A DNA stretch of 64,000 nucleotides, taken from assembly GCF_019393635.1 (NCBI RefSeq), contig NC_057867.1:310121-374120 (forward strand), given 5' to 3'. The translations under genes were made by a program, and so were the position numbers. How positions within the stretch are numbered: position 1 is the first letter of the stretch; every line of letters begins with the position of its first letter. The notes under the pieces are model-generated. The model saw nothing but the letters and a program-made list of their open reading frames with translations. It was not told the origin of the DNA and made no database searches. Of the stretch, positions 1 through 64,000 are shown in pieces. Source of the stretch: Dromiciops gliroides (lineage: Eukaryota > Chordata > Mammalia > Microbiotheria > Microbiotheriidae).

Positions 1-503
1 CAGTGGAGAAATAGGTGGTGGCTGTCCTTAAGTATTCCTCTGTAAAGAATTATACTCTTTACTAGCTGTGTGACCCTGGGCAAGTCACTTAACCTTCAAT
101 GCCCCACCAAAAAAAAAAAGAATTACACTCTTGCACATGGTTCAATTTGAATAAAATCATCTTTTATTTTAGGGCTAGAGAAAGTGACCAAGAGGGAAGG
201 TGAAGACTTTTTTCCAAAGGAAGGAGATGGCTTAGAAACATTCTCTTCCCCAAACAGAAGAAAGGCAAAAGATTTTATAGAGGATAGATGGGGAGACCAC
301 CTGACAATGGAAAGTTTCTTTTGGGGGTGGGGAAAGGCTTGAACGAGGGGTGGGATGGTAAAGGCTTGAATGAGGGGTGGTGGTCCTGATTTCTGGAGTT
401 ATCTCTGCCCCTGTCTCCCCTTATCTCTCCTTCCTTCCTAGGTGTGTCCGTCCTTTAGTTTAACTGCTCAACAAGAAAACTTCTGAGTTAACCCAGACCC
501 ACA
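1..503 (-). mobile_element. LTR (family D, copy 1), fossil
   Basis: LTR-like sequence on the minus strand. It shares its U5-side end (CCTCTGTAAAGAATTA) and its U3-side end (GGGTTAACYCAGAAG-type) with the segment at 4588-5132. Read on the minus strand it has an AATAAA-type signal near 160-172 and a TATA-like box near 271-280, in the right order for an LTR. A truncated WSINE1 sits inside it at 61-120. No coding part is seen beside it. Family assignment beyond 'ERV-type LTR' is not possible by eye. The left end may run off the window. Confidence 0.55.
61..120 (+). mobile_element. WSINE1, 5'-truncated
   Basis: Only the CORE part and poly(A) tail are present, starting at ACTAGCTGTG. The flanks repeat as AAGAATTATACTCTT (45-59) and AGAATTACACTCTT after the tail, so this is a truncated insertion into the LTR with its TSD preserved. 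Confidence 0.85.
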
Positions 504-504
504 T

Positions 505-1305
505 GAAATATGGTTAATTATAGTTTGGGATAAACTGCCTCAGTTTACCCAAATAACTCGAGGAGACCACCAAGTCAAGCAGAGACAGGTTTATTACATC
601 CTCACGAGGACGGGCAGAACCCGATTACACACTGAAGTCTTGCAAAGATAGGCCCAATCCTCTAGGTTTTTATAGTCATCTTGAAAAGGACTGTCCCCAC
701 GTACACCTAGGGTGGATGAGCTCACAATCTAACATCCAATCCTGTCTCACCCAAGGTGCGTGCCCAGCTCGTGATCCATGTATGGAGACATGTCCAAGAA
801 CAAAGGGGAGAAGGGGAAGGGGTACAAGTCTGAGGAATGTCAAAGAAAGAGGGAGGCAGAAATCATTCCCTTATCTGACTGCAATTAATCCATGACAGGG
901 ACTGGGGTTTTGACACGTGAGAGGGGAGTAAGCTGACTATTCGGCAACAAGATTTTTATTACAGGCCATAAACTAAGGTGTAGCTGGCATGTGGGAACTA
1001 AGCAGAAGTAAAGTAAATAGTGCTAATTGGTAGAACTGTGACAAGTAATAAAACTTACTGGGGGACTGGAGATCTCCCAGACCCCATCCCCAAAGTTTAT
1101 AGAACTTACCCAAGTCCATTATCTCATCAATAAAACTTAAAGGAGACAGTAAGAATTTAACAAGCAATTAACTTTTAGGCAGAGCGAGAGGCTAGCTATT
1201 CTGGGGGGTAGGGGGGCTAGGTATCTTTCATACTCCATCCTCAGAGTTTAATCTGACTCAAATCCATAATTATCCCATACAATTATGCCGATAGTTTCCC
1301 TTACA
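505..1305 (-). mobile_element. LTR (family A, copy 1), fossil
   Basis: Minus-strand LTR. From about 523 to 1080 it is the reverse complement of 36803-37345 with high similarity. On the minus strand it could begin TGTAAGGGAAAC at 1305. It carries a TATAAAAA box (667-674) and an AATAAA signal (590-595), the same parts as copy 2. It abuts the family D LTR at 503, so the two may be parts of one older insertion. The exact 3' end is uncertain (511-523). Confidence 0.65.
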
Positions 1306-1691
1306 TTTTAGCAGCCCTGCATTCTTAGAATAAATCCCACTGGGGAGAGTGAATGACTGTTGTCCTATTTTGCTGTCATCTCTGTCATCTCCTTCCCAGG
1401 ATCTCGGTTCAAATGTGTCATTGGTATTCATTAAGGAAAGTGGTCTACAGTTTTCTTTCTGTGTTTTTCTCTCCCTGGGTGAGTTATCTAAACCATGTTT
1501 TTCCTATAAAAGGACTTTGGTGGGACTTCTTATTTACCTATTTTTTCCCCAAATAGTTTGTATATTATTATGATGGCTTGTTCCCTAAATGTTTGGTAGA
1601 ATTCACTTATAAATCTACCTGATCCTTGAGGTTTTGTCTTAGGGAACTCCTTTCTGCCTTGTTTCATTTCTTTTTTAAAAAATGGAGTGAT

Positions 1692-1823
1692 AGGGGGAAG
1701 CTAGATGGCACAGTGGATAAAGTACCTGCCCTGGATTCAGGAGTTCAAATCTCTCCTCAGACACTTGACACTTAGTAGCTAGCTGTGTGACCCTGGGCAA
1801 GTCACTTAACCCTCATTGCCCCA

Positions 1824-1825
<2 letters not shown>
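1692..1825 (+). mobile_element. WSINE1 copy
   Basis: Full-length head and CORE. The flanks repeat as AAAAATGGAGT and AAAAGTGGAGT. The poly(A) tail has been replaced by a CA dinucleotide run. Confidence 0.9.

Positions 1826-1875
<50 letters not shown>
1826..1875. repeat. (CA)n microsatellite
   Basis: About 24 CA units following the WSINE1 tail. This is a typical origin of microsatellites from SINE tails. Confidence 0.97.
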
Positions 1876-1877
<2 letters not shown>

Positions 1878-2379
1878 CAAAACAATTTTTAAAAAGTGGA
1901 GTTAAGTATTCTATTCCCCCTTCTGTTAACATGTGCAGTTTATATTTTTGTAAATTCATACATTTCACTTTGATTTTCAGTTTACCCTGCTATAGGAGTA
2001 TACAGAATATCTCCTAATAATTACTTTAATGTCATCATCATTGGATACACATTCACCCTATTTATTTTTGAGACTGGTAATTTGATTTTCTTCTTTCTTT
2101 TTTCAATCAAATAACCAATGATTTATCTAGCGAGAGCTAGATAACCCATAAAACCAACTCATAGTTTTATTTGTCAGTTGAATTTTTCAATTCTCAATTT
2201 TATTAGTCTCACCTGATCTCCACAGTCCTGTCTCCTAGAATTGTCTTAAAATTGTCTTTTTGGAGCCTGCAGTGGATGAGTAATCATCCCAATACTTTTA
2301 CTGAGTTACAGAAGACAGCAATTCTGTGTAATGATCTGAAGAACATTAAACAGAAAAGAATCAATAGCACAATAATGGT

Positions 2380-2625
2380 AATAAAAATAATAAAGACTTC
2401 TATAGTGCTTCATGGTTTGAAAAACCCTTTTTAAATACCTCATTTGAACCTTACAATCATTGTGTAATTTACTTACCATACATATCATCACCCCCATTTC
2501 ACAGATATGAAAATTGAGGTTTACAGAGTTTCAGTGGCTTGCCTAGGGTCACACAATAAGTAAGGCTGCGCTTCAATCTAGGTCTTGTGCCTCCTATTCC
2601 TGTTGTCTCTCCACTATGCCAGTTC
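2380..2625 (-). mobile_element. MIR copy
   Basis: Antisense MIR: a CCCATTTCACAGAT block, then GGCTTGCCTAGGGTCACACA, ending in a clinic of degenerate tRNA-head sequence. The divergence points to an ancient insertion. Confidence 0.8.
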
Positions 2626-2639
2626 ACTAGTGGCAGGCA

Positions 2640-3690
2640 GCTATTGTTGGAGAGAATCAAAGCCCAAATCTGAAGTAGTTCTAGAAAGACACTGATGAAA
2701 TCACTTGGTAGAGGAGACAGAGCCAGAGAGGAGGGTGTGGCTCCCTCTTCTCCAGGCTCTGGAAGGTTTGTATTACATAGGATTTAGACCAGGGTAGTCT
2801 CACATGAACAAAGAGGGCAGATGTTCCTGTGTGCCTGAGTGTCTCCCCCCTCCCCTCCCCAATCCCTTCCTGATCTTTGTTTCCTCAGGCCTGGAGAAAG
2901 GAGGCTGAGATCTGCCCCTCCCCCAGACCACCCCCTTTCTCCTCTGCTCTGCTCTGAGGCTTGGGAGGAATCCAAGTCCCTTTGAAGGGCTGGTGCTTTC
3001 CTTTTGTGGAGCCCAGGACCCACTCCCTTCATGTCCCCTTCCCCCTCCTTGGCCTCCATTTCCCAATTTTGACCCTCAACAAGCCCAAGCTGACCTCAGG
3101 AGCTGCCCCCCACCCCCAGCCCCAGCAGCCTGCCCTCAGGACCCTGGGACCCTGGTCAGCCCCGGGCCCACCTGCAGGTGGAAGATGCACTGGGGCCCCC
3201 TCCCCTGGCCAGGCTGGGTGATGGGGCTAAGGGAAAGGATGGGGGGTGGGCTCCCCACTGCTCTGGGCCTGATAAGTCCCCTCTCCTCCCTCCTCCCCCC
3301 TCCCTTTCCCTTCTATTCTGGGAGGAGACTAGCCCCACCCTACAGTGAGGTCACATTGCCCACCCCCTCCTACCCTCTATTTCTGTATGTTCTCTTTGTC
3401 TCTGGAGGAGGAGGAAGAGATCACCCCATCTCCCTCTTCCTTTGACTGTGTGAGCATCTTAAGATCTGCCTGTCCCTCACCCTCTCCCATTCCCCTTCCC
3501 CTGGACACCCCATCCTCCAGACTGAACGATCCTGAGGGGCCTGCTACTGCCTAAGAGGCTGGGTGTGAGGTGAGAGCCCCCTCCCTGCTCCTTCCTGTTT
3601 TCCTCCCATTTTTTTCCTTATCTTCTCCTTGGTTTCTCCCCCAAACTTTTCATGAATCTCCCCCATTGACTTCTCTTGGGGTCCAGGGGA
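2640..3690. other. GC-rich unique stretch, no gene assigned
   Basis: Rich in CCCC/CCTC runs, with short open frames on both strands (up to 150 codons at 2993-3445). The frames are proline/serine/glycine-rich and overlap on both strands, as expected from GC-rich low-complexity DNA. I see no recognisable domain. A nearby promoter or an untranslated exon of a host gene is possible but not shown. Confidence 0.4.
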
Positions 3691-3697
3691 TACTTGG

Positions 3698-4349
3698 AAG
3701 GGGGTGTGTGTGTGTGTGTAAGGTCATGGAAGTCTGAATCCCTTTGTTATGTATGTAGCTTGTTGTGTGTGTGCAAGATCATGGAAGTATTAATACCTTT
3801 GTTTATGCCTTCTTGTGTGTATGTAGGTAGAATCCTCTGTGTGTGTGTGTGAGTGTGTTTATGGGTTTGTAAGGTCGTGAGAGTATGAATCCCTTTGTTT
3901 ATGCTGCTTTTGTCGTAAGTAGGATTCTGTGTTTCTGTGCGTGTGTGTGTTTGTGTGTAGGATCATAGGAATATTAATCCCTTTGTTTATGCTTTTGTTG
4001 TGGATGTAAGTAGAATTGTGTGTGTGTGTAAGATCATGGAAGTATTAATACCTTTGTTTATGCCTTTTTTGTGTATTTGGGTAGAATCCTCTGTGTGAGT
4101 GTGAGTGTGTGTTTATGGGTTTGTAAGGTCTTGAGAATATGAATCCCTTTGTTTATGCTGCTTTTGTTGTGTAAGTAAGTAGGATTCTGTTTGTGTGTGT
4201 GTAAAGTCCTGGGAATATCAATCCCTTTCTTTATGTCTTTGTTGAGTGTGTAGGTAGGATCGTGTGTCTTTGTGTGTGTGTCTGTGTGTGTAGGGTCATG
4301 GGAATAATAATCCCTTTGTTTATGCCTTTGTTGTATGTGTAGGTAGGGT

Positions 4350-4384
<35 letters not shown>

Positions 4385-4385
4385 A
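3698..4385. repeat. TG-rich minisatellite, 8 units in a higher-order pattern
   Basis: The block CCTTTGTTTATG recurs at about 3740, 3798, 3890, 3980, 4051, 4147, 4223 and 4313, each followed by a GTAGGTAGRATC-type block and a TG run. Triplets of units repeat at about 243-257 bp (3798 to 4051, 3890 to 4147, 3980 to 4223), so there is a higher-order repeat. The array ends in a pure (GT)n run of about 30 bp. Confidence 0.9.
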
Positions 4386-4587
4386 TACTGTGTGTCTCTG
4401 GTCCTCCAGGACTGCTCCTGCCTGGGGCTCCCTGCCTACCCAGGCCTCAGGCTGGAGGACTGGAGCTTGGGGGGTCACGGGATGGGGTGGGGTGTGGTAC
4501 GGGCCAGCAGGGAGAAGCCTTTGGGAACACTCCCTCCCTCCCCATCTCATGTGGACCTTTTAACTTTCTGCTCTGGGGAGAGAGCAC

Positions 4588-5132
4588 GTGGGTGCTTAGG
4601 ATTCCTCTGTAAAGAATTACACTCTGGTGCAAGTCCCATTTAGGAATAAAAGACCAGGCTTATTGGGGTACAATAGAGAAAAACGCTTTCCTCCCCACTA
4701 GCTTGGGGAGCGCCCTTTTATAGGGCTGAAATGGCGTGGGTAAGCCTGTCCCTTATTGGGCAATGGGTTGGGGGTCATCTGGTGGTGGGCTGGAGTAGTT
4801 TGATGATTGGTCCTGAGCAATCTGGTGATGGGCGTTAACTCCATCCTGGTGGGTCCCAGCAGTCTGCTGGTGGGCGGTTCCTGGGTCTTCTCCTGCTGAA
4901 GTCACGCCCAACAGGATTACCTCATGGAGGTAGTGAGGAGGGCTGGAATGTAGGGTGGTGGTCCTGGAGCTTGCTAAATTCCATCCTGTGCTGCTTATCT
5001 CTCTGGGGTGTGTCTCTCCTTGGGTGAGCTCTAGGAGAGCCCTACTTGATTTCAAGGGACAACTCCTGGGGTTTCAAGGAAAAAGTTCCTTGACTTAGTT
5101 CCCCAGACAACTTCTGGGGTAACCGGGGCCCA
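4588..5132 (-). mobile_element. LTR (family D, copy 2), fossil
   Basis: Minus-strand LTR running from TGGGCCCCGGTTACC (5132) down to the AATCCTAAGCACC end near 4588. It has a TATAAAAGGG box on the minus strand (4715-4723) and an AATAAA/TTATTGGGG region near 4655-4670. It shares both ends with copy 1. No TSD or internal region is obvious. It looks like a solo LTR. Confidence 0.65.
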
Positions 5133-5480
5133 TAATCCTCCCATAGCACTTCTTTCCTCCCTTTCTCCCATGCTTGGCCTGGCCTTGGGGCTGGGGAGAG
5201 AGGAGACATTCTAGCAACTCTTCCCCTCCCCTTCTCCATATCATCTCTTTCATGTTGTGTTCCTTAACGAAATATTTGTTGTCTCTTCTGGTTTCAACCA
5301 GCACCCGGTGAATGGTGCATTTCCGTGTACCTTGTTGTGGAACAGAAAGAGGGGACTGTCCCCGACCCTGCGGATCTCCATGATTTACAGACTGAAAGAG
5401 CAGAGTTGTTTTCAGGTGCACTCCTCTCTTTATGAGGGATTCAGAGCATTTCGTCCTAGGGCTATGGGTAGCTTGCATTT
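5133..5480. other. Unclassified stretch
   Basis: Pyrimidine-rich, then mixed sequence between an LTR and antisense L1. A 169-codon plus-strand frame (5257-5766) runs from here into antisense L1 and so is not a credible host gene. Confidence 0.4.
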
Positions 5481-6160
5481 CCTTTCTACCTTTGAAAACT
5501 TCCTGTTCATACCCTTTGACCTATTGAGAATGGCTCTTAATGTTGCAAACTGGAATCAGTTCCCTCTAGATCTTGCATATTCGACAGTCCTTAGGGAGCT
5601 TTACTGCAAAGATGTTGCCCCTCACTTCACTGTGACCCTTCTCATTTTCACTGCATTGACTCTCTTTGTGCCAAGACATTTCCACTTTATCAAAGCAGAT
5701 TTCTCCATTTTAATACATGATCCTCTCTGTTGTTTGTTCTATCCAGACCTCTTCCCCTCTCCCTAGATGTAAAAAGTAATTTTCTCCTTGCTCCTCTAAT
5801 TTGCTATTGAGCCCCTTTCACATCTGATTCATGTATCCATTTGTACTTTAATTTGGTTGATGGTGTCAGCTTTTGATGTCCTCTGAAATTTCTGGCAAAC
5901 TGCTTTTCCATTATGCCATCTTTTAAAAAATTATCAAATAGTTGGCCTCAGGCACTTGACAAATGCTAGCTGTGTGACCCTGGGCAAGTCACTTAACCCT
6001 CATTGCCCCACCAGAAAAAAAACGATCACATAGTTTGTTCTCCCCTGTCCCCCCTTCAGATTCGCTAAACGTCAGTATTTTATTTGTTTGCTCGTATACA
6101 TTGCATACCTAATCTTTTTCATTCATCAGTATCCTAATTTTTAACAAGTATCAATTGATT
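5480..6160 (-). mobile_element. L1 LINE fragment, antisense 3' half of ORF2
   Basis: AACTTCCTGTTCATACCCTT and ATGTATCCATTTGTACTTTA match the complement of L1 ORF2 blocks seen in the longer copies in this window. Diverged. A truncated WSINE1 is inserted at 5943-6022. Confidence 0.7.
5943..6022 (+). mobile_element. WSINE1, 5'-truncated
   Basis: Starts within the CORE (GGCCTCAGGCACTTGAC). The flanks repeat as ATCAAATAGTT before and ATCACATAGTTT after. Confidence 0.85.
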
Positions 6161-6164
6161 TCTG

Positions 6165-6420
6165 GTCAGCCTGGGGTTCTGCTGGGCCCCTAGTCGGGAA
6201 GACTTGTCATTTGGTGTTCAAATCTGGTCTCAAGAAGAATCAACCTCATGGGTTAGTTGTAATGAATCTCCCTTCAAATGTAGTCTCAAACCCTCAGAGT
6301 GATGCTCAGCAAGTCATTTAACCCTGCTTGCCTCAGTTCTTCAACTCTCAAATGAGCTGCAAAAAGAAATGGCAACCACTCTAGGATCTTTGCCAAGAAA
6401 ACAAACCCCACAGGGGGTCC
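6165..6420 (+). mobile_element. Older CORE-SINE (MIR/MAR1-like)
   Basis: Degraded head (GTGTTCAAATCTGGTCTCA), CORE remnant (CAGCAAGTCATTTAACCCTG) and a CTCAGTT..TCAAATGAGCTG tail. This is an older tail type than WSINE1. Confidence 0.6.
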
Positions 6421-6559
6421 AGAAAAATCAGATGGGTCTAAACCTTGGTTTAGCTTTTGGTTTTCATAATCACTGATTTCTAGTATACTTTGAGATCTGC
6501 CACTGTTGATCACTAACCCACCCCCCTTTCTTTCCTCCTTCCCCCTTCCATTATTACTT

Positions 6560-6800
6560 TTGAGATGATTGACCTTTTTACCAAAAACCTTTGTGGATGT
6601 TTTCTGTTTTTTACACCACCGGGGGATCCCATGTATCTCTCCCTCTCCCCATGCTCAGGAGCCGTGCTATGGAAGAAATTGTATTTATTGTTTTAGGGAG
6701 GAAAAGAAAAGTGAGCAGAACTGATTGAAGCATTCAGGAAATGGTGTGCAATGTGCAACCCCTGTGGACCTCTCACCTTCTGAATGGGGTAAGGTAATGG
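6560..6800. repeat. Unclassified dispersed repeat (copy 1)
   Basis: Contains GGGATCCCATGTATCTCTCC, then TTATTGTTTTAGGGAGGAAA, in the same order as at 11990-12120. Two copies with shared order suggest an interspersed element that I cannot name. Confidence 0.5.
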
Positions 6801-6943
6801 TGTCTTCTCACCATTTAGGTATCAAAACCATATTTCTTCCATAAAAGGAATCTGATAGGACTCCTCCTTTTCTTGTTTTTTTACAATAGTTTATATAGTC
6901 TTAGGATGAAATGTTTTTAAAATATCTAATAGAATTCACTCTC

Positions 6944-7095
6944 GGGGGGCAGCTAGATGGCACAGTGGTTAAAGCACCGGCCCTGGATTCAGGAATACCT
7001 GAGTTCAAATCCGGCCTCAGACACTTGACACTTACTAGCTGTGTGACCATGGGCAAGTCACTTAACCCCCATTGCCTAAGAAAAAAAAAAAAAAA
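6944..7095 (+). mobile_element. WSINE1 copy
   Basis: Full length, inserted in antisense L1. AGAATTCACT occurs on both sides as the TSD. Confidence 0.93.
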
Positions 7096-7888
7096 GAATT
7101 CACTTTCTAATCTATCTAGTCCTGGGGATTTTTTCTGAGGGAACTCAGTAATGCCACGTTCAATTTCTTCTTTTAACATGAAGCTATTGAAATAGTTTCT
7201 TTCCGCTCCTGTTTACCTGGGCATTTTATATTTTTTGTAAGTATTCATCCATTTCACGGACATTGTCTCTTTTGCTGGCATATGACAGGGCCAAATAAGT
7301 CCTAATAATTGCTTTAATTTCATCTTTGTTGGTTATGCATTCACCCGTTCCTTCTTGAGGCTGGTAATTTGGTTTTCTTTCTTTTTGTTCATCAAATTAA
7401 CCAATGGTTAATCTATTTTATTAGGATTTAGATAAAACCAGCACCTACTTTGATTTATTGATTTGATTTTTTCCAAAAGTCTTAAACTCACCTTTTGTTT
7501 CTGCATTTCCATTTTGATATTTCATTGGAAATTATGTCATTTGTTCTTTTTCTAGTTTTGTGATCTGTTCTGTCTCTGTGTTATTGATGTAAGCATTTAG
7601 AAATAGAAATTTTCCCAAAGTACTGCTTTGGAAGCATCTCACAAATCTTGGAATGCTGCCTCATGGTTTTAATGCTCTTAATGAAATAATTGATTGCTTC
7701 TATGCTTTGTTCTTTGAGTCATTCGTTCTTTAGGATTAGATTATTTACTTTCCATTAATTTGTAATCTCTCTTTCCATGTCCTTTTCTTTAACATAATTT
7801 TTATTGCATCATGATTTGCAAAAGATGCATTTAATAGTTCTGCTTTTCTGCATTTGACTGTGAGGTTTATATAGAGATTTGGGGGTGG

Positions 7889-8023
7889 GGGGCTCAGCAA
7901 TTGGGGTTAAGTGACTTGCCCAGGGTAACACAGCTAGTAAGTGCTGTGTCTGAGGTCGGATTTGAACTCAGGTCCTCCTGAATCCAGGGCCAGTGCTCTA
8001 TCCACTGCACCACCTAGCTGCCC
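7889..8023 (-). mobile_element. WSINE1 copy
   Basis: Full length, minus strand. A long TSD is visible: TGACTGTGAGGTTTATATA on the left and again right after the SINE head. Confidence 0.93.
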
Positions 8024-8310
8024 GTGACTGTGAGGTTTATATAACCTAATACATGGTAAGCTTTTGTGTAGGTGCCTTGTAACACTAAGAATAATGTATA
8101 TTGTTTTGTATCCCAATTCAGTTTTCTCTAGAGGTCTATCATATCAAACTTTCATAAAATTCTCAACATCTCCTTTTGTCCTTTCTTGTTTATTCTGTGA
8201 TTAGATTTATCTAGTTCTAACGGGGAAAGTTGATGTCCCCCAGTAATCTAGTTTTAATGTCAATTTCCTCCTGTAAATCATTTGACTCCTCCTTTAGAAA
8301 TATGGGTGCT

Positions 8311-8468
8311 GGGGCAGCTAGGTGGCGCAGTGGATGGAGCACCGGCCCTGGATTCAGGAGGACCTGAGTTCAAATCCGGCCTCAGACACTTAACACTTAC
8401 TAGCTGTGTGACCCTGGGCAAGTCACTTAACCCCAATTGCCTCATTAAAAAAAAAAGAAAAACAAAAA
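8311..8468 (+). mobile_element. WSINE1 copy
   Basis: Full length. AGAAATATGGGTGCT is repeated before the head and after the A-rich tail. Confidence 0.93.
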
Positions 8469-9159
8469 GAAATATGGGTGCTATATGATTTGGTAGAAGT
8501 ATATTTAGTACATATATTACTTCCTTGTTTATGATAAGTTTTAGGAAGGTGTACTTTTCTTCTTTGTTTCTTTTCATTATATCTTTCCTTACTTTGATTT
8601 TTCTGAGATCATGATTGTTACTCCTGCTTTTATTTTTTACTTCACTGAAGCATAAAATATTTTCCTCCAGTCTTTTACCTTTCCTCTGTGTGTATATCTA
8701 CTTCAAATATGTTTCTTGTAAACAGCATAGTTTGGTATTCTGGGTTTGAATCCACTGTGCTATCTGTTTCTGGTTTGTGGTTGAGTTCATCCCATTGACA
8801 TTTACACTTGTGATTACTAACTGTGTATTTCCCTCTATCCTGTTTTTCCCATTTCTACTTTTTTTCTGTCTCTCCTTTTACCTTGTCCCTCCTCACCAGT
8901 GTTTTGCTTCTGCCTACTTGTCCCTCAGTCTGTCTTTCTTTCAGCCTCCAACATTTACTTGTCCCTACTCCTCCTATTTCCCTATGGGGTAAGAGAAATG
9001 TCTATATGCAAGTGAATGTATATGTTATTGCCTCCTTGAGCCAAATCCATTGAGAGTAAGGTTTACTCACCTCATCACCAGCTCCCCATGGCCCCTATTT
9101 CATTACCATCATTGTAATAAGTCTTTTGCATGTAGACATTTTGACATTGTTGTCCTTTT

Positions 9160-9428
9160 CTGAGTTTCTGTTTTGATCTGCCCTGTTATGACAGTATCAT
9201 TATATGTTAATGGCTTTTTTTTTCTTTTTCAATTTTCCAGCCTATATTTTGACTTGTGGTACAGGGACCACTTTCCCAAGTTTCTCAAATCGAGGCTCAA
9301 GAGCCTTGGGGACTGGTGGCTTGCCTGTTGTGACTGGATCTCCAAGTCTCCCAGGCCTGGCCACTAGCCTGTTGGATTTCATATATGTGAATGGAGGTAA
9401 CACTTTAAGTGAACATGGAAGCTAGCCC

Positions 9429-9470
<42 letters not shown>

Positions 9471-9555
9471 ATGCTAGCAACAGGGAATTTGGGAACTAAA
9501 GACTCATGGGTCATGAGGGCCCTGCAAAGTGATATTACTCCCTCATAGATTGAAC
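9160..9555. other. Unique stretch with a GT microsatellite
   Basis: No recognised gene or element. A pure (GT)n run lies at about 9431-9468. Confidence 0.5.
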
Positions 9556-9660
9556 TGTAGCTCTGTCTCCAGTGCTTAGAGCCAGGAAGAACTGAGTTCA
9601 AATCCTGCTTCTGATACCTACTAGTTGCATGACCCTGGACAAGTCCCTTAACCTGTCCCC
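9555..9660 (+). mobile_element. Older CORE-SINE/MIR remnant
   Basis: GAGTTCAAATCCTGCTTCTG, then a CORE-like ATGACCCTGGACAAGTCCCT. Clearly diverged. Confidence 0.65.
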
Positions 9661-9721
9661 ACCATTTTGATGCATGGCTGGGCTAATAAAATGTGATGAT
9701 GAGGGGATCTTCCTAATTACA

Positions 9722-9870
9722 TTTTTTTTTTTTTGGTGAGGCAATGGGGGTTAAGGGACTTGCCCAGGGTCACACAGCTAGTAAGTGTTAAGTGTCTGAG
9801 ATCGGATTTGAACTCAGGTACTCCTGACTCCAGGGCCGGTGCTCTATCCACTGCACCACCTAGCTGCCCC
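9722..9870 (-). mobile_element. WSINE1 copy
   Basis: Full length; poly(T) start and CACCTAGCTGCCCC end. Confidence 0.92.
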
Positions 9871-10419
9871 AAGGTATTTGATTTTAAAGGAAGAAGCAGA
9901 CCACACCAGCATGGATTACATATTTCAATATATTGGGGTCACTGGGGATAATTATGTTGGATAAAGGAATTCACTCACGAGACCAGTCCTATGGTGGCAA
10001 CAGGACAGAGTGATGGATCCCTGCACTCTCAGTGGGCCAGGTCGGATATTATACAGAAACAGAACCAAGAAGGCCAAAAGGCAGGGATGACCAGGGCTCA
10101 AGTGCAAAGTTTCCCATGGGACAGCTGAAGCCTCCCTTGCTGTTTCATTCAAGGTAGTTTGCATTCTCTGTGGGATCATAGGTCCTCCTCCCAGACACTT
10201 GAGCCCATCCAACATCAAGATACTTGGGCAGTTCCTAACTCAGGTAGGGCAACTCAGGTTTTTCCTCAGGATGGGTGGTGTACTTAGAAAGGGCTAAGCC
10301 CTTGCAGAAGCTCAGTGTACTGAGAATGAGCCCCTTTCCTACCCTTCCCTGCCTCAAGCCAGCCTCCTGAACAGTGGCTTGGCAACAGTCTTCTGGGATC
10401 TCTGAATCTCTCCATCTAG
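9871..10419. other. Unclassified stretch
   Basis: A mixed region that might include another LTR on the minus strand (GATATTATACAG near 10047 is TATA-like), but no paired copy is present to support this. Confidence 0.3.
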
Positions 10420-10535
10420 GGGGCTTAGGGTTAGGACTCCAGGCTTGGAATTAGGAACATCTGAGTTCAAATCCAGCCTGAGGAACTTATTAGCTGTGTG
10501 ACCTTTGACAAGGGCAAGTCAGAGTGTTCCAAGTC
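10420..10535 (+). mobile_element. MIR/CORE-SINE remnant
   Basis: GAGTTCAAATCCAGCCTGAG, then TTATTAGCTGTGTGACCTTTG. Diverged, tail lost. Confidence 0.65.
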
Positions 10536-10729
10536 CAGCACTCTTTCATCTTTCTGCCTCCTCAGTAAGATTGACAACCATCTGAATGTGTCTGTGATCT
10601 TACAGAGTTGTCTGGGGCACTAAGAGGTTCGGTGCCTTGACTGTGGTCATGCTGGTAGCATGAGTCTGAAGCAGGGCTCGGTCTCTGAGCCTTCCTGACT
10701 CTGCAGCTGGCCGTCTCTCCTTAGGCCTC

Positions 10730-11150
10730 AGAGGATCCCCCTCTTTCATCCAGATGCAGTTCAAGCATCCCCTATTCCATGAAGCCTTTCTTTCTTGCTT
10801 TTTGGGGAGGCAGCTGGGGTTAAGTGACTTGCCCAGGGTCACACAGCCAGTGTCAAATGTCTGAGGCCAGATTTGAACTCAGGGCCTCCTGAATCCAGGG
10901 CTGGTGCTCTATCCACTGCATCACCTAGCTGCCCCCCATGAAGGCTTTCTTGATGCCTTGCTCCCAGACTGCCTTGGACTTTGCCTTTATTTGCATTTAT
11001 TCTCTATACCCTTTAGTGTATTTTCTGTCTCCTTAGAAGGTAACCTTGTAGTGCTTAGGGACTGTGTCCTACTGAGTGTTTGCTTCTCCAGGGCCTAGCA
11101 CAGTGCCTATGAAGCAGTAGGTACTGAAGGAGTGCTTGCTGATTGCTTAA
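10730..11150 (+). mobile_element. L2/CR1-type LINE 3' end, split by a WSINE1
   Basis: Shows the usual L2 tail order: CATGAAGCC-TTTC, then TAGGGACTGTGTCCTACTGA, then CCTAGCACAGTGCCTATGAA and a GCTTGCTGATTG end. A WSINE1 (10801-10936) splits it, with CCATGAAGSCTTTCTT on both sides. Confidence 0.75.
10801..10936 (-). mobile_element. WSINE1 copy
   Basis: Minus strand, slightly diverged. TSD CCATGAAGCCTTTCTT / CCATGAAGGCTTTCTT. Confidence 0.92.
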
Positions 11151-11989
11151 TTGGCCCCCTGTCTTTCCATATGGCCAGCATGTGGGAGGAGCTTAATCCA
11201 TATACATCAAAGGAAGAAATGAATGAGTTGGAGGTCTAAGAGTAATTATTAATGATTAGCATTATATATATATCAGTTACATCTCTCATTTAGGGTTTTG
11301 TTATGTGATTCTTTGATTCGCGTGTCCACTTAGAGTTTAATTTGCTATGTGGTGTGAGGTATTGATCTCCTGTCCCAAACTGCTTTCCACTTATGCCCTC
11401 TGTTTTGTTTTTATCCACTACAGAGAGTTCATGCTTTGCAGAAGTGGACCCTTGGGAAACCTCTGAGTAGAGTGACATGGAAGTCATTTGAAGCTGCCCA
11501 TGGAGTTGGCTACGAGGGAGGGAGGGAGACAGGAAGGGGCCGAGGTGCCTGTGAAGGAACGGGGACAGGAGATAGTTCCAGGCCACACACGGGGGTCTGG
11601 GGACAGAGAAGGAAAACCAAGAGGAGGATCAGGTGTGTGACAGGGCCAGCCGCTTGATGGCCTAGCCAGAACCGAGAGGAAGCATACACAGGGGACAGAC
11701 ACTTGGAGATGGGACCTGGTCTCACACAGGAGAGTTCAGGCGGCACGGGGACCAAAGACAGACACACGGTACCCGAGCTCGGGTGGACAGAAGCCAGACA
11801 CCTGGATAAATGGGCAGAGCAGCCAACAGTCTGGCCTCATGGCACCGGAGGTCTCAAACCAAGCCCTGGAGCTGAAGCTGCAGTGGTGGAAGGAGTCGCT
11901 CTGCACGTCCAGAGTCCCTTTCTTTCCTCCCTCCTGCCTCTCCATTAATCCCCTTTAGATCCCTGACCTCATTCAAAAACTGCTCTTTG
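11151..11989. other. Unique stretch, no gene assigned
   Basis: Contains a purine-rich part (11505-11780) with GGGAGGGAG and overlapping short frames on both strands. No domain is recognised. Confidence 0.4.
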
Positions 11990-12120
11990 ATGTTTTCTGC
12001 TTCTTTCATCTTGGGATCCCATGTATCCCTCCCTCTCCCTCTCCTCCTCCCTGAGAGCCATGCCATGTGACAAAAGAATGGTGTTTTTTGTTTTAGGAGG
12101 GAAACAAAGTCAACACAAGA
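11990..12120. repeat. Unclassified dispersed repeat (copy 2)
   Basis: GGGATCCCATGTATCCCTCC, a C/T-rich part, GAGAGCCATGCCATGTGAC, then TTTTGTTTTAGGAGGGAAAC. It has the same block order as 6560-6740. Confidence 0.5.
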
Positions 12121-12690
12121 GTGGGAGACAATCTCTCTGGGAACAGTCCAGTTACTACAGGCTAACTCTCTGCGGAAGCACATCGAATCTCAGAACACTG
12201 AACAAATGAAATGCTGATGGGTGGTGACACACGCTCTGAACACTCAGAGGAAAAGACACTTGTGGCAGAAGACACACTTTCTGGGAACATTCTGGTGTAA
12301 GAGAGAAACTGGGAAGCCTTTGTGGGCAAAGAAATCAGCCCGTAGGAGAAACATAGGTGGGGTCGCCAGTTCACCCAGTGTGGCCTGAGACGCCACCTTT
12401 GTTTCTCTGAAGAAAGGTTGGTTTCTTTGCTCAGGAAGGCTTCCCAGTCTCTCTCTTACACCACCTACCACAGGCTTGCTTTCTATGAGAAAACATCCAG
12501 CCTCAGAACACTCAGAGGGAAAGATACTTGTGGCAGGAGACACTCTCTGGGAACAGTCCAGTTACTACAGGCTCACTCTCTGTGGAAGCACATCTAGCCT
12601 CAGAATACTCAGTGGATGAAATGCTTATAGGTGGAGACACACTCTCTGAGAACAATCTACTCGCTGCGCGTTCCCCCTCTGTGGCAACAC
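12118..12690. repeat. Diverged tandem units, roughly 100 bp each
   Basis: The unit GGGAACAGTCCAGTTACTAC followed by a SCTAACTCTCTG..GGAAGCACATC-type part occurs at about 12138 and 12551. Shorter related blocks (GACACACTCTCTG-type, ACTCAGAGGRAAAGA) lie near 12228-12290, 12510-12550 and 12630-12690. A foldback (12293-12463) lies between the copies. Confidence 0.7.
12293..12463. repeat. Imperfect foldback (inverted repeat), about 75 bp arms
   Basis: GTAAGAGAGAAACTGGGAAG at 12297 is mirrored by CTTCCCAGTCTCTCTCTTAC ending at 12459. Inner parts also pair (GCAAAGAAATCAGCC with GGTTTCTTTGC; GGAGAAACATAGGTGG with CCACCTTTGTTTCTCT). The loop is about 20 bp. Confidence 0.75.
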
Positions 12691-14390
12691 ATCGAGGGAA
12701 AACAGAGGCCATAGAAGCATTCCTGATGAAAAGACATGCGGTGAGTAGAAAATGTGGCTTTCAAATACAAGGCTCAAAAGAAGCATTAAAAGGGAAATGT
12801 GCCCGAGAAAACAGAAGCAACTCAATAAGGTTAAACTGTACACTCTTCCATAAAGGAAGATGATACACAGAATTGGTACAAAAAGGGGAATTCATATACA
12901 TATATTTATATATGAGTATATATTGATATATGAATGACTTAATTGGTCAGAAACATTTATCTTACCCTATAGATAAGTAGGAGAAGGGGAAAAGAGAAGG
13001 AAAAATGGGGGATAAAAGGGTGGGTGGGCAGCTAAAAGAAGGCAGTGGTCATATGGAAAACCGGCATGAGAGGAAGGACAGGATGAAAAGAAAGACAAGA
13101 AAATGGGATGCAGGAAAATGCATAGTTAGTCATCAAATCTGTGTGACTGGGATGAACTCACTCATAACCTGGAAGCGGGTAGCAACGTGGATTATGAACC
13201 AGAACCCAACAATATGTTTTGTTTTACAAGGAACGCCTTGAAGCAGAGAGAATCACAGAGTTAAAATAGGGGGCTGGAGCAGAAACTGTTGTACTACTCA
13301 GCTGAAGGAAAAAATGCAGGGGTAGCATTCACGATCTCAGATAAAGCAAAAGCAAAAATACCCGCATTGAACGGATTAAGCAGGGCAACTAAATCTTGTT
13401 CAAAGGAACCATAGACAGTGGAGTAATTTCAACAGTGAATAGAGATGTGGGAAGTGGCACAGCATTCCCATTCTTAAAGGAAAAGTCAAATAATTACAGG
13501 AGGAAATAGAAAAACTCTAGTAGTGGGGGATGTCAACTTTTCCCTGTGAGAGCTAGATGAATCTATCCATGAAATCAGAAAGAAGTCAGGAAGATGAAGA
13601 GAATCTTAGAAAACTCAGATACGAGAGACTTCTGGAGAAAACAGCATGGGAATAGAAAGGAGGCCAGACAGATAGATGTTACTTTCTGTAAATTTACAGT
13701 ATGCAAATTGAACTTTATGGAAGGAATTCAGAGAGAACTCTGCATTTCAAAAACAACCCTCTGTAAACTTGGGGTCTCTTTGTGCTCCTGCCCCTTGGCT
13801 TGGCACTCTGTGGCCTCCTGTACTGCTCCGCCCCGCCCCCAGGAAAAAACAAACCTTAAAGAAATCCTCCAGGTGAAAGCAGAAGAGCAGACCTGCTGAG
13901 AGACAGCCACCACCACTGCTGGATCAGGGCTTGGCTTGAGACCTCCAGTGCTGACAGAGGAGGCCTTGGTTTGAGGCCACCCACCCAAGAGTTTGGTCTC
14001 TGTGTTTCGGCGCTTTGTCCATCTACGTGGGGCCACTGTGTGTCTGTCCCTGGTCCCCGGGTGTCTCCAGTCCTCTCCTGAATGTTTCCAAGGCTGGCTC
14101 CCATGTGTCTGCCTGCTGGCCTGTTCTTCATTTCAGTTGCAGCCAGGCCTTCAGGTGGCAGGCTCTGGTAGCCACGTGGTTGTGCTCCTGCTCTTGCTTC
14201 TCCGTCCCCAGCTCGATGTGTTCTGGAACCCTGGGCTGGCCTCTCCTCCACAGGGGCGCCGTCCCTTCTTGTCTCCCTTCTGCCCTTTTCCACATACACG
14301 GGTATATTCAAGTCACGTAGAGGGTCTGCGGAACGGTGCACTTATTTCTATTGCTTTCAGATGTCTTTAGCATTCTATTTTCTCCCAGAT
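12690..14390. other. Unique stretch, no gene assigned
   Basis: AT-richer first half and GC-richer second half (13780-14300). The longest frame is 161 codons on the minus strand (13856-14341) and overlaps frames on the plus strand; no domain is seen. An AT microsatellite-like patch lies near 12893-12935. Confidence 0.4.
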
Positions 14391-14394
14391 ACAG

Positions 14395-14540
14395 GTAAAA
14401 ACAATTTTTAACATTTGTTTTTTAAATTTTCAGTTACAAATTCTCTCCCTCCCCCCTCCTTAAAAAGGTGAGTAATTTGAAATGGATTATGCAAGTGCAG
14501 TCATGCAAAATGTTTCCATATTAGCTACTTTGCAGAATTC
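14395..14540 (-). mobile_element. L1 LINE 3' end fragment
   Basis: AGGTAAAAACAATTTTTAAC then TTCTCTCCCTCCC and GTGAGTAATTTGA follow the antisense L1 3' UTR order seen at 50215-50335 and 60295-60440. Confidence 0.6.
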
Positions 14541-14559
14541 ACACTGAACAGCTGATTGT

Positions 14560-14695
14560 AGAGGTTGTCTCAACTATCTGTTCTCTGCGTGAGCCCGGGG
14601 CAGTTATTAACCTAGTGTATCTGGCCCTCAGTTTCTTCATTGGTAAAATAAGAGGGTTGGACTGTATTATTGCTAAGAATCTTTCTACTTTTAGC
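14560..14695 (+). mobile_element. MIR remnant
   Basis: CCCTCAGTTTCTTCATTGGT AAAATAAGAGGGTTGGACTG is the conserved MIR 3' block. The head is degraded. Confidence 0.7.
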
Positions 14696-14699
14696 ATTG

Positions 14700-15620
14700 T
14701 CCTCCCACTCCACACCCCCGTTAGTGTTGTCAGTCCTCTGAGTTCTGTTAGCTTGTGGTGATTTCTAGCAGGGAGTTCTGTCCCAACTCATTTTTGTAAT
14801 TAAAGAAAGGGATTTCCTGGAGGGTCTCTTCTTCCCTTGTCTTTCTTTGGTACTGGACACACTGGTCACTATAACCGATGTGTTATGTCACTTTGAGGTT
14901 TATGAAATATTTATGCTTGCTTCATTTCATTTGATCCACACACCAATCTTACAATTTCCCTCCTTTTTAGAGGTTAAAAACCAAGAGTTCAGAAGAAGAA
15001 CTCAAACCCAGTACTTTCCTGACTTGAGATCGCATGCACTTTACACATTCATGTGAATATAAAGAACGTGTAAAGAAGAGCATACCCGATGATAGCCTGG
15101 CATAACGTTTTCAAAGGGGCCAAGTATATTCTTCCCAGCAGAATGGACATTCTTTCCATGAAAACAAGAGTGCAAAATAACACTGATTGAAAACCACTGG
15201 GATTTGGCACAGTTCTTTCTGCTGAGAAGGGGATCGACATTCACTCTTTAAGCTGACTCTGTTTCATGTGGACAGACTCTTCATAGGTTTCCTCTTAGGA
15301 TTTCCCCCCAGACTTTGAGTTTCCCAGAGAACAACCCATGACCTGAGTTTTCACTGAGGCTCTGAGTTTTGAAGAAGGGCAGCAACAAGCCACTGTATCA
15401 GTTTCTCTTAGCATCCCCAGATGAATGAGCCTCCTGTTTGCCTTAAGGAAGGCCCACCGTTTTATGTTCAGATTTCTTCGTAAATTAGTCTGAGGACATT
15501 GAAAGCCACACTGGTTGCAAACTTGATAGCCTTTATAATGACCACAACAGGTGATGGCTTTAGTATCTTCTCCAAATAACCAGCTGCTTAGTGTGGCTGA
15601 GAGCCCTGTATGTTTGAGCT
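14700..15620. other. Unique stretch, no gene assigned
   Basis: No recognisable repeat or coding domain. Short frames only, up to about 70 codons. Confidence 0.4.
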
Positions 15621-15625
15621 CTTCT

Positions 15626-15822
15626 TCCTTCCTTCCTTCTTTCCTTCCTTCCTTCCTTCCTTCCTTCCTTCCTTCCTTCCTTCCTTCCTTCCTTCCTTCC
15701 TGCCTTCCTGCCTTCCTGCCTTCCTGCCTTCCTGCCTTCCTGCCTTCCTGCCTTCCTGCCTTCCTGCCTTCCTGCCTTCCTGCCTTCCTGCCTTCCTGCC
15801 TTCCTGCCTTCCTTCCTTCCTT

Positions 15823-15854
<32 letters not shown>

Positions 15855-15887
15855 CCTTCCTGCCTTCCTTCCTGCCTTCCTTCCTTT
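15626..15887. repeat. (TTCC)n / (CCTGCCTT)n array
   Basis: A roughly 260 bp pyrimidine-rich tetranucleotide array. Pure TTCC lies at both ends, with an inner block in which every second unit is TGCC (8 bp period) and a TTCCTTCCTGCC 12 bp period at the 3' side. It adjoins the tail side of a minus-strand WSINE1, so it probably grew from the SINE tail. Confidence 0.95.
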
Positions 15888-16023
15888 GGTGAGGCAGTTG
15901 AGGTTAAATGACTTGCCCAGGGTCACACAGCTAGTAAGTGTCAAGGGCCTGAGGCCAGGTTTGAACTCAGGTCCTCCTGAATCCAGGGCCGGTGCTCTAT
16001 CCATTGGGCCACCTAGCTGCCCC
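15888..16023 (-). mobile_element. WSINE1 copy
   Basis: Full-length minus-strand copy; the array at 15626-15887 stands where its poly(T) should be. Confidence 0.92.
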
Positions 16024-16799
16024 TGAGCTTTTCAACCTGGAATGAAAAAATGGGCTGTTTAGAATTGAAATATTGCAAAGCGTTTCTATTTAGTGATACC
16101 TTTCATCAGTGTGGCTGTGGAAAACCCATTTCTCAACACACAGTTCCTTTAGGAAGAGAAAGTATGGAAGCAGCTCACATGACCGGACAAATATCCCCAT
16201 TCTCGGTTAAACAAATGTTGGAACACTTTGGCAAAAAAGCACCTTCCTTTCAGCAAAAGGAAATGGTATAGATGTACAACTGATCAGTAGAGCCTGATTT
16301 TAAGAGGCGCCAAAGTGACCCTTCAAGCGAGCTCTCCGAAAAGGACTTTTTTTCATCCTGCAGGTCGCGGTGGCACTACATGATATTGTAGTAGTTGCAC
16401 TGAACTCCTCTGCCTCCCAGAGGGCCAGAATTCTAGCCAGTGCCCCAAAGGAACATCAGGTCCACTCTGTGGGAGGTTTGAAAGCATTCTGTAAAGTGTA
16501 AAGCACTATATAGAATCATAATATTTAGGGATTTAAGAAGGGGTGGGAGCACATGGGGAAAAGTTGCAGAGTCAAAATCTAGGCCTGGTGTCAGGAAGAA
16601 ACATTCTAACAATGAGAGCTGCCTTGATGTGAGATGATGGGCTCCCATGAAGTGATGCTTTGACCCTCCTTGCTGTTCTTCAATCCAAGGCCGCATGACC
16701 ACATCTTAGGTATGTTACAATGGGAATTCGCTTTAGGAGGTGGCTTGAATGTGATGGCTTCTCATGTCCCTCCCAGTTCTCCCACTGTGTGGTTCTTTG
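16024..16799. other. Unique stretch, no gene assigned
   Basis: Frames of 73 codons (plus, 16050-16271) and 89 codons (minus, 16433-16702) are unrelated to any family I know. Confidence 0.4.
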
Positions 16800-16930
16800 G
16801 TAATAACCCTAATAATGAGAGTTCTGGAATTGCCTCTGACACTTAGCACCCGTGTGCCCAAGGACAACTCGCTTCTGTCTCTGAGCCAGTTTCCCCATCT
16901 TCCCTGCGTGGTTGTCTCAGAAAGTTAATG
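16800..16930 (+). mobile_element. MIR remnant
   Basis: GGAATTGCCTCTGACACTTA, then CTCTGAGCCAGTTTCCCCAT with a degraded CORE between. Confidence 0.6.
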
Positions 16931-17714
16931 TTGGAGACAGAAAGGTCCACAGACCTTCTACTACCCATAGGCCCAGCACAGGTGAAGTGTTGTTGTCACA
17001 GAGCATTGTTGACACCACTCTCCCATGCCCACTCCTCATGTGGATACTTGGGTTCTCTCAGAGCTGCTAAGGGATGGGTGACATGGCCAGGATACCACTC
17101 CTTATGGAGTCATGCAGAGGAGTCAGACTGTTGTCCAAACCACTGGCCCTGCTCTCCCTCACACTATCCTCTGTCAGCCTTTCCCAGCCATCTTCCTATC
17201 TGCTGGACTAGTTTTCCCTTGGCCCATGGAACCTTCTTGTAAAACCGACCTTAGCCACCATAAATTCTGAGTTCTTTCTGAAGATATCACCATCATTTGC
17301 TGGTTTGATGTTTTTACTGTCTTGTCCTGCAGACATCATCACTCCAGACTTCAGCAGTTTTCCATCACTAGACTTTTCTCTAGGCTCCATCAGAGGAAGA
17401 GACGATTTGTAGACGATCAGTCATTCTGATTGTTTACATGTGCATCTGTTTGTAGGTGTCATGTTGAGTTTTTCCCCCTGCACAGGCTCTGACGCAAAGT
17501 GGGGTAAGGTTGTTATCCAAGGGATGGCTTGAGAGCTCCCCTGAGGGGACAGGCTCCCTGGCTCAGACCTTGGCAACCCCACTCCCTGGCTCGGCAAACT
17601 TTCTCAAGAAGAGATCAGCCAATACAAGACAAGGGCCTCCAGAGACTCGGCCTCAACCTGTCCAGGTAAGGAGGCCAATGCTCCAGAGCTGTTTTGTCCA
17701 TGAAGATTTCCTGA
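16931..17714. other. Unique stretch, no gene assigned
   Basis: Short frames (104 codons at 16928-17242 plus; 155 codons at 17510-17977 plus) without a recognised domain. Confidence 0.4.
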
Positions 17715-18085
17715 GGTGTCATAGATCGATAGATGGAGGGAGGGAGCGAGCATTTCTTAGGTGCTTACGATGTGCCAAGCACTGTGCTAAGCATAGGCAT
17801 GGGCTTTATCCCACAGGAGGGGGTGGGCAAGGCAGCAATCCAGGAGAAGGAATAGAAGAATTTGGTAGGGTAAGTCTAGGCAGTGGTGAGGTGAATCACC
17901 ACTTGGGACATGAGAGGCCATCACAGCCAACCTCATTTTTACAGATTTGTAAATGGAGGCCCAAAGCAGTCCAATGACTTTCCTAGGGACACATAGTTAG
18001 CAAGTATCCGAGGGACGGTTACACTCGGGTATTCCTGACTCCACTCGCAGTGTTGTGTCCACTGCATAGCCGGGCTACCTCTTCA
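17715..18085 (-). mobile_element. MIR/CORE-SINE remnants
   Basis: The first block (TTAGGTGCTTACGATGTGCC AAGCACTGTGCTAAG) is the LINE-derived end of an antisense MIR. The second (17940-18085) has TTTACAGATTTGTAAATGGA, a CTAGGGACACATAGTTAGC CORE and a TCCACTGCATAGCCGGGCTA head remnant. Probably one long decayed copy. Confidence 0.65.
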
Positions 18086-18506
18086 TTCTCCATCACCTTC
18101 CATATCCTCTGTGTTGTTAAATCGTGACATTTCACCCCTTATTTATGCAGCGTGTGCCCCTGCTTTCACTCCCAGTACCACTAATATTACTTCAAGATGT
18201 TCTCTCTTAACCGGAATATCATAAAGGTGTGATCCTAACTCAGTCTTGGATCACTCCAGCCATCCACTGCCTGCACCCCCCCACTTGGGCTCTTGAGCAA
18301 ATCTAACATACACGAATCTATGTTAGATGACTTAACCAGGGCCTCCCTGCTGTAAGGCAATCCTTGAAACCTCCCCAATTAATGATCCACTAACCCACTC
18401 ATCACAGCAGCTTTTCTGAAGCTTTGCAGCCCTGCTGACATGTCACAGGGCTTCCATTTCCTCACGGTCTCGGATGAGAAGTCTGCTGCATACATTTTTT
18501 TTTTCC
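18086..18506. other. Unique stretch, no gene assigned
   Basis: No recognisable structure. Confidence 0.4.
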
Positions 18507-18650
18507 ATTTTTTTGGTGGGGCAATGGGGGTTAAGTGACTTGCCCAAGGTCACACAGCTAGTAAGTGTCAAGCGCCTGAGGCCGAACTTGAACTCAGGTC
18601 CTCCTAACTCCAGGGCAGGTGCTCTATCCACTGTGCCACCCAGCTGCCCC
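18507..18650 (-). mobile_element. WSINE1 copy
   Basis: Full length, poly(T) at left, CACCCAGCTGCCCC at right. Confidence 0.92.
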
Positions 18651-19195
18651 TAGTAGTGTTTGGTTTTTAAGAAATGTGCAATACATACTTGCTCAGTGCC
18701 AAGTTCTCATTTGTGATTTCTTGCCAGGAACTCCAGTTTGGCAAATTGCCCAGACCAGCCAGTCTTCATTCCCATCTTGCCTGTGCGTCTGCTTTCCAGA
18801 CCTCCACACCATGTCTCAGCTGTAGCCTCACCCTCAAAAATCCCTCAGCACCTCGAACTCACCCTGACCAACCGGCATTCTACTCCTTGCACCTGAATTG
18901 CTTACACCTAAGGTGGTAGCAGTAGCAGGTTGGCTATTAGTACATTCCTGGTCTCTGGGGTAATTCTGTACCCTGCTATGTTCTGGAGCGGTTCTGGGCA
19001 GGAGAAGAATTGTATTAGGATCTGGATCCCCTAGAATGGCTGAATAACCACAGACTTCTTCACTGGACACATCACATCAGGTGGGCAAAACTGATCAGAA
19101 AGTCTTTCTACCACGAGGGGACAGTCTCCTTTGCTCACCCTTTGCTGAGAGATGTGTGTATCTGCTCTCCACCTGCTCATTAAAAAGTCCACCTT
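18651..19195. other. Unique stretch, no gene assigned
   Basis: Nothing recognised apart from short frames. Confidence 0.35.
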
Positions 19196-19351
19196 GGGGC
19201 AGCTAGGTGGCGCAGTGGATAGAGCACTGGCCCTGGATTCAGGAGAACCTGAGTTCAAATCTGGCCTCAGACATTTGAAACTTACTGGCTGTGTGACCCT
19301 GGGCAAGTCACTTAACCCTCACTGCTCTGCAAAAAAAAAAAAAAAAAAAAA
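19196..19351 (+). mobile_element. WSINE1 copy
   Basis: Full length with an A-run of about 21 followed by an A/C-rich tail. Confidence 0.93.
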
Positions 19352-20060
19352 CCCAAAACGAAAAACAAACAAACAAAAAATTCTACCTAGTTCTACTCTG
19401 GAGAATAGGTGGTTGCTAATAGTTCCCAGTCAAGATTGGCCCCTTCCATTCTCTGGGGCTATTTTGTAAAGAGGAAAGGTGCCCAGTCTGTCAATAGCTG
19501 AGTATGGGTCAGTTTTCCCTGGGCCACCTAACTTGGCAGTCCTTTGAATGCCTAGGTTTCTCAACAGAACTCTGTTTTCTGGTTAAAAGCTTTGACACTC
19601 TACTCCAGCATCATCATGACGTTTGTATTTGTCACAGCTCTTCTGAGATGAAGCCTTGGCTTGCTGGTATGTCCCTCTCACCTGCCTCACCTATGAAATG
19701 CACCCAGTGTTAGTACTGACCTCATCTCCTTGATCTAAGCTACAAGTCAGTTAGTAGGTGTGCTTCTCTTTCAGGCATGAGCAGTCATGGTCTAATGCCT
19801 GCAGATTCATTCATACCAGAATTTCATGCCTGGGCTAGAAATGACACATGTTGATTTGACTGGGATTCTCGTTTATGTGTCACACTTTCCAGTGTTCCAC
19901 ATAGTTGTTTGAATTAGTGGCTGCAGGAGGCTGAGGCCAAATAGAAGACAATCCAGTGTGGAATTGCCAATGTGGAGCATCCCTCTCCTCTCCAAACAAA
20001 GCTCAGGCTTCTCCAGAGCTTTCCTGAGGAAAAGAGTGAGACTGACTACTAACACCCTCT
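19352..20060. other. Unique stretch, no gene assigned
   Basis: No recognisable structure. Confidence 0.35.
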
Positions 20061-20061
20061 C

Positions 20062-20074
20062 ACACACACTCACA

Positions 20075-20105
<31 letters not shown>
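20062..20105. repeat. (CA)n microsatellite
   Basis: CACACT units followed by about 16 pure CA units. Confidence 0.95.
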
Positions 20106-20107
<2 letters not shown>

Positions 20108-20109
20108 CA

Positions 20110-21935
20110 TAACTGGTCCCTTCTAGTCCATTTCTGCCAGCACATTACTCCCTCTATCATCCCTATTTGCTCACTTATCTTCAGTCTCTCCCTATGTGCT
20201 GGCTACTTCCCCCTGTCTACAACCATGTCATGTCTCCCACATCCTTAAAAAATCTCCCCATAGATCCACCCATCCTCTCTAATTATCATCCCAAATATGA
20301 CCTCCCTTTTGTGGCTAAACTCCTTGAAAAAGCAGTTTACAATAGTCACCTTTATTTGCTTTCTTCTCTCTCCTTAACTCTTGACAGTCTGCCTTCTGCC
20401 CATATCATTCAACTGAAACATCTCTCCCTAATGTTCCTAACCATCTCTTAGACGCTCAGTCTAACATACTTTTTTAATCCTCAGTCTTTCTGATCATTTT
20501 GCAGCCACCGTCGTTTACCTTGTCTTGATACTTTTAGCTAAAGTTTTGTGACATGATTTTCTCTGGGATCTCCTTTTAATCAGTTAAAAACATTTATTAA
20601 GTGGCTATTAAGTGCCAGGCACTGGCATTAGAATTAGAAAGCAAGGGAAAAAGACAGTAGCTCTCCCTGAGCACCTCACCATGGCCACTCCTTTCCAGTA
20701 TCCTCAGCTGGATCTTCATCCAGGCCATGCCTGGTAGCCATGAGTGTCCCACTGGGCTCTGTCCTGAACTGCCTTCCCTTCTGTCTCCATACTATTTCCC
20801 TTGCTGTTCTGGAACGTTCCCAAGGATTCAGTTATCATCTCTATGCATATGATTCTCAGATCTACTTGTCCAATCTGAACCTCTCTGCTGACCTGTAGTC
20901 TTTCATCTCCACCTGGCCTATTAGATATATCCAACTGGTTGTGCTGGAGTCATCTTAAATACAGCGTGTCCTAAAATGAACTCTTTCTATCCTCCTATCG
21001 TCAACACTCTTGCCTTTCAAAATTCCTTATTACTGTTGAAGACACCAGCATCATCCCAGTCACCCAGGCCCACAACATAAGAGTCATCCTTCACTCTTGA
21101 CTTCTCACCACTCCTCAAACCAACTTGTTGCCAAGACCAGTCAATTTTACCTTTGTAACACCTCTCATATATGCCCTCTTGTTGTCTCCTCTGACAAGGC
21201 CACCACCTTGGTGTGGGCCCTCGTCCCTTCACAAAATGGACTATTGAAACAGCCTTCCGGTTGGGGTCTCTACCGCCAGTGCATCCCTATTCTAGTCTGG
21301 CCTATGCTCAGCTCTCAGAATCATCTTCCTCAAGCACAAGTTAGTCCATAGTCCCTCCCCCCAACCCCTGTCTTCTACTCAGTCAAATCCAGTGGCTCCC
21401 TATCAACTCAGAACCAAATATAAAGTCCTCTCTGGCATTCAAAGCCTTTTCTAAAGTACCCACTGTCACCTCTCTGGGATTCTTACATCTTTCTCACTCC
21501 CATTTAATCCTCCTCATTCCTGTGATATACTCTTCAGTGTAGTAACACCTGCCTCCTTGCTGTTCCTAGCAAAAATCCTCCATCTCCCAGATCTGGCCAT
21601 TTCCTTTCAGGGGCTGTCCCCCACACCTGGAACATTCTCTCTCCTCATCTCTGCCACAAGACTTCTCTGGCTTCCTTCAAGTCTCAGCTAAAATCCCACT
21701 GTTTAGAGGAAGCTTTTCCCCTTTTCCACAAGTCTCTATGGAGGACCTCCCTTATGTTGATTATTTCCAGTATTTCCTTCATCTAGCTTTTTATCTATAG
21801 TTGTTTCTTGTCACCACTATTAGTCTGAGGTCTGTGAGGGAGCAGGAACTGTCTTACAGTTCTTCATATTTCACACATCACACAGAGCCTGGCACATGTT
21901 AAGCAGCTTAAAATGTCTATTAACTGAATGGAACC
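20110..21935 (+). mobile_element. L2 (CR1-clade) LINE, ORF2 3' half and tail
   Basis: A long sense copy. At 20278-20350 the translation NYHPKYDLPFVAKLLEKAVY resembles the CR1/L2 reverse-transcriptase block NYRPISLL..LEKVV. At 20838-20880 YAYDSQIYLSNLNLSAD is a decayed YADDTQLYL catalytic box (the second and third positions AD have become AY). The tail has TGGAACATTCTCTCTCCTCA, CTTCAAGTCTCAGCTAAAAT and a CTGGCACATGTTAAG-type 3' end. A MIR-like block (20585-20650) interrupts it. The frame is broken by many stops. Confidence 0.8.
20585..20650 (-). mobile_element. MIR-like end fragment
   Basis: AACATTTATTAAGTGGCTAT TAAGTGCCAGGCACT block inside the L2 copy. Confidence 0.55.
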
Positions 21936-22260
21936 TGGTTGGCACCTATTTCGCCTGATGTATCTTCCTGGCCCCCTAAGGGCATGAAAAGTCTCACAGA
22001 CAGGCACTCAGGAGGTCTCAAAGTTGGTGGATTTCTGAAGACCACTCAAGTCCTCATATTCTTTCCTAGGGCCCTGCTCTGACAGCCAGATGTGTTTTAT
22101 GGGAAGAGGAGTGTTGCTATGTCCAGAGAAGCCGTGTCACTATATCATTCTTGTATTTCTATGCTGTGTTAGCTCAGAGTAAACCTGCTCCTGTTAATGG
22201 TGCGATGACTTCCCAGTACCTCATTTCATGCCAACGCCGATCCTGAATGAAGACATTCCT
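21936..22260. other. Unique stretch
   Basis: No recognised feature between an L2 tail and an L1. Confidence 0.35.
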
Positions 22261-22375
22261 GCCATCATCAAAACTATTTGGTCCTGGCTAAGAAATTGAG
22301 TTGTTTCTTGTTGTTGTTGCTGTTGTTGTTTGCCCTTTGTTCATGAAGAAGTCCGTGGTATCAAGGTTACGTCAT

Positions 22376-22525
22376 GGGGCAGCTAGGTGGCCCAGTGGCT
22401 AGAGCACCGGCCCTGGAGTCAGGAGGACCTGAGTTCAAATCCGGCCTCAGACACTTGGCACTTACTAGCTGTGTGACCCTGGGCAAGTCACTTAACCCCA
22501 ATTGCCCAGCAAAAAAAAAAAAAAA
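22376..22525 (+). mobile_element. WSINE1 copy
   Basis: Full length. GGTTACGTCAT / GGTTATGTCATG flank it as TSD, splitting the older SINE. Confidence 0.93.
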
Positions 22526-22625
22526 TGGTTATGTCATGACTTGTACTGAATAGGATTTAAGTGAGAGGGCTGTGCAAACTCACCAAACTTACTCTCTCAT
22601 CCAATGCCATCTGGGTCCAGTGGCG

Positions 22626-22692
22626 ATACATATATATATATATATGTATGTATGTATGTATATGTATATATGTATATATGTATGTATGTATA
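22626..22692. repeat. (TA)n/(TATG)n microsatellite
   Basis: Alternating TATA and TATG units inside the older SINE. Confidence 0.95.
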
Positions 22693-22713
22693 TCAGGACA
22701 ACTGTCCAAGGCC

Positions 22714-22832
22714 CTGGATGTTTAAGGCAGTTGTGGTGAAGAGACTTCCCCGGGTCACATAATTGTCTGAGGTGGAATTGGAACTCCCAACTCTAGGACC
22801 AGTGCTCCATCCACTGTGCCACCTAGCTGCAC
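22714..22832 (-). mobile_element. Old CORE-SINE remnant
   Basis: GACTTCCCCGGGTCACATAA and CCATCCACTGTGCCACCTAG on the plus strand mark an antisense, diverged copy. Confidence 0.75.
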
Positions 22833-23249
22833 CAAGAAATAGAGTAGTGGTTCAGTGGAATAGATTTCACACACAAGACATTGTAGTAAATGACTATAGT
22901 AATCTACTCTCTAATAAACCCAAAGGCTCCAGCTTCTGGGTTAAGAACTCACTATTTGACAAAAACTTCTGGGAAAACTGGAGAATAGAATAGCAGAGAT
23001 TAGACATAGGCCAACGTTGCATACCATATACCAAGACAAGGTATAAATGGGTACGTGATTTAGACATAAAGGGTACCAGAAGCAAAATGGGAGAGCAAGA
23101 ACTAGTTTACCTCTCAGATATATAAAGAAAGGATGAAGTTATGAGCACAGAAGAGATAGAGAACATTATGAAATACATAATGGATAATTTTTATTTAAAA
23201 GGTTTTGCACAAACAAAACCAAGACAACCAAGATTAGAAGTAAAGCAGA

Positions 23250-23362
23250 TACTGGCCCTGGAGTCAAGAGGACCTGAGTTCAAATACGGCCTCAGACACT
23301 TGACACTTACTAGCTGTGTGACCCTGGGCAAGTCACTTAACCCCCATTGCCTGAAAAAAAAA
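23250..23362 (+). mobile_element. WSINE1, 5'-truncated
   Basis: Starts at TACTGGCCCTGG. TSD AGAAGTAAAGCAGA on both sides, inside L1. Confidence 0.92.
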
Positions 23363-24437
23363 GAAGTAAAGCAGAAACCTGGGAAATCATCTTTACATAT
23401 AGTGTTTCAGATGAAGGCCTTGTTTCTGAAATATAGAGAGAACTGATTCAAATTGATAAGCATACAAGTCATTTCCCCAATTGAGAAATGGTCAAAGGAT
23501 ATGAAGAGGTAGCTTTCAGATGAACAAATTAAAGCAATCTATAGTCACCTGAAGAAATGTTCTATATCAATACAGATTGGAGAAATGCAAATAAAAGCAA
23601 CTCTGGGCTACCATGTCACACCTATAAGATTGGCTCATATGACACAAAAAGAAAATAAGTGACGGAGAACATGTGAGAAAATTGGAACACTAATGTGTTG
23701 CTGGTGGAATTGTGACCTCCTGATCCAACCATTCTGGAGAACAATTTGGAACTGCCCAAAAGGCTATAAAATGGGGCCTACCATCTGATCCAGCAATAAC
23801 ACTGCTAAGTCTGTATCCCAAAGAGATCTTCAAAATGGAAAAGGAGCCACATGTAAAAATATTTCTAACGGCTCTTTTTATGGTGGCAAAAAATTGGCCA
23901 TTGAGGGAATATCTATCCGTTGGGGAATGGCTAAGCAAGTGGAGGTATATCAAGGTCATGGAATATAACATTGTTCTGTAGGAAACTAGGCAGATTTCAG
24001 AAACACCTGGAAAACCTTTGATGAACTGATACTGAATGAAATGAGCAGAACCAAGAGAACATTGTACACAGTGATATAATGTGATAACCAACTAAAACAG
24101 ACTTAGCTCTTCTCAGCAATAGAATGATCAAAGCCAATTCCAAAAATTCTATCCACAACCGAATGCAGGTCAAAACATACTGTTTTTGCTTTTTGGATTT
24201 TTTTTTCTTTCTCATGGTTTTCCCCTTTTGTTCTGATTCTTCTTTCACAACATGACTAATGTTTAAACTTGTTTAACATGGTCGTGTATTTAGAACCTGT
24301 ACCAGATCGCTTGCTGTCTTTAGGAGAGGCTAGGGGAGGGAGGGAGGGAGGAAAATTTGGAACTCAAAATCTTATAACATGAATGTTGACAATATCTTTA
24401 CGTGTTGTTGGAAAAAATAAAATACTATTAAATAAAA

Positions 24438-25244
24438 AATAGATATTTCTGCCACGGAAGCCTCTTCTAACAACCTGGCACAAGAGAGACACTGTCCAAA
24501 GGAAGCCTGCTCCTGACCATAGGGGCTGCAAGGCCAAAACATTGATTGTATGTTAGAATCAGAGAGAAGAAAAATCATAACAAGAAGTATATACATGAAA
24601 GAGTTGGGAGAATCGGGAACACCATTCCTAGGCTCAAAAAAGTTGAGGAAGACCAGACTTGATGATCAGCAAAAACTGAGTTGGCCACTTCCTTGTTGAT
24701 TCGATTTTAATTCAAATTGCTTTAGAACATAAACAGTGGTTGATCACCTTCTGAATGTTCAGCATAATGGTAGGCTGTGCAGAGGAACAAGAAAGAGGTA
24801 GGGTGTAGATTGGGGGGGGGGGCAGCAGCCCTGGGGCAAGTTCCAGAACTAGATAGGCTGCTCTGTTCTCCTTCATATTTCCCCTCATTTCCTTTGAATC
24901 AGGAAGTATTGTTCCACAAAATTAGACACCCCCTCTGGATAATAACATAGAATATATGAACATGGATTTGTGGGGTTCAGAAAGTTGGAAGTGGGGATTG
25001 GCAACAGAGTTATGTACTCAAGCACTTAGCACACTTCTTTGCACATATTAATTGCTTAACAGATGCCTTTTCATTCATTAACCCAATAATGGCTGGGAGG
25101 ACAGAGCTCCCCTTGAATAGATGAAGGGTTTGGGGCTAAGTAATCAAGAGCCTCCACCAATTTCTCCTTGGAAAGAATCTACAGGAAGTGTCAAAAACAC
25201 CATGAAAATGCAAGTATGATGAGAACTTGAGAGGATGGGGTCCA
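24438..25244. other. Unique stretch, no gene assigned
   Basis: No recognised feature. A short poly(G) run lies near 24813. Confidence 0.4.
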
Positions 25245-25398
25245 GGGGGCAGCTAGGTGGTGCAGTAGATAGAGCACCGGCTCTGAATCCAGGAGTACCT
25301 GAGTTCAAATCCAGACTTAGACACTTGGCACTCACTAGCTGTGTGACCTCGGGCAAGTCACTTAACCCCCATTGCCCCACAAAACAATAAATAAAAAA
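25245..25398 (+). mobile_element. WSINE1 copy
   Basis: Full length. GATGGGGTCC / GATGGAGTCG flank it. Confidence 0.92.
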
Positions 25399-25729
25399 GA
25401 AGATGGAGTCGCCATGGCAACAGAGAGCTGTGGCTATTTTGCAGATTAGAGGAATAGTGCCTGGTAACTGTCCTTCAGGACATGCTCTCATTGCTTGAGG
25501 AGGTTTCTCAACTGTTTCAGACAGTGGTGGCAGTTCCTTTCAAAGGCAATTGAGGGAGAAATGGGGGGCAGCATGTCCCAGACAAGTCAATCCATCACTA
25601 CCACCTTGTCCAGCATCTCCCCACAGACCCAGACGGAGACCGACCTGTGCCCTGAACCCAGAGCCTTGGAAAGAACAGCCCCGCCAAGCCACCAGACCTG
25701 CTTCTAGTCTATTGGCATTGGAAGTTCAT
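25399..25729. other. Unique stretch
   Basis: A 124-codon frame (25550-25924) continues into an L2 tail and has no domain. Confidence 0.35.
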
Positions 25730-26170
25730 CCCAACCTGCCCCCCATTTCTGCATCTGTCATACACCCTACACTCCCCCCCCCACATAGTCTAGGCTCCAG
25801 TGACACCCTCCTCCTTGCTGCTGTTGCACACGACGCTCCACCTCCCAACTCTGCCCATTTTCTCAGGGTGTCCCTCTTGCCTGCAGGGTGCTCCCACCTC
25901 ATCTCGGCCTTCTGCTTTCCCTGACTTCTTTCAGGTCCCACTGACAATCCCACCTTCTACAGGAAGCCTTTCCCAGATCTCCTTAGCTCCTGGGCCTTTG
26001 TTCTCTAGCTTATTTCCTATTCATCCTGTATGTGGTTTGTTTGTACTTCAGCTGTTTGTATGTTCCCTCCCCATGAGACTGTGAGGTCCTTGAGAAAAGG
26101 GATTGTCTGGCTTTGCTTTGCTTTGTGCCTGGCACTCAGTAGGGATTTTGTCAATGCTTATTGACTGAAA
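25730..26170 (+). mobile_element. L2/CR1-type LINE 3' end
   Basis: ACAGGAAGCCTTTCCCAGAT, then GTGAGGTCCTTGAGAAAAGG, then GGCACTCAGTAGGGATTTTG and a TTATTGACTGA end: the standard L2 3' UTR order. Confidence 0.8.
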
Positions 26171-26269
26171 ACTTAAACACCATAGTATTCTTCATCCTCA
26201 GATGGCATGAATTTCAGCCTCTTTATCATACAGTCCATCCTATCTCCTCCCCAGCTTATTAAGGTCTTC

Positions 26270-26416
26270 CTTTTTTTTTTTATGGGGCAATGAGGGTTAA
26301 GTGACTTGCCCAAGGTCACACAGCTAGTTAAGTGTCAAGTGTCTGAGGCTGGATTTGAACTCAGGTGCCCCTGAATCCAAGGCCAGTGCTTTATCCACTG
26401 TGCCACCTAGCTGCCC
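26270..26416 (-). mobile_element. WSINE1 copy
   Basis: TSD TATTAAGGTCTTCCT / TATTAAGGTCTTTCT. Confidence 0.93.
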
Positions 26417-26819
26417 TATTAAGGTCTTTCTTCTTGCACACCCCTTCTCTTACTCGACTCCCCCATCCCACACTGGTACTACCAGGTGTAGCTGCTACTC
26501 CACCAAGGGCACCTAACACTAGTTGAAGAACACTCACTCCTGTGTTTCCCCTTCACAATCAGCCAGTAGTCTTCCTTTCTAGCCAAGGCATTGAAATGGC
26601 ACAGTAAGAACACTAGTCACAAAGCAGTTACCCAAAGCCATGGATATGCCCTGGAGCACCTGAAGCCTCATTGCCTTTCTATGTGAAATGTTTCTTCTAG
26701 TTCTGAAAGGCCTTCTCTTTTGCCTTCCAGTGTTCCTGGTTTTGCCCCCTTGCATCCTTCAGTGCAGACTGTTTGAAGGCTAACCTGGGCACACTATTAC
26801 CACAGAAGGAAGCATAATC
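26417..26819. other. Unique stretch
   Basis: No recognised feature. Confidence 0.35.
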
Positions 26820-27035
26820 TTCCAGTCAACCATTAGTAAGTGCCTGCTATGTGCCAGGAACTGTGCTAACCTCTTTTACAAATATTATCTCACTTGATCC
26901 TCACAACAACCCTGTGAGGCACATGATAGTCTCCCCCATTTCACAACAGGGATGCACAGGTGAAGCCACTTGTTCAGTATCACACAGCTAGCAAGTTCCT
27001 GGTGTCTGCCTGACTCCAGGTCCAGTGCTCCAGAG
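26820..27035 (-). mobile_element. MIR, near full length
   Basis: Complete antisense MIR order: GTGCCTGCTATGTGCCAGG, ACTTGATCCTCACAACAACC, CCCATTTCACAAC, CACACAGCTAGCAAG, GACTCCAGGTCCAG. Its quality is good for so old a family. Confidence 0.9.
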
Positions 27036-27392
27036 GTGTATTGAAGTCTCTTGTCGCTGCTCTGTTACTGTCTGTGTCTTCTGCTAGGTCAGTTCATGTT
27101 TCCTTTACGAATTGGGATGTCAAGGCATTCGGAGTATAAACATTTGTTATCACTGCTATCTGCCTACTGTTTATGGTTGCTTACAGTCTAATGTAGTTTT
27201 TTATTTGCATTTTGTGATTGTTTGAATATCTGCTCTTGCTTTATCAGATATCATGATTTCACTGTCTACTGTTTTGGAATCACGTAATGAATCATATATT
27301 GGGTTTTTTCCCTCGGTCTCCCCAGGTTTATTTCATGGACGTCTTTGTATTTCAGATGTGTTTTCTTTCGTTTGTTTTTTTGTTTTTGTTTG
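27036..27392. other. Stretch resembling diverged L1
   Basis: AT-rich; GCATTTTGTGATTGTTTG and TGCTCTTGCTTTATCAGATA suggest diverged antisense L1, but without a firm anchor. Confidence 0.35.
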
Positions 27393-27537
27393 TTTTTTAG
27401 TGAGCCAGTTGGGGTTAAGTGACTTGCCCAGGGTCACACAGCTGCTAGTAAGTGTTAAGTGTCTGAGGCTGGATTTGAACTCAGGTACCCCTGACTCCAG
27501 GGCCGGTGCTCTATCTACTGGGCCACCTAGCTGCCCC
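27393..27537 (-). mobile_element. WSINE1 copy
   Basis: Full length with a T/G-rich tail side. A small CTG insertion duplicates CTG in the CORE at about 27441-27446. Confidence 0.92.
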
Positions 27538-27619
27538 TGAATGTGTTTTGTTTTTTTTAATGACATATTTTGTTTTCTTCTCCAATCTGTCCCTCTTTCT
27601 CGCTCTGTTTCCATTTGTC

Positions 27620-27795
27620 TCTCCTATCATACCCTAAGTTCCTGCAGTAGACTGTAAGATTCCCCATTAGACTGAAAGATCCTCCTTTCGATTGAAATCT
27701 CCTTGAGGGAAGGGCATGTCTTTTGCCTCTTTTTGTATCTCCTGCAGTGAACTCAAGGCCTAGCACATAGATGGTACTGAATAAACATTTGGTTT
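27620..27795 (+). mobile_element. L2/CR1-type LINE 3' end
   Basis: ATCTCCTTGAGGGAAGGGCA, CCTAGCACATAGATGGTACT, GAATAAACATTTGG. Confidence 0.75.
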
Positions 27796-28605
27796 GGGAT
27801 TGATAATATTAGGGGGATTTCAAGTTATCATTTCCCCCCCTCTTTGGCTCTAGACTCAGTACTATGTTCCTTCAGTTACTTTAGAGTATTTGTTTTCAAA
27901 TGGCCCTGTTCCCAATGGCTCTTTTCACCTCACCCCTGATCACTTCCTCCTATTATCCCTTTCTCCTGGAGGTTTTGCTTATTTCCTTTTTTGTCCTTCA
28001 TTTCTGGTTATGTAATCTTCCCCCATTTCGTCCCTCTCCGTTGATCCAGTAGCTTGTCCCTCCAACTAAAAATACAGGGCATGCCTGCTTCCCTCTTCCT
28101 CTTAACTTCTTCCCTCCAGCTCCTCACCAGTCCTGAAGGCTCTTTACTCCCTTGGCCATCTTTTCCAATCCTCAGGTTGATCCATCATCTCACACTCGGC
28201 TGTATTCCCTTTTCATTCACCATCCCGTTTCTTTTCCCAGAAATATTACTGATTCACTGACAGGCTGGGCACGACCAGCATCTGTCCATTGCTTGTAGAG
28301 CTCGGCGTTTCTCAGTTTAGTTATTAAAGTTAAACACTCTGTTTCTTGGCAATTCCCCCCCACCCCCACCCCCAGTTTTATTTCTTTTGGGAAGGTGACT
28401 TTTGCATTTTTTCAATTGGTATTTCATTTTCTGTTTTGGAAAGTCTGGACAGTTTACTTGGTGATTTCCTGCATTGTAGTGCTAAGGTGTTTGGTCCCAT
28501 TCTGTTCCTCTGGGAGACCTCTTCTCCTCAGTCTCTATGCATCCTGTCTTCAAGATGTGTTTCGTCAGTAGTGAGCATATTTTTCTTTAAAAGTCATTGG
28601 TTTTT
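27796..28605. other. Unclassified stretch
   Basis: Pyrimidine-rich. Parts look like diverged antisense L1 (inter-ORF type). No gene. A 173-codon frame at 28346-28867 runs into a WSINE1. Confidence 0.4.
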
Positions 28606-28746
28606 GGGGCAGCTAGATGGCGCAGTGGATAGAGCACCGGCCCTGGATTCAGGAGTACCTGAGTTCAAATCCGGCCTCAGACACTTGACACTTACTATCT
28701 GTGTGACCCTGGGCAAGTCACTTAACCCTCATTGCCCTGCAAAAAA
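28606..28746 (+). mobile_element. WSINE1 copy
   Basis: Full length, ending in a short A/TA tail. Confidence 0.92.
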
Positions 28747-28864
28747 TATATATATATATTATTGGGCATATCTTGTGGTTCTCTGGGATCTCTGGGGAAG
28801 GAAAGGGATATGTAGGATACATAGTGCACCATGCAACCTCCCCCCAAAAAACCCAAGAAAAACT

Positions 28865-30165
28865 TAATTTTTTAAAAAGAAAGAAATTATAAGATATTTC
28901 ATAGAAAAAAATCAGTGATATGGAAAATGATTAAGGCATAAACATTTAAGAGTTTAATATACTATAATTCATACCTATTCTATTCCATTGATCCACTACT
29001 CTACTTCTTAGCCAGAATGAAATTGTTTTTATAATTACTGCTTTATAAAATGGTTTGAGATCTGGTATGGCTGGACTACCTTGTCTTGCCCTTTCATGGA
29101 TTCCTTTGATATCTTCAGCTTTTGTTCTTCCAGATGGATTTTGTTATTATCTTTTTTAGACGTATAAAATAATTTTTGATAGTTTGAGTTGTATGGCACT
29201 GAATGCATAGTTGAATTTAGTTGGTATTGTCATTTTTGCTATATTATATTGTCTCAGCTGACACAAGAGAAATTAATCTTTTCCACTTGTTGAGATCTGA
29301 TTTTATTTATGTGAGAAGTATTCTATGCCTGTGTCTGAATAATTCCTGGGTTTGCCTTGACAGATAGACTCCCAGGTCCTTTATGTCATATCGGAATCAA
29401 TTGTTTTTAAAGGTTTGGTAGAATTCACTTGTGAATCCGTCTGGTGTGGGGGATTTTTTTCTTAGGAAGTTCACTGATCCCTTGTTCAATTTCTTTTACT
29501 AAGATTGGGTTATTTAAGTATTTTCCCCTCTTCTATTAATCTGGATGATTTATATTTTGTAGGTTTCTGTCCATTTATTTTAAATTGCCAAAGTTCTTGG
29601 CATATAATTGGGGCAAATAGTTCCTAACAATTGCCTTAATTTTTGATACTGCTAATTTGCTTTTCTTCTTTGCATTTTTGCATCAAATGGAGAAATTCCT
29701 TATCTATTTTATTTTTTTCATACAACCAGCTTCTAGTTATATTGATTAGCTCAATGGTTTTCTTGCTTACAAGTATTGCCCTCTTCTCTAATTTTCAGGG
29801 TTTCCACTTTGGTGATGGAGGATTTTTAATTAATTCATTTTCAAGATATTTTAGTTGCATGCCCAATTCATTAATGTGCTTTTCTCTCTCTTATTGATAT
29901 CAGTACTTAGAAATATAAATATGATGTACCATATAAAAACAATGAAAACTTATTCTTATAAAATGAAAGAAATCATATCTTATAGAAAAAAACAAGTGAT
30001 ATGGAAAAAGAAGTAAGGGGTAAACATTTAAGAATTATTGGACAACCTAAAAGCCATGCCATAGCAAAGAGCCTTGATATGATGTATCCGGAAATCAAAC
30101 AAGAACTATTTTGTGACCTCTTAGAACCAGAAAGCAAAGAGGAAAAGGAAAGGATGGGAGTGGGA
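28865..30165. mobile_element. Rearranged L1: two sense ORF1 pieces flanking antisense ORF2
   Basis: At 28870-28960 and again at 29940-30165 the plus strand reads as L1 ORF1 (ISDMEN-like, then LRIIGQPKSHAIAKSLDMM). Between them (28960-29925) the plus strand is antisense L1 ORF2 (TTAGCCAGAATGAAATTGTT and CTTCCAGATGGATTTTGTTA blocks). The two ORF1 pieces are alternative copies of the same segment. This could be two L1 insertions or one rearranged by inversion. All frames are broken. Confidence 0.65.
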
Positions 30166-30199
30166 TGGGAAATACACCCACCGACCCCATACTGGAGAC

Positions 30200-30450
30200 T
30201 CCAGGAGAAGGGAGGTGAAAGCACTGATTTTATTTCTTTCGGAAGAAAGGTGCACCACACTCACTGGGGCAGCCAGGAGGGGGTGCCACACAGAGATAGA
30301 AAACCAAGCCAGTTTTATACCCTTTACAGACGTCTATGTTAAGCAGGATGTGGTAATTAGGCTGAAAGTATATGTTCAGCAATAAATCTTTCTCCTAGGT
30401 CAGAGTGCTCGAACCTTAGGGGTCCAGCCATAGGTTATTTTTGCAACTTA
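30200..30450 (-). mobile_element. Possible LTR fragment, fossil
   Basis: On the minus strand there is a TATAAAAC box (near 30311-30318) followed by AATAAAATC (near 30226), at normal LTR spacing. No paired copy in this window, so the call is tentative. Confidence 0.35.
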
Positions 30451-30583
30451 TCCTAAATTTCCTGTTTCAGCCAACGTTCTGTCATGTCTGCATAATGTCT
30501 TTGTGCAGACCCTATGAGGCGACTTTCAAGCTGACATGCCTCTATTTAGCAGGGGGATAGTAGCTTCCTGTTCTTTTCCAGCT

Positions 30584-30616
<33 letters not shown>

Positions 30617-31019
30617 GAGGGGGGCTTCTAGACCTTGAGATTAGATCACTAGGCTGAGAGGGGCATTTCCCTCTCAGATCTCTAGTTCACCCCCAGAAAG
30701 AAACCCCCCCCAAATGAAAACTGCCATCAACATTAGAGCCACAAGTCCAAGTTTATAGGTCACAGAAAAAAAACCATTTCCTGCAGTCTCAAAAGAAAGA
30801 ATTCAAGTAGCAAAGAACCACAGTCAGGAATACACAGGATTTTGAGAAATGCTCCTAAAGGAGGCAAAAATAAAGGCTGTCCTATATGTGTTACAGTATT
30901 ACCCTGCTTGCTCACATGCGAGCTTAAGGTCGTTTGCCTTTCTTTGTGGAGAATTAAAGGCTAAATCCTGATGCCTCCTGGGACAACCACGGTGTGGTGA
31001 CTAAAGCTGCTCTGGAAAG
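30451..31019. other. Unclassified stretch with a GACA microsatellite
   Basis: A GAGA/GACA run at 30586-30620. No gene seen. Confidence 0.4.
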
Positions 31020-31170
31020 AACCTTGGCTTTTATTGGTTGTGGCTGTTATGGAATCAGAGGACCCGGGTTCAAATGCTGCCTCTGATGCTGAGTACCTGT
31101 GAGACCCCAGGCAACAACTTAACCTTGTTAGGCCTCAGTCTCTTCTCACCTGGCTAGGAGCTGATCAGGG
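31020..31170 (+). mobile_element. MIR/CORE-SINE remnant
   Basis: GGGTTCAAATGCTGCCTCTG, a GTGAGACCCCAGGCAACAAC CORE remnant and CCTCAGTCTCTTCTCACCTG. Confidence 0.6.
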
Positions 31171-31716
31171 AGGTCACCAGAGTGCCTGGGATGATGTCTG
31201 TTCCCTTCCCTGATGCATGTCTCATGGCAGCAGCTACTTGCTTTATCTTGCTCCTTGTGCACACTGTTCTGCAGTCAGCATCTACATTTCTCTTTCTCTG
31301 GCTCTGGCTCTGCCTGTGTCTGCCTCTTTCTGTCTGTCATGGTTTTGTTCCCTGTCTCTCAGGATATGCCCTTTCTATGCCTGTGTGTGTATGTGTGCAT
31401 GGGTGGGTACCTCCCGATGTTTTGTAGGCCCTGGTGATTTAGACCTGCACCCAGCTGGCAGTCCAGAACAAAGCTGGGAAGAAGCCCTCCCCTCCTCCCG
31501 GCCCAGGGATCCTAATGGAGGCTGGATAAGGATGTGACCTGAAGGCCAACAACTCAGCATTGCAGGTATCCTTGGCAACAGCCAGTTACCATGGCAACCA
31601 GTGATTAGAGCTAGCTGCTGCTGCCTTGCTAGAGGAACCTTTTTGTCCCTAGAGACATTTTATTCCAACAAAGGTGGGTGGCTAACTTGATGTGGATTTC
31701 CATGTGAAAAGGTGTG
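31171..31716. other. Unique stretch bordering the palindrome
   Basis: Overlapping short frames (for example 31217-31537) without a domain. It is the left flank into which the palindromic element inserted. Confidence 0.4.
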
Positions 31717-31720
31717 AGAC
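31717..31720. repeat. Target-site duplication AGAC (left)
   Basis: AGAC stands directly before the TGTAACG end and recurs at 32953-32956 directly after the CGTTACA end. The length fits retroviral integrase. Confidence 0.8.
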
Positions 31721-32082
31721 TGTAACGATTGGAATAACGCCACCTGCTGGATACTTACTGTAGAAGAGTTCTGCCCATGAAGCGAAGGTCTTTGAGAGCA
31801 AGACCAGGAATCAGGAAGTGACGCGGGCTAGTGGGAGGAGGAAGGAAGAGACTGGCGCTCGGTCTCGCACGCTCTTTTTCCTCTGGACTCTGGCGGAGAA
31901 GGGAGCTAGAAATGCGCTCTCCCTTTAATAGATAGAAATCTAGGCCTTTCTCTCTCTCTTTACCAAATTCTTATTCTCCTTAATAAATGCTTAAAAGTCT
32001 AACTCTTGCTAAAGTTTATAATTTATTGGCGACCACTCATTAGATATTTTAGACAGTTTAGCTAGAATTTTAGCCCTTAACA
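31721..32082 (+). mobile_element. Left LTR of the palindromic element
   Basis: Starts TGTAACG and ends CCCTTAACA, and has an AATAAA signal at 31982-31987. Sense is left to right, pointing at the GC-rich centre. A CTCF-type core lies 17 bp inside the U3 end. Confidence 0.85.
31738..31750 (-). promoter_or_regulatory. CTCF-type core motif (left arm)
   Basis: The minus strand reads CCAGCAGGTGGCG, which fits the CTCF core consensus at every position. Whether it is bound is not known. Confidence 0.6.
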
Positions 32083-32084
32083 GA

Positions 32085-32122
32085 TGGTAACCACGAAGGG
32101 ATTCAAACCCTCAATCTTCTGA
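32085..32122 (+). promoter_or_regulatory. Primer-binding site, tRNA-Arg(UCG), 38 nt match
   Basis: TGGTAACCACGAAGGG and the following bases are complementary to the 3' part of vertebrate tRNA-Arg(UCG) as I recall it, through acceptor, T arm, variable loop and the 3' side of the anticodon stem. One position differs, in the T loop (a CpG in the tRNA gene). Similarity stops exactly at the anticodon loop. A standard retroviral primer site is 18 nt. The mirror copy is at 32551-32588. Confidence 0.8.
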
Positions 32123-32263
32123 GTTGACCTCATCACTGCTTATACTCATCTTTATTCCCACTTAAACCATGAGGTCACAACACAGGATATAACCCATTGG
32201 CAGTACATTGATGTGGGGAAGCTCAACTTATTTGGTACTTCCAATCACATGGAGTTGATACTG
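32123..32263 (+). other. Leader-like segment of the left arm
   Basis: 141 bp without a recognised motif in this direction. On the opposite strand it has an AATAAA (32152-32157). It could be the viral leader, or captured host sequence. Confidence 0.5.
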
Positions 32264-32409
32264 CCGAGGCCGCTCCCGCCCGGGCTGCGTGGTCCGACGA
32301 GGCGCCTGAGGCCGGCCGGCCGGGGGCACTTGCTGGGCCTCCACTGCGGGCGGGAGGGGCGGCCGAGCTCCGGCCCAGCCCGGCCCAGCCCAGCCCCGGG
32401 GAGCGGCGC
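32264..32409. other. GC-rich centre of the palindrome
   Basis: 146 bp, very rich in G and C with many CpG sites and CCCAGCCCGG-type repeats. It is not palindromic as a whole, though GGCCGGCCGG is locally self-complementary. It resembles a CpG-island fragment more than retroviral sequence. Origin unknown. Confidence 0.6.
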
Positions 32410-32515
32410 CAGTATCAACTCCATGTGATTGGAAGTACCAAATAAGTTGAGCTTCCCCACATCAATGTACTGCCAATGGGTTATATCCTGTGTTGTGACC
32501 TCATGGTTTAAGTGG

Positions 32516-32521
32516 GAATAA
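32516..32521 (+). promoter_or_regulatory. AATAAA downstream of the palindrome centre
   Basis: A transcript started in the left LTR would meet this poly(A) signal about 106 bp after the GC-rich centre. The mirror signal serves the opposite direction. Function is inferred. Confidence 0.4.
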
Positions 32522-32550
32522 AGATGAGTATAAGCAGTGATGAGGTCAAC

Positions 32551-32588
32551 TCAGAAGATTGAGGGTTTGAATCCCTTCGTGGTTACCA
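32551..32588 (-). promoter_or_regulatory. Primer-binding site of the right arm
   Basis: Exact mirror of 32085-32122. On the plus strand this reads as the 3' half of a tRNA-Arg ending in CCA, including the same T-loop difference. Confidence 0.8.
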
Positions 32589-32590
32589 TC

Positions 32591-32952
32591 TGTTAAGGGC
32601 TAAAATTCTAGCTAAACTGTCTAAAATATCTAATGAGTGGTCGCCAATAAATTATAAACTTTAGCAAGAGTTAGACTTTTAAGCATTTATTAAGGAGAAT
32701 AAGAATTTGGTAAAGAGAGAGAAAAAGGCCTAGATTTCTATCTATTAAAGGGAGAGCGCATTTCTAGCTCCCTTCTCCGCCAGAGTCCAGAGGAAAAAGA
32801 GCGTGCGAGACCGAGCGCCAGTCTCTTCCTTCCTCCTCCCACTAGCCCGCGTCACTTCCTGATTCCTGGTCTTGCTCTCAAAGACCTTCGCTTCATGGGC
32901 AGAACTCTTCTACAGTAAGTATCCAGCAGGTGGCGTTATTCCAATCGTTACA
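32591..32952 (-). mobile_element. Right LTR of the palindromic element
   Basis: Inverted copy of the left LTR, 362 bp, differing at one visible base. Sense is right to left. Confidence 0.85.
32923..32935 (+). promoter_or_regulatory. CTCF-type core motif (right arm)
   Basis: CCAGCAGGTGGCG on the plus strand. With the left copy it forms a divergent pair about 1.2 kb apart. Confidence 0.6.
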
Positions 32953-32956
32953 AGAC
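32953..32956. repeat. Target-site duplication AGAC (right)
   Basis: See 31717-31720. Confidence 0.8.
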
Positions 32957-33400
32957 CCCCCAGCCTCTACTGCCTGCCCTTTGAACAAGCCAGAGACAAG
33001 CATCCTGGGGCCCAGTGGTTGGGCTTTTTGTCATAGGGAGCTTCAGTGCTTGTTTATAATTTCAAATTTACATTGAATAAATCACTCACCTCATCAGTAA
33101 TGTGCAGCGATGAAGCCAAAGTAAAAAGCATCAGTGACTCCTACAAAGGCAGGGAATTAAGCTCTGCTGGACTTGCATGGGCTCATCTGTACAACGTGGC
33201 AAGGGGAAAATCGTTTTTGCTTTTTATTCATTTATTATTAAAAATCACTGGGAGGAGGGGCTTCCTCTAGGATTAGGTAGACTACATTTGCACCATATAC
33301 ACCCCAGGTTCTGTGGCTGGTCTGATGGTGGGAGGAAGAGTTGGGTCTTAATTAGCCTTGAAGGATCAAAAATCCTAGGCAACTGTATTAATTGACTTCC
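32957..33400. other. Unique stretch bordering the palindrome
   Basis: No recognised repeat or gene. Right flank of the insertion. Confidence 0.4.
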
Positions 33401-33414
33401 CTCAACAGCAGATA

Positions 33415-33625
33415 GCTTGAGGCCCCTTGGAGCTGTGCCATTTTGGGTTCCAAGGTCCCTTTTATCTCTGGCATTCTGTGATCTGATCCTCCCCACCTCT
33501 GACATTGTCTGTTCCAGGGTCCCTTCCAGCTTTGGCATTCCATATTCTCAGATCTCTGGGTCCTCCCAGACCTCACATTCTCTGACCTAAGGGTGTTCCC
33601 AGCCCTGACATTTTATGATCTGTTA
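33415..33625. repeat. Diverged short tandem repeat, about 35-45 bp unit
   Basis: Repeated pattern 'GGTCCCTT..CTCTGGCATTCTGTGATCTGA' in five or six decayed versions: GGCATTCTGTGATCTGATCC, GACATTGTCTG, GGCATTCCATATTCTCAG, CACATTCTCTGACCTAAG, GACATTTTATGATCTG. Confidence 0.7.
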
Positions 33626-33751
33626 TCTAAGGGTAACATCCCCTGACAATGGTGAGCTCATGTTTAAAATGATCTTAGGGATGATATAATGCCCCATCTC
33701 AATCCACAAGGCTCCCTCTTCTGTAACTTCAAAGGATTTTTGTTTTTTTTT

Positions 33752-33888
33752 AGTGAGGCATTTGGGGTTAAGTGACTTGCCCAGGGTCACACAGCTAGTA
33801 AGTGTTAAGTGTCTGAGGCCGGATTTGAACTCAGGTCCTCCTGACTCGAGGGCTGGTGCTCTATCCACTGCGCCACCTAGCTGCCCCC
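33752..33888 (-). mobile_element. WSINE1 copy
   Basis: TSD CTTCAAAGGATTTTTGTTT / CTTCAAAGGATTTTTTT. Confidence 0.93.
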
Positions 33889-34109
33889 TTCAAAGGATTT
33901 TTTTAGATGAAACATTATGGGTTAAGACAATTCCTGATATTTAGGCAGAGGTTGGACTCCTTGCTTAAATTGACATTTGTATCTATCTCTGTTTAACGGC
34001 TGGCCTCTTAATGGTTGAGGCAAAACTCAGGTTACTAGCAACCTTTGTGTAAATAAAAATCGGATTACTGTATTGTCTAAGACTAGATAGGGATTCAGAG
34101 GGGAAGGTG

Positions 34110-34475
34110 GTGAAGGAGCAGACCTCTTCTTGGAACATTCCTTAGGCCTCAAGCAATGCGCAGAAACAACTAAATGTGTCCTTAGATTCACCTTATGACG
34201 TGTAAACCCCCAAAACACACCTCCAGGGAAAAGGTACCCACCACGGAGGTTGTCTTAGGACCCCAGGAGGTCCAAATTGGGATCGCACCTCCCATGTACC
34301 TCCTTAAGGAGGAGATTAAGATAATGAGGAGATATCCTACATTTTCTCACTATAAATGTAACCATTTTCATCCCCCTCTCCCGGACACATCTCTCTTTGG
34401 GTGATCCTCCCTGTGGTCAGCACAGTATTTTAATAAAACTTGGGAAACTGAGTCACTGAGTCTTGTAATTCCTTT
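34110..34475 (+). mobile_element. LTR (family B, copy 1), fossil
   Basis: Plus-strand LTR with a TATAAAT box (34351-34357) and AATAAA (34432-34437), followed by GGGAAACTGAGTCACTGAGT. The same blocks occur in reverse at 38238-38660. Ends are uncertain. Confidence 0.65.
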
Positions 34476-34489
34476 GGGACACCTTATGA

Positions 34490-35030
34490 TCCATTTGATC
34501 AGTTAAATCCATCCCTATTACTACATCACTTCCTCTTGTCATCCTTCCCTATCTCTTATCTGTTTCTCCTATTATTTCCCTATTGGATAAGATAAATTTT
34601 CATACACAACTGAGTATAGGTATATAGTCTTCCCTCTTTGGAAAGATTCCAGTGAATGATGTTCAAGTGTTGCCCACTAACTCCCCCCAGCCCCAACTTC
34701 CTCCTTCCTTGTAAAAGCTTTTTCTTGTATGCTTCCTTTCTTTTTTCTTTCTTTCCTTCTTTCTTTTTGGTGAGGCAACTGGGGTTAAGTGACTTGCCTA
34801 GAGTCACACAGCTAGAAGGTGTCAAGTGTCTGAGGCTGGATTTGAACTGAGGTCCTCCTGAATCCAGGGTCAGTGCTCTATCCACTGTGCCACCTAGCTG
34901 CCCTTTATGCTTCTTTTCTATGAGAAAATCTCCCCCATTCTATCTCTCCCTTCTCCCAGTGTGTCCTATTATCCCTCCTTGCAGGGCAGTGGTGTTTGGA
35001 GTGAAAACTCTTTCACGAATCATATTGTAT
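34490..35030 (-). mobile_element. L1 LINE fragment (5' ORF2/inter-ORF region, antisense)
   Basis: ATTGGATAAGATAAATTTTC and GTAAAAGCTTTTTCTTG match the antisense order of the L1 5' half. Split by a WSINE1. Confidence 0.6.
34763..34904 (-). mobile_element. WSINE1 copy
   Basis: TSD TATGCTTCCTTTCTT / TATGCTTCTTTTCT. Confidence 0.92.
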
Positions 35031-36596
35031 CAGCTCCAACAACTAAATCCTCATAAGTCCTACTAGAGTTAACAAATAAGAGCAGATTATGTAACAACAA
35101 AAACTAACACCGTGCCTTCTAAGATGTAAGTGGAATAGGGTATTACTTCATAATGACAAGTAAATCTAATTAAACAAATGATCCATCCCTGAAATTTGCT
35201 ATGATTACAATGAAAAAGACCATCAGGGAGACAGAGAAATAGTTCCCATTGATAAACCCTCTCAAAAGTTTAGGTATACTTTAGAACAGAATTTGTAATG
35301 TCATTTTACTAGTAAAATTAGCCTTAACAGAGAAAAGAGGAAGTTCTGGTATACTTGAAACTCTGTCTATTAATGTGGGGCATTTCATCATTAAATTCTT
35401 AAAACTTAAAGGAGCAGCTGGGTGGCGCAGTGGATAGAGCACCAGCCCTGGATTCAGGAGGACCTGAGTTCAAATCTGGCCTCAGACACTTAACACTTAC
35501 TAGCTGTGTGACCCTGGGCAAGTCACTTAACCCCAACTGCCCTGCAAAAAACAAAACAAAACAAAACAAAAAACAAAAAACCTTAAAGGATGTAGTCTTG
35601 AGTCATCTCAAGGAAAGTTACTTTCAGAGAATGAAATACAAAATCTTATTTTGCTAGTAACACAGAGAAATCAGGTCACATTACATCCAGTATTAGGAGA
35701 AGAAGCAGCTATAGCAGCTGCTATAGAAGGCATTCCACAAATAACATAATGGAAAAAGGGAAATTCAAATCTTAATTTTTTGAATATTTGTGTCATAATC
35801 AAACTAAAATATAAACACCTCCAAGATTAACAACAGAATGAAAACTACCCATAATTTAATTGTCTAGAAATATTTAGAAAACAGTACAGATTACCTTGTG
35901 ACCAGATCAAATAAAGCAAAAGCAAATTCAAAAAATTAAAGGGGATTTTCAACAAGTAAAAAGAGCAGAATCAATGTGGAAATAATGAATTCCCAGATCT
36001 TTCTATTCAACCTTGACTATTGTAGAAGTAGTCAGGAAAAGGTTTTTCTCCAAACAGGTTGAATTCCACTAGAACTTTAAAAAAATTTTATGTATACAAA
36101 GTCACCAGATTAAAAATCATATAAGGAAAAATCAATAGCATCAGATAGCCTATTTTGTAATTCTCTTATTGATAGATTTCCTCCAACATAGAGGTACAGG
36201 CACAAATGGTCTTGTTTTTAAATGAGGGTGACAAAACAACATCATATAAGGAGAAATATAACAATCTCCTCAAGGCCTATTCTTCAGATGAAACAGAGGT
36301 AGAGAGAGTACATCAGGCCATTTCAAATGAGTCTATTGACACAATTTTCCAATCAAAAGTTTAATTTACTTATTCATAAACTCTACCTGTCCAAAAGATT
36401 GAGAATGGTGTAAAATTTTGGTACGATTCCTAAATTTACATAGACTCTAGAAAGTACTATGTCTGTAAAATAAGAATTTTCATCTGAATCAATCTGAACA
36501 GAAGGGCCACATCTAGGGACAATTTCTCTCATAATTATTTTGGCCACAAAGCCTGCAGTGAAAGCTTTCAGTTAATCAATAAAATCGAATAGTATC
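35031..36596. other. AT-rich stretch, possibly decayed retroelement interior
   Basis: No open frame of note and no motif I can name. It lies between LTR copies of families B and A, so an old ERV interior is plausible but not shown. A WSINE1 lies at 35411-35580. Confidence 0.35.
35411..35580 (+). mobile_element. WSINE1 copy
   Basis: Full length with an AAAAC-rich tail. CTTAAAGGA occurs on both sides. Confidence 0.92.
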
Positions 36597-36742
36597 GGGG
36601 GCAATTGGTGGCACAGTGGATAGAGCACTGGCCCTGGATTCAGGAGGACCTGAGTTCAAAGCTGGCCTCAGACACTTAACACTTACTAGCTGTGTGACCC
36701 TGGGCAAGTCACTTAAGCCCAATTGCCTCACCAAAAAAAAAA
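36597..36742 (+). mobile_element. WSINE1 copy
   Basis: TSD AAATCGAATAGTAT / AAATCAAATAATAT. Confidence 0.92.
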
Positions 36743-36802
36743 TCAAATAATATGTAGGGTATATAACCTTTGGCAAAATTATAAAACCAATTTACAACGA
36801 TC

Positions 36803-37345
36803 TGGGAGATCTCCAGTCCCCCAGTAAGTTTTATTACTTGTCACAGTTCTACCAATTAGCACTATTCACTTTACTTCTGCTTAGTTCCCACATGCCAGCT
36901 ACACCTTAGTTTATGGCCTGTAATAAAAAACTCCCCTCTCACATGTCAGAACCCCAGTACCTGTCATGGATTAATTGCAGTGAGATAAGGGAGTGATTTC
37001 TGCCTCCCTCTTTCTTTGACATTCCTCAGACTTGTACCCCTTCCCCTTCTCCCCTTTGTTCTTGGACATGTCTCCATACATGGATCACGAGCTGGGCACG
37101 CACCTTGGGTGAGACAGGATTGGATGTTAGATTGTGAGCTCATCCACCCTAGGTGTACGTGGGGACAGTCCTTTTCAAGATGACTATAAAAACCTAGAGG
37201 ATTGGGCCTATCTTTGCAAGACTTCAATGTGTAATTGGGTTTTGCCCGTCCTCGTGAGGATGTAATAAACCTGTCTCTGCTTGACTTGGTGGTCTCCTCG
37301 AGTTATTTGGATCAACTGAGGCAGTTTGTCCCAAACACCTAGGAT
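36803..37345 (+). mobile_element. LTR (family A, copy 2), fossil
   Basis: TATAAAAA box at 37185-37192 and AATAAA at 37264-37269. Closely matches the reverse complement of 523-1080. The 5' side lacks the first part that copy 1 has. Confidence 0.7.
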
Positions 37346-37354
37346 TTACAGGGC

Positions 37355-37810
37355 TCAGTCTAACAAACCTTCTAACATTTTTACACAATCTGTCATAAAA
37401 TTTAATGGGGTTCTCATCTTTTTCCTGTGGTGTCTCTCGGAACTTACTGTAGTTCTCTGGTCTGAGAAAATCTCTATTCTTCTAATTAAATGATCAATAG
37501 AATCTCTTAGTTGTTTCATGTCTGCTATTAAAGAAAACAGTAGAGACTGAGGGAATGTCTCCATTAGGTTAAAACATGTTAGGGCATTCTAAGACATGTT
37601 GGGGGCATTCCCAGTCTTCCTCTTCAGTTTTGAAATAAGAAGGAAGATATGATGGTACATTAAATACTGGATAAAGAATAACAGACACCTTTCTTTGTTT
37701 AATTTTGAGAAATACAAAATTTACTGAGAACTGATTCCCCACCCAGTCCCCTTTTTCCCAGACAAATGAAATGCCTTGGGCTGACCAGTCTTTGTCATTT
37801 CCAGACACTT
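37355..37810 (-). mobile_element. gag-like remnant, fossil
   Basis: Minus-strand translations have short blocks such as SFVWEKGDWVGNQF and NFMTDCVKML in a context between LTRs, which I take for a decayed retroviral gag. It is broken and short. It lies downstream (minus strand) of the family B LTR at 38238-38660, which fits a minus-oriented element. Confidence 0.4.
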
Positions 37811-37888
37811 GATGGACCTTCCCCCAAACAAACTATCCCCTCCCAAAGATTCCCAAGCTTACTTCCTGGACTTTAGGTTATTATGTCC

Positions 37889-38027
37889 TTTTTTTTTTTT
37901 TCTGGGCAATGAGGGTTAAGTGACTTTCCCAGGGTCACACAGCTAGTAAGTGTCAAGTGCCTGAGGCCGGATTTGAACTCAAGTCCTCCTGAATCCAGGG
38001 CCTGTGCTTTATCCACCTAGCTGCCCC
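37889..38027 (-). mobile_element. WSINE1 copy
   Basis: Full length, with a shortened head (ATCCACCTAGCTGCCCC). Confidence 0.9.
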
Positions 38028-38034
38028 GTAGGCA

Positions 38035-38235
38035 TTAAATAGTTTCTGTCTGTGAGAAACTTACTTTTCCCAAGGGCAGTTTCATAGCTCCCTCTGTTCT
38101 GTTACCTCATAAAAACCCTGTCCTCAGTTCCCATCTTTGGGTATTCCTAGCTTCTGAGAGCTTTGCGATACCACGAGCTATAATTCCTCTGCCCCGATTA
38201 AAGACCTTATTTTGATGTGGGCTGGAATTTGGGGT
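38035..38235 (+). mobile_element. Possible LTR fragment (family C), fossil
   Basis: CATAAAAACCCTG box near 38107, then GATTAAAGACC near 38197 in LTR-like order on the plus strand, against the neighbouring minus-strand LTR B. Tentative. Confidence 0.4.
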
Positions 38236-38237
38236 CA

Positions 38238-38660
38238 AATTGATTGTGAGTCATCCCAAAAGAATTACAAGACTCAGCGACTCAGTTTCCCAAGTTTTAT
38301 TGCAATACTGTGGGTGACCACAGGGAGAGAACCAGAATATTGGAATGGCATTTCTTGAATAGTGAAAGGAAAGACAGTTGTATTTATAGTATAGATAAAT
38401 TGATTATCAGTCTCATTATAATAATCTCTAACTTGGGGAGGTACAGGGGAGGGCCTGTCCTCATTATAATATTCTCCACCTAGAGGTGTTTCAGGGGAGG
38501 GCTTGTCCTAATTTGGAGTTCCTGGGGTCCTAAGCCAACCCCCAAGGCGGGTACCTTTTTCAGTGGAGGTGTGTTTTTGGAGTTTACATGTCAGAAGGTG
38601 AATCTGGGGACAAATTTGGCCTTTTCTGCACATGTCTCTTTCTGATTCCAATGGCTAGTT
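38238..38660 (-). mobile_element. LTR (family B, copy 2), fossil
   Basis: Minus-strand copy: AATAAAACTTGGGAAACTGA ends the R region (about 38280-38302) and a TATAAATA box lies near 38381-38388. It pairs with 34110-34475. Confidence 0.65.
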
Positions 38661-39341
38661 TCAAAATATAATCATTTTTCTGTAGAATTTCTATAGCTTT
38701 GTCATTTTAGTCTAAGGTCATCATGGCCTTTCTCCCTCTGTTCCCATTATGGACACTGATTTCTGTGGATACAAGAACCTAGTATAAGTTATCCATTAAC
38801 TGGAGTCTGACTCCCTTTTAGAGCTAATATCTGAATTAAAGCTTGGGTCTTGAGTTTTTCTATCAACCGTTTTTTGCCTCCTACATCAATTTCTCCTATA
38901 TTGATTGTTTCCTTAATTTCCAGGTTAACAATTTCTTCAGAAATGACTGGAATTATTTTGCCCAACTGTATGCCAATAAATTTGACAATCTAAATGAAAT
39001 GGATAAATATTTACAAAAATACAAACTGCCCAGGTTAACTGAAGAGGAAATAAAATCCTTAAATAAGCCCATATTAGAAAAAGAAATTGAACAAGCCATT
39101 AATGAACTCCCTAAGAAAAAATTCCCAGGGCCAGATGGGTTTAGAGGTGAATTCTACCAAACATTTAAAGAACAATTAATTCCAATATTATACAAATTAT
39201 TTGGAAAAATAGGTGAAGAAGGAGTTCTATCAAATTTGTTTTATGACACAAATATGGTGGTGATACCAAAACCAGGCAGAGCAAAACCAGAGGAAGAAAA
39301 TGATAGACCAATTTCCCTAATGGATATTGAGGCTAAAATCT

Positions 39342-39494
39342 TTTTTTTTTTTTTTTTTAGTGAGGCAATTGGGGTCACGTGACCCGCCCAGGGTCACACA
39401 GCCAGTAAGCGCCAAGTGTCTGAGGCCAGATTTGAACTCAGGCCCTCCTGACTCCAGGGCTGGTGCTCTATCCACTGCGCCACCTAGCTGCCTC
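39342..39494 (-). mobile_element. WSINE1 copy inside L1
   Basis: TSD GGCTAAAATCTT / ATGCTAAAATCTT; splits ORF2 of the young L1, so the SINE is younger. Confidence 0.95.
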
Positions 39495-40115
39495 GATGCT
39501 AAAATCTTAAATAAGATATTAGCAAGGAGATTACAGCAAGTGATCACCAGGATAATACACTATGACCAGATGGGATTTATACCAGGAATGCAGGGCTGGT
39601 TCAACATTAGGAAAACTATGAAAATAATCAACCACATCAATAAGAAAACTAACTAAAATCATATGATTATCTCAATAGATGCAGAGAAAGCTTTTGACAA
39701 AATACAGCACCCATTCCTAATAAAAACACTAGAGAGCTTAGGAATAGGTGGAGCTTTGCTTAAAATAATAAGCAGTATCTACCTAAAACCATCAGCAAGC
39801 ATTATATGTAATGGAGATAAGTCAGAGGCCTTCCCAATAAGATCAGGGGTGAAACAGGGATGTCCATTATCACCTCTATTATTTAATATTGTACTAGAAA
39901 TGTCAGCATTAGCAATCAGAGAAAGGAATTAAAGGAATTAGAATAGGCAAGGAGGAAACAAAACTATCACTCTTTGCAGATGATATGATGGTATACTTAG
40001 AGAATCCTAGAGAATCGACACAAAAATTACTTGAAACAATTAACAACTTTAGCAAACATGACCAACAAAGTCCAGCAGCAAGAGATAGAGAAATCCCATT
40101 TAAAGTAACAGTAGA

Positions 40116-40268
40116 GGGGCAGCTAGGTGGTACAGTGGATAGAGCACCAGCCCTGGATTCAGGAGGACCTGAGTTCAAATTTGGCCTCAGACACTTAACA
40201 ATTACTAGCTGTGTGACCCTGGGCAAGTCACTTAACCCCAATTGCCTCATCCAAAAGAAAAAAAAGAA
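40116..40268 (+). mobile_element. WSINE1 copy inside L1
   Basis: TSD AAAGTAACAGTAGA on both sides. Confidence 0.95.
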
Positions 40269-42245
40269 GAACTGGGTAAAGTAACAGTAGATAATATAAA
40301 ATACTTGGGAGTCTACTTGCCAAGACAAACCCAGGAACTCTATGAACACAATTACAAAACACTTTTCACACAAATCAAATCAGATCTAAATAATTGGAAA
40401 GATATCAATTGCCAAGCTAATATAGTAATATAGTAAAAATGACAATTCTACCTAAATTAATTTACTTATTCAGTGCCATACCAACCAGACTACCTAAAAA
40501 TTATTTTATAGAGCTAGAAAAAATAATAACAAAATTCATCTGGAAAAACAAAAAGTCAAGAATATCAATGGAAATAATGAAAAAAAATGCACAGGAAGGT
40601 GGGTTAGCTGTACCAAAACTGGAGCTCTACTGTAAAGCGGCAGTCATCAAAACTATTTGGTACTGGCTAAGAAATAGAGTGGAAGACCAATGGAATAGAC
40701 GAGGCACAGGAGACACAGTAGTAAATGACATTAGTAATGTACTGTTTGATAAACCCAAAGACCCCAGCTTCTGGGATAGGAATTCAGTATTTGACAAAAC
40801 CTGCTGGGAAAACTGGAAGATAGTATGGCAGAAATTAGGCATAGACCAACATCTGATACCTTATACTAAAATAAGGTCAAAATGGATACATGATTTAGAC
40901 ATAAGAGGTGATACCATAGGTAAATTAGGAGAGAAAGGAATAGTCTACCTTTCAGATCTTTGGAAAGGAAAACAGCTTATGACCAAACAAGAGATAGAGA
41001 ATATTATGAAATGCAAAATGGATGATTTTGATTACATTAAATTTAAAAGTTTTTTTTTTACAAACATAAGCAATACATCCAAAATTAGAAGGGATGCAGA
41101 AAGCTGGGAAACAATTTTTATGGCCGGTACTTCTGATAAAGACCTCATTTCTAAAATATATAGGAAACTAAATCAAATTCATAAGAATCCAAGTCATTCC
41201 CCAATTGAGAAATGGTCAAAGGATATGAATAGGCAGTTTTCTGATGAAGAAATCAAAGCTATCTATTCCCATATGAAAAAATGCTCTAGATCACTATTGA
41301 TTAGAGAGATACAAATTAAAACAACTCTGAGGTACCACCTGACACCTATCAGATTGGCTAATATGACAAAAAAGGAAAATAATAAATGTTGGAGAAGCTG
41401 TGGAAAAATTGGAACACTAATGCATTGTTGGTGGAGCTGTGAACTGATCCAACCATTCTGGGGAGCAATTTGGAATTATGCCCAAAGGGCTATAAAGCTG
41501 TGACCCAGCAATACCACTTTGGGGTCTTTTTCCCAAGGAGATCATAGAAAAGGGAAAAGTACCCACATGTTCAAAAATATTTATAGCTGCTCTTTTGGTG
41601 GTGGCAAGGAATTGGAAATTGAGGGGTTGCCTATCAGTTGGGGAATGGCTGAACAAGTTGTGGTATATGAATGTAATGGAATTCTATTGTGCTGTAAGAA
41701 ACAATGAGCAGGAGGAGTTTGAAGAAGCCTGGAAGGACTTGCATGGACTGATGATGAGTGAGATGACCAGAACCAGAAGAACATTGTACACAGTATCATC
41801 AACATTATGTGTTGATCAACTGTGATGGACTGGCTTCTTCTCATCACTGCAATGAATGGTACAGGAGAGTTCCGGGGGACTCATGATGGAGAGGGCTCTC
41901 CAAATCCAGAAAAAAAAAGAACTGTGCAATGTGGATCCTGATTGAACCATACTATTTCTTTTGGGTTTGGTGCTGTTGTTTTTCTATTTTGAGGTTTTTC
42001 CTTTTTGCTCTGATTCTTCTCTTATAGCATGACTGATATAGAAATATGTTTAATGTTGTTATGTATGTGTATATGTGTATATATATATATATTTATTTAT
42101 ATTTATAACCTATATCGGATTGCCTGCTGTCTGGGGGAGGTGGGGAGGGAGGGAGAAAAATTGGAAATTGGAAATCTTATGTAAACAAATGCTGAAAGCT
42201 ATCTCTACATGTAACTGGAAAATAATAAAATACTTTTATTTTTAA

Positions 42246-42800
42246 AAAAGAAATGATTGTAGATAACAATTGTGAATAAACTAAATATTCTGTTTCCAAT
42301 TTCCCTATTTTTAGGAAGGGTTCTAACTTGTCTAGAACACAAAGATCAAAAGTTCCCAAATTTTTTCTAGAGGTTCCTATTCATTTATTTATTTATTTGC
42401 CTACAGTTAGTTCTCCTTTGTCCCATGTCTCTAAAAAAAAATGTATTTAATGGAGAATCTTTAGGAATAGATGTTCTACTCAGCCTAGTTCCCATATCAC
42501 ACAGTGTGGATTGTACTAGGGAAACAGAACCAGATACTATACCTCCCGACAAGGGACTTTTCCACAGTGAGTTCCTCTGATTATACAGATCCCAGGCCCT
42601 ATGGGCCTCTCACAGTGGGCTCCTCTGGTTATACAGATCCTGTGCCCTACCCGGACGTACACACTCTGGTGTTGCTGACCACTTGGACAATTCCACTGTC
42701 TCTTGGCCTATCCACAACTTTTTGAAACCTTAATTCTAATTACTACCCTTTTAACAATTTAAGTCTCTAATTGTCCTAATTTATTTCTGTTTCTCCTTTC
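42246..42800. other. Unique stretch
   Basis: No gene seen. A local duplication: GTGAGTTCCTCTGATTATAC AGATCC near 42567 and GTGGGCTCCTCTGGTTATAC AGATCC near 42616, about 49 bp apart. Confidence 0.5.
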
Positions 42801-42801
42801 C

Positions 42802-42954
42802 TTTTTTTTTTTTTTTTTGCGGGGCAATGGGGGTTAAGTGACTTGCCCAGGGTCACACAGCTAGTAAGTGTCAAGTGGCTGAGGCCGAATTTGAACTCAG
42901 GTCCTCCTGAATCCAGGGCCAGTGCTTTATCCACTGTGCTATCTAGCCGCCCCC
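42802..42954 (-). mobile_element. WSINE1 copy
   Basis: TSD CTCCTTTCCTTTT on both sides. Confidence 0.93.
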
Positions 42955-43105
42955 GCTCTCCTTTCCTTTTTAAAAGCTAAAATCATAAATAATTCTCCTT
43001 CAAACAGAAAGTCAATGATTTCACAGTTTAAAAAAAGAGAACTCTCACAGATCTCATAGGCAGCACAAAAAGCAGAAGTTCTTTTTATTTGTTTTGTTTT
43101 GTTTT

Positions 43106-43236
43106 GTGGGGCAATTAGGGTTAAGTGACTTGCCCAGGGTCACACAGCTAGTGTCAAGTATCTGAGGCTAGATTTGAACTCAGGTCCTCCTGAATCCAAG
43201 GCCAGTGCTTTACCCACTGCACCACCTAGCTGCCCC
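43106..43236 (-). mobile_element. WSINE1 copy
   Basis: TSD AGAAGTTCTTTTTA on both sides; CORE shortened by a few bases. Confidence 0.92.
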
Positions 43237-43262
43237 TAGAAGTTCTTTTTAAAACTGAAACA

Positions 43263-43419
43263 GGGGCAGCTAGATGGCACAGTGGTTAAGCACCGGCCCT
43301 GGATTCAGGAGGACCTGAGTTCAAATCCGGCCTCAGACACTTGACACTTACTAGCTGTGTGACCCTGGGCAAGTCACTTAACCCCCGTTGCCTGCAAAAA
43401 AACAAAAACAAAAAAAAAA
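43263..43419 (+). mobile_element. WSINE1 copy
   Basis: TSD AAAACTGAAACAG on both sides. It sits 26 bp from an opposite-strand WSINE1, giving a SINE inverted repeat (43106-43419). Confidence 0.93.
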
Positions 43420-43559
43420 CTGAAACAGCTCTTTTTTTTTTTAAAGTGAAACCCAGGAACCATGGAGAATAATTTACATCTAGCTTTCTAATTTTTAAAC
43501 CCAATTAAAAATTATTTAGTATCAGAAGGCAAAGAAAAAGTATAAGAAGGAAATGAGTA

Positions 43560-43736
43560 TCTCAATCTGCAGCTTGAAAATACTCACTAGCTTGGAGATG
43601 GTTTGGTTTGATGAAGCAAGAATCTGCATTTGGGCCTCTCTCCTTCAAGAAGGGACTCAGGGGAAATATCCCTGGGGTTCAGCTCAGACAGAGTCCCGAG
43701 CTGAAAAGGAGGAACTCGAAGGACAGAATTTCTGCA
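43560..43736 (-). mobile_element. ERV leader remnant, fossil
   Basis: Non-coding sequence just downstream (minus strand) of the primer site of the LTR at 43761. Read as leader. No long frame; the element is broken off here. Confidence 0.45.
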
Positions 43737-43756
43737 GGATCACATCAGGGTCACCA
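43737..43756 (-). promoter_or_regulatory. Primer-binding site, tRNA-Trp type
   Basis: Minus strand TGGTGACCCTGATGTGATCC; the tRNA-Trp complement is TGGTGACCCCGACGTGA, so it differs at two positions in 17. It lies 4 bp from the LTR end. Confidence 0.75.
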
Positions 43757-43760
43757 AAAC

Positions 43761-44400
43761 TGTCGCGAAAATTTCTAAGTCCAACAAAGGAAAAGAAACA
43801 GCAAAGTCTCCAAGCCATAGAGAATAGGTTTATTGAGAGAGGTCCTACCTCACAATAAAGCCAGTCAGTCAGGGGTAGGGTCTGAAAGACCCCAAGCAGT
43901 ACCAAGAGATGGTATTTATACCCCATACACTCTTCCCATTGCACCCTCAGAGAATTGCAAATGGCACAGAAGAGGATACGTTGAAACTTGAACATTATCT
44001 TTAGTGACCAAAGCCATCTAGCCAACTAAGCACCAGAGGGAAACAGTAAGTCCTGAAGTACATTTTTTTTTTTGGTGAGGCAATTGGGGTTAAGTGACTT
44101 GCCCAGGGTCACACAGCTAGTAAGTGTTAAGTGTCCGAGGCCGGATTTGAACTCAGGTACTCCTGAATCCAGGGCCGATGCTTTATCCACTGCACCACCT
44201 AGCTGCCCCCGAAGTACATTTCTAAAGCAACAAGGTTAGGTCTTTCATCCTGAAGCATACTTCTAAAGCAACAGGTCATAACTCTCAATGCTGATTGGTT
44301 CCTTCACCTTAGAAGATACTATTCTTAGTGTTGTTGTTAACCACAAGGCACCTTTTGAAAAAAGACATAACCACAAAGCTGATACATGACACTTAGTTGA
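43761..44400 (-). mobile_element. LTR (family E) with tRNA-Trp primer site, fossil
   Basis: The LTR ends (minus strand) in CGCGACA at 43761. It has AATAAA at 43829-43834 and a TATAAATACC box at 43911-43920. A WSINE1 is inserted at 44064-44209. The U3 start is not fixed. It reads as the 5' LTR of a minus-oriented class I-type provirus whose interior is mostly gone. Confidence 0.7.
44064..44209 (-). mobile_element. WSINE1 copy inside LTR
   Basis: TSD GAAGTACATTT on both sides. Confidence 0.95.
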
Positions 44401-44724
44401 ACATGTAACCACAACGGAGAGGGACAATGGTCAAGAGTCAAGTTTACAAGTACCACATTGACTCAAACTATGAAAAGAATATTCAGAAGACATAAAAGAA
44501 CAAGTTACACAATATCTATGCTCAGTGCTAGATTATTAAATTCTAAGGAACTAGAGAACATTTAAGATTAAGTAAATCACCATTAAAATTCAGTAAATCT
44601 CATTTTTGTAGTCAATAATACTGATTACTATCATAGTTAAAGCACTCACACTTTCAGCATTCAATCTATACTTTGTCTTAGACCTTTAAATCTCTAATCC
44701 TCAGTTTCCCTAAAGAAGCAGTGA

Positions 44725-44871
44725 GGGGCAGCTAGGTGGCACAGTGGATAAAGCACTGGCCCTGGATTCAGGAGGACCTGAGTTCAAATCTGGCCTCAAA
44801 CACTGATACTTACTAGCTGTGTGACCCTGGGCAAGTCACTTGACCCCAATTGCCTCACCAAAAAAAAAAAA
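44725..44871 (+). mobile_element. WSINE1 copy
   Basis: TSD AAAGAAGCAG on both sides, inside tandem unit 1. Confidence 0.93.
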
Positions 44872-45130
44872 AGAAGCAGCAGTAAACATTTTTATAATAT
44901 ATATCCAATGAAGACACAGTCATTTCCAAAACGAGGATGCTCATAATCATGTCACACGGATGTTTACATTTCTCTGAGGCTCAGTTTCCCTGATATTCAC
45001 TAATAGGGACCATAAGCCTAGACAACTTTAGATATTTTCACAATAGGCCCTTAGGTTGCTTAGCTCTCCATTTTCCATCTAGTACAATAAGATTAATATA
45101 TGATTTAAATTTTATATATTTAAAGATCTA

Positions 45131-45299
45131 GGGGCAGCTAGGTGGCACAGTGGATAGAGCACCAGCCCTGGAATCAGGAGGACCTGAGTTCAAATCCAGC
45201 CTCAGACACTTAACACTTACTAGCTGTGTGACTCTGGGCAAGTCACTTAACTCCAATTGCCTCACCAAAAAAAAAAAAAAAAGGCAAAAAAAAAAAAAA
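45131..45299 (+). mobile_element. WSINE1 copy
   Basis: AAGATCTAGG flanks it on both sides; double A-run tail. Confidence 0.92.
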
Positions 45300-46429
45300 C
45301 CCTAGCAAGATCTAGGTTCCTTTTTATGATGTCACATGGCTGTTTACATTTCCCTCAGCCTCAGTTATCCTGATATTCACTAATTGGGGCTATACTCTAA
45401 ACCTAGACAGCTTTGATATTTTCACACTAGGCACTTATGTTTTTTAGGTCTCAGTTTTCCATCTACTTCAATTTGATTTTTGTATAATGTAAATTTATTT
45501 TTTAAAAGTCTTAGATTCTGTGGCCCCCAAAAGACCTGTAAGATTCTGTGTTGGACCACGTTTGAGGATTCAAAGAGGTCCCTTTCAATGACAAATCCTC
45601 AGTTTCCCTAAAGAAACATTGGTGCTGCTTGGATTATAAAGCCAATGAAGGCAAACTCAGTTTAACAAGTAAGAGCCTTATAATGTTGTCACAGGGATCT
45701 TTATATTTTCCTCATCCTAAGTCTCCCTGATATTGAATAATAGAGCCTTTAATCTAAATCTATACAGCTTTAGGGAGTTTCAAAATGGGCCCTGGAGTTC
45801 CTTACTTCTCAGTTTCCCATCAAGTTCGCTTAGGGTTTTTGCTGATTTCAATTTGATTTTCTTTTTGAAAAGCACTGGATTCTATGGCCACAGAAGGCAT
45901 TGTCAGACTTTGTCTTAGACCAGCTTTGTGAATTCACAAAGGTTCCTTTAAAACTCTAATCTTCAGTTTCTCTAAAGTAGCAGTGAACTGTTTTATAATA
46001 GCATCCTAGCTCATAGTCATGTCATCTGGATATTTACATTTCTCTCAGGCTCAGTTTCCCTGATATTCACAAATAGGGATGCTTCTCTAATTCTAGACCA
46101 CTTTAGTTATTTTCACACATGGATTTTCTGTTTCTTAGGTCTCAGTTTTCTATCTACTTCAATTTGATTTTTGTATGATTTAAATTTTATTTTATTTTTT
46201 TAAAGGTCTTGGATTCTCTGGCCACTTAAGGCCTTGTCATAAACTGGGATGGATCAGCTTTGAGATCCCTTACAATCCTTGATCCTCAGTATCTTCACTC
46301 AAGCACTGGAGTTGCTTCTATTCTCAAGCCACTGAAGGGTCAGTCAGTTTGACCACTTGTAACATGTGAGTGATGTCCTATTTGGTCTCTCTATCCCCCT
46401 CAACCTTATTTTCCTCAGCTTTCGCTGAA

Positions 46430-46920
46430 AGGGAAGTCCGTGCTGGAGAATAAGATCGGAAGGAAGAGGACCATGCAGACCCTGATCTCATCCAAGTCCT
46501 TCAACATGTTTGCAAGCCTATGGAAGACTGCAATGTGGCCTCCTCCAGAGTACTGCTTCTTGGCTGGGTCTGCCAAGAGTGTTCCATCAGTGGGATTTCC
46601 ATAAGGTTGTACCTACCTGAAGAGGACTTTTCTGTAATGACTGAGATGCTCCACAAATTTCTCAGCTTCCTGAATCTTACCTGTGCTCTTTGAACCCCGG
46701 GCCAGAAATCTATCCCCTGGTGACTGAATTCTGGGAACATGGTTAGATCCTTCATTTCTGCTGCGCGGGCGGGCACTCCACTCACTCCTGCTGCCGCCAC
46801 CCTTTGGAGAAAGGAAGAAGGGATGAAAGGAGCCCTTGAACATGCACCGAGAACATTCAAGTGTGTCAATTGTGTTCAGATTTTAAAGCTACCACCTGCT
46901 CTCTTAATCATGCATTCTGT
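46430..46920. other. Unique insert in the tandem array, possible exon on minus strand
   Basis: Two good splice-donor matches on the minus strand (CAG|GTAAG with GT at 46680-46679; CAG|GTAGGT with GT near 46616) and a GC-rich patch at 46760-46800. A 76-codon minus frame (46613-46843) has no known domain. A non-coding exon is possible; evidence is weak. Confidence 0.25.
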
Positions 46921-47282
46921 ATTTGCTTAATGACAGTTACTACAGGAATCTGCAACCATTGAGGGGAAAGGTTCTGATGAAAACACTGTAATTCAGTATT
47001 TACGAGTGCATATTTTGGCAGGATTTACTCTTCCCTCCACTTCTTTTCTTGCTTTGTCATGACAAATGTAAAAGGGAAAAAACTTGTGAGTGATGTCACA
47101 TTGGCCTCAGCCTCATTTTTCCAGTCACTAGTAGGTCATGGACTATATGCCTACTACCCCGTACATGACCTCACACTGGTCCCTTGAGGTTCTAAGATCC
47201 AAGTTTCCCCTCCAATTCCATTAGGTGTTTGGATGCTTTTTAAAAATTTTACTTTTCTTTGATTTTTAAAAAACATTTGAAT

Positions 47283-47360
47283 TGCTCTCTTATCTCTCTC
47301 TCTCTTGCTGAGAGACTGAGAGAGACAGAGACAAAGAGATAAGGAGACAGAGATATGTGC

Positions 47361-47391
<31 letters not shown>

Positions 47392-47392
47392 G
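47283..47392. repeat. (CT)n/(GAGA)n and (TA)n microsatellites
   Basis: CTCT and GAGAGACAGA runs from 47283, then about 15 TA units at 47360-47388. Confidence 0.9.
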
Positions 47393-47790
47393 CTTACTGC
47401 CAAAACTTGTGCAATGGTAATAAATGAAAAAACACAGTTTCAGCTTCATTTAAAAAGTACCACCTCCATTTTCCTCACAGACCACGCTGGGGCTCGGACC
47501 CTCATCCTAAAGTGGCCACAGCTGTTCCTCCTGCTGCCCTGACTGAGAGAAGTGACCCCTTGGCCGGGCCTACTCCTCCCTACTCCTCCCTTCTCCTCCC
47601 CTCCCCCTGTATTTCGTGCTTTGGCTGAAGGCACGCGATCCCCACGCACACATGCCCACCCTAAGCCCCCCTACCCTCCTCCCTTGCTCTGCCCTTGCCC
47701 CGTACATGCCCACCACACCACCAAGCCTTCACCAGTCCAGGACCCTGCGCTTCCTCCTCACCCTACCTGCCCCCCGGCATCCTCTAAATC
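47393..47790. other. C-rich unique stretch
   Basis: CCTCC/CCCTCC-rich; no gene recognised. Confidence 0.35.
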
Positions 47791-47951
47791 TTTTTTTTTT
47801 TTTTTTTTTTTTTTTAGTGAGGCAATTGGGGTTAAGTGACTTGCCCAGGGTCACACAGCTAGTAAGTGTTAAGTGTCTGAGGCCGGATTTGAACTCAGGT
47901 ACTCCTGACTCCAGGGCCAGTGCTCTATCCACTGTGCCACCTAGCTGCCCC
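47791..47951 (-). mobile_element. WSINE1 copy
   Basis: TSD GGCATCCTCTAAATC on both sides. Confidence 0.95.
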
Positions 47952-48519
47952 AGGCATCCTCTAAATCAATCTCAACTGACAGTCTGCCTTGGCACAGCAA
48001 AGAGAAACCTAGGGCCCTTTGACCTTCACAAGACTGAGGCAGCAGAAGCCTTTGGGCCCTTAGGAGGGAAGCCCCTGCAAGAGACAGAGCCCATGACAGG
48101 GAGAAGCCATCGTTGGGCCACCTTTAGGGCATGACAGCCCACTGGGCTGCATGGAACACGTTTCACGCACACCATGCTTTGCCCAGGACAAAGAGCAGAT
48201 ATTCTAGAAACCCTTAATTCCTCATGAGCTACACCAAGGATCGACTTTATGACACCCTAACTGGGACCCCAATATCCCTCAGCAATTTAACACATTATAA
48301 GAGGCCAGAGAAACGTGGGGAAAGGCAAGGAAATTATGTGCTAGTGAAACAGATAACTGGCAAACATTTCTTCATACGCCTGGGCATGGTGATGGAAGCC
48401 CTAATACATTTTAGGACAGATGAGGGAAGAGTGCCAAGCTGCCAATATGCTGGCTTAAATCCCTTCAATCCGACAGATGCACATGTCATTGGTAGTTGCT
48501 TTTTTCCAGCAATCTCTAA
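47952..48519. other. Unclassified stretch
   Basis: A 191-codon plus frame (48224-48799) starts here, but its second half is L1 3' end; the first half has no known domain. Confidence 0.35.
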
Positions 48520-49185
48520 CAGAAATAAAGGACATGTTTTGAAAGGCAGTGAGTGCCCACTGACAGGTTTCTATCCCAAACACATCCCCCAAAAGAGCAA
48601 AGGGCCTATTTGTACAAAAATATGTCTAGCAGCTCTTTTGCTGGTGGCAAACAATTGCAAATCCAAGGGATGCCCATCAATTGGGGAATGGCTAAACAGG
48701 CTGTGGGATACAATGGGGATGGAATATTATTGTGCTCTAAGAAATGACAAGGAGGATGACTTCGGAAAGGCCTGGAAAGACATGTATGAACTGAGGTAAA
48801 CTGAAGTGAGCAGAACCAAGACAACATTGTGCACAGTGACAGCAATATTGTTTCATGAAGAACTCCAAATGACTTGGCTATTCTCAGCAATACAATGAAC
48901 CAAGACAATCCCAAAGGACTGTGGATGAAACATACTATCCACCTCCAAAGAAAGAACTGATATTGATGCAACACACTGAAGCAGGCTATATTTCACTTGC
49001 TTTCACTTTTTTCTTTTAATCAAGTTTTTTTGTACAAAATGACAAATATGGTAATGTTTTACATAATCATAACATGTATAACCCATATATGATTGTTTGC
49101 TGCCTCAGGAAGGGGTAAAGAGATTGAGGGAAAGATGGATACAAATTGAAACTCAAAACTATAAATAAAAAGGTTTACTATTTTT
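48520..49185 (+). mobile_element. L1 LINE 3' end (older subfamily)
   Basis: KEQRAYLYKNMSSSSFAGGKQLQIQGMPINWGMAKQ-type block (a few frames broken), then ACTGAAGTGAGCAGAACCAA, then a 3' UTR ending AACTATAAATAAAAAGG. Confidence 0.85.
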
Positions 49186-49247
49186 AAAAATGGATGAGGT
49201 CAAAATGCTGTACCTTTCTTTAATTTTTAAAAAATCATTTGACATAA

Positions 49248-49401
49248 GGGGAGCAGCTAGGTGGCACAATAGGTAAAGCACCGGCCCTGGATTCAGGAGG
49301 ACCTGAGTTCAAATCTGGTCTCAGACACTTGACACTTACTAGCTGTGTGACCCTGGGCAAGTCACTTAACCCTCATTGCCCCACAAAAAAAAAAAGAAAA
49401 G
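49248..49401 (+). mobile_element. WSINE1 copy
   Basis: Full length with an A-rich tail. Confidence 0.92.
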
Positions 49402-49443
49402 AAACCTATTGCAATAGTCCCTCCTGGCTGGAGAAAATTTCAA

Positions 49444-49600
49444 GGGCATCTAGGTGGTGCATGGATAGAGCATTGGGCCTGAAATCAGGAAGACTCATTT
49501 TCCTAAGTTCAAATTTGGCCTCAGACATTCACTAATTGTGTGACTCTGGGCAAGTTACTTAACCCTGTTTGTCTTAGTTCCTCATCTGTCCAGGTGAGAC
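49444..49600 (+). mobile_element. Older WSINE-related SINE
   Basis: Same head and CORE, but the sequence continues past the CORE with CTTAGTTCCTCATCTGTCCA instead of a poly(A) tail. This is an older sister family. Confidence 0.8.
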
Positions 49601-49796
49601 TTTGATCCCTGCCAGGAGGGGAAACAAGAAGTTAAAGTAAGAGGTTGACTGTTCTCCTAGGGTTACTTAGGCTAGAATCATATCTTCCCCCAAAAAAAAT
49701 ATTATTAGTCTAAGATAAATAATTTCTGGGTTCAAGCTGAGCCTTTGAGCAGTATACCATAACAGGGAAGTAGTTCCATTAAGAATACACATAGTA

Positions 49797-49947
49797 GGGG
49801 CAGCTAGGTGGCGCAGTGCATAAAGCACCGGCCCTGGATTCAGGAGGACCTGAGTTCAAATCTAGCCTCAGACACATGACACTTGCTAGCTGTGTGACCC
49901 TGGGGCAAGTCACTAAACCCTCAATGCCCCACAAAAAAAAAAAAAAA
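49797..49947 (+). mobile_element. WSINE1 copy
   Basis: Full length; tail of A and GAAAAGG units (49947-49998). Confidence 0.92.
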
Positions 49948-50179
49948 GAGAGAAAAGAAAAGGAAAAAAAAGGAAAGGAAAAGGAAAAAAGAGGAAGATT
50001 ACATACGGTAAATAGCAAATAAATCCATTTATCCATGGTCATAGCAAATTAGAGAAACTGTTTTTTTCATTCATTCATGTCCCACTCTGTGTGGCAATGA
50101 CTTTGTGGGAAATGACCATTGTTCCAGGCATGTGTTCCAGGAGTGTATTTTTTAGGCGTGTGTTCCAGGCATGTGTTCT

Positions 50180-52523
50180 TTAAAAAAAAAAAAAAAAGTA
50201 TTTTATTATTTTCTAGTTACATGTAGAAATAGTTTTCAACATTTGTTTATATATGATTTCAAATTTCAAATTTTTCTCCCTCCCTCCCTCCCCTCCCTCC
50301 CCTAGACAGCAGGCAATCTGATATAGGTTATATATACATAATATCATTAAACATATTTCTGTATTAGTCAGGTTATACGAGAAGAATCAGAGCACAAAGG
50401 AAAAACCTCGAATCAGAAAACCAACAGCAAAAGAAATAGTATGGTCCACTCAGCATCCATATTCCACAGTTCCTTTTTTCCTGGATTTGGAGAGCCTTTT
50501 CCATCATGAGTCCTTTGGAACTTTCTTGTTCCATTGGATTGGTGAGAAGAATCTAGTCTATCACAGTTGATCAACACATAATGTTTATGATACTGTGTAT
50601 AATGTTCTTCTGGTTCTGGTCATCTCACTCATCATCAGTCCATGCAAGTCCTTCTAGGCTTCTTCAAACTCCTCCTGCTCATTGTTTCTTACAGCACAAT
50701 AAAATTCCATTACATTCATATACCACAACTTGTTCAATCATTCCCCAATTGATGGGCATCCCCTCAATTTCCAATTCCTTGCCACCACAAAAAGAGCAGC
50801 TATAAATATTTTTGTACATGTGGGTCCTTTTCCCTTTTTTATGATCTCTTTGGGAAAAAGACCCCAAAGTGGTATTGCTGGGTCAAAGGTATGCACAGCT
50901 TTATAGCCCTTTGGGCATAATTCCAAATTGCTCTCCAGAATGGTTGGATCAGTTCACAGCTCCACCACCAATGCATTAGTGTTCCAATTTTTCCACAGCT
51001 TCTCCAACATTTATTATTTTCCTTTTTTGTCATATTAGCCAATCTGATAGGTGTCAGGTGGTACCTCAGAGTTGTTTTAATTTGTATCTCTCTAATCAAT
51101 AGTGATCTAGAGCATTTTTTCATATGGGAATAGATAGCTTTGATTTCTTCATCAGAAAACTGCCTGTTCATATCCTTTGACCATTCTTCAATTGGGGAAT
51201 GACTTGGATTCTTATAAATTTGATTTAGTTTCCTATATATTTTAGAAATGAGGCCTTTATCAGAAGTACCGGCCATAAAAATTGTTTCCCAGCTTTCTGC
51301 ATCCCTTCTAATTTTGGATGTATTGCTTATGTTTGTAAAAAAAAAAAACTTTTAAATTTAATGTAATCAAAATCATCCATTTTGCATTTCATAATATTCT
51401 CTATCTCTTGTTTGGTCATAAGCTGTTTTCCTTTCCAAAGATCTGAAAGGTAGACTATTCCTTTCTCTCCTAATTTACCTATGGTATCACCTCTTATGTC
51501 TAAATCATGTATCCATTTTGACCTTATTTTAGTATAAGGTATCAGATGTTGGTCTATGCCTAATTTCTGCCATACTATCTTCCAGTTTTCCCAGCAGGTT
51601 TTGTCAAATACTGAATTCCTATCCCAGAAGCTGGGGTCTTTGGGTTTATCAAACAGTACATTACTAATGTCATTTACTACTGTGTCTCCTGTGCCTCGCC
51701 TATTCCATTGGTCTTCCACTCTATTTCTTAGCCAGTACCAAATAGTTTTGATGACTGCCGCTTTACAGTAGAGCTCCAGTTTTGGTACAGCTAACCCACC
51801 TTCCTGTGCATTTTTTTTCATTATTTCCATTGATATTCTTGACTTTTTGTTTTTCCAGATGAATTTTGTTATTATTTTTTCTAGCTCTATAAAATAATTT
51901 TTAGGTAGTCTGGTTGGTATGGCACTGAATAAGTAAATTAATTTAGGTAGAACTGTCATTTTTACTATATTACTATATTAGCTTGGCAATTGATATCTTT
52001 CCAATTATTTAGATCTGATTTGATTTGTGTGAAAAGTGTTTTGTAATTGTGTTCATAGAGTGCCTGGGTTTGTTATATTATCTACAGCAACTTTAAATGG
52101 AATTTCTCTTTCTATCTCTTGCTGCTGGACTTTGTTGGTCATGTATAGAAATGCTGATGATTTATGTGGATTTATTTTATATCCTGCTACTTTGCTAAAG
52201 TTGTTCATTGTTTCAAGTAATTTTTGAGTTGATTCTCTAGGATTCTCTAAGTATACCATCATATCATCTGCAAAGAGTGATAGTTTTGGTTCCTCCTTGC
52301 CTATTCTAATTCCTTTAATTCCTTTTTCTTCTCTGATTGCTAAAGCTAACATTTCTAGGACAATATTGAATAATAGGGGTGATAATGGACATCCCTGTTT
52401 CACCGTGATATTATTGGGAAGGCCTCTAACTTATCTCCATTGCATATAATGCTTGCTGATGGTTTTAGGTAGATACTGCTTATTATTTTAGGGAAATCTC
52501 CACCTATTCCTAAACTCTCAATG
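50180..52523 (-). mobile_element. Young L1 LINE, 5'-truncated, inverted relative to 38.9 kb copy
   Basis: Starts (3' end) with poly(T) at 50180-50200 and runs to 52523 on the minus strand. Frames: 210 codons (51327-51959), 145 codons (50839-51276) and 116 codons (52053-52403, with [11 protein letters not shown] and [10 protein letters not shown]). The 200 or so codons after MTVLPKLIYLF are the same as in the 40439 frame of the other L1 apart from the third residue. A longer T-run at FKSFFF shifts the frame where the other copy stays open. It is truncated in the reverse transcriptase and joined to a MIR. Confidence 0.93.
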
Positions 52524-52529
52524 ACTGAA

Positions 52530-52655
52530 CACTGGCATCTTGTGGCCTGGAGCAAATCTCTTTCCTCTCTGAGCCTCAGTTTTCCCATCTGGAAAATAAA
52601 GAGGTGGGACTAGAGAACCTCTGATGTCCCTTCCAGCTCTACGTCTATAAACTTA
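52530..52655 (+). mobile_element. MIR remnant
   Basis: CTCTGAGCCTCAGTTTTCCC, AATAAAGAGGTGGGACTAGA, CTTCCAGCTCTACGTCTATA: MIR 3' block, cut by the L1 at its 5' side. Confidence 0.75.
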
Positions 52656-52932
52656 CAATAGTCCAAGTCTTATTTTAGATACTTATATAGATATTCCCTA
52701 TAGATTCCAGGTAGTATCTACAAGCTACTACAGATTAAAACAGAAACCTGTGGCCAGAACAGCAAGGTAGTATTTGAAATCAGCAATGTGGCATCTAAAG
52801 TCAGGAAGAAAACAAATGCAGGTGATTATAATCAAATAAATAAAGCCTTGCTGGTAATTAGATTTTTTTTTAACTTGAAGCCCCTGTCCAGAAGGCAAGA
52901 GTAATTTCGATTTGCATTAGAACTTGGCAAGA

Positions 52933-53090
52933 GGGGCAGCGAGGTGGCCCAGTGGATAGAGCACCAGCCCTGGAGTCAGGAGGACCTGAGTTCAACTCCG
53001 GCCTCAGACACTTAATACTTACTAGCTCTGTGACCCTGGGCAAGTCACTTAACCCCAATTGCCACACACACACACCTACACAAACAAAGA
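52933..53090 (+). mobile_element. WSINE1 copy
   Basis: Full length; the tail is a CACACA/CAAA mix. Confidence 0.92.
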
Positions 53091-53306
53091 AAAAGACCCT
53101 GAAGAGATGGAAGATTGGGATGTACATTCATAGATACCACAAAGAGAAGAGTCCATCCAGCAATACTTAGAGAAGTAAGACATTGCTGCCGATTGAAAGT
53201 ATAAAGACTTCGGAAGGCAGATCTAGAAAGTGGGCAAAGGGTTAAGAAGATGGAATTCAAGCAAAGGATTTGTATTTTTGGACCATGGCTTTAAAATATA
53301 ACAATG

Positions 53307-53387
53307 GGGGCAGCGAGGTGGCGCAGTGGATAGAGCACCGGCCCTGGATTCAGGAGGACCTGAGTTCAAATCTGACCTCAGATACTG
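53307..53387 (+). mobile_element. WSINE1, 3'-truncated
   Basis: Head and B box only, ending CAGATACTG. It is followed at once by about 27 bp of L1 (TTGGTCATGTATAGAAATAC), which is unusual because SINEs are normally 5'-truncated. It suggests a deletion or recombination joint. Confidence 0.8.
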
Positions 53388-53608
53388 TTGGTCATGTATA
53401 GAAATACTGATGCCTCCAATCTTTCTTCCCTAATCCATCTTCCACAAAGTTACCAAAGTGATATTTCTAAAGCATAGGTCTGACCACGTTACTCCAAACT
53501 CTTTTGTTTGGCATTCTAACCCTTTCACAATCTGTGCCTTTGCATAGGCTGTTCCTCATGCCTGGCATACCCCCCTCTTTCCCTCTACCTGTTAGAATCT
53601 CTCATTCA

Positions 53609-53610
<2 letters not shown>

Positions 53611-53649
<39 letters not shown>
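53611..53649. repeat. (TC)n microsatellite
   Basis: About 18 TC units at the tail side of a minus-strand WSINE1. Confidence 0.95.
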
Positions 53650-53784
53650 GCAGGGCAATGAGGGTTAAGTGACTTGCCCAGGGTCACACAGCTAGTAAGT
53701 GTCAAGTGTCTGAGGCCAGATTTGAACTCAGGTCCTCCTGAATCCAGGGCTAGTGTTCTATCTGCTTTGCCACCTAGCTGCCCC
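53650..53784 (-). mobile_element. WSINE1 copy
   Basis: Full length; the TC microsatellite replaces its poly(T). Confidence 0.92.
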
Positions 53785-53825
53785 TCTAATTCTCTTTAAA
53801 GCCAGCAGGCAAAGACCTCCCACCC

Positions 53826-54178
53826 AGGCTACTAGCACTAGGGAAGATGAAAGCAGTCTTGCTATACACTGGGAGCCCAGGAGGTCAAAGCCAAAGACAA
53901 TCCAACAAGGAGGAGCAAGCTCTGTCTAGCTGAGTCTGGGCTCTGCAGGTCATTAGCTGCAGATGCAAACTGAACTGGGCAGTCAGGGTCAGGCCCACGG
54001 TTACTCAAAACCTCAAGTTGCCAAATTGTCAGATAGCCTGAGTGGAGGGCCAGCTTGTGGTCTGTCCCCAAAGCCTGGAAACCATTTAGATAACATCACC
54101 CTGGTGCCTGGTGGTCCCTAGATCTCAGTTGCCTCTTCTGTCACATTAGGGAATGGATGCTTTAAAAAAATTACTCTT
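53826..54178. other. Unique stretch
   Basis: No recognised feature. Confidence 0.35.
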
Positions 54179-54179
54179 C

Positions 54180-54738
54180 GGGCAGCTGGATAAAGCACTG
54201 GCCTGGGGTTCAAGAGCACCTGAGTTCAAATCCAGCCTCAGACACTTGACACTTACTAGCTGTGTGACCCTGGGCAATGAAGCAGCCAGCACTTCTTATC
54301 TAGGGCATGAGAAGGGGCAGAAGGCCATACGAATACCAGGAGTCAGGGTTTCCTTCTAAAATGCAGCAAGCTTCTTTATTCCCCTGTCAACAATCCTCTT
54401 ATAGTAAAACAGAGCATGAGCTCGTGAGAACATTCTTGAGTAACAAAACCATCCATCAAGTTACAAGTGACAGTCACAGCGTATTCCCAGGAACTGTTAC
54501 TGGATATTGAGGCCACCTGGCTCTTTGTTTATACCTTAAGGCCCATGAGAACTTTCCCTCCTAACAATTTTGTTACACTGTCGTCCTTGATTCTCAGGAC
54601 ATTTTGACCGTTCCCATTAACCCAAAGGTTTTGGCATAACAGCGGGGAGGGGAACTTCAGAAAAGGCCTTCTGAGTTCTCTACAGGGAAAGTCACTTAAC
54701 CCTCATTGCCCCGCAAAAACAAAACAAATAAAACAAAA
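54180..54738 (+). mobile_element. WSINE1 copy split by a solo LTR
   Basis: Head and CORE at 54180-54277; the rest (AGTCACTTAACCCTCATTGC and A-rich tail) resumes at 54688. The SINE was in place before the LTR arrived. Confidence 0.93.
54278..54684 (-). mobile_element. Solo LTR (family G), fossil
   Basis: 407 bp, TGAAGCAGCC...GTTCTCTACA on the plus strand, flanked by GGGCAA (54272-54277) and GGGAAA (54685-54690). These are one change from a 6 bp duplication of the WSINE1 sequence GGGCAA. The AATAAA signal is on the minus strand (54375-54380). A 6 bp TSD fits class II (beta-like) ERVs. No internal part. Confidence 0.88.
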
Positions 54739-54739
54739 T

Positions 54740-55140
54740 TTTTAAATTACTTTTCTTTAATTTGTAAAAAATGTAAGAATTATAAGCACCCTGAAGGCCT
54801 TTGCAGATTCAAACTTGGTCCCTTGAATTCCCTATCCCTCACTTTCTCTAAAGAAGCATTTGGAAAAAAAAAAAAAAAAGAAGCACTTGGGGGGGCAGCT
54901 AGGTGGCACAGTCGATAAAGCATCAGCCCTAGATTCAGAAGGACCTGAGTTCAAATCTGACCTCAGACACTTGACACTTACTAGCTGTGTGACCCTGGGC
55001 ATGCCACTTAACCCTCATTGCCGCCCCCCCTCCCTCGACCACCCCCCCCCCCGCAAAAAAAATGAGCCCTGGAGCTGCTTGCATCTAAAGCCATTGAAGA
55101 CCCAGGAAGTTTTACTACTTAGAAACTCTCATTGCTATCA
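54740..55140. repeat. Outlying piece of the 340 bp tandem unit
   Basis: CTCACTTTCTCTAAAGAAGC then (after a WSINE1) GAGCTGCTTGCATCTAAAGC CATTGAAGACCCAGG. The same block order appears in the array at 45600-45660 and 46300-46340. Confidence 0.55.
54889..55062 (+). mobile_element. WSINE1 copy with C-run
   Basis: Full length; the expected poly(A) start is replaced by CCCCCCTCCC and poly(C) before AAAAAAAA. AAGAAGCAYTTGG flanks it. Confidence 0.9.
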
Positions 55141-55179
55141 TGTGGGCTTTTCTGGCCACCTCAGTCACATTTCCGTCAT

Positions 55180-55740
55180 GATAAATATTGGAGGAGATGC
55201 GGGAAAATTGGAACACTAATGTACTGCTGGTGGAGCTGTGAACTGATCCAACCATTCTGGAGCACAATTTGGAACCATGCCCAAAAGGCTATAAAACTGT
55301 GCATACCCTTTGACCCAGCAATACCACTACTAGGTCTATATACCAAAAGGATAATAAAAAAGGGAAAGGGACCGACATGTACAAAAAATATTTATAACTG
55401 CTCTTTCTGTGGTAGCAAAGTTAAGAAAAAGAACTATGGGGTCTGAATACAGATTGAAGCCTACTATTTTCACTTTTGTTTTTACTTTTTTGTTATTGTT
55501 CTTTTTTATTCTTTCTTGGGTTTTTTTCCCCTTTTGTTCTGATTCTTGTTACAACATAACTAATGTGGAAATATGTTTAATATGATTGTAATGTATAACC
55601 TATATCAAATTGCTTGCTATCCTTGGGAAGGGGAAGGGAAGGGAGGGTGGGAGAAAAATCTGGAACTCAAAAAAAATCTTTACATGTAATTGGAAAAATA
55701 ATCTAAATAAATAAATAAATTTTTAAAAAATAAAATAAAA
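55180..55740 (+). mobile_element. L1 LINE 3' end
   Basis: AAAATTGGAACACTAATGTA, GAGCTGTGAACTGATCCAAC (zinc-knuckle part, MYCWWSCELIQPFW), then a 3' UTR ending in AAATAAATAAATAAA. Confidence 0.85.
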
Positions 55741-55744
55741 GTTA

Positions 55745-56440
55745 TAGAGAAAAATAAAGCTAGAATATGTGAGAAGTATAGAGACAGTAATAAAATATGA
55801 AAAAACCAAAAAAGAATATCAAGGGAGCTAATGGGAAAAATGCAAAGGAAGGTAGTCTAGACATACCAGATCTAAAGCTATATTATAAAGCAGCAACCAT
55901 CAAAATTATTTGGTACTGGCTAAGAAATAGAGAGGTGGATCAGTGGAATAGGTTAGGCACACAAAACACAGCAGTAAAGGAATATAGCAATCTCCTGTTT
56001 GATAAACCCAAAGACTCTAACCTCCACGCTAAAAACTCACTGGCAAAAACTCTTGGGCAAAGAAAGAAGTGATACCTTTCATTGTTTTCTTTTGAGTTTT
56101 CTTATACAAAATGACTAATATGGTAATGTTTCAAGGATTCTTTTTTTTTTCCCTTCCCATGAGGCAATTGGGGTTAAATGATTTGCCCAGAGTCACACAG
56201 CTACTAAGTGTCAAATGTCTGAGGTTGGATTTGAACTCAGGTCCTCCTGACTCCAGGGCTGGTGCTCTATCCACTGCGCCACCTAGCTGTCCCCATATGG
56301 TAATATTTTATATAATTGCATATGTATAACCTATATCTGATTGCTTGCTGTCTCAGGAAGGGAAGAGGGGAGGGAGGGAAGGAGGGATAGAATTTGGAAA
56401 TCAAATCTTTAAATAAAAAAGAATTGTCTTTACATGTAAT
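55745..56440 (+). mobile_element. L1 LINE, internally deleted
   Basis: KLYYKAATIKIIWYWLRNREVDQWNRLGTQ block (55880-55960) and DKPKDSN, then a jump from AACTCTTGGGCAAAGAAAGA (about 56060) to the L1 3' UTR. Ends near 56440 after AAATCTTTAAATAAAAAAGA. A WSINE1 lies at 56141-56294. Confidence 0.8.
56141..56294 (-). mobile_element. WSINE1 copy
   Basis: TSD ATATGGTAATGTTT / ATATGGTAATATTT. Confidence 0.93.
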
Positions 56441-56446
56441 GGGGGT

Positions 56447-56597
56447 GGGGGCAGCTAGATGGCGCAGTGGTTAAAGCGCTGGCCCTGGATTCAGGAGTAC
56501 CTGAGTTCAAATCCAGCCTTAGACACTTAACACTTACTAGCTGTGTGACCCTGGGCAAGTCACTTAACCCCCATTGCCCCGCAAAAAAAACCAAAAC
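56447..56597 (+). mobile_element. WSINE1 copy
   Basis: TSD CATGTAATGGGGG on both sides. Confidence 0.93.
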
Positions 56598-56946
56598 ATG
56601 TAATGGGGGAAAATAAAATATTTTTAAAAGTAAACAAAAAAATCTGACCTCAGACACTGAAAAAAATTTTTAAGTAAAAAAAAAAAGCATTTATCAAAAA
56701 AAATACCTAGAAAGGCCAATCTGAGGAACAGATTAGGTATACACCTTACAGAAGCAAATGAGCACAGTAACCTGCTGTTTGATAAGACCAGAGACTCCAG
56801 CTACTGGTGTAAGAGATCATTAATCAACAAAAACTGCTGGGAAAATAGGAACACACTGGAAGAAACCAGGTATAGACTAACATTTCATACCATATACCAA
56901 CATAAGCATCAAAGGTATATATAACCTAGATATAAAAGGTGACACT

Positions 56947-57742
56947 TGTTATGATGAGTATAGACCACCTGGATTTGATGGAGCTGCCTTATTATCCAAA
57001 AGGATTTTATGAAACCCTGGATTAATAGGAACAAAATGACCTCCAACTGAACTCCAAACTGAACCCAGATAGCTAGCAGATAAGTCCCTATCTACTGACT
57101 TCTTTCCCCAGGATAGTAAGTCCCTATCTTGTTAAAATATCTGGGCATCCTCATCCTTGCCAAACCTTTTTTTTTTTGGGGGGGGGGATCATATAATCTT
57201 ATAGTGTTTCCTTTAAGTCAAACTATCAAACTGACATTTCATACATTCTTGTTATAGTTGAAATTGTTAAACTGATTCATATTTCTTACATTTTTGTCAT
57301 AGTGTTTACTTTTAAGTTGATTTGTATCATGCTGATGAAACTGATAACATCCTGTTTATATATCATCACAAAAAAAAAAAGGGTGTCAGGGGCAGCCAGG
57401 TGGTGCAGTGGATAAAGCACTGGCCCTGGATTCAGGAGGACCTGAGTTCAAATCTGGCCTCAGACACTTGGCACTTACTAGCTGTGTGACCCTGAGCAAG
57501 TCACTTAACCCTCATTGCCTGGCCAAAAAAAAAAAACAAAAAAAAGGTGTCTTCCATCTCCTTCTTTGGAGGGAGTCTCCACATGATTCATACCTGCTTG
57601 TTTGGGACAAATAAACTGGTCCTATGTTTTTTCTGTCTGTCTCTGATCTGGTTTTTCCTGTAAGAGACATTATGAAAATAAGAATTGCTCTGATTTGGTT
57701 TTTTCTGTAGGAGACAGGCATAAAAACAAAAATTTGATAACA
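56947..57742 (+). mobile_element. Solo LTR (family H), fossil
   Basis: 796 bp including a WSINE1. Ends TGTTAT...ATAACA are inverted repeats of each other. CACT (56943-56946) is repeated at 57743-57746, and the L1 continues across the joint. There is a TTTATATAT box near 57355 and AATAAA at 57609-57614. The 4 bp TSD fits class I (gamma-like) ERVs. Near its 3' end GATYTGGTTTTTYCTGTARG is duplicated about 60 bp apart. Confidence 0.9.
57389..57545 (+). mobile_element. WSINE1 copy inside solo LTR
   Basis: AAAAAGGGTGTC / AAAAAGGTGTC flank it. Confidence 0.93.
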
Positions 57743-58010
57743 CACTATAAACAAATTAGAAGAGCAAGAAAAAAAATCACTTTTCAAATCTATGGCTAGG
57801 GGAAGTATTCAAGACCAAACAAAGGCTAAAAAGGATAATAAAATAAAATGTACAATTTTCATTATATAAAATTAAGCCATTTTTCACAAGCTAAAACAAT
57901 GTACATAATTTTAGAAAGGAAATTATTAGCTGAGGAAAATTTTTTGTAGCAAGTTTCTCTGATAAAGGCATTCATGCCTAAGATCTCTATGGAACTAATT
58001 CAAAATGAAA

Positions 58011-58550
58011 AGACCAATAGATCTGTCTCATAATACGAAAGCAAAGCTTTGGTTCTAGGAGTACCCTAAGGGAGTGGCATATCTATTCTCTACTGTTATT
58101 GGCTTAAGCCTTAATTCCAACATGGTCCCCCTACTATTAACCAACATTGATGAGTTCTCCACTTCTATCTAACCACTTAACCTCAATTATCCATTTAATA
58201 AGGGTTTTTTCCAATATATTAGCAAACACAAAAGTAAAACTATTCCCTGAACCCTTACATTTCAGGGGCATAGTCTCCCCTGTACCACTTTGGTCCCTGG
58301 GAGAGACCAAGGCTCAGATTTAATATAGTTTCTACATAGCATTGTTTCCACCAAGGTCATATCTAAATACAGCACTGCTTTTGGATGGATTTTCCATTCA
58401 GCCACCACTGGGCTGAGTGCCCAAGGTCATTCTCCAGCTCAGGACTCCCAAACTGGATTGCCTTGGGTGCCAATTCCAACAGAGAACCTTATGATGGCTC
58501 ACTCTCCATCACCTCAAATGAAAGAACAAAAATCAAGGTATAAAACCAAG
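58011..58550. other. Unclassified stretch
   Basis: No recognised feature; target region of the U1 retrocopy. Confidence 0.35.
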
Positions 58551-58555
58551 TGATA

Positions 58556-58719
58556 ATACTTACCTGGCAGGGGTGATTCCATGATCACGAAGGTGGTTTC
58601 CCCAGGGCGAGGCTTATCCATTGCACTCCTCCAGGGCTGACCCCTGCAATTTCCCCAAATGCGGGAAACTCGACTGCATAATTTGTGGTAGTGGGGGACT
58701 GCATTCGCACTCTCCCCTA
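58556..58719 (+). pseudogene. RNU1: U1 snRNA retropseudogene, full length
   Basis: 164 nt, the normal U1 length. It starts ATACTTACCTGGCAGGGG (with the intact 5' splice-site-pairing ACTTACCTG) and keeps CATGATCACGAAGGTGG, the stem-loop II/III frame and the Sm site ATAATTTGTGGTAG. Differences from the standard U1 I recall include loop I neighbours (TGATTCC for AGATACC), stem-loop II (CTCCTCCAGGGCTG), and transitions in stem-loops III and IV. It is followed by AAGAAAAAAAAACAACAAC and flanked by CCAAGTGA on both sides, so it was copied by L1 machinery. It has no snRNA promoter of its own; upstream TATAAAA is likely chance. Confidence 0.9.
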
Positions 58720-58739
58720 AGAAAAAAAAACAACAACAA

Positions 58740-60264
58740 CAGCCAAGTGACACATGTTGACCTTGGTTAGGGAGAGCTCAAGGCCTCTTCCCTTACAACA
58801 TTGTCTCTCTTTTCTTTCTGGAAATTGCCAAGCAGGAAGGAGACAGACCAAAAGGAGCAGATCCTGGTGGACTGGTGCCTTCTGAATGTAGCTCCAGTTC
58901 AAATCTGTGAAAATGCTTAATCTAGAGCATACCTCATGGACAATGGTTATGGACATCAAATTCTGTGTGAAGGAAGGGAAATTTTTAATTCTCTAGGCAT
59001 TGTGACCCCAGAACCTAATCTTGTCAGAGAAGAAAGATATCCTGGGCAACACCTAACAGTTAATCCTGAATTCTTAAGTTTCCAAGTTCTCAAGTTCAAG
59101 ATCTTGAGATTCTGACCTTCTAGAGATAGAAGGGGGTGTCCTGATCCAGTAAGCTCCTTGGAGAAAGATGAGAATGGTCTGCATAAATCATCTCTGTGAA
59201 GTGTCCTATGTGGAGAGAAAATGCCGTGAATACCTCAGACAGTGCAGATGTGGCAGAGAGTGGATTCTTCTTTAGCCCCAAAGTCTGTTTATCTTCTGAC
59301 CCATGGGGTTGGAGCATGAGTCTAGGGGAGAAAGGGGAAGAATCTGTGGGAAAGAAGGAATTATGGAATATCAAAGGCTTGCCCCAAGGACAACCCTCAG
59401 TTTATACATACCCTTTTCTCAGAGGCCTCATGGGCTGTCCAGTCCTGTACCTTTGATATGATATAAGTGTTGAGTTCAATTCTAGGCATCATGGTTTAAG
59501 GAGGACATTGATGAGCCATGAAGTGTCCACAGAGAGGCAACCAAGGATGGCTACAGGCTTTGAATGTATCTCATAAAAGGAGCAAATTAAGGAATTAGGA
59601 ATCTTGATCTTAGAGGAGAGGAGTGCCTGTCACAAAGTAGGTATATAATATTTACTGACTAACTGGGATTTCATGAGGAGGAGGAAACTCCTTGAAGCCA
59701 AGAAATGGAGTGGTGGGAGAAGAGCACATGTGCAGACCCGAATGCTCTTGATCACATGAAAGGAACTCAGAAAGTTCTGCAGAAATTCAGGAAGAGTCTG
59801 ATATTAAGCATTTGCCATATGCAGTGCACAGTCCTAGAGATAAGGGAAGAACTTTTGTGGCAGCCGTCTCCTACTGTTTACTTATAGGGAGCTGGCAGCC
59901 CATGTGATGGAAACTACTCACTAGCCCTATTTCTCCCATCAGAGAAGGTCCTTTAGGGCTTTTAACCTTTCCTCTAAGAAATAGGGAGAAACTATCTAGT
60001 CAAGTCAACAAAGAGATAGGTACAGAGCACTATGTTAAACACTGGGAAAGAAAGACAAACAGGAAATAGCCCAGGGCCTCAAGAAGGTTCCCCTCTGCTG
60101 ACCAGTAAGAAGGTGTGTGCGCACATACAACGAAAAGTAAACCAAAATGACACACCAAATACCACATCATCTCAAGCAGGAGAGACCAGTCACCACTTGA
60201 GGTGATCAGGAAAGACTCCCTGTAGCAGGGCCACATGAATTATGCTCCAAAGGAAGCCAGACCT
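58740..60264. other. Unique stretch, no gene assigned
   Basis: Short frames only (up to 86 codons, 59196-59456, no domain). GTGCCTGTCACAAAGTAGGT near 59625 may be a decayed L2/MIR tail. A further LTR at about 59030-59470 is conceivable but unsupported. Confidence 0.4.
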
Positions 60265-60267
60265 TCT

Positions 60268-60905
60268 TTTTTATATATAATATTTTATTTCCCCCTAATT
60301 ACATGGAAAGACAATTTTAACATTGGTTTTTTTAAATTTGGAGTTCCAAATTTTCTCCCTCTTATTTCCCACCTCCCTGAGATGGTAAGCAATTTGATAT
60401 AGGTGATGAATGTTCAATCGTGCAAAATATATGACCATTTTAGTCATGTTGTAAAAGAAGACACAGATCCAAAGGGGAAAAAAACCATGAAAAAATAAGG
60501 AAAGTGAAAAAGTCTGCTTCGATCTGCATTCAGACTGCATCAGTTCTTTTCCTGGAGGTGGAGAGCATTTTTCATCATAAGTCCTTTGGAATTGTTTTGG
60601 ATTATTGTCTTGATAAGAATAGCTAAGTTATTCACAGATGATCATCATATAATACTGCTCTTACTCTGTACAATGTTGTCCTCATTCTGCAATTGATATC
60701 AGTCCACTTAAGTCCTTCCAGGTTTCTCTGAACTCCTGCTCATCGTTTCTTACAGAACAATAGTATTCCATTCTATTCACATACCACAACTTGTTCAGCC
60801 ATTCCCCAGTTGATGGGCATCCCCTCAGTTTCCAATTCTTTGCCTTTTTTATGATCTCTTTGGGATACAAACCCACTAGTGGTACTGCTGGATCAAAGGG
60901 TACGC
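60268..60905 (-). mobile_element. L1 LINE 3' end, antisense
   Basis: AATATTTTATTTCCCCCTAA, then CTCCCTCTTATTTCCC, AAGTCCTTCCAGGTTTCTCT, TTGATGGGCATCCCCTCAGT and GGTACTGCTGGATCAAAGGG follow the antisense L1 3' UTR and ORF2 end as at 50200-50890, with a deletion after CAATTCTTTGCC. Confidence 0.88.
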
Positions 60906-62155
60906 ACAATTTTAAATTTTCTAAGGAAAATGAGTTGGAGAAGGTGGGATAGCAAAGCCAAAAGTCTCGAGGTAGGAGATGGAATAGTGTCTGAGTAGCA
61001 ACTAGCATGCAGTGAAAGGAAGAGAATGAAATGTGTTGAAGTACTCATGCTTCCAGAGTGAGGCCTGCTATATCTCCAAAACACTTCAGGGTTCTAGGAG
61101 TGTCACCGAAGGGTTGAGATTCTCTTCCTCTAAGGCTAAGATATCAAGCCCCCATGCCCAAGTGTTTCCCCTCCCAAATGTCAGAAGCCATTAATTAACA
61201 TGTCAGCTCCATGTAATGATTTTATCCTGGAGTCAATAGGGAGCCACTGAAGACTTTAGAGGAGAGGAGTGAAAAGCTAGATCTGTATTTTAGGAATATC
61301 AACTTAGCAGCTCTGTGGAGGGTAGGTCTGAGATGGGAGAGATGGAAGACATGGGAAACAGGGAAAGATATTTGGAGGTCACTGAAAGAGCCAACTGATG
61401 AAGTCCTGAAGTAGGGTGATAACTGTGAGTGGGGGGAATGGGCTCCCATACAGAGAAAGAATTGAAAGGACTTGGCTACTGATCAGATTACTGGAGTACA
61501 CGTAGACAGGGATAAGGAAGAGGGGAAAATCTAGGGTGACTCTAAGGTGTTGAGACTGGAGACCGGAAAGATGGTGGTACCCTCAAGGGAAATACACAAC
61601 TTTGGAGAAAAAATTGGTTTGCTTGGGGTATCTGGGTGAGGAGGCTGAGGGACATAGGAGAGAGAATGATCTGTGTCTTGAGCGTCATGGCATCGAGATG
61701 CCTTTGTGAAAGCTAGACCGTTCCCTGAAGACCCGAGTCAGGGTGGTTGGTGCCTCTTTGCAGACAGGGTACCGAGGCAGGAGCCTGCTGTCCTTCCAGG
61801 TCTAGTCCCCAAGAAGCAGGAGAGTCTCCCAAGACGTAGTTGATGCCTACGGTCCCGTGGTGGTGGTGGCTGACGTGGCAAAAGCGACACTTCCGGAAGG
61901 AGCCCCGAAGAGCTCCCACCCCACGAAGGGCTGCCACACTCCCTGCTTCAGGGCTTGGTGTGTGACAACAAAGGGGGCAGGCATTGCTTGGAATTGGCAG
62001 TTCCTGGTTTTCTGTTCCCGCCTTAGCTCTCTTTCTCCAGGCTGTCATTCGGCCTGCCAGAGGAGGCTCCTGGCCGGGGAAACAAGGCTTCTAGCCCTCG
62101 CACTGTCCTCCTCCACCTCGGTCCAGGGTAATTGGGCTCTAGAAAGGTAAAGGGA
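60906..62155. other. Unique stretch, no gene assigned
   Basis: Purine-rich middle (61200-61680) and GC-richer right part (61700-62150). Frames up to 111 codons (minus, 61713-62048) lack known domains. (GGT)n near 61858. Confidence 0.4.
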
Positions 62156-62196
62156 TGGCATCACCTACCTTGAGGAGCTTCAGACTAGGTTTGCAT

Positions 62197-62215
62197 CCAC
62201 TAGATGGCAGCAGAG
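62197..62215 (+). promoter_or_regulatory. CTCF-type motif
   Basis: CCACTAGATGGCAGCAGAG fits the CTCF core consensus at every position. It lies in unique GC-rich DNA rather than a repeat. Binding is not known. Confidence 0.6.
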
Positions 62216-62322
62216 CACCAGAAATGGAACCCGATCCCGAGATCCAGAGCAGGGGGAGGAGAGGCGTACTGCTCCCTGCATTCCCCACTGTCCCTCTGCC
62301 ACAGCAGGGTGGGAACGAGACT

Positions 62323-62512
62323 CGGGGCACGGGCAAGCCCAGGCTGAGGCCCAGCCCAAGGGCCTGGCGATGGGCACGGGCACACACACACATATGGGCA
62401 TGGGCAAGGGTGGGGCCGTTGCATGGACAAAGGTTTTGACACAAGGATGGGCATGATGACAGGCACCTGTGAGGGCACAGGCACGGGCATGGGCATGGGC
62501 ATGGGCAGAGCA
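62323..62512. repeat. (GGGCAT)n-type hexamer array
   Basis: GGGCAC/GGGCAT/GGGCAA units, loose from 62323 and clean at 62480-62510 (GGGCATGGGCATGGGCATGG). Frames through it are artefacts of the repeat. Confidence 0.85.
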
Positions 62513-62784
62513 AGCCATCTGGTGGGTGGGCAGAACTCAATCAGAACCTCCTCCAGAGCAGGGAGCAAAGCAGAGCTGCTGGGCCAAAGGTCTCTGGACC
62601 TCGAAGGTGCACTCAGTCCTGCCCGAGAAGCCAGTGCCCCTCTGCCTTCTTCAGGGGCCCCCAAACCCTCACTCTGCGTTGCTGTAATGGGAAGTGCCCA
62701 AGAGCCCACCCTGAGGGCCAGAAATGAGCTGCAAAGACACCAAGGCCAACACCCTCGATTTCCAGATTGGGGGAGATCTGTGTC

Positions 62785-62885
62785 TCAGAGGTGCGGAGAC
62801 TTACCCAAGGTCACACGGCTTATGATACTGTTGGGGGGGATCCCAGCCTTCCAGACCCCAAGCCCAAGGCTCTATCTACAGCACC
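62785..62885 (-). mobile_element. MIR/CORE-SINE remnant
   Basis: GACTTACCCAAGGTCACACGG, then CCCAAGGCTCTATCTACAGC ACCA. Diverged. Confidence 0.6.
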
Positions 62886-63114
62886 ATTTCTCCCACTCTG
62901 GGGGGGCACACTAGCTTTGGAGTGAAAAGCCTGGAGGGGCAGCCTCTCTCCCATGGACATTCCTGGCTGGGGAGCGGGGGGGGGGGTCCTGTCATCCCTC
63001 CCAGGCTGGGTTGTTGGGAACAGGCTATGTCTGAGGCTCAGTGGTCCCTTGAGAGTGTAGAGAGACTGTCCCCACCGGTAAGAGTGTAGAGAGATGGACC
63101 TGGCAGACAGGGTG

Positions 63115-63222
63115 AAGTGACCTGCCCAGGGTCACACAGCTAGTGAGTGTGTCTGAGGCCCTGCACTCAGGTCTTCCTGACTCCAGGCCCAGGGTTCCAT
63201 CCACTGGTTCACCTAGCTGGCA
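63115..63222 (-). mobile_element. Older WSINE-related SINE
   Basis: GTGACCTGCCCAGGGTCACA, then CCATCCACTGGTTCACCTAG. Several internal deletions; an older copy. Confidence 0.75.
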
Positions 63223-63371
63223 TAGAATGAGGACACACCAAACTCTTGGACTACTTAGCCACCCACTCTAGTAGTACTGAATCTGTTCTCTGGGCCCCAC
63301 CTTCCAAGACTTAGAGAGAGACATAGTATCCACCAACACCCCCCACACCACCCGTGCCTGTTCCAGGACGT

Positions 63372-63485
63372 GAGAGATAGAGACAGAGAGAGACAGAGAC
63401 AGAGAGGGAGGGGAGAGAGAGACAGAGAGGGAGGGAGAGGGAGAGAGACAGAGACAACAGGCAGGCAGGCAGGCAGGCAGGCAGA
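63372..63485. repeat. (GAGACAGA)n and (GGCA)n microsatellites
   Basis: Purine-rich GAGACAGAG runs followed by seven GGCA units (63460-63484). Confidence 0.95.
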
Positions 63486-64000
63486 GAGGACCACCAACTC
63501 ACTCACACATGCCCAGGTGGGCAGAAAAGAGGTGTTGGATCTTATGGGAAGGGAGTGGTGAAAACCCGTGTGTCTCATTCTGCACCTGCAGTCCACCACC
63601 TCTGTGAAGAGGAGAGAACAAGGTTCACCATCAGTCCTCTGGCATCCACGTGGATCATCAAGTTCAGCTGAGCCTCTGTGTCTCACAGGGTCTGCTTTGC
63701 ACTCCATCTCCTCCACAACACTCTGGAAGCTCAAGGGGGCCTGGAAGTCGTCTAGTTTAGCCTGCTTGTTGTTCAATGGCTCACCTCAGAATGAAAAGGG
63801 CTCCCTGTCCTACCACCAGCCCTGACAAAGCTCTGCCCCACGCTCAGTGGCATCAGCTGCAAGGCCGGATGGGAAGGGCAGGAAAGGCCTCCATGCCAAG
63901 CCTTGACAGGACTGGTCCCCACCTCTACTTCCCGCCCCAGTCTAGCAAGGAATACCCTTGGTTAGTGGGGGTGGGGTCGGGGGTGGCTAGGCATGGTGGC
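63486..64000. other. Unique stretch to window end, no gene assigned
   Basis: A 173-codon minus frame (63255-63776) is mostly microsatellite translation. Nothing recognised. Confidence 0.4.

Follow-up and report, generated by a model that had tools for sequence, protein, structure and literature searches.

A palindromic LTR element with two U3 ends in Dromiciops gliroides: apparent insertion of one end in two back-to-back copies

The stretch analysed here, called the window below, comprises 64,000 nt of contig NC_057867.1 of Dromiciops gliroides (NCBI RefSeq assembly GCF_019393635.1, positions 310,121 to 374,120 of the forward strand). Close to its middle lies a palindromic element of about 1.2 kb, in which two inverted arms, each with an LTR-like sequence at its outer end, enclose a short GC-rich centre. 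The features are listed in order, with positions counted from the first base of the window; tRNA-Arg stands for a presumed host tRNA sequence.

31717..31720, no strand: target-site duplication AGAC, left copy, read from the flanking letters
31721..32263, plus strand: left arm, 543 bp, with U3 at its outer end; differs from the right arm at one base
31721..32082, plus strand: LTR-like sequence TG...CA, 362 bp, with AATAAA at 31982-31987 and 12 CpG (o/e 0.71)
32085..32102, plus strand: primer binding site (PBS), 18 nt, complementary to the 3' end of tRNA-Arg including CCA
32103..32122, plus strand: over-extension into the next 20 nt of tRNA-Arg, 19/20 identical, to tRNA position 39
32123..32263, plus strand: inner part of the arm, 141 bp (weak tRNA match only in Rfam)
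32264..32409, no strand: unique centre, 146 bp, 84.2% GC, 20 CpG
32269..32277, plus strand: 9-bp stem, left half GCCGCTCCC, 5 nt inside the left end of the centre
32399..32407, plus strand: 9-bp stem, right half GGGAGCGGC, 2 nt inside the right end of the centre
32410..32952, minus strand: right arm, 543 bp, the left arm in inverted form, from the arm comparison
32551..32588, minus strand: inverted copy of the 38-nt tRNA-Arg stretch
32591..32952, minus strand: inverted LTR, U3 end outward, 99.7% identical to the left LTR
32953..32956, no strand: target-site duplication AGAC, right copy, read from the flanking letters

The two arms are equal in length and differ at a single base (C at 31950 against T at 32723, both in the same sense), a pairing far beyond chance. 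A preliminary description had already given two 543-bp arms with one mismatch and no length difference, a 146-bp GC-rich centre and a direct AGAC outside both ends, all of which stand. Its term “mirror images” does not, as the arms are reverse-complement repeats, and its range of 31717-32956 takes in both AGAC copies, the element itself being 31721-32952. Automated repeat finding returned arms of 567 nt at 98% identity because it ran on into the centre. Outward, the pairing of the arms halts at the terminal TG (left) and CA (right); beyond these, positions 1-4 are unpaired and 7 of 20 are paired. AGAC follows directly, in the same orientation on both sides, and the flanks aligned around one AGAC, printed side by side, make a plausible empty site; by itself, a 4-bp duplication has a chance of 1/256. 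TG...CA termini with a target duplication in the range of 4-6 bp are those of an LTR element, while one U3 and one U5 end, as in a solo LTR or a pair of LTRs in the same orientation, are not found: the second LTR is inverted, and both outer ends are U3. The earlier proposal of integration through two U3 ends is in keeping with this, since a single event fits both the exact TG/CA ends and the AGAC duplication.

All the evidence on the element comes from a single copy in a single assembly. Since inverted duplications occur, as do artefacts of folded-back reads, an ordinary insertion that was later inverted or duplicated, or an error of assembly, might be considered; the chance of this is slim. 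Both outer breakpoints of a rearrangement would have to hit the LTR end beside the target duplication exactly, and a folded-back read would explain neither the halt at TG/CA nor the AGAC copies and the unique spacer. There are 13 CpG in each arm, none of which differs between the two, and the sole mismatch lies outside CpG; the insertion is therefore probably young, unless gene conversion has kept the arms alike.

The CpG o/e is 0.71 in the LTR and 0.77 in the centre, compared with 0.13 in the leader behind the LTR (32083-32263, 1 CpG), which resembles the window average of 0.17 and is unlike both LTR and centre. Retroviral internal sequence can be CpG-poor too, so that the low value of the leader is no proof that it came from the host. 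Matches to LTR, leader and centre elsewhere in the 64-kb window are all short (13-21 bp, E 0.35-0.79), and there are no other LTR copies in it. A 25-mer of the LTR and a 27-mer of the leader gave 0 exact matches in viral_contigs, as did a 21-mer of the LTR in genome_contigs; these collections are of viruses and prokaryotes and need not contain the host genome, so that the result carries little weight.

These observations bear on the idea of a non-autonomous palindromic (foldback) LTR family, in which an earlier palindrome was mobilised whole by an autonomous relative. The clean termini with target duplication, the compact size of 1.2 kb and the CpG kept in LTR and centre suggest a recently mobile unit of this kind. 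However, a palindrome without a pair of LTRs in the same orientation has no evident route of replication through RNA, a purine run of at least 11 is absent within 110 bp of either outer end, and a second copy is absent from the 64 kb, a small sample. On balance such a family is distinctly unlikely.

Sixteen open frames of at least 40 aa overlap the element, the longest of 101 aa, and no gag/pol coding region is present in its 1.2 kb. A coding origin of the inner arm was considered for the 101-aa frame (32123-32428) and rejected, with 0 Pfam families found in a scan that covered this one frame of the 16 together with its first 47 aa. A protein search with the same frame listed 16 candidates, all of them above E 1, and the PDB contained no match to the first 47 aa at E <= 10.

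Repeats of other kinds occur elsewhere in the window. There are many interspersed copies of about 150 bp (e.g. 33740-33886, 34757-34903 and 47801-47951), with ∼88-95% identity in the pairs shown, which we take to resemble a marsupial tRNA-type SINE. An inverted LINE-like pair at 40325-42243 and 50188-52073 (93% identity) contains open frames of up to 360 aa that by eye resemble the C-terminal part of L1 ORF2. A further inverted pair, at 523-1081 and 36801-37336, aligns over 559 columns with 94% identity. Of the tandem repeats, the one at 15624-15886 has about 33 copies of the 8-bp unit CTTCCTTC and contains, on the minus strand, an open frame of KEGR-type repeats, and the array at 3764-4382 is rich in TG steps and has nested periods of 71-89 and 254 bp.

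Two bases behind the LTR end, a PBS for a host tRNA begins, and the likeness to that tRNA does not end with it. Each arm carries a 38-nt copy of tRNA-Arg, 20 nt beyond the usual 18-nt PBS, with 37/38 identities to the presumed sequence of an isodecoder that was picked after the window had been inspected; the isodecoder considered first gives 34/38 overall and likewise 19/20 past the PBS. The chance of 19/20 identity in that part is about 6e-11. An ungapped, anchored comparison past 32122 finds the next three bases mismatched and a score of 0 for further extension, whereas a gapped alignment runs on for 21 more columns with 12 matches. With this continuation the copy has a less clear-cut end than in the ungapped comparison; we take it to be presumably chance. 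By tRNA numbers counted by hand, the copy stops at position 39, two bases short of nucleotide 37.

The Rfam tRNA model has a full-length match in each arm at 18.6 bits, below the gathering score of 29, and at this sub-threshold level it assigns the stretch of PBS and copy to the T-arm and acceptor strand. A full-length tRNA or tRNA pseudogene in the arm was rejected: resemblance to the 5' half of tRNA-Arg does not exceed that of controls, its level being reached by 202/2000 Markov resamples and by 275/2130 stretches of the window, and the similarity is claimed for the 38 nt only. ARAGORN reports 0 tRNA genes in the whole window. A DNA transposon with long terminal inverted repeats would account for inverted ends with a short direct duplication, but the arm reads as an LTR, behind which come a PBS and a tRNA copy, an arrangement that, to our knowledge, such transposons lack, and this origin is extremely improbable.

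Normal plus-strand strong-stop DNA includes 18 nt copied from the tRNA, with the stop at m1A58; here the copy is 38 nt long. For HIV-1 and tRNA-Lys3, a 2026 review reports minor strong-stop products that go beyond m1A58 and end at the modified nucleotide 37; only the shorter products can act as active templates, and the over-extended ones do not serve in second strand transfer (PMC13191261). The same source places m1G37 in tRNAs for codons starting with C, CAN excepted, in Salmonella, and calls the mechanism common to eukaryotes (PMC13191261). By analogy, this codon rule would include the CGN (Arg) tRNAs. Because its tRNA copy ends near nucleotide 37, the arm looks like an over-extended plus-strand strong-stop DNA for which the regular strand transfer failed. 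The preliminary description had suggested an aberrant reverse-transcription product without mention of the 38-nt tRNA-Arg copy behind U5, which is new here and lends that suggestion further support.

Between the tRNA copies and the centre, the arms continue for 141 bp each, and the composition then changes abruptly. The best GC change points, 32263 and 32410, coincide to within a base with the inner ends of the arms; a few neighbouring bases score almost as well, and the arm side of both tests is identical sequence. Among the top 20 listed from a scan in 10-bp steps, the best 146-bp stretch outside the element has 72.6% GC and 1 CpG. As the GC content switches so abruptly at their inner ends, the composition suggests that the arms end at a template end or a junction, more than at an arbitrary fold-back point.

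Just inside the centre, the 9-bp stem is mildly unusual: a stem of 9 bp arises within the outer 25 nt in 113/5000 mononucleotide shuffles, and within the outer 14, 16, 18 and 20 nt in 6, 15, 31 and 36 of 3000, widths that were picked after the stem was seen. The centre was rejected as a strong natural hairpin (z 0.59; 148/200 shuffles at least as stable). As inverted copies of each other its halves show a weak likeness, with a score reached by 48/1000 shuffles and 73.6% in BLAST. The earlier phrase “folded back and copied” is thus borne out in part, the stem fitting it and the GC switch at the inner arm ends fitting a joining of template ends better; fold-back and copying is one of several ways to join the arms.

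Two other ways of joining would do without fold-back. Two plus-strand DNAs may have copied host-linked transcripts, with two different GC-rich first exons and the same second exon, and been joined at their 3' ends. This would explain the abrupt GC switch at both inner arm ends, and the shared boundary, read in transcript sense, is CAG, like the end of an exon before a donor site; a self-complementary GGCCGGCCGGCC within the centre, read by eye, may be counted on the same side, but it is probably common by chance in such GC-rich DNA. Two independent, identical template switches would be improbable unless driven by homology, and this explanation is highly unlikely.

Alternatively, two linear viral DNAs of an ordinary family may each have given one U3 end to a single intasome, the inner parts then being lost and the remainders end-joined after cuts at 543 bp and 689 bp. 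In-vitro assays with short viral ends pair two like ends from separate molecules. The use of short viral-end DNAs in assays is described (PMC11054761). With this route, self-copying becomes unnecessary and the equality of the arms automatic. It demands, however, that the tRNA copy, the 141 bp and the centre all be normal internal sequence, and that the cut at 543 bp coincide with the GC switch by accident; we regard it as unlikely.

In the reading preferred here, to which a probability of about one half is given, reverse transcription of an LTR element of endogenous-retrovirus type went astray and integrase inserted the product in a single event. One end of a retrovirus-like element thus seems to have entered the genome twice over, the two copies standing back to back, and the insertion is probably a fossil of failed reverse transcription in which too much of the tRNA primer was copied. 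Plus-strand DNA would have started at the polypurine tract and made U3-R-U5, a start that the exact outer TG fits. It would then have copied the tRNA-Arg primer for 20 nt past the m1A58 stop and halted near nucleotide 37; for this step the 38-nt copy is seen in the DNA, and the modified bases come from the literature. Failing in second strand transfer, the over-extended strong-stop DNA may have been prolonged by 141 nt on a different template. Either a pair of these ends, or one of them and a copy made from it, would have been joined tail to tail via the 146-bp centre, be it by snap-back self-priming on the 9-bp stem, by annealing of two plus strands, or by run-off ends with GC-rich filler. 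Integrase would finally have inserted the duplex with its two U3 ends in concert, leaving AGAC, a step based on the outer ends and the duplication. Plus strands are initiated at the polypurine tract and so carry U3 at their 5' end, in line with the U3 seen at both outer ends of the insertion.

A self-primed hairpin has one duplex end, and the target duplication needs two 3' ends, so that this form would require a further step. From the general mechanism of integrase, the forms able to integrate directly would be tail-to-tail annealed plus strands or a copied hairpin. It may also be that the leader of this LTR family normally includes the 38-nt tRNA copy and the inner 141 bp, in which case the unusual part would be the two-U3 palindrome only. 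Against the preferred reading, integration in infection is stated to require the action of integrase on U3 and U5 ends (PMC11054761), and the integrase of RSV may recognise the two differently (PMC12789967); a U3-U3 pair is not its normal substrate. Aberrant insertions are known with one end joined by integrase and the opposite end by enzymes of the host (PMC5041404), a route disfavoured here because AGAC flanks two exact U3 ends.

More generally, dead-end strong-stop DNAs that overran the tRNA might be rescued in the germ line as tail-to-tail palindromes with two integrase-inserted U3 ends, and so give rise to short inverted LTR elements that are neither solo LTRs nor proviruses; we offer this as a tentative suggestion. 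The element is regarded as a variant of aberrant LTR-element integration, from one uncorroborated copy. If the interpretation is right, the locus would be a natural record of over-extension past m1A58 and of integration through two U3 ends, such by-products of reverse transcription could enter the germ line, and repeat annotation may conceal elements of this type as inverted pairs of solo LTRs. The preliminary description knew of no described element with this layout; that no title or abstract opening among the literature matches listed describes a palindromic two-U3 integrant agrees with this and adds a little weight to it.

Compared with known systems, the element shares TG...CA ends, a 4-bp target duplication, AATAAA and a host-tRNA PBS with the solo LTRs and proviruses of vertebrate endogenous retroviruses, but differs from them in its inverted second LTR with both outer ends U3, in a longest open frame of 101 aa, and in a tRNA copy of 38 nt instead of 18. 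The complex LTR insertions that arose by template switching in Triticeae are similar in being an abnormal reverse-transcription product that entered in one insertion, with a target duplication and matching outer LTRs; they carry a third, internal LTR and two cores, and a palindrome is not described in the part of the source drawn on here (PMC1950507). LTR-mediated retrocopies (PMC5408686, reporting Tan et al. 2016) likewise combine a template switch from an LTR element to another RNA with insertion by integrase; a palindrome is not part of the description in the portion of that source used. The over-extended strong-stop DNA of HIV-1, primed by tRNA-Lys3, has the same order of U3-R-U5 and then a tRNA copy ending near the modified nucleotide 37 (PMC13191261). 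There it is a minor biochemical product and not an active template (PMC13191261), whereas in Dromiciops it has apparently been integrated, in extended and palindromic form.
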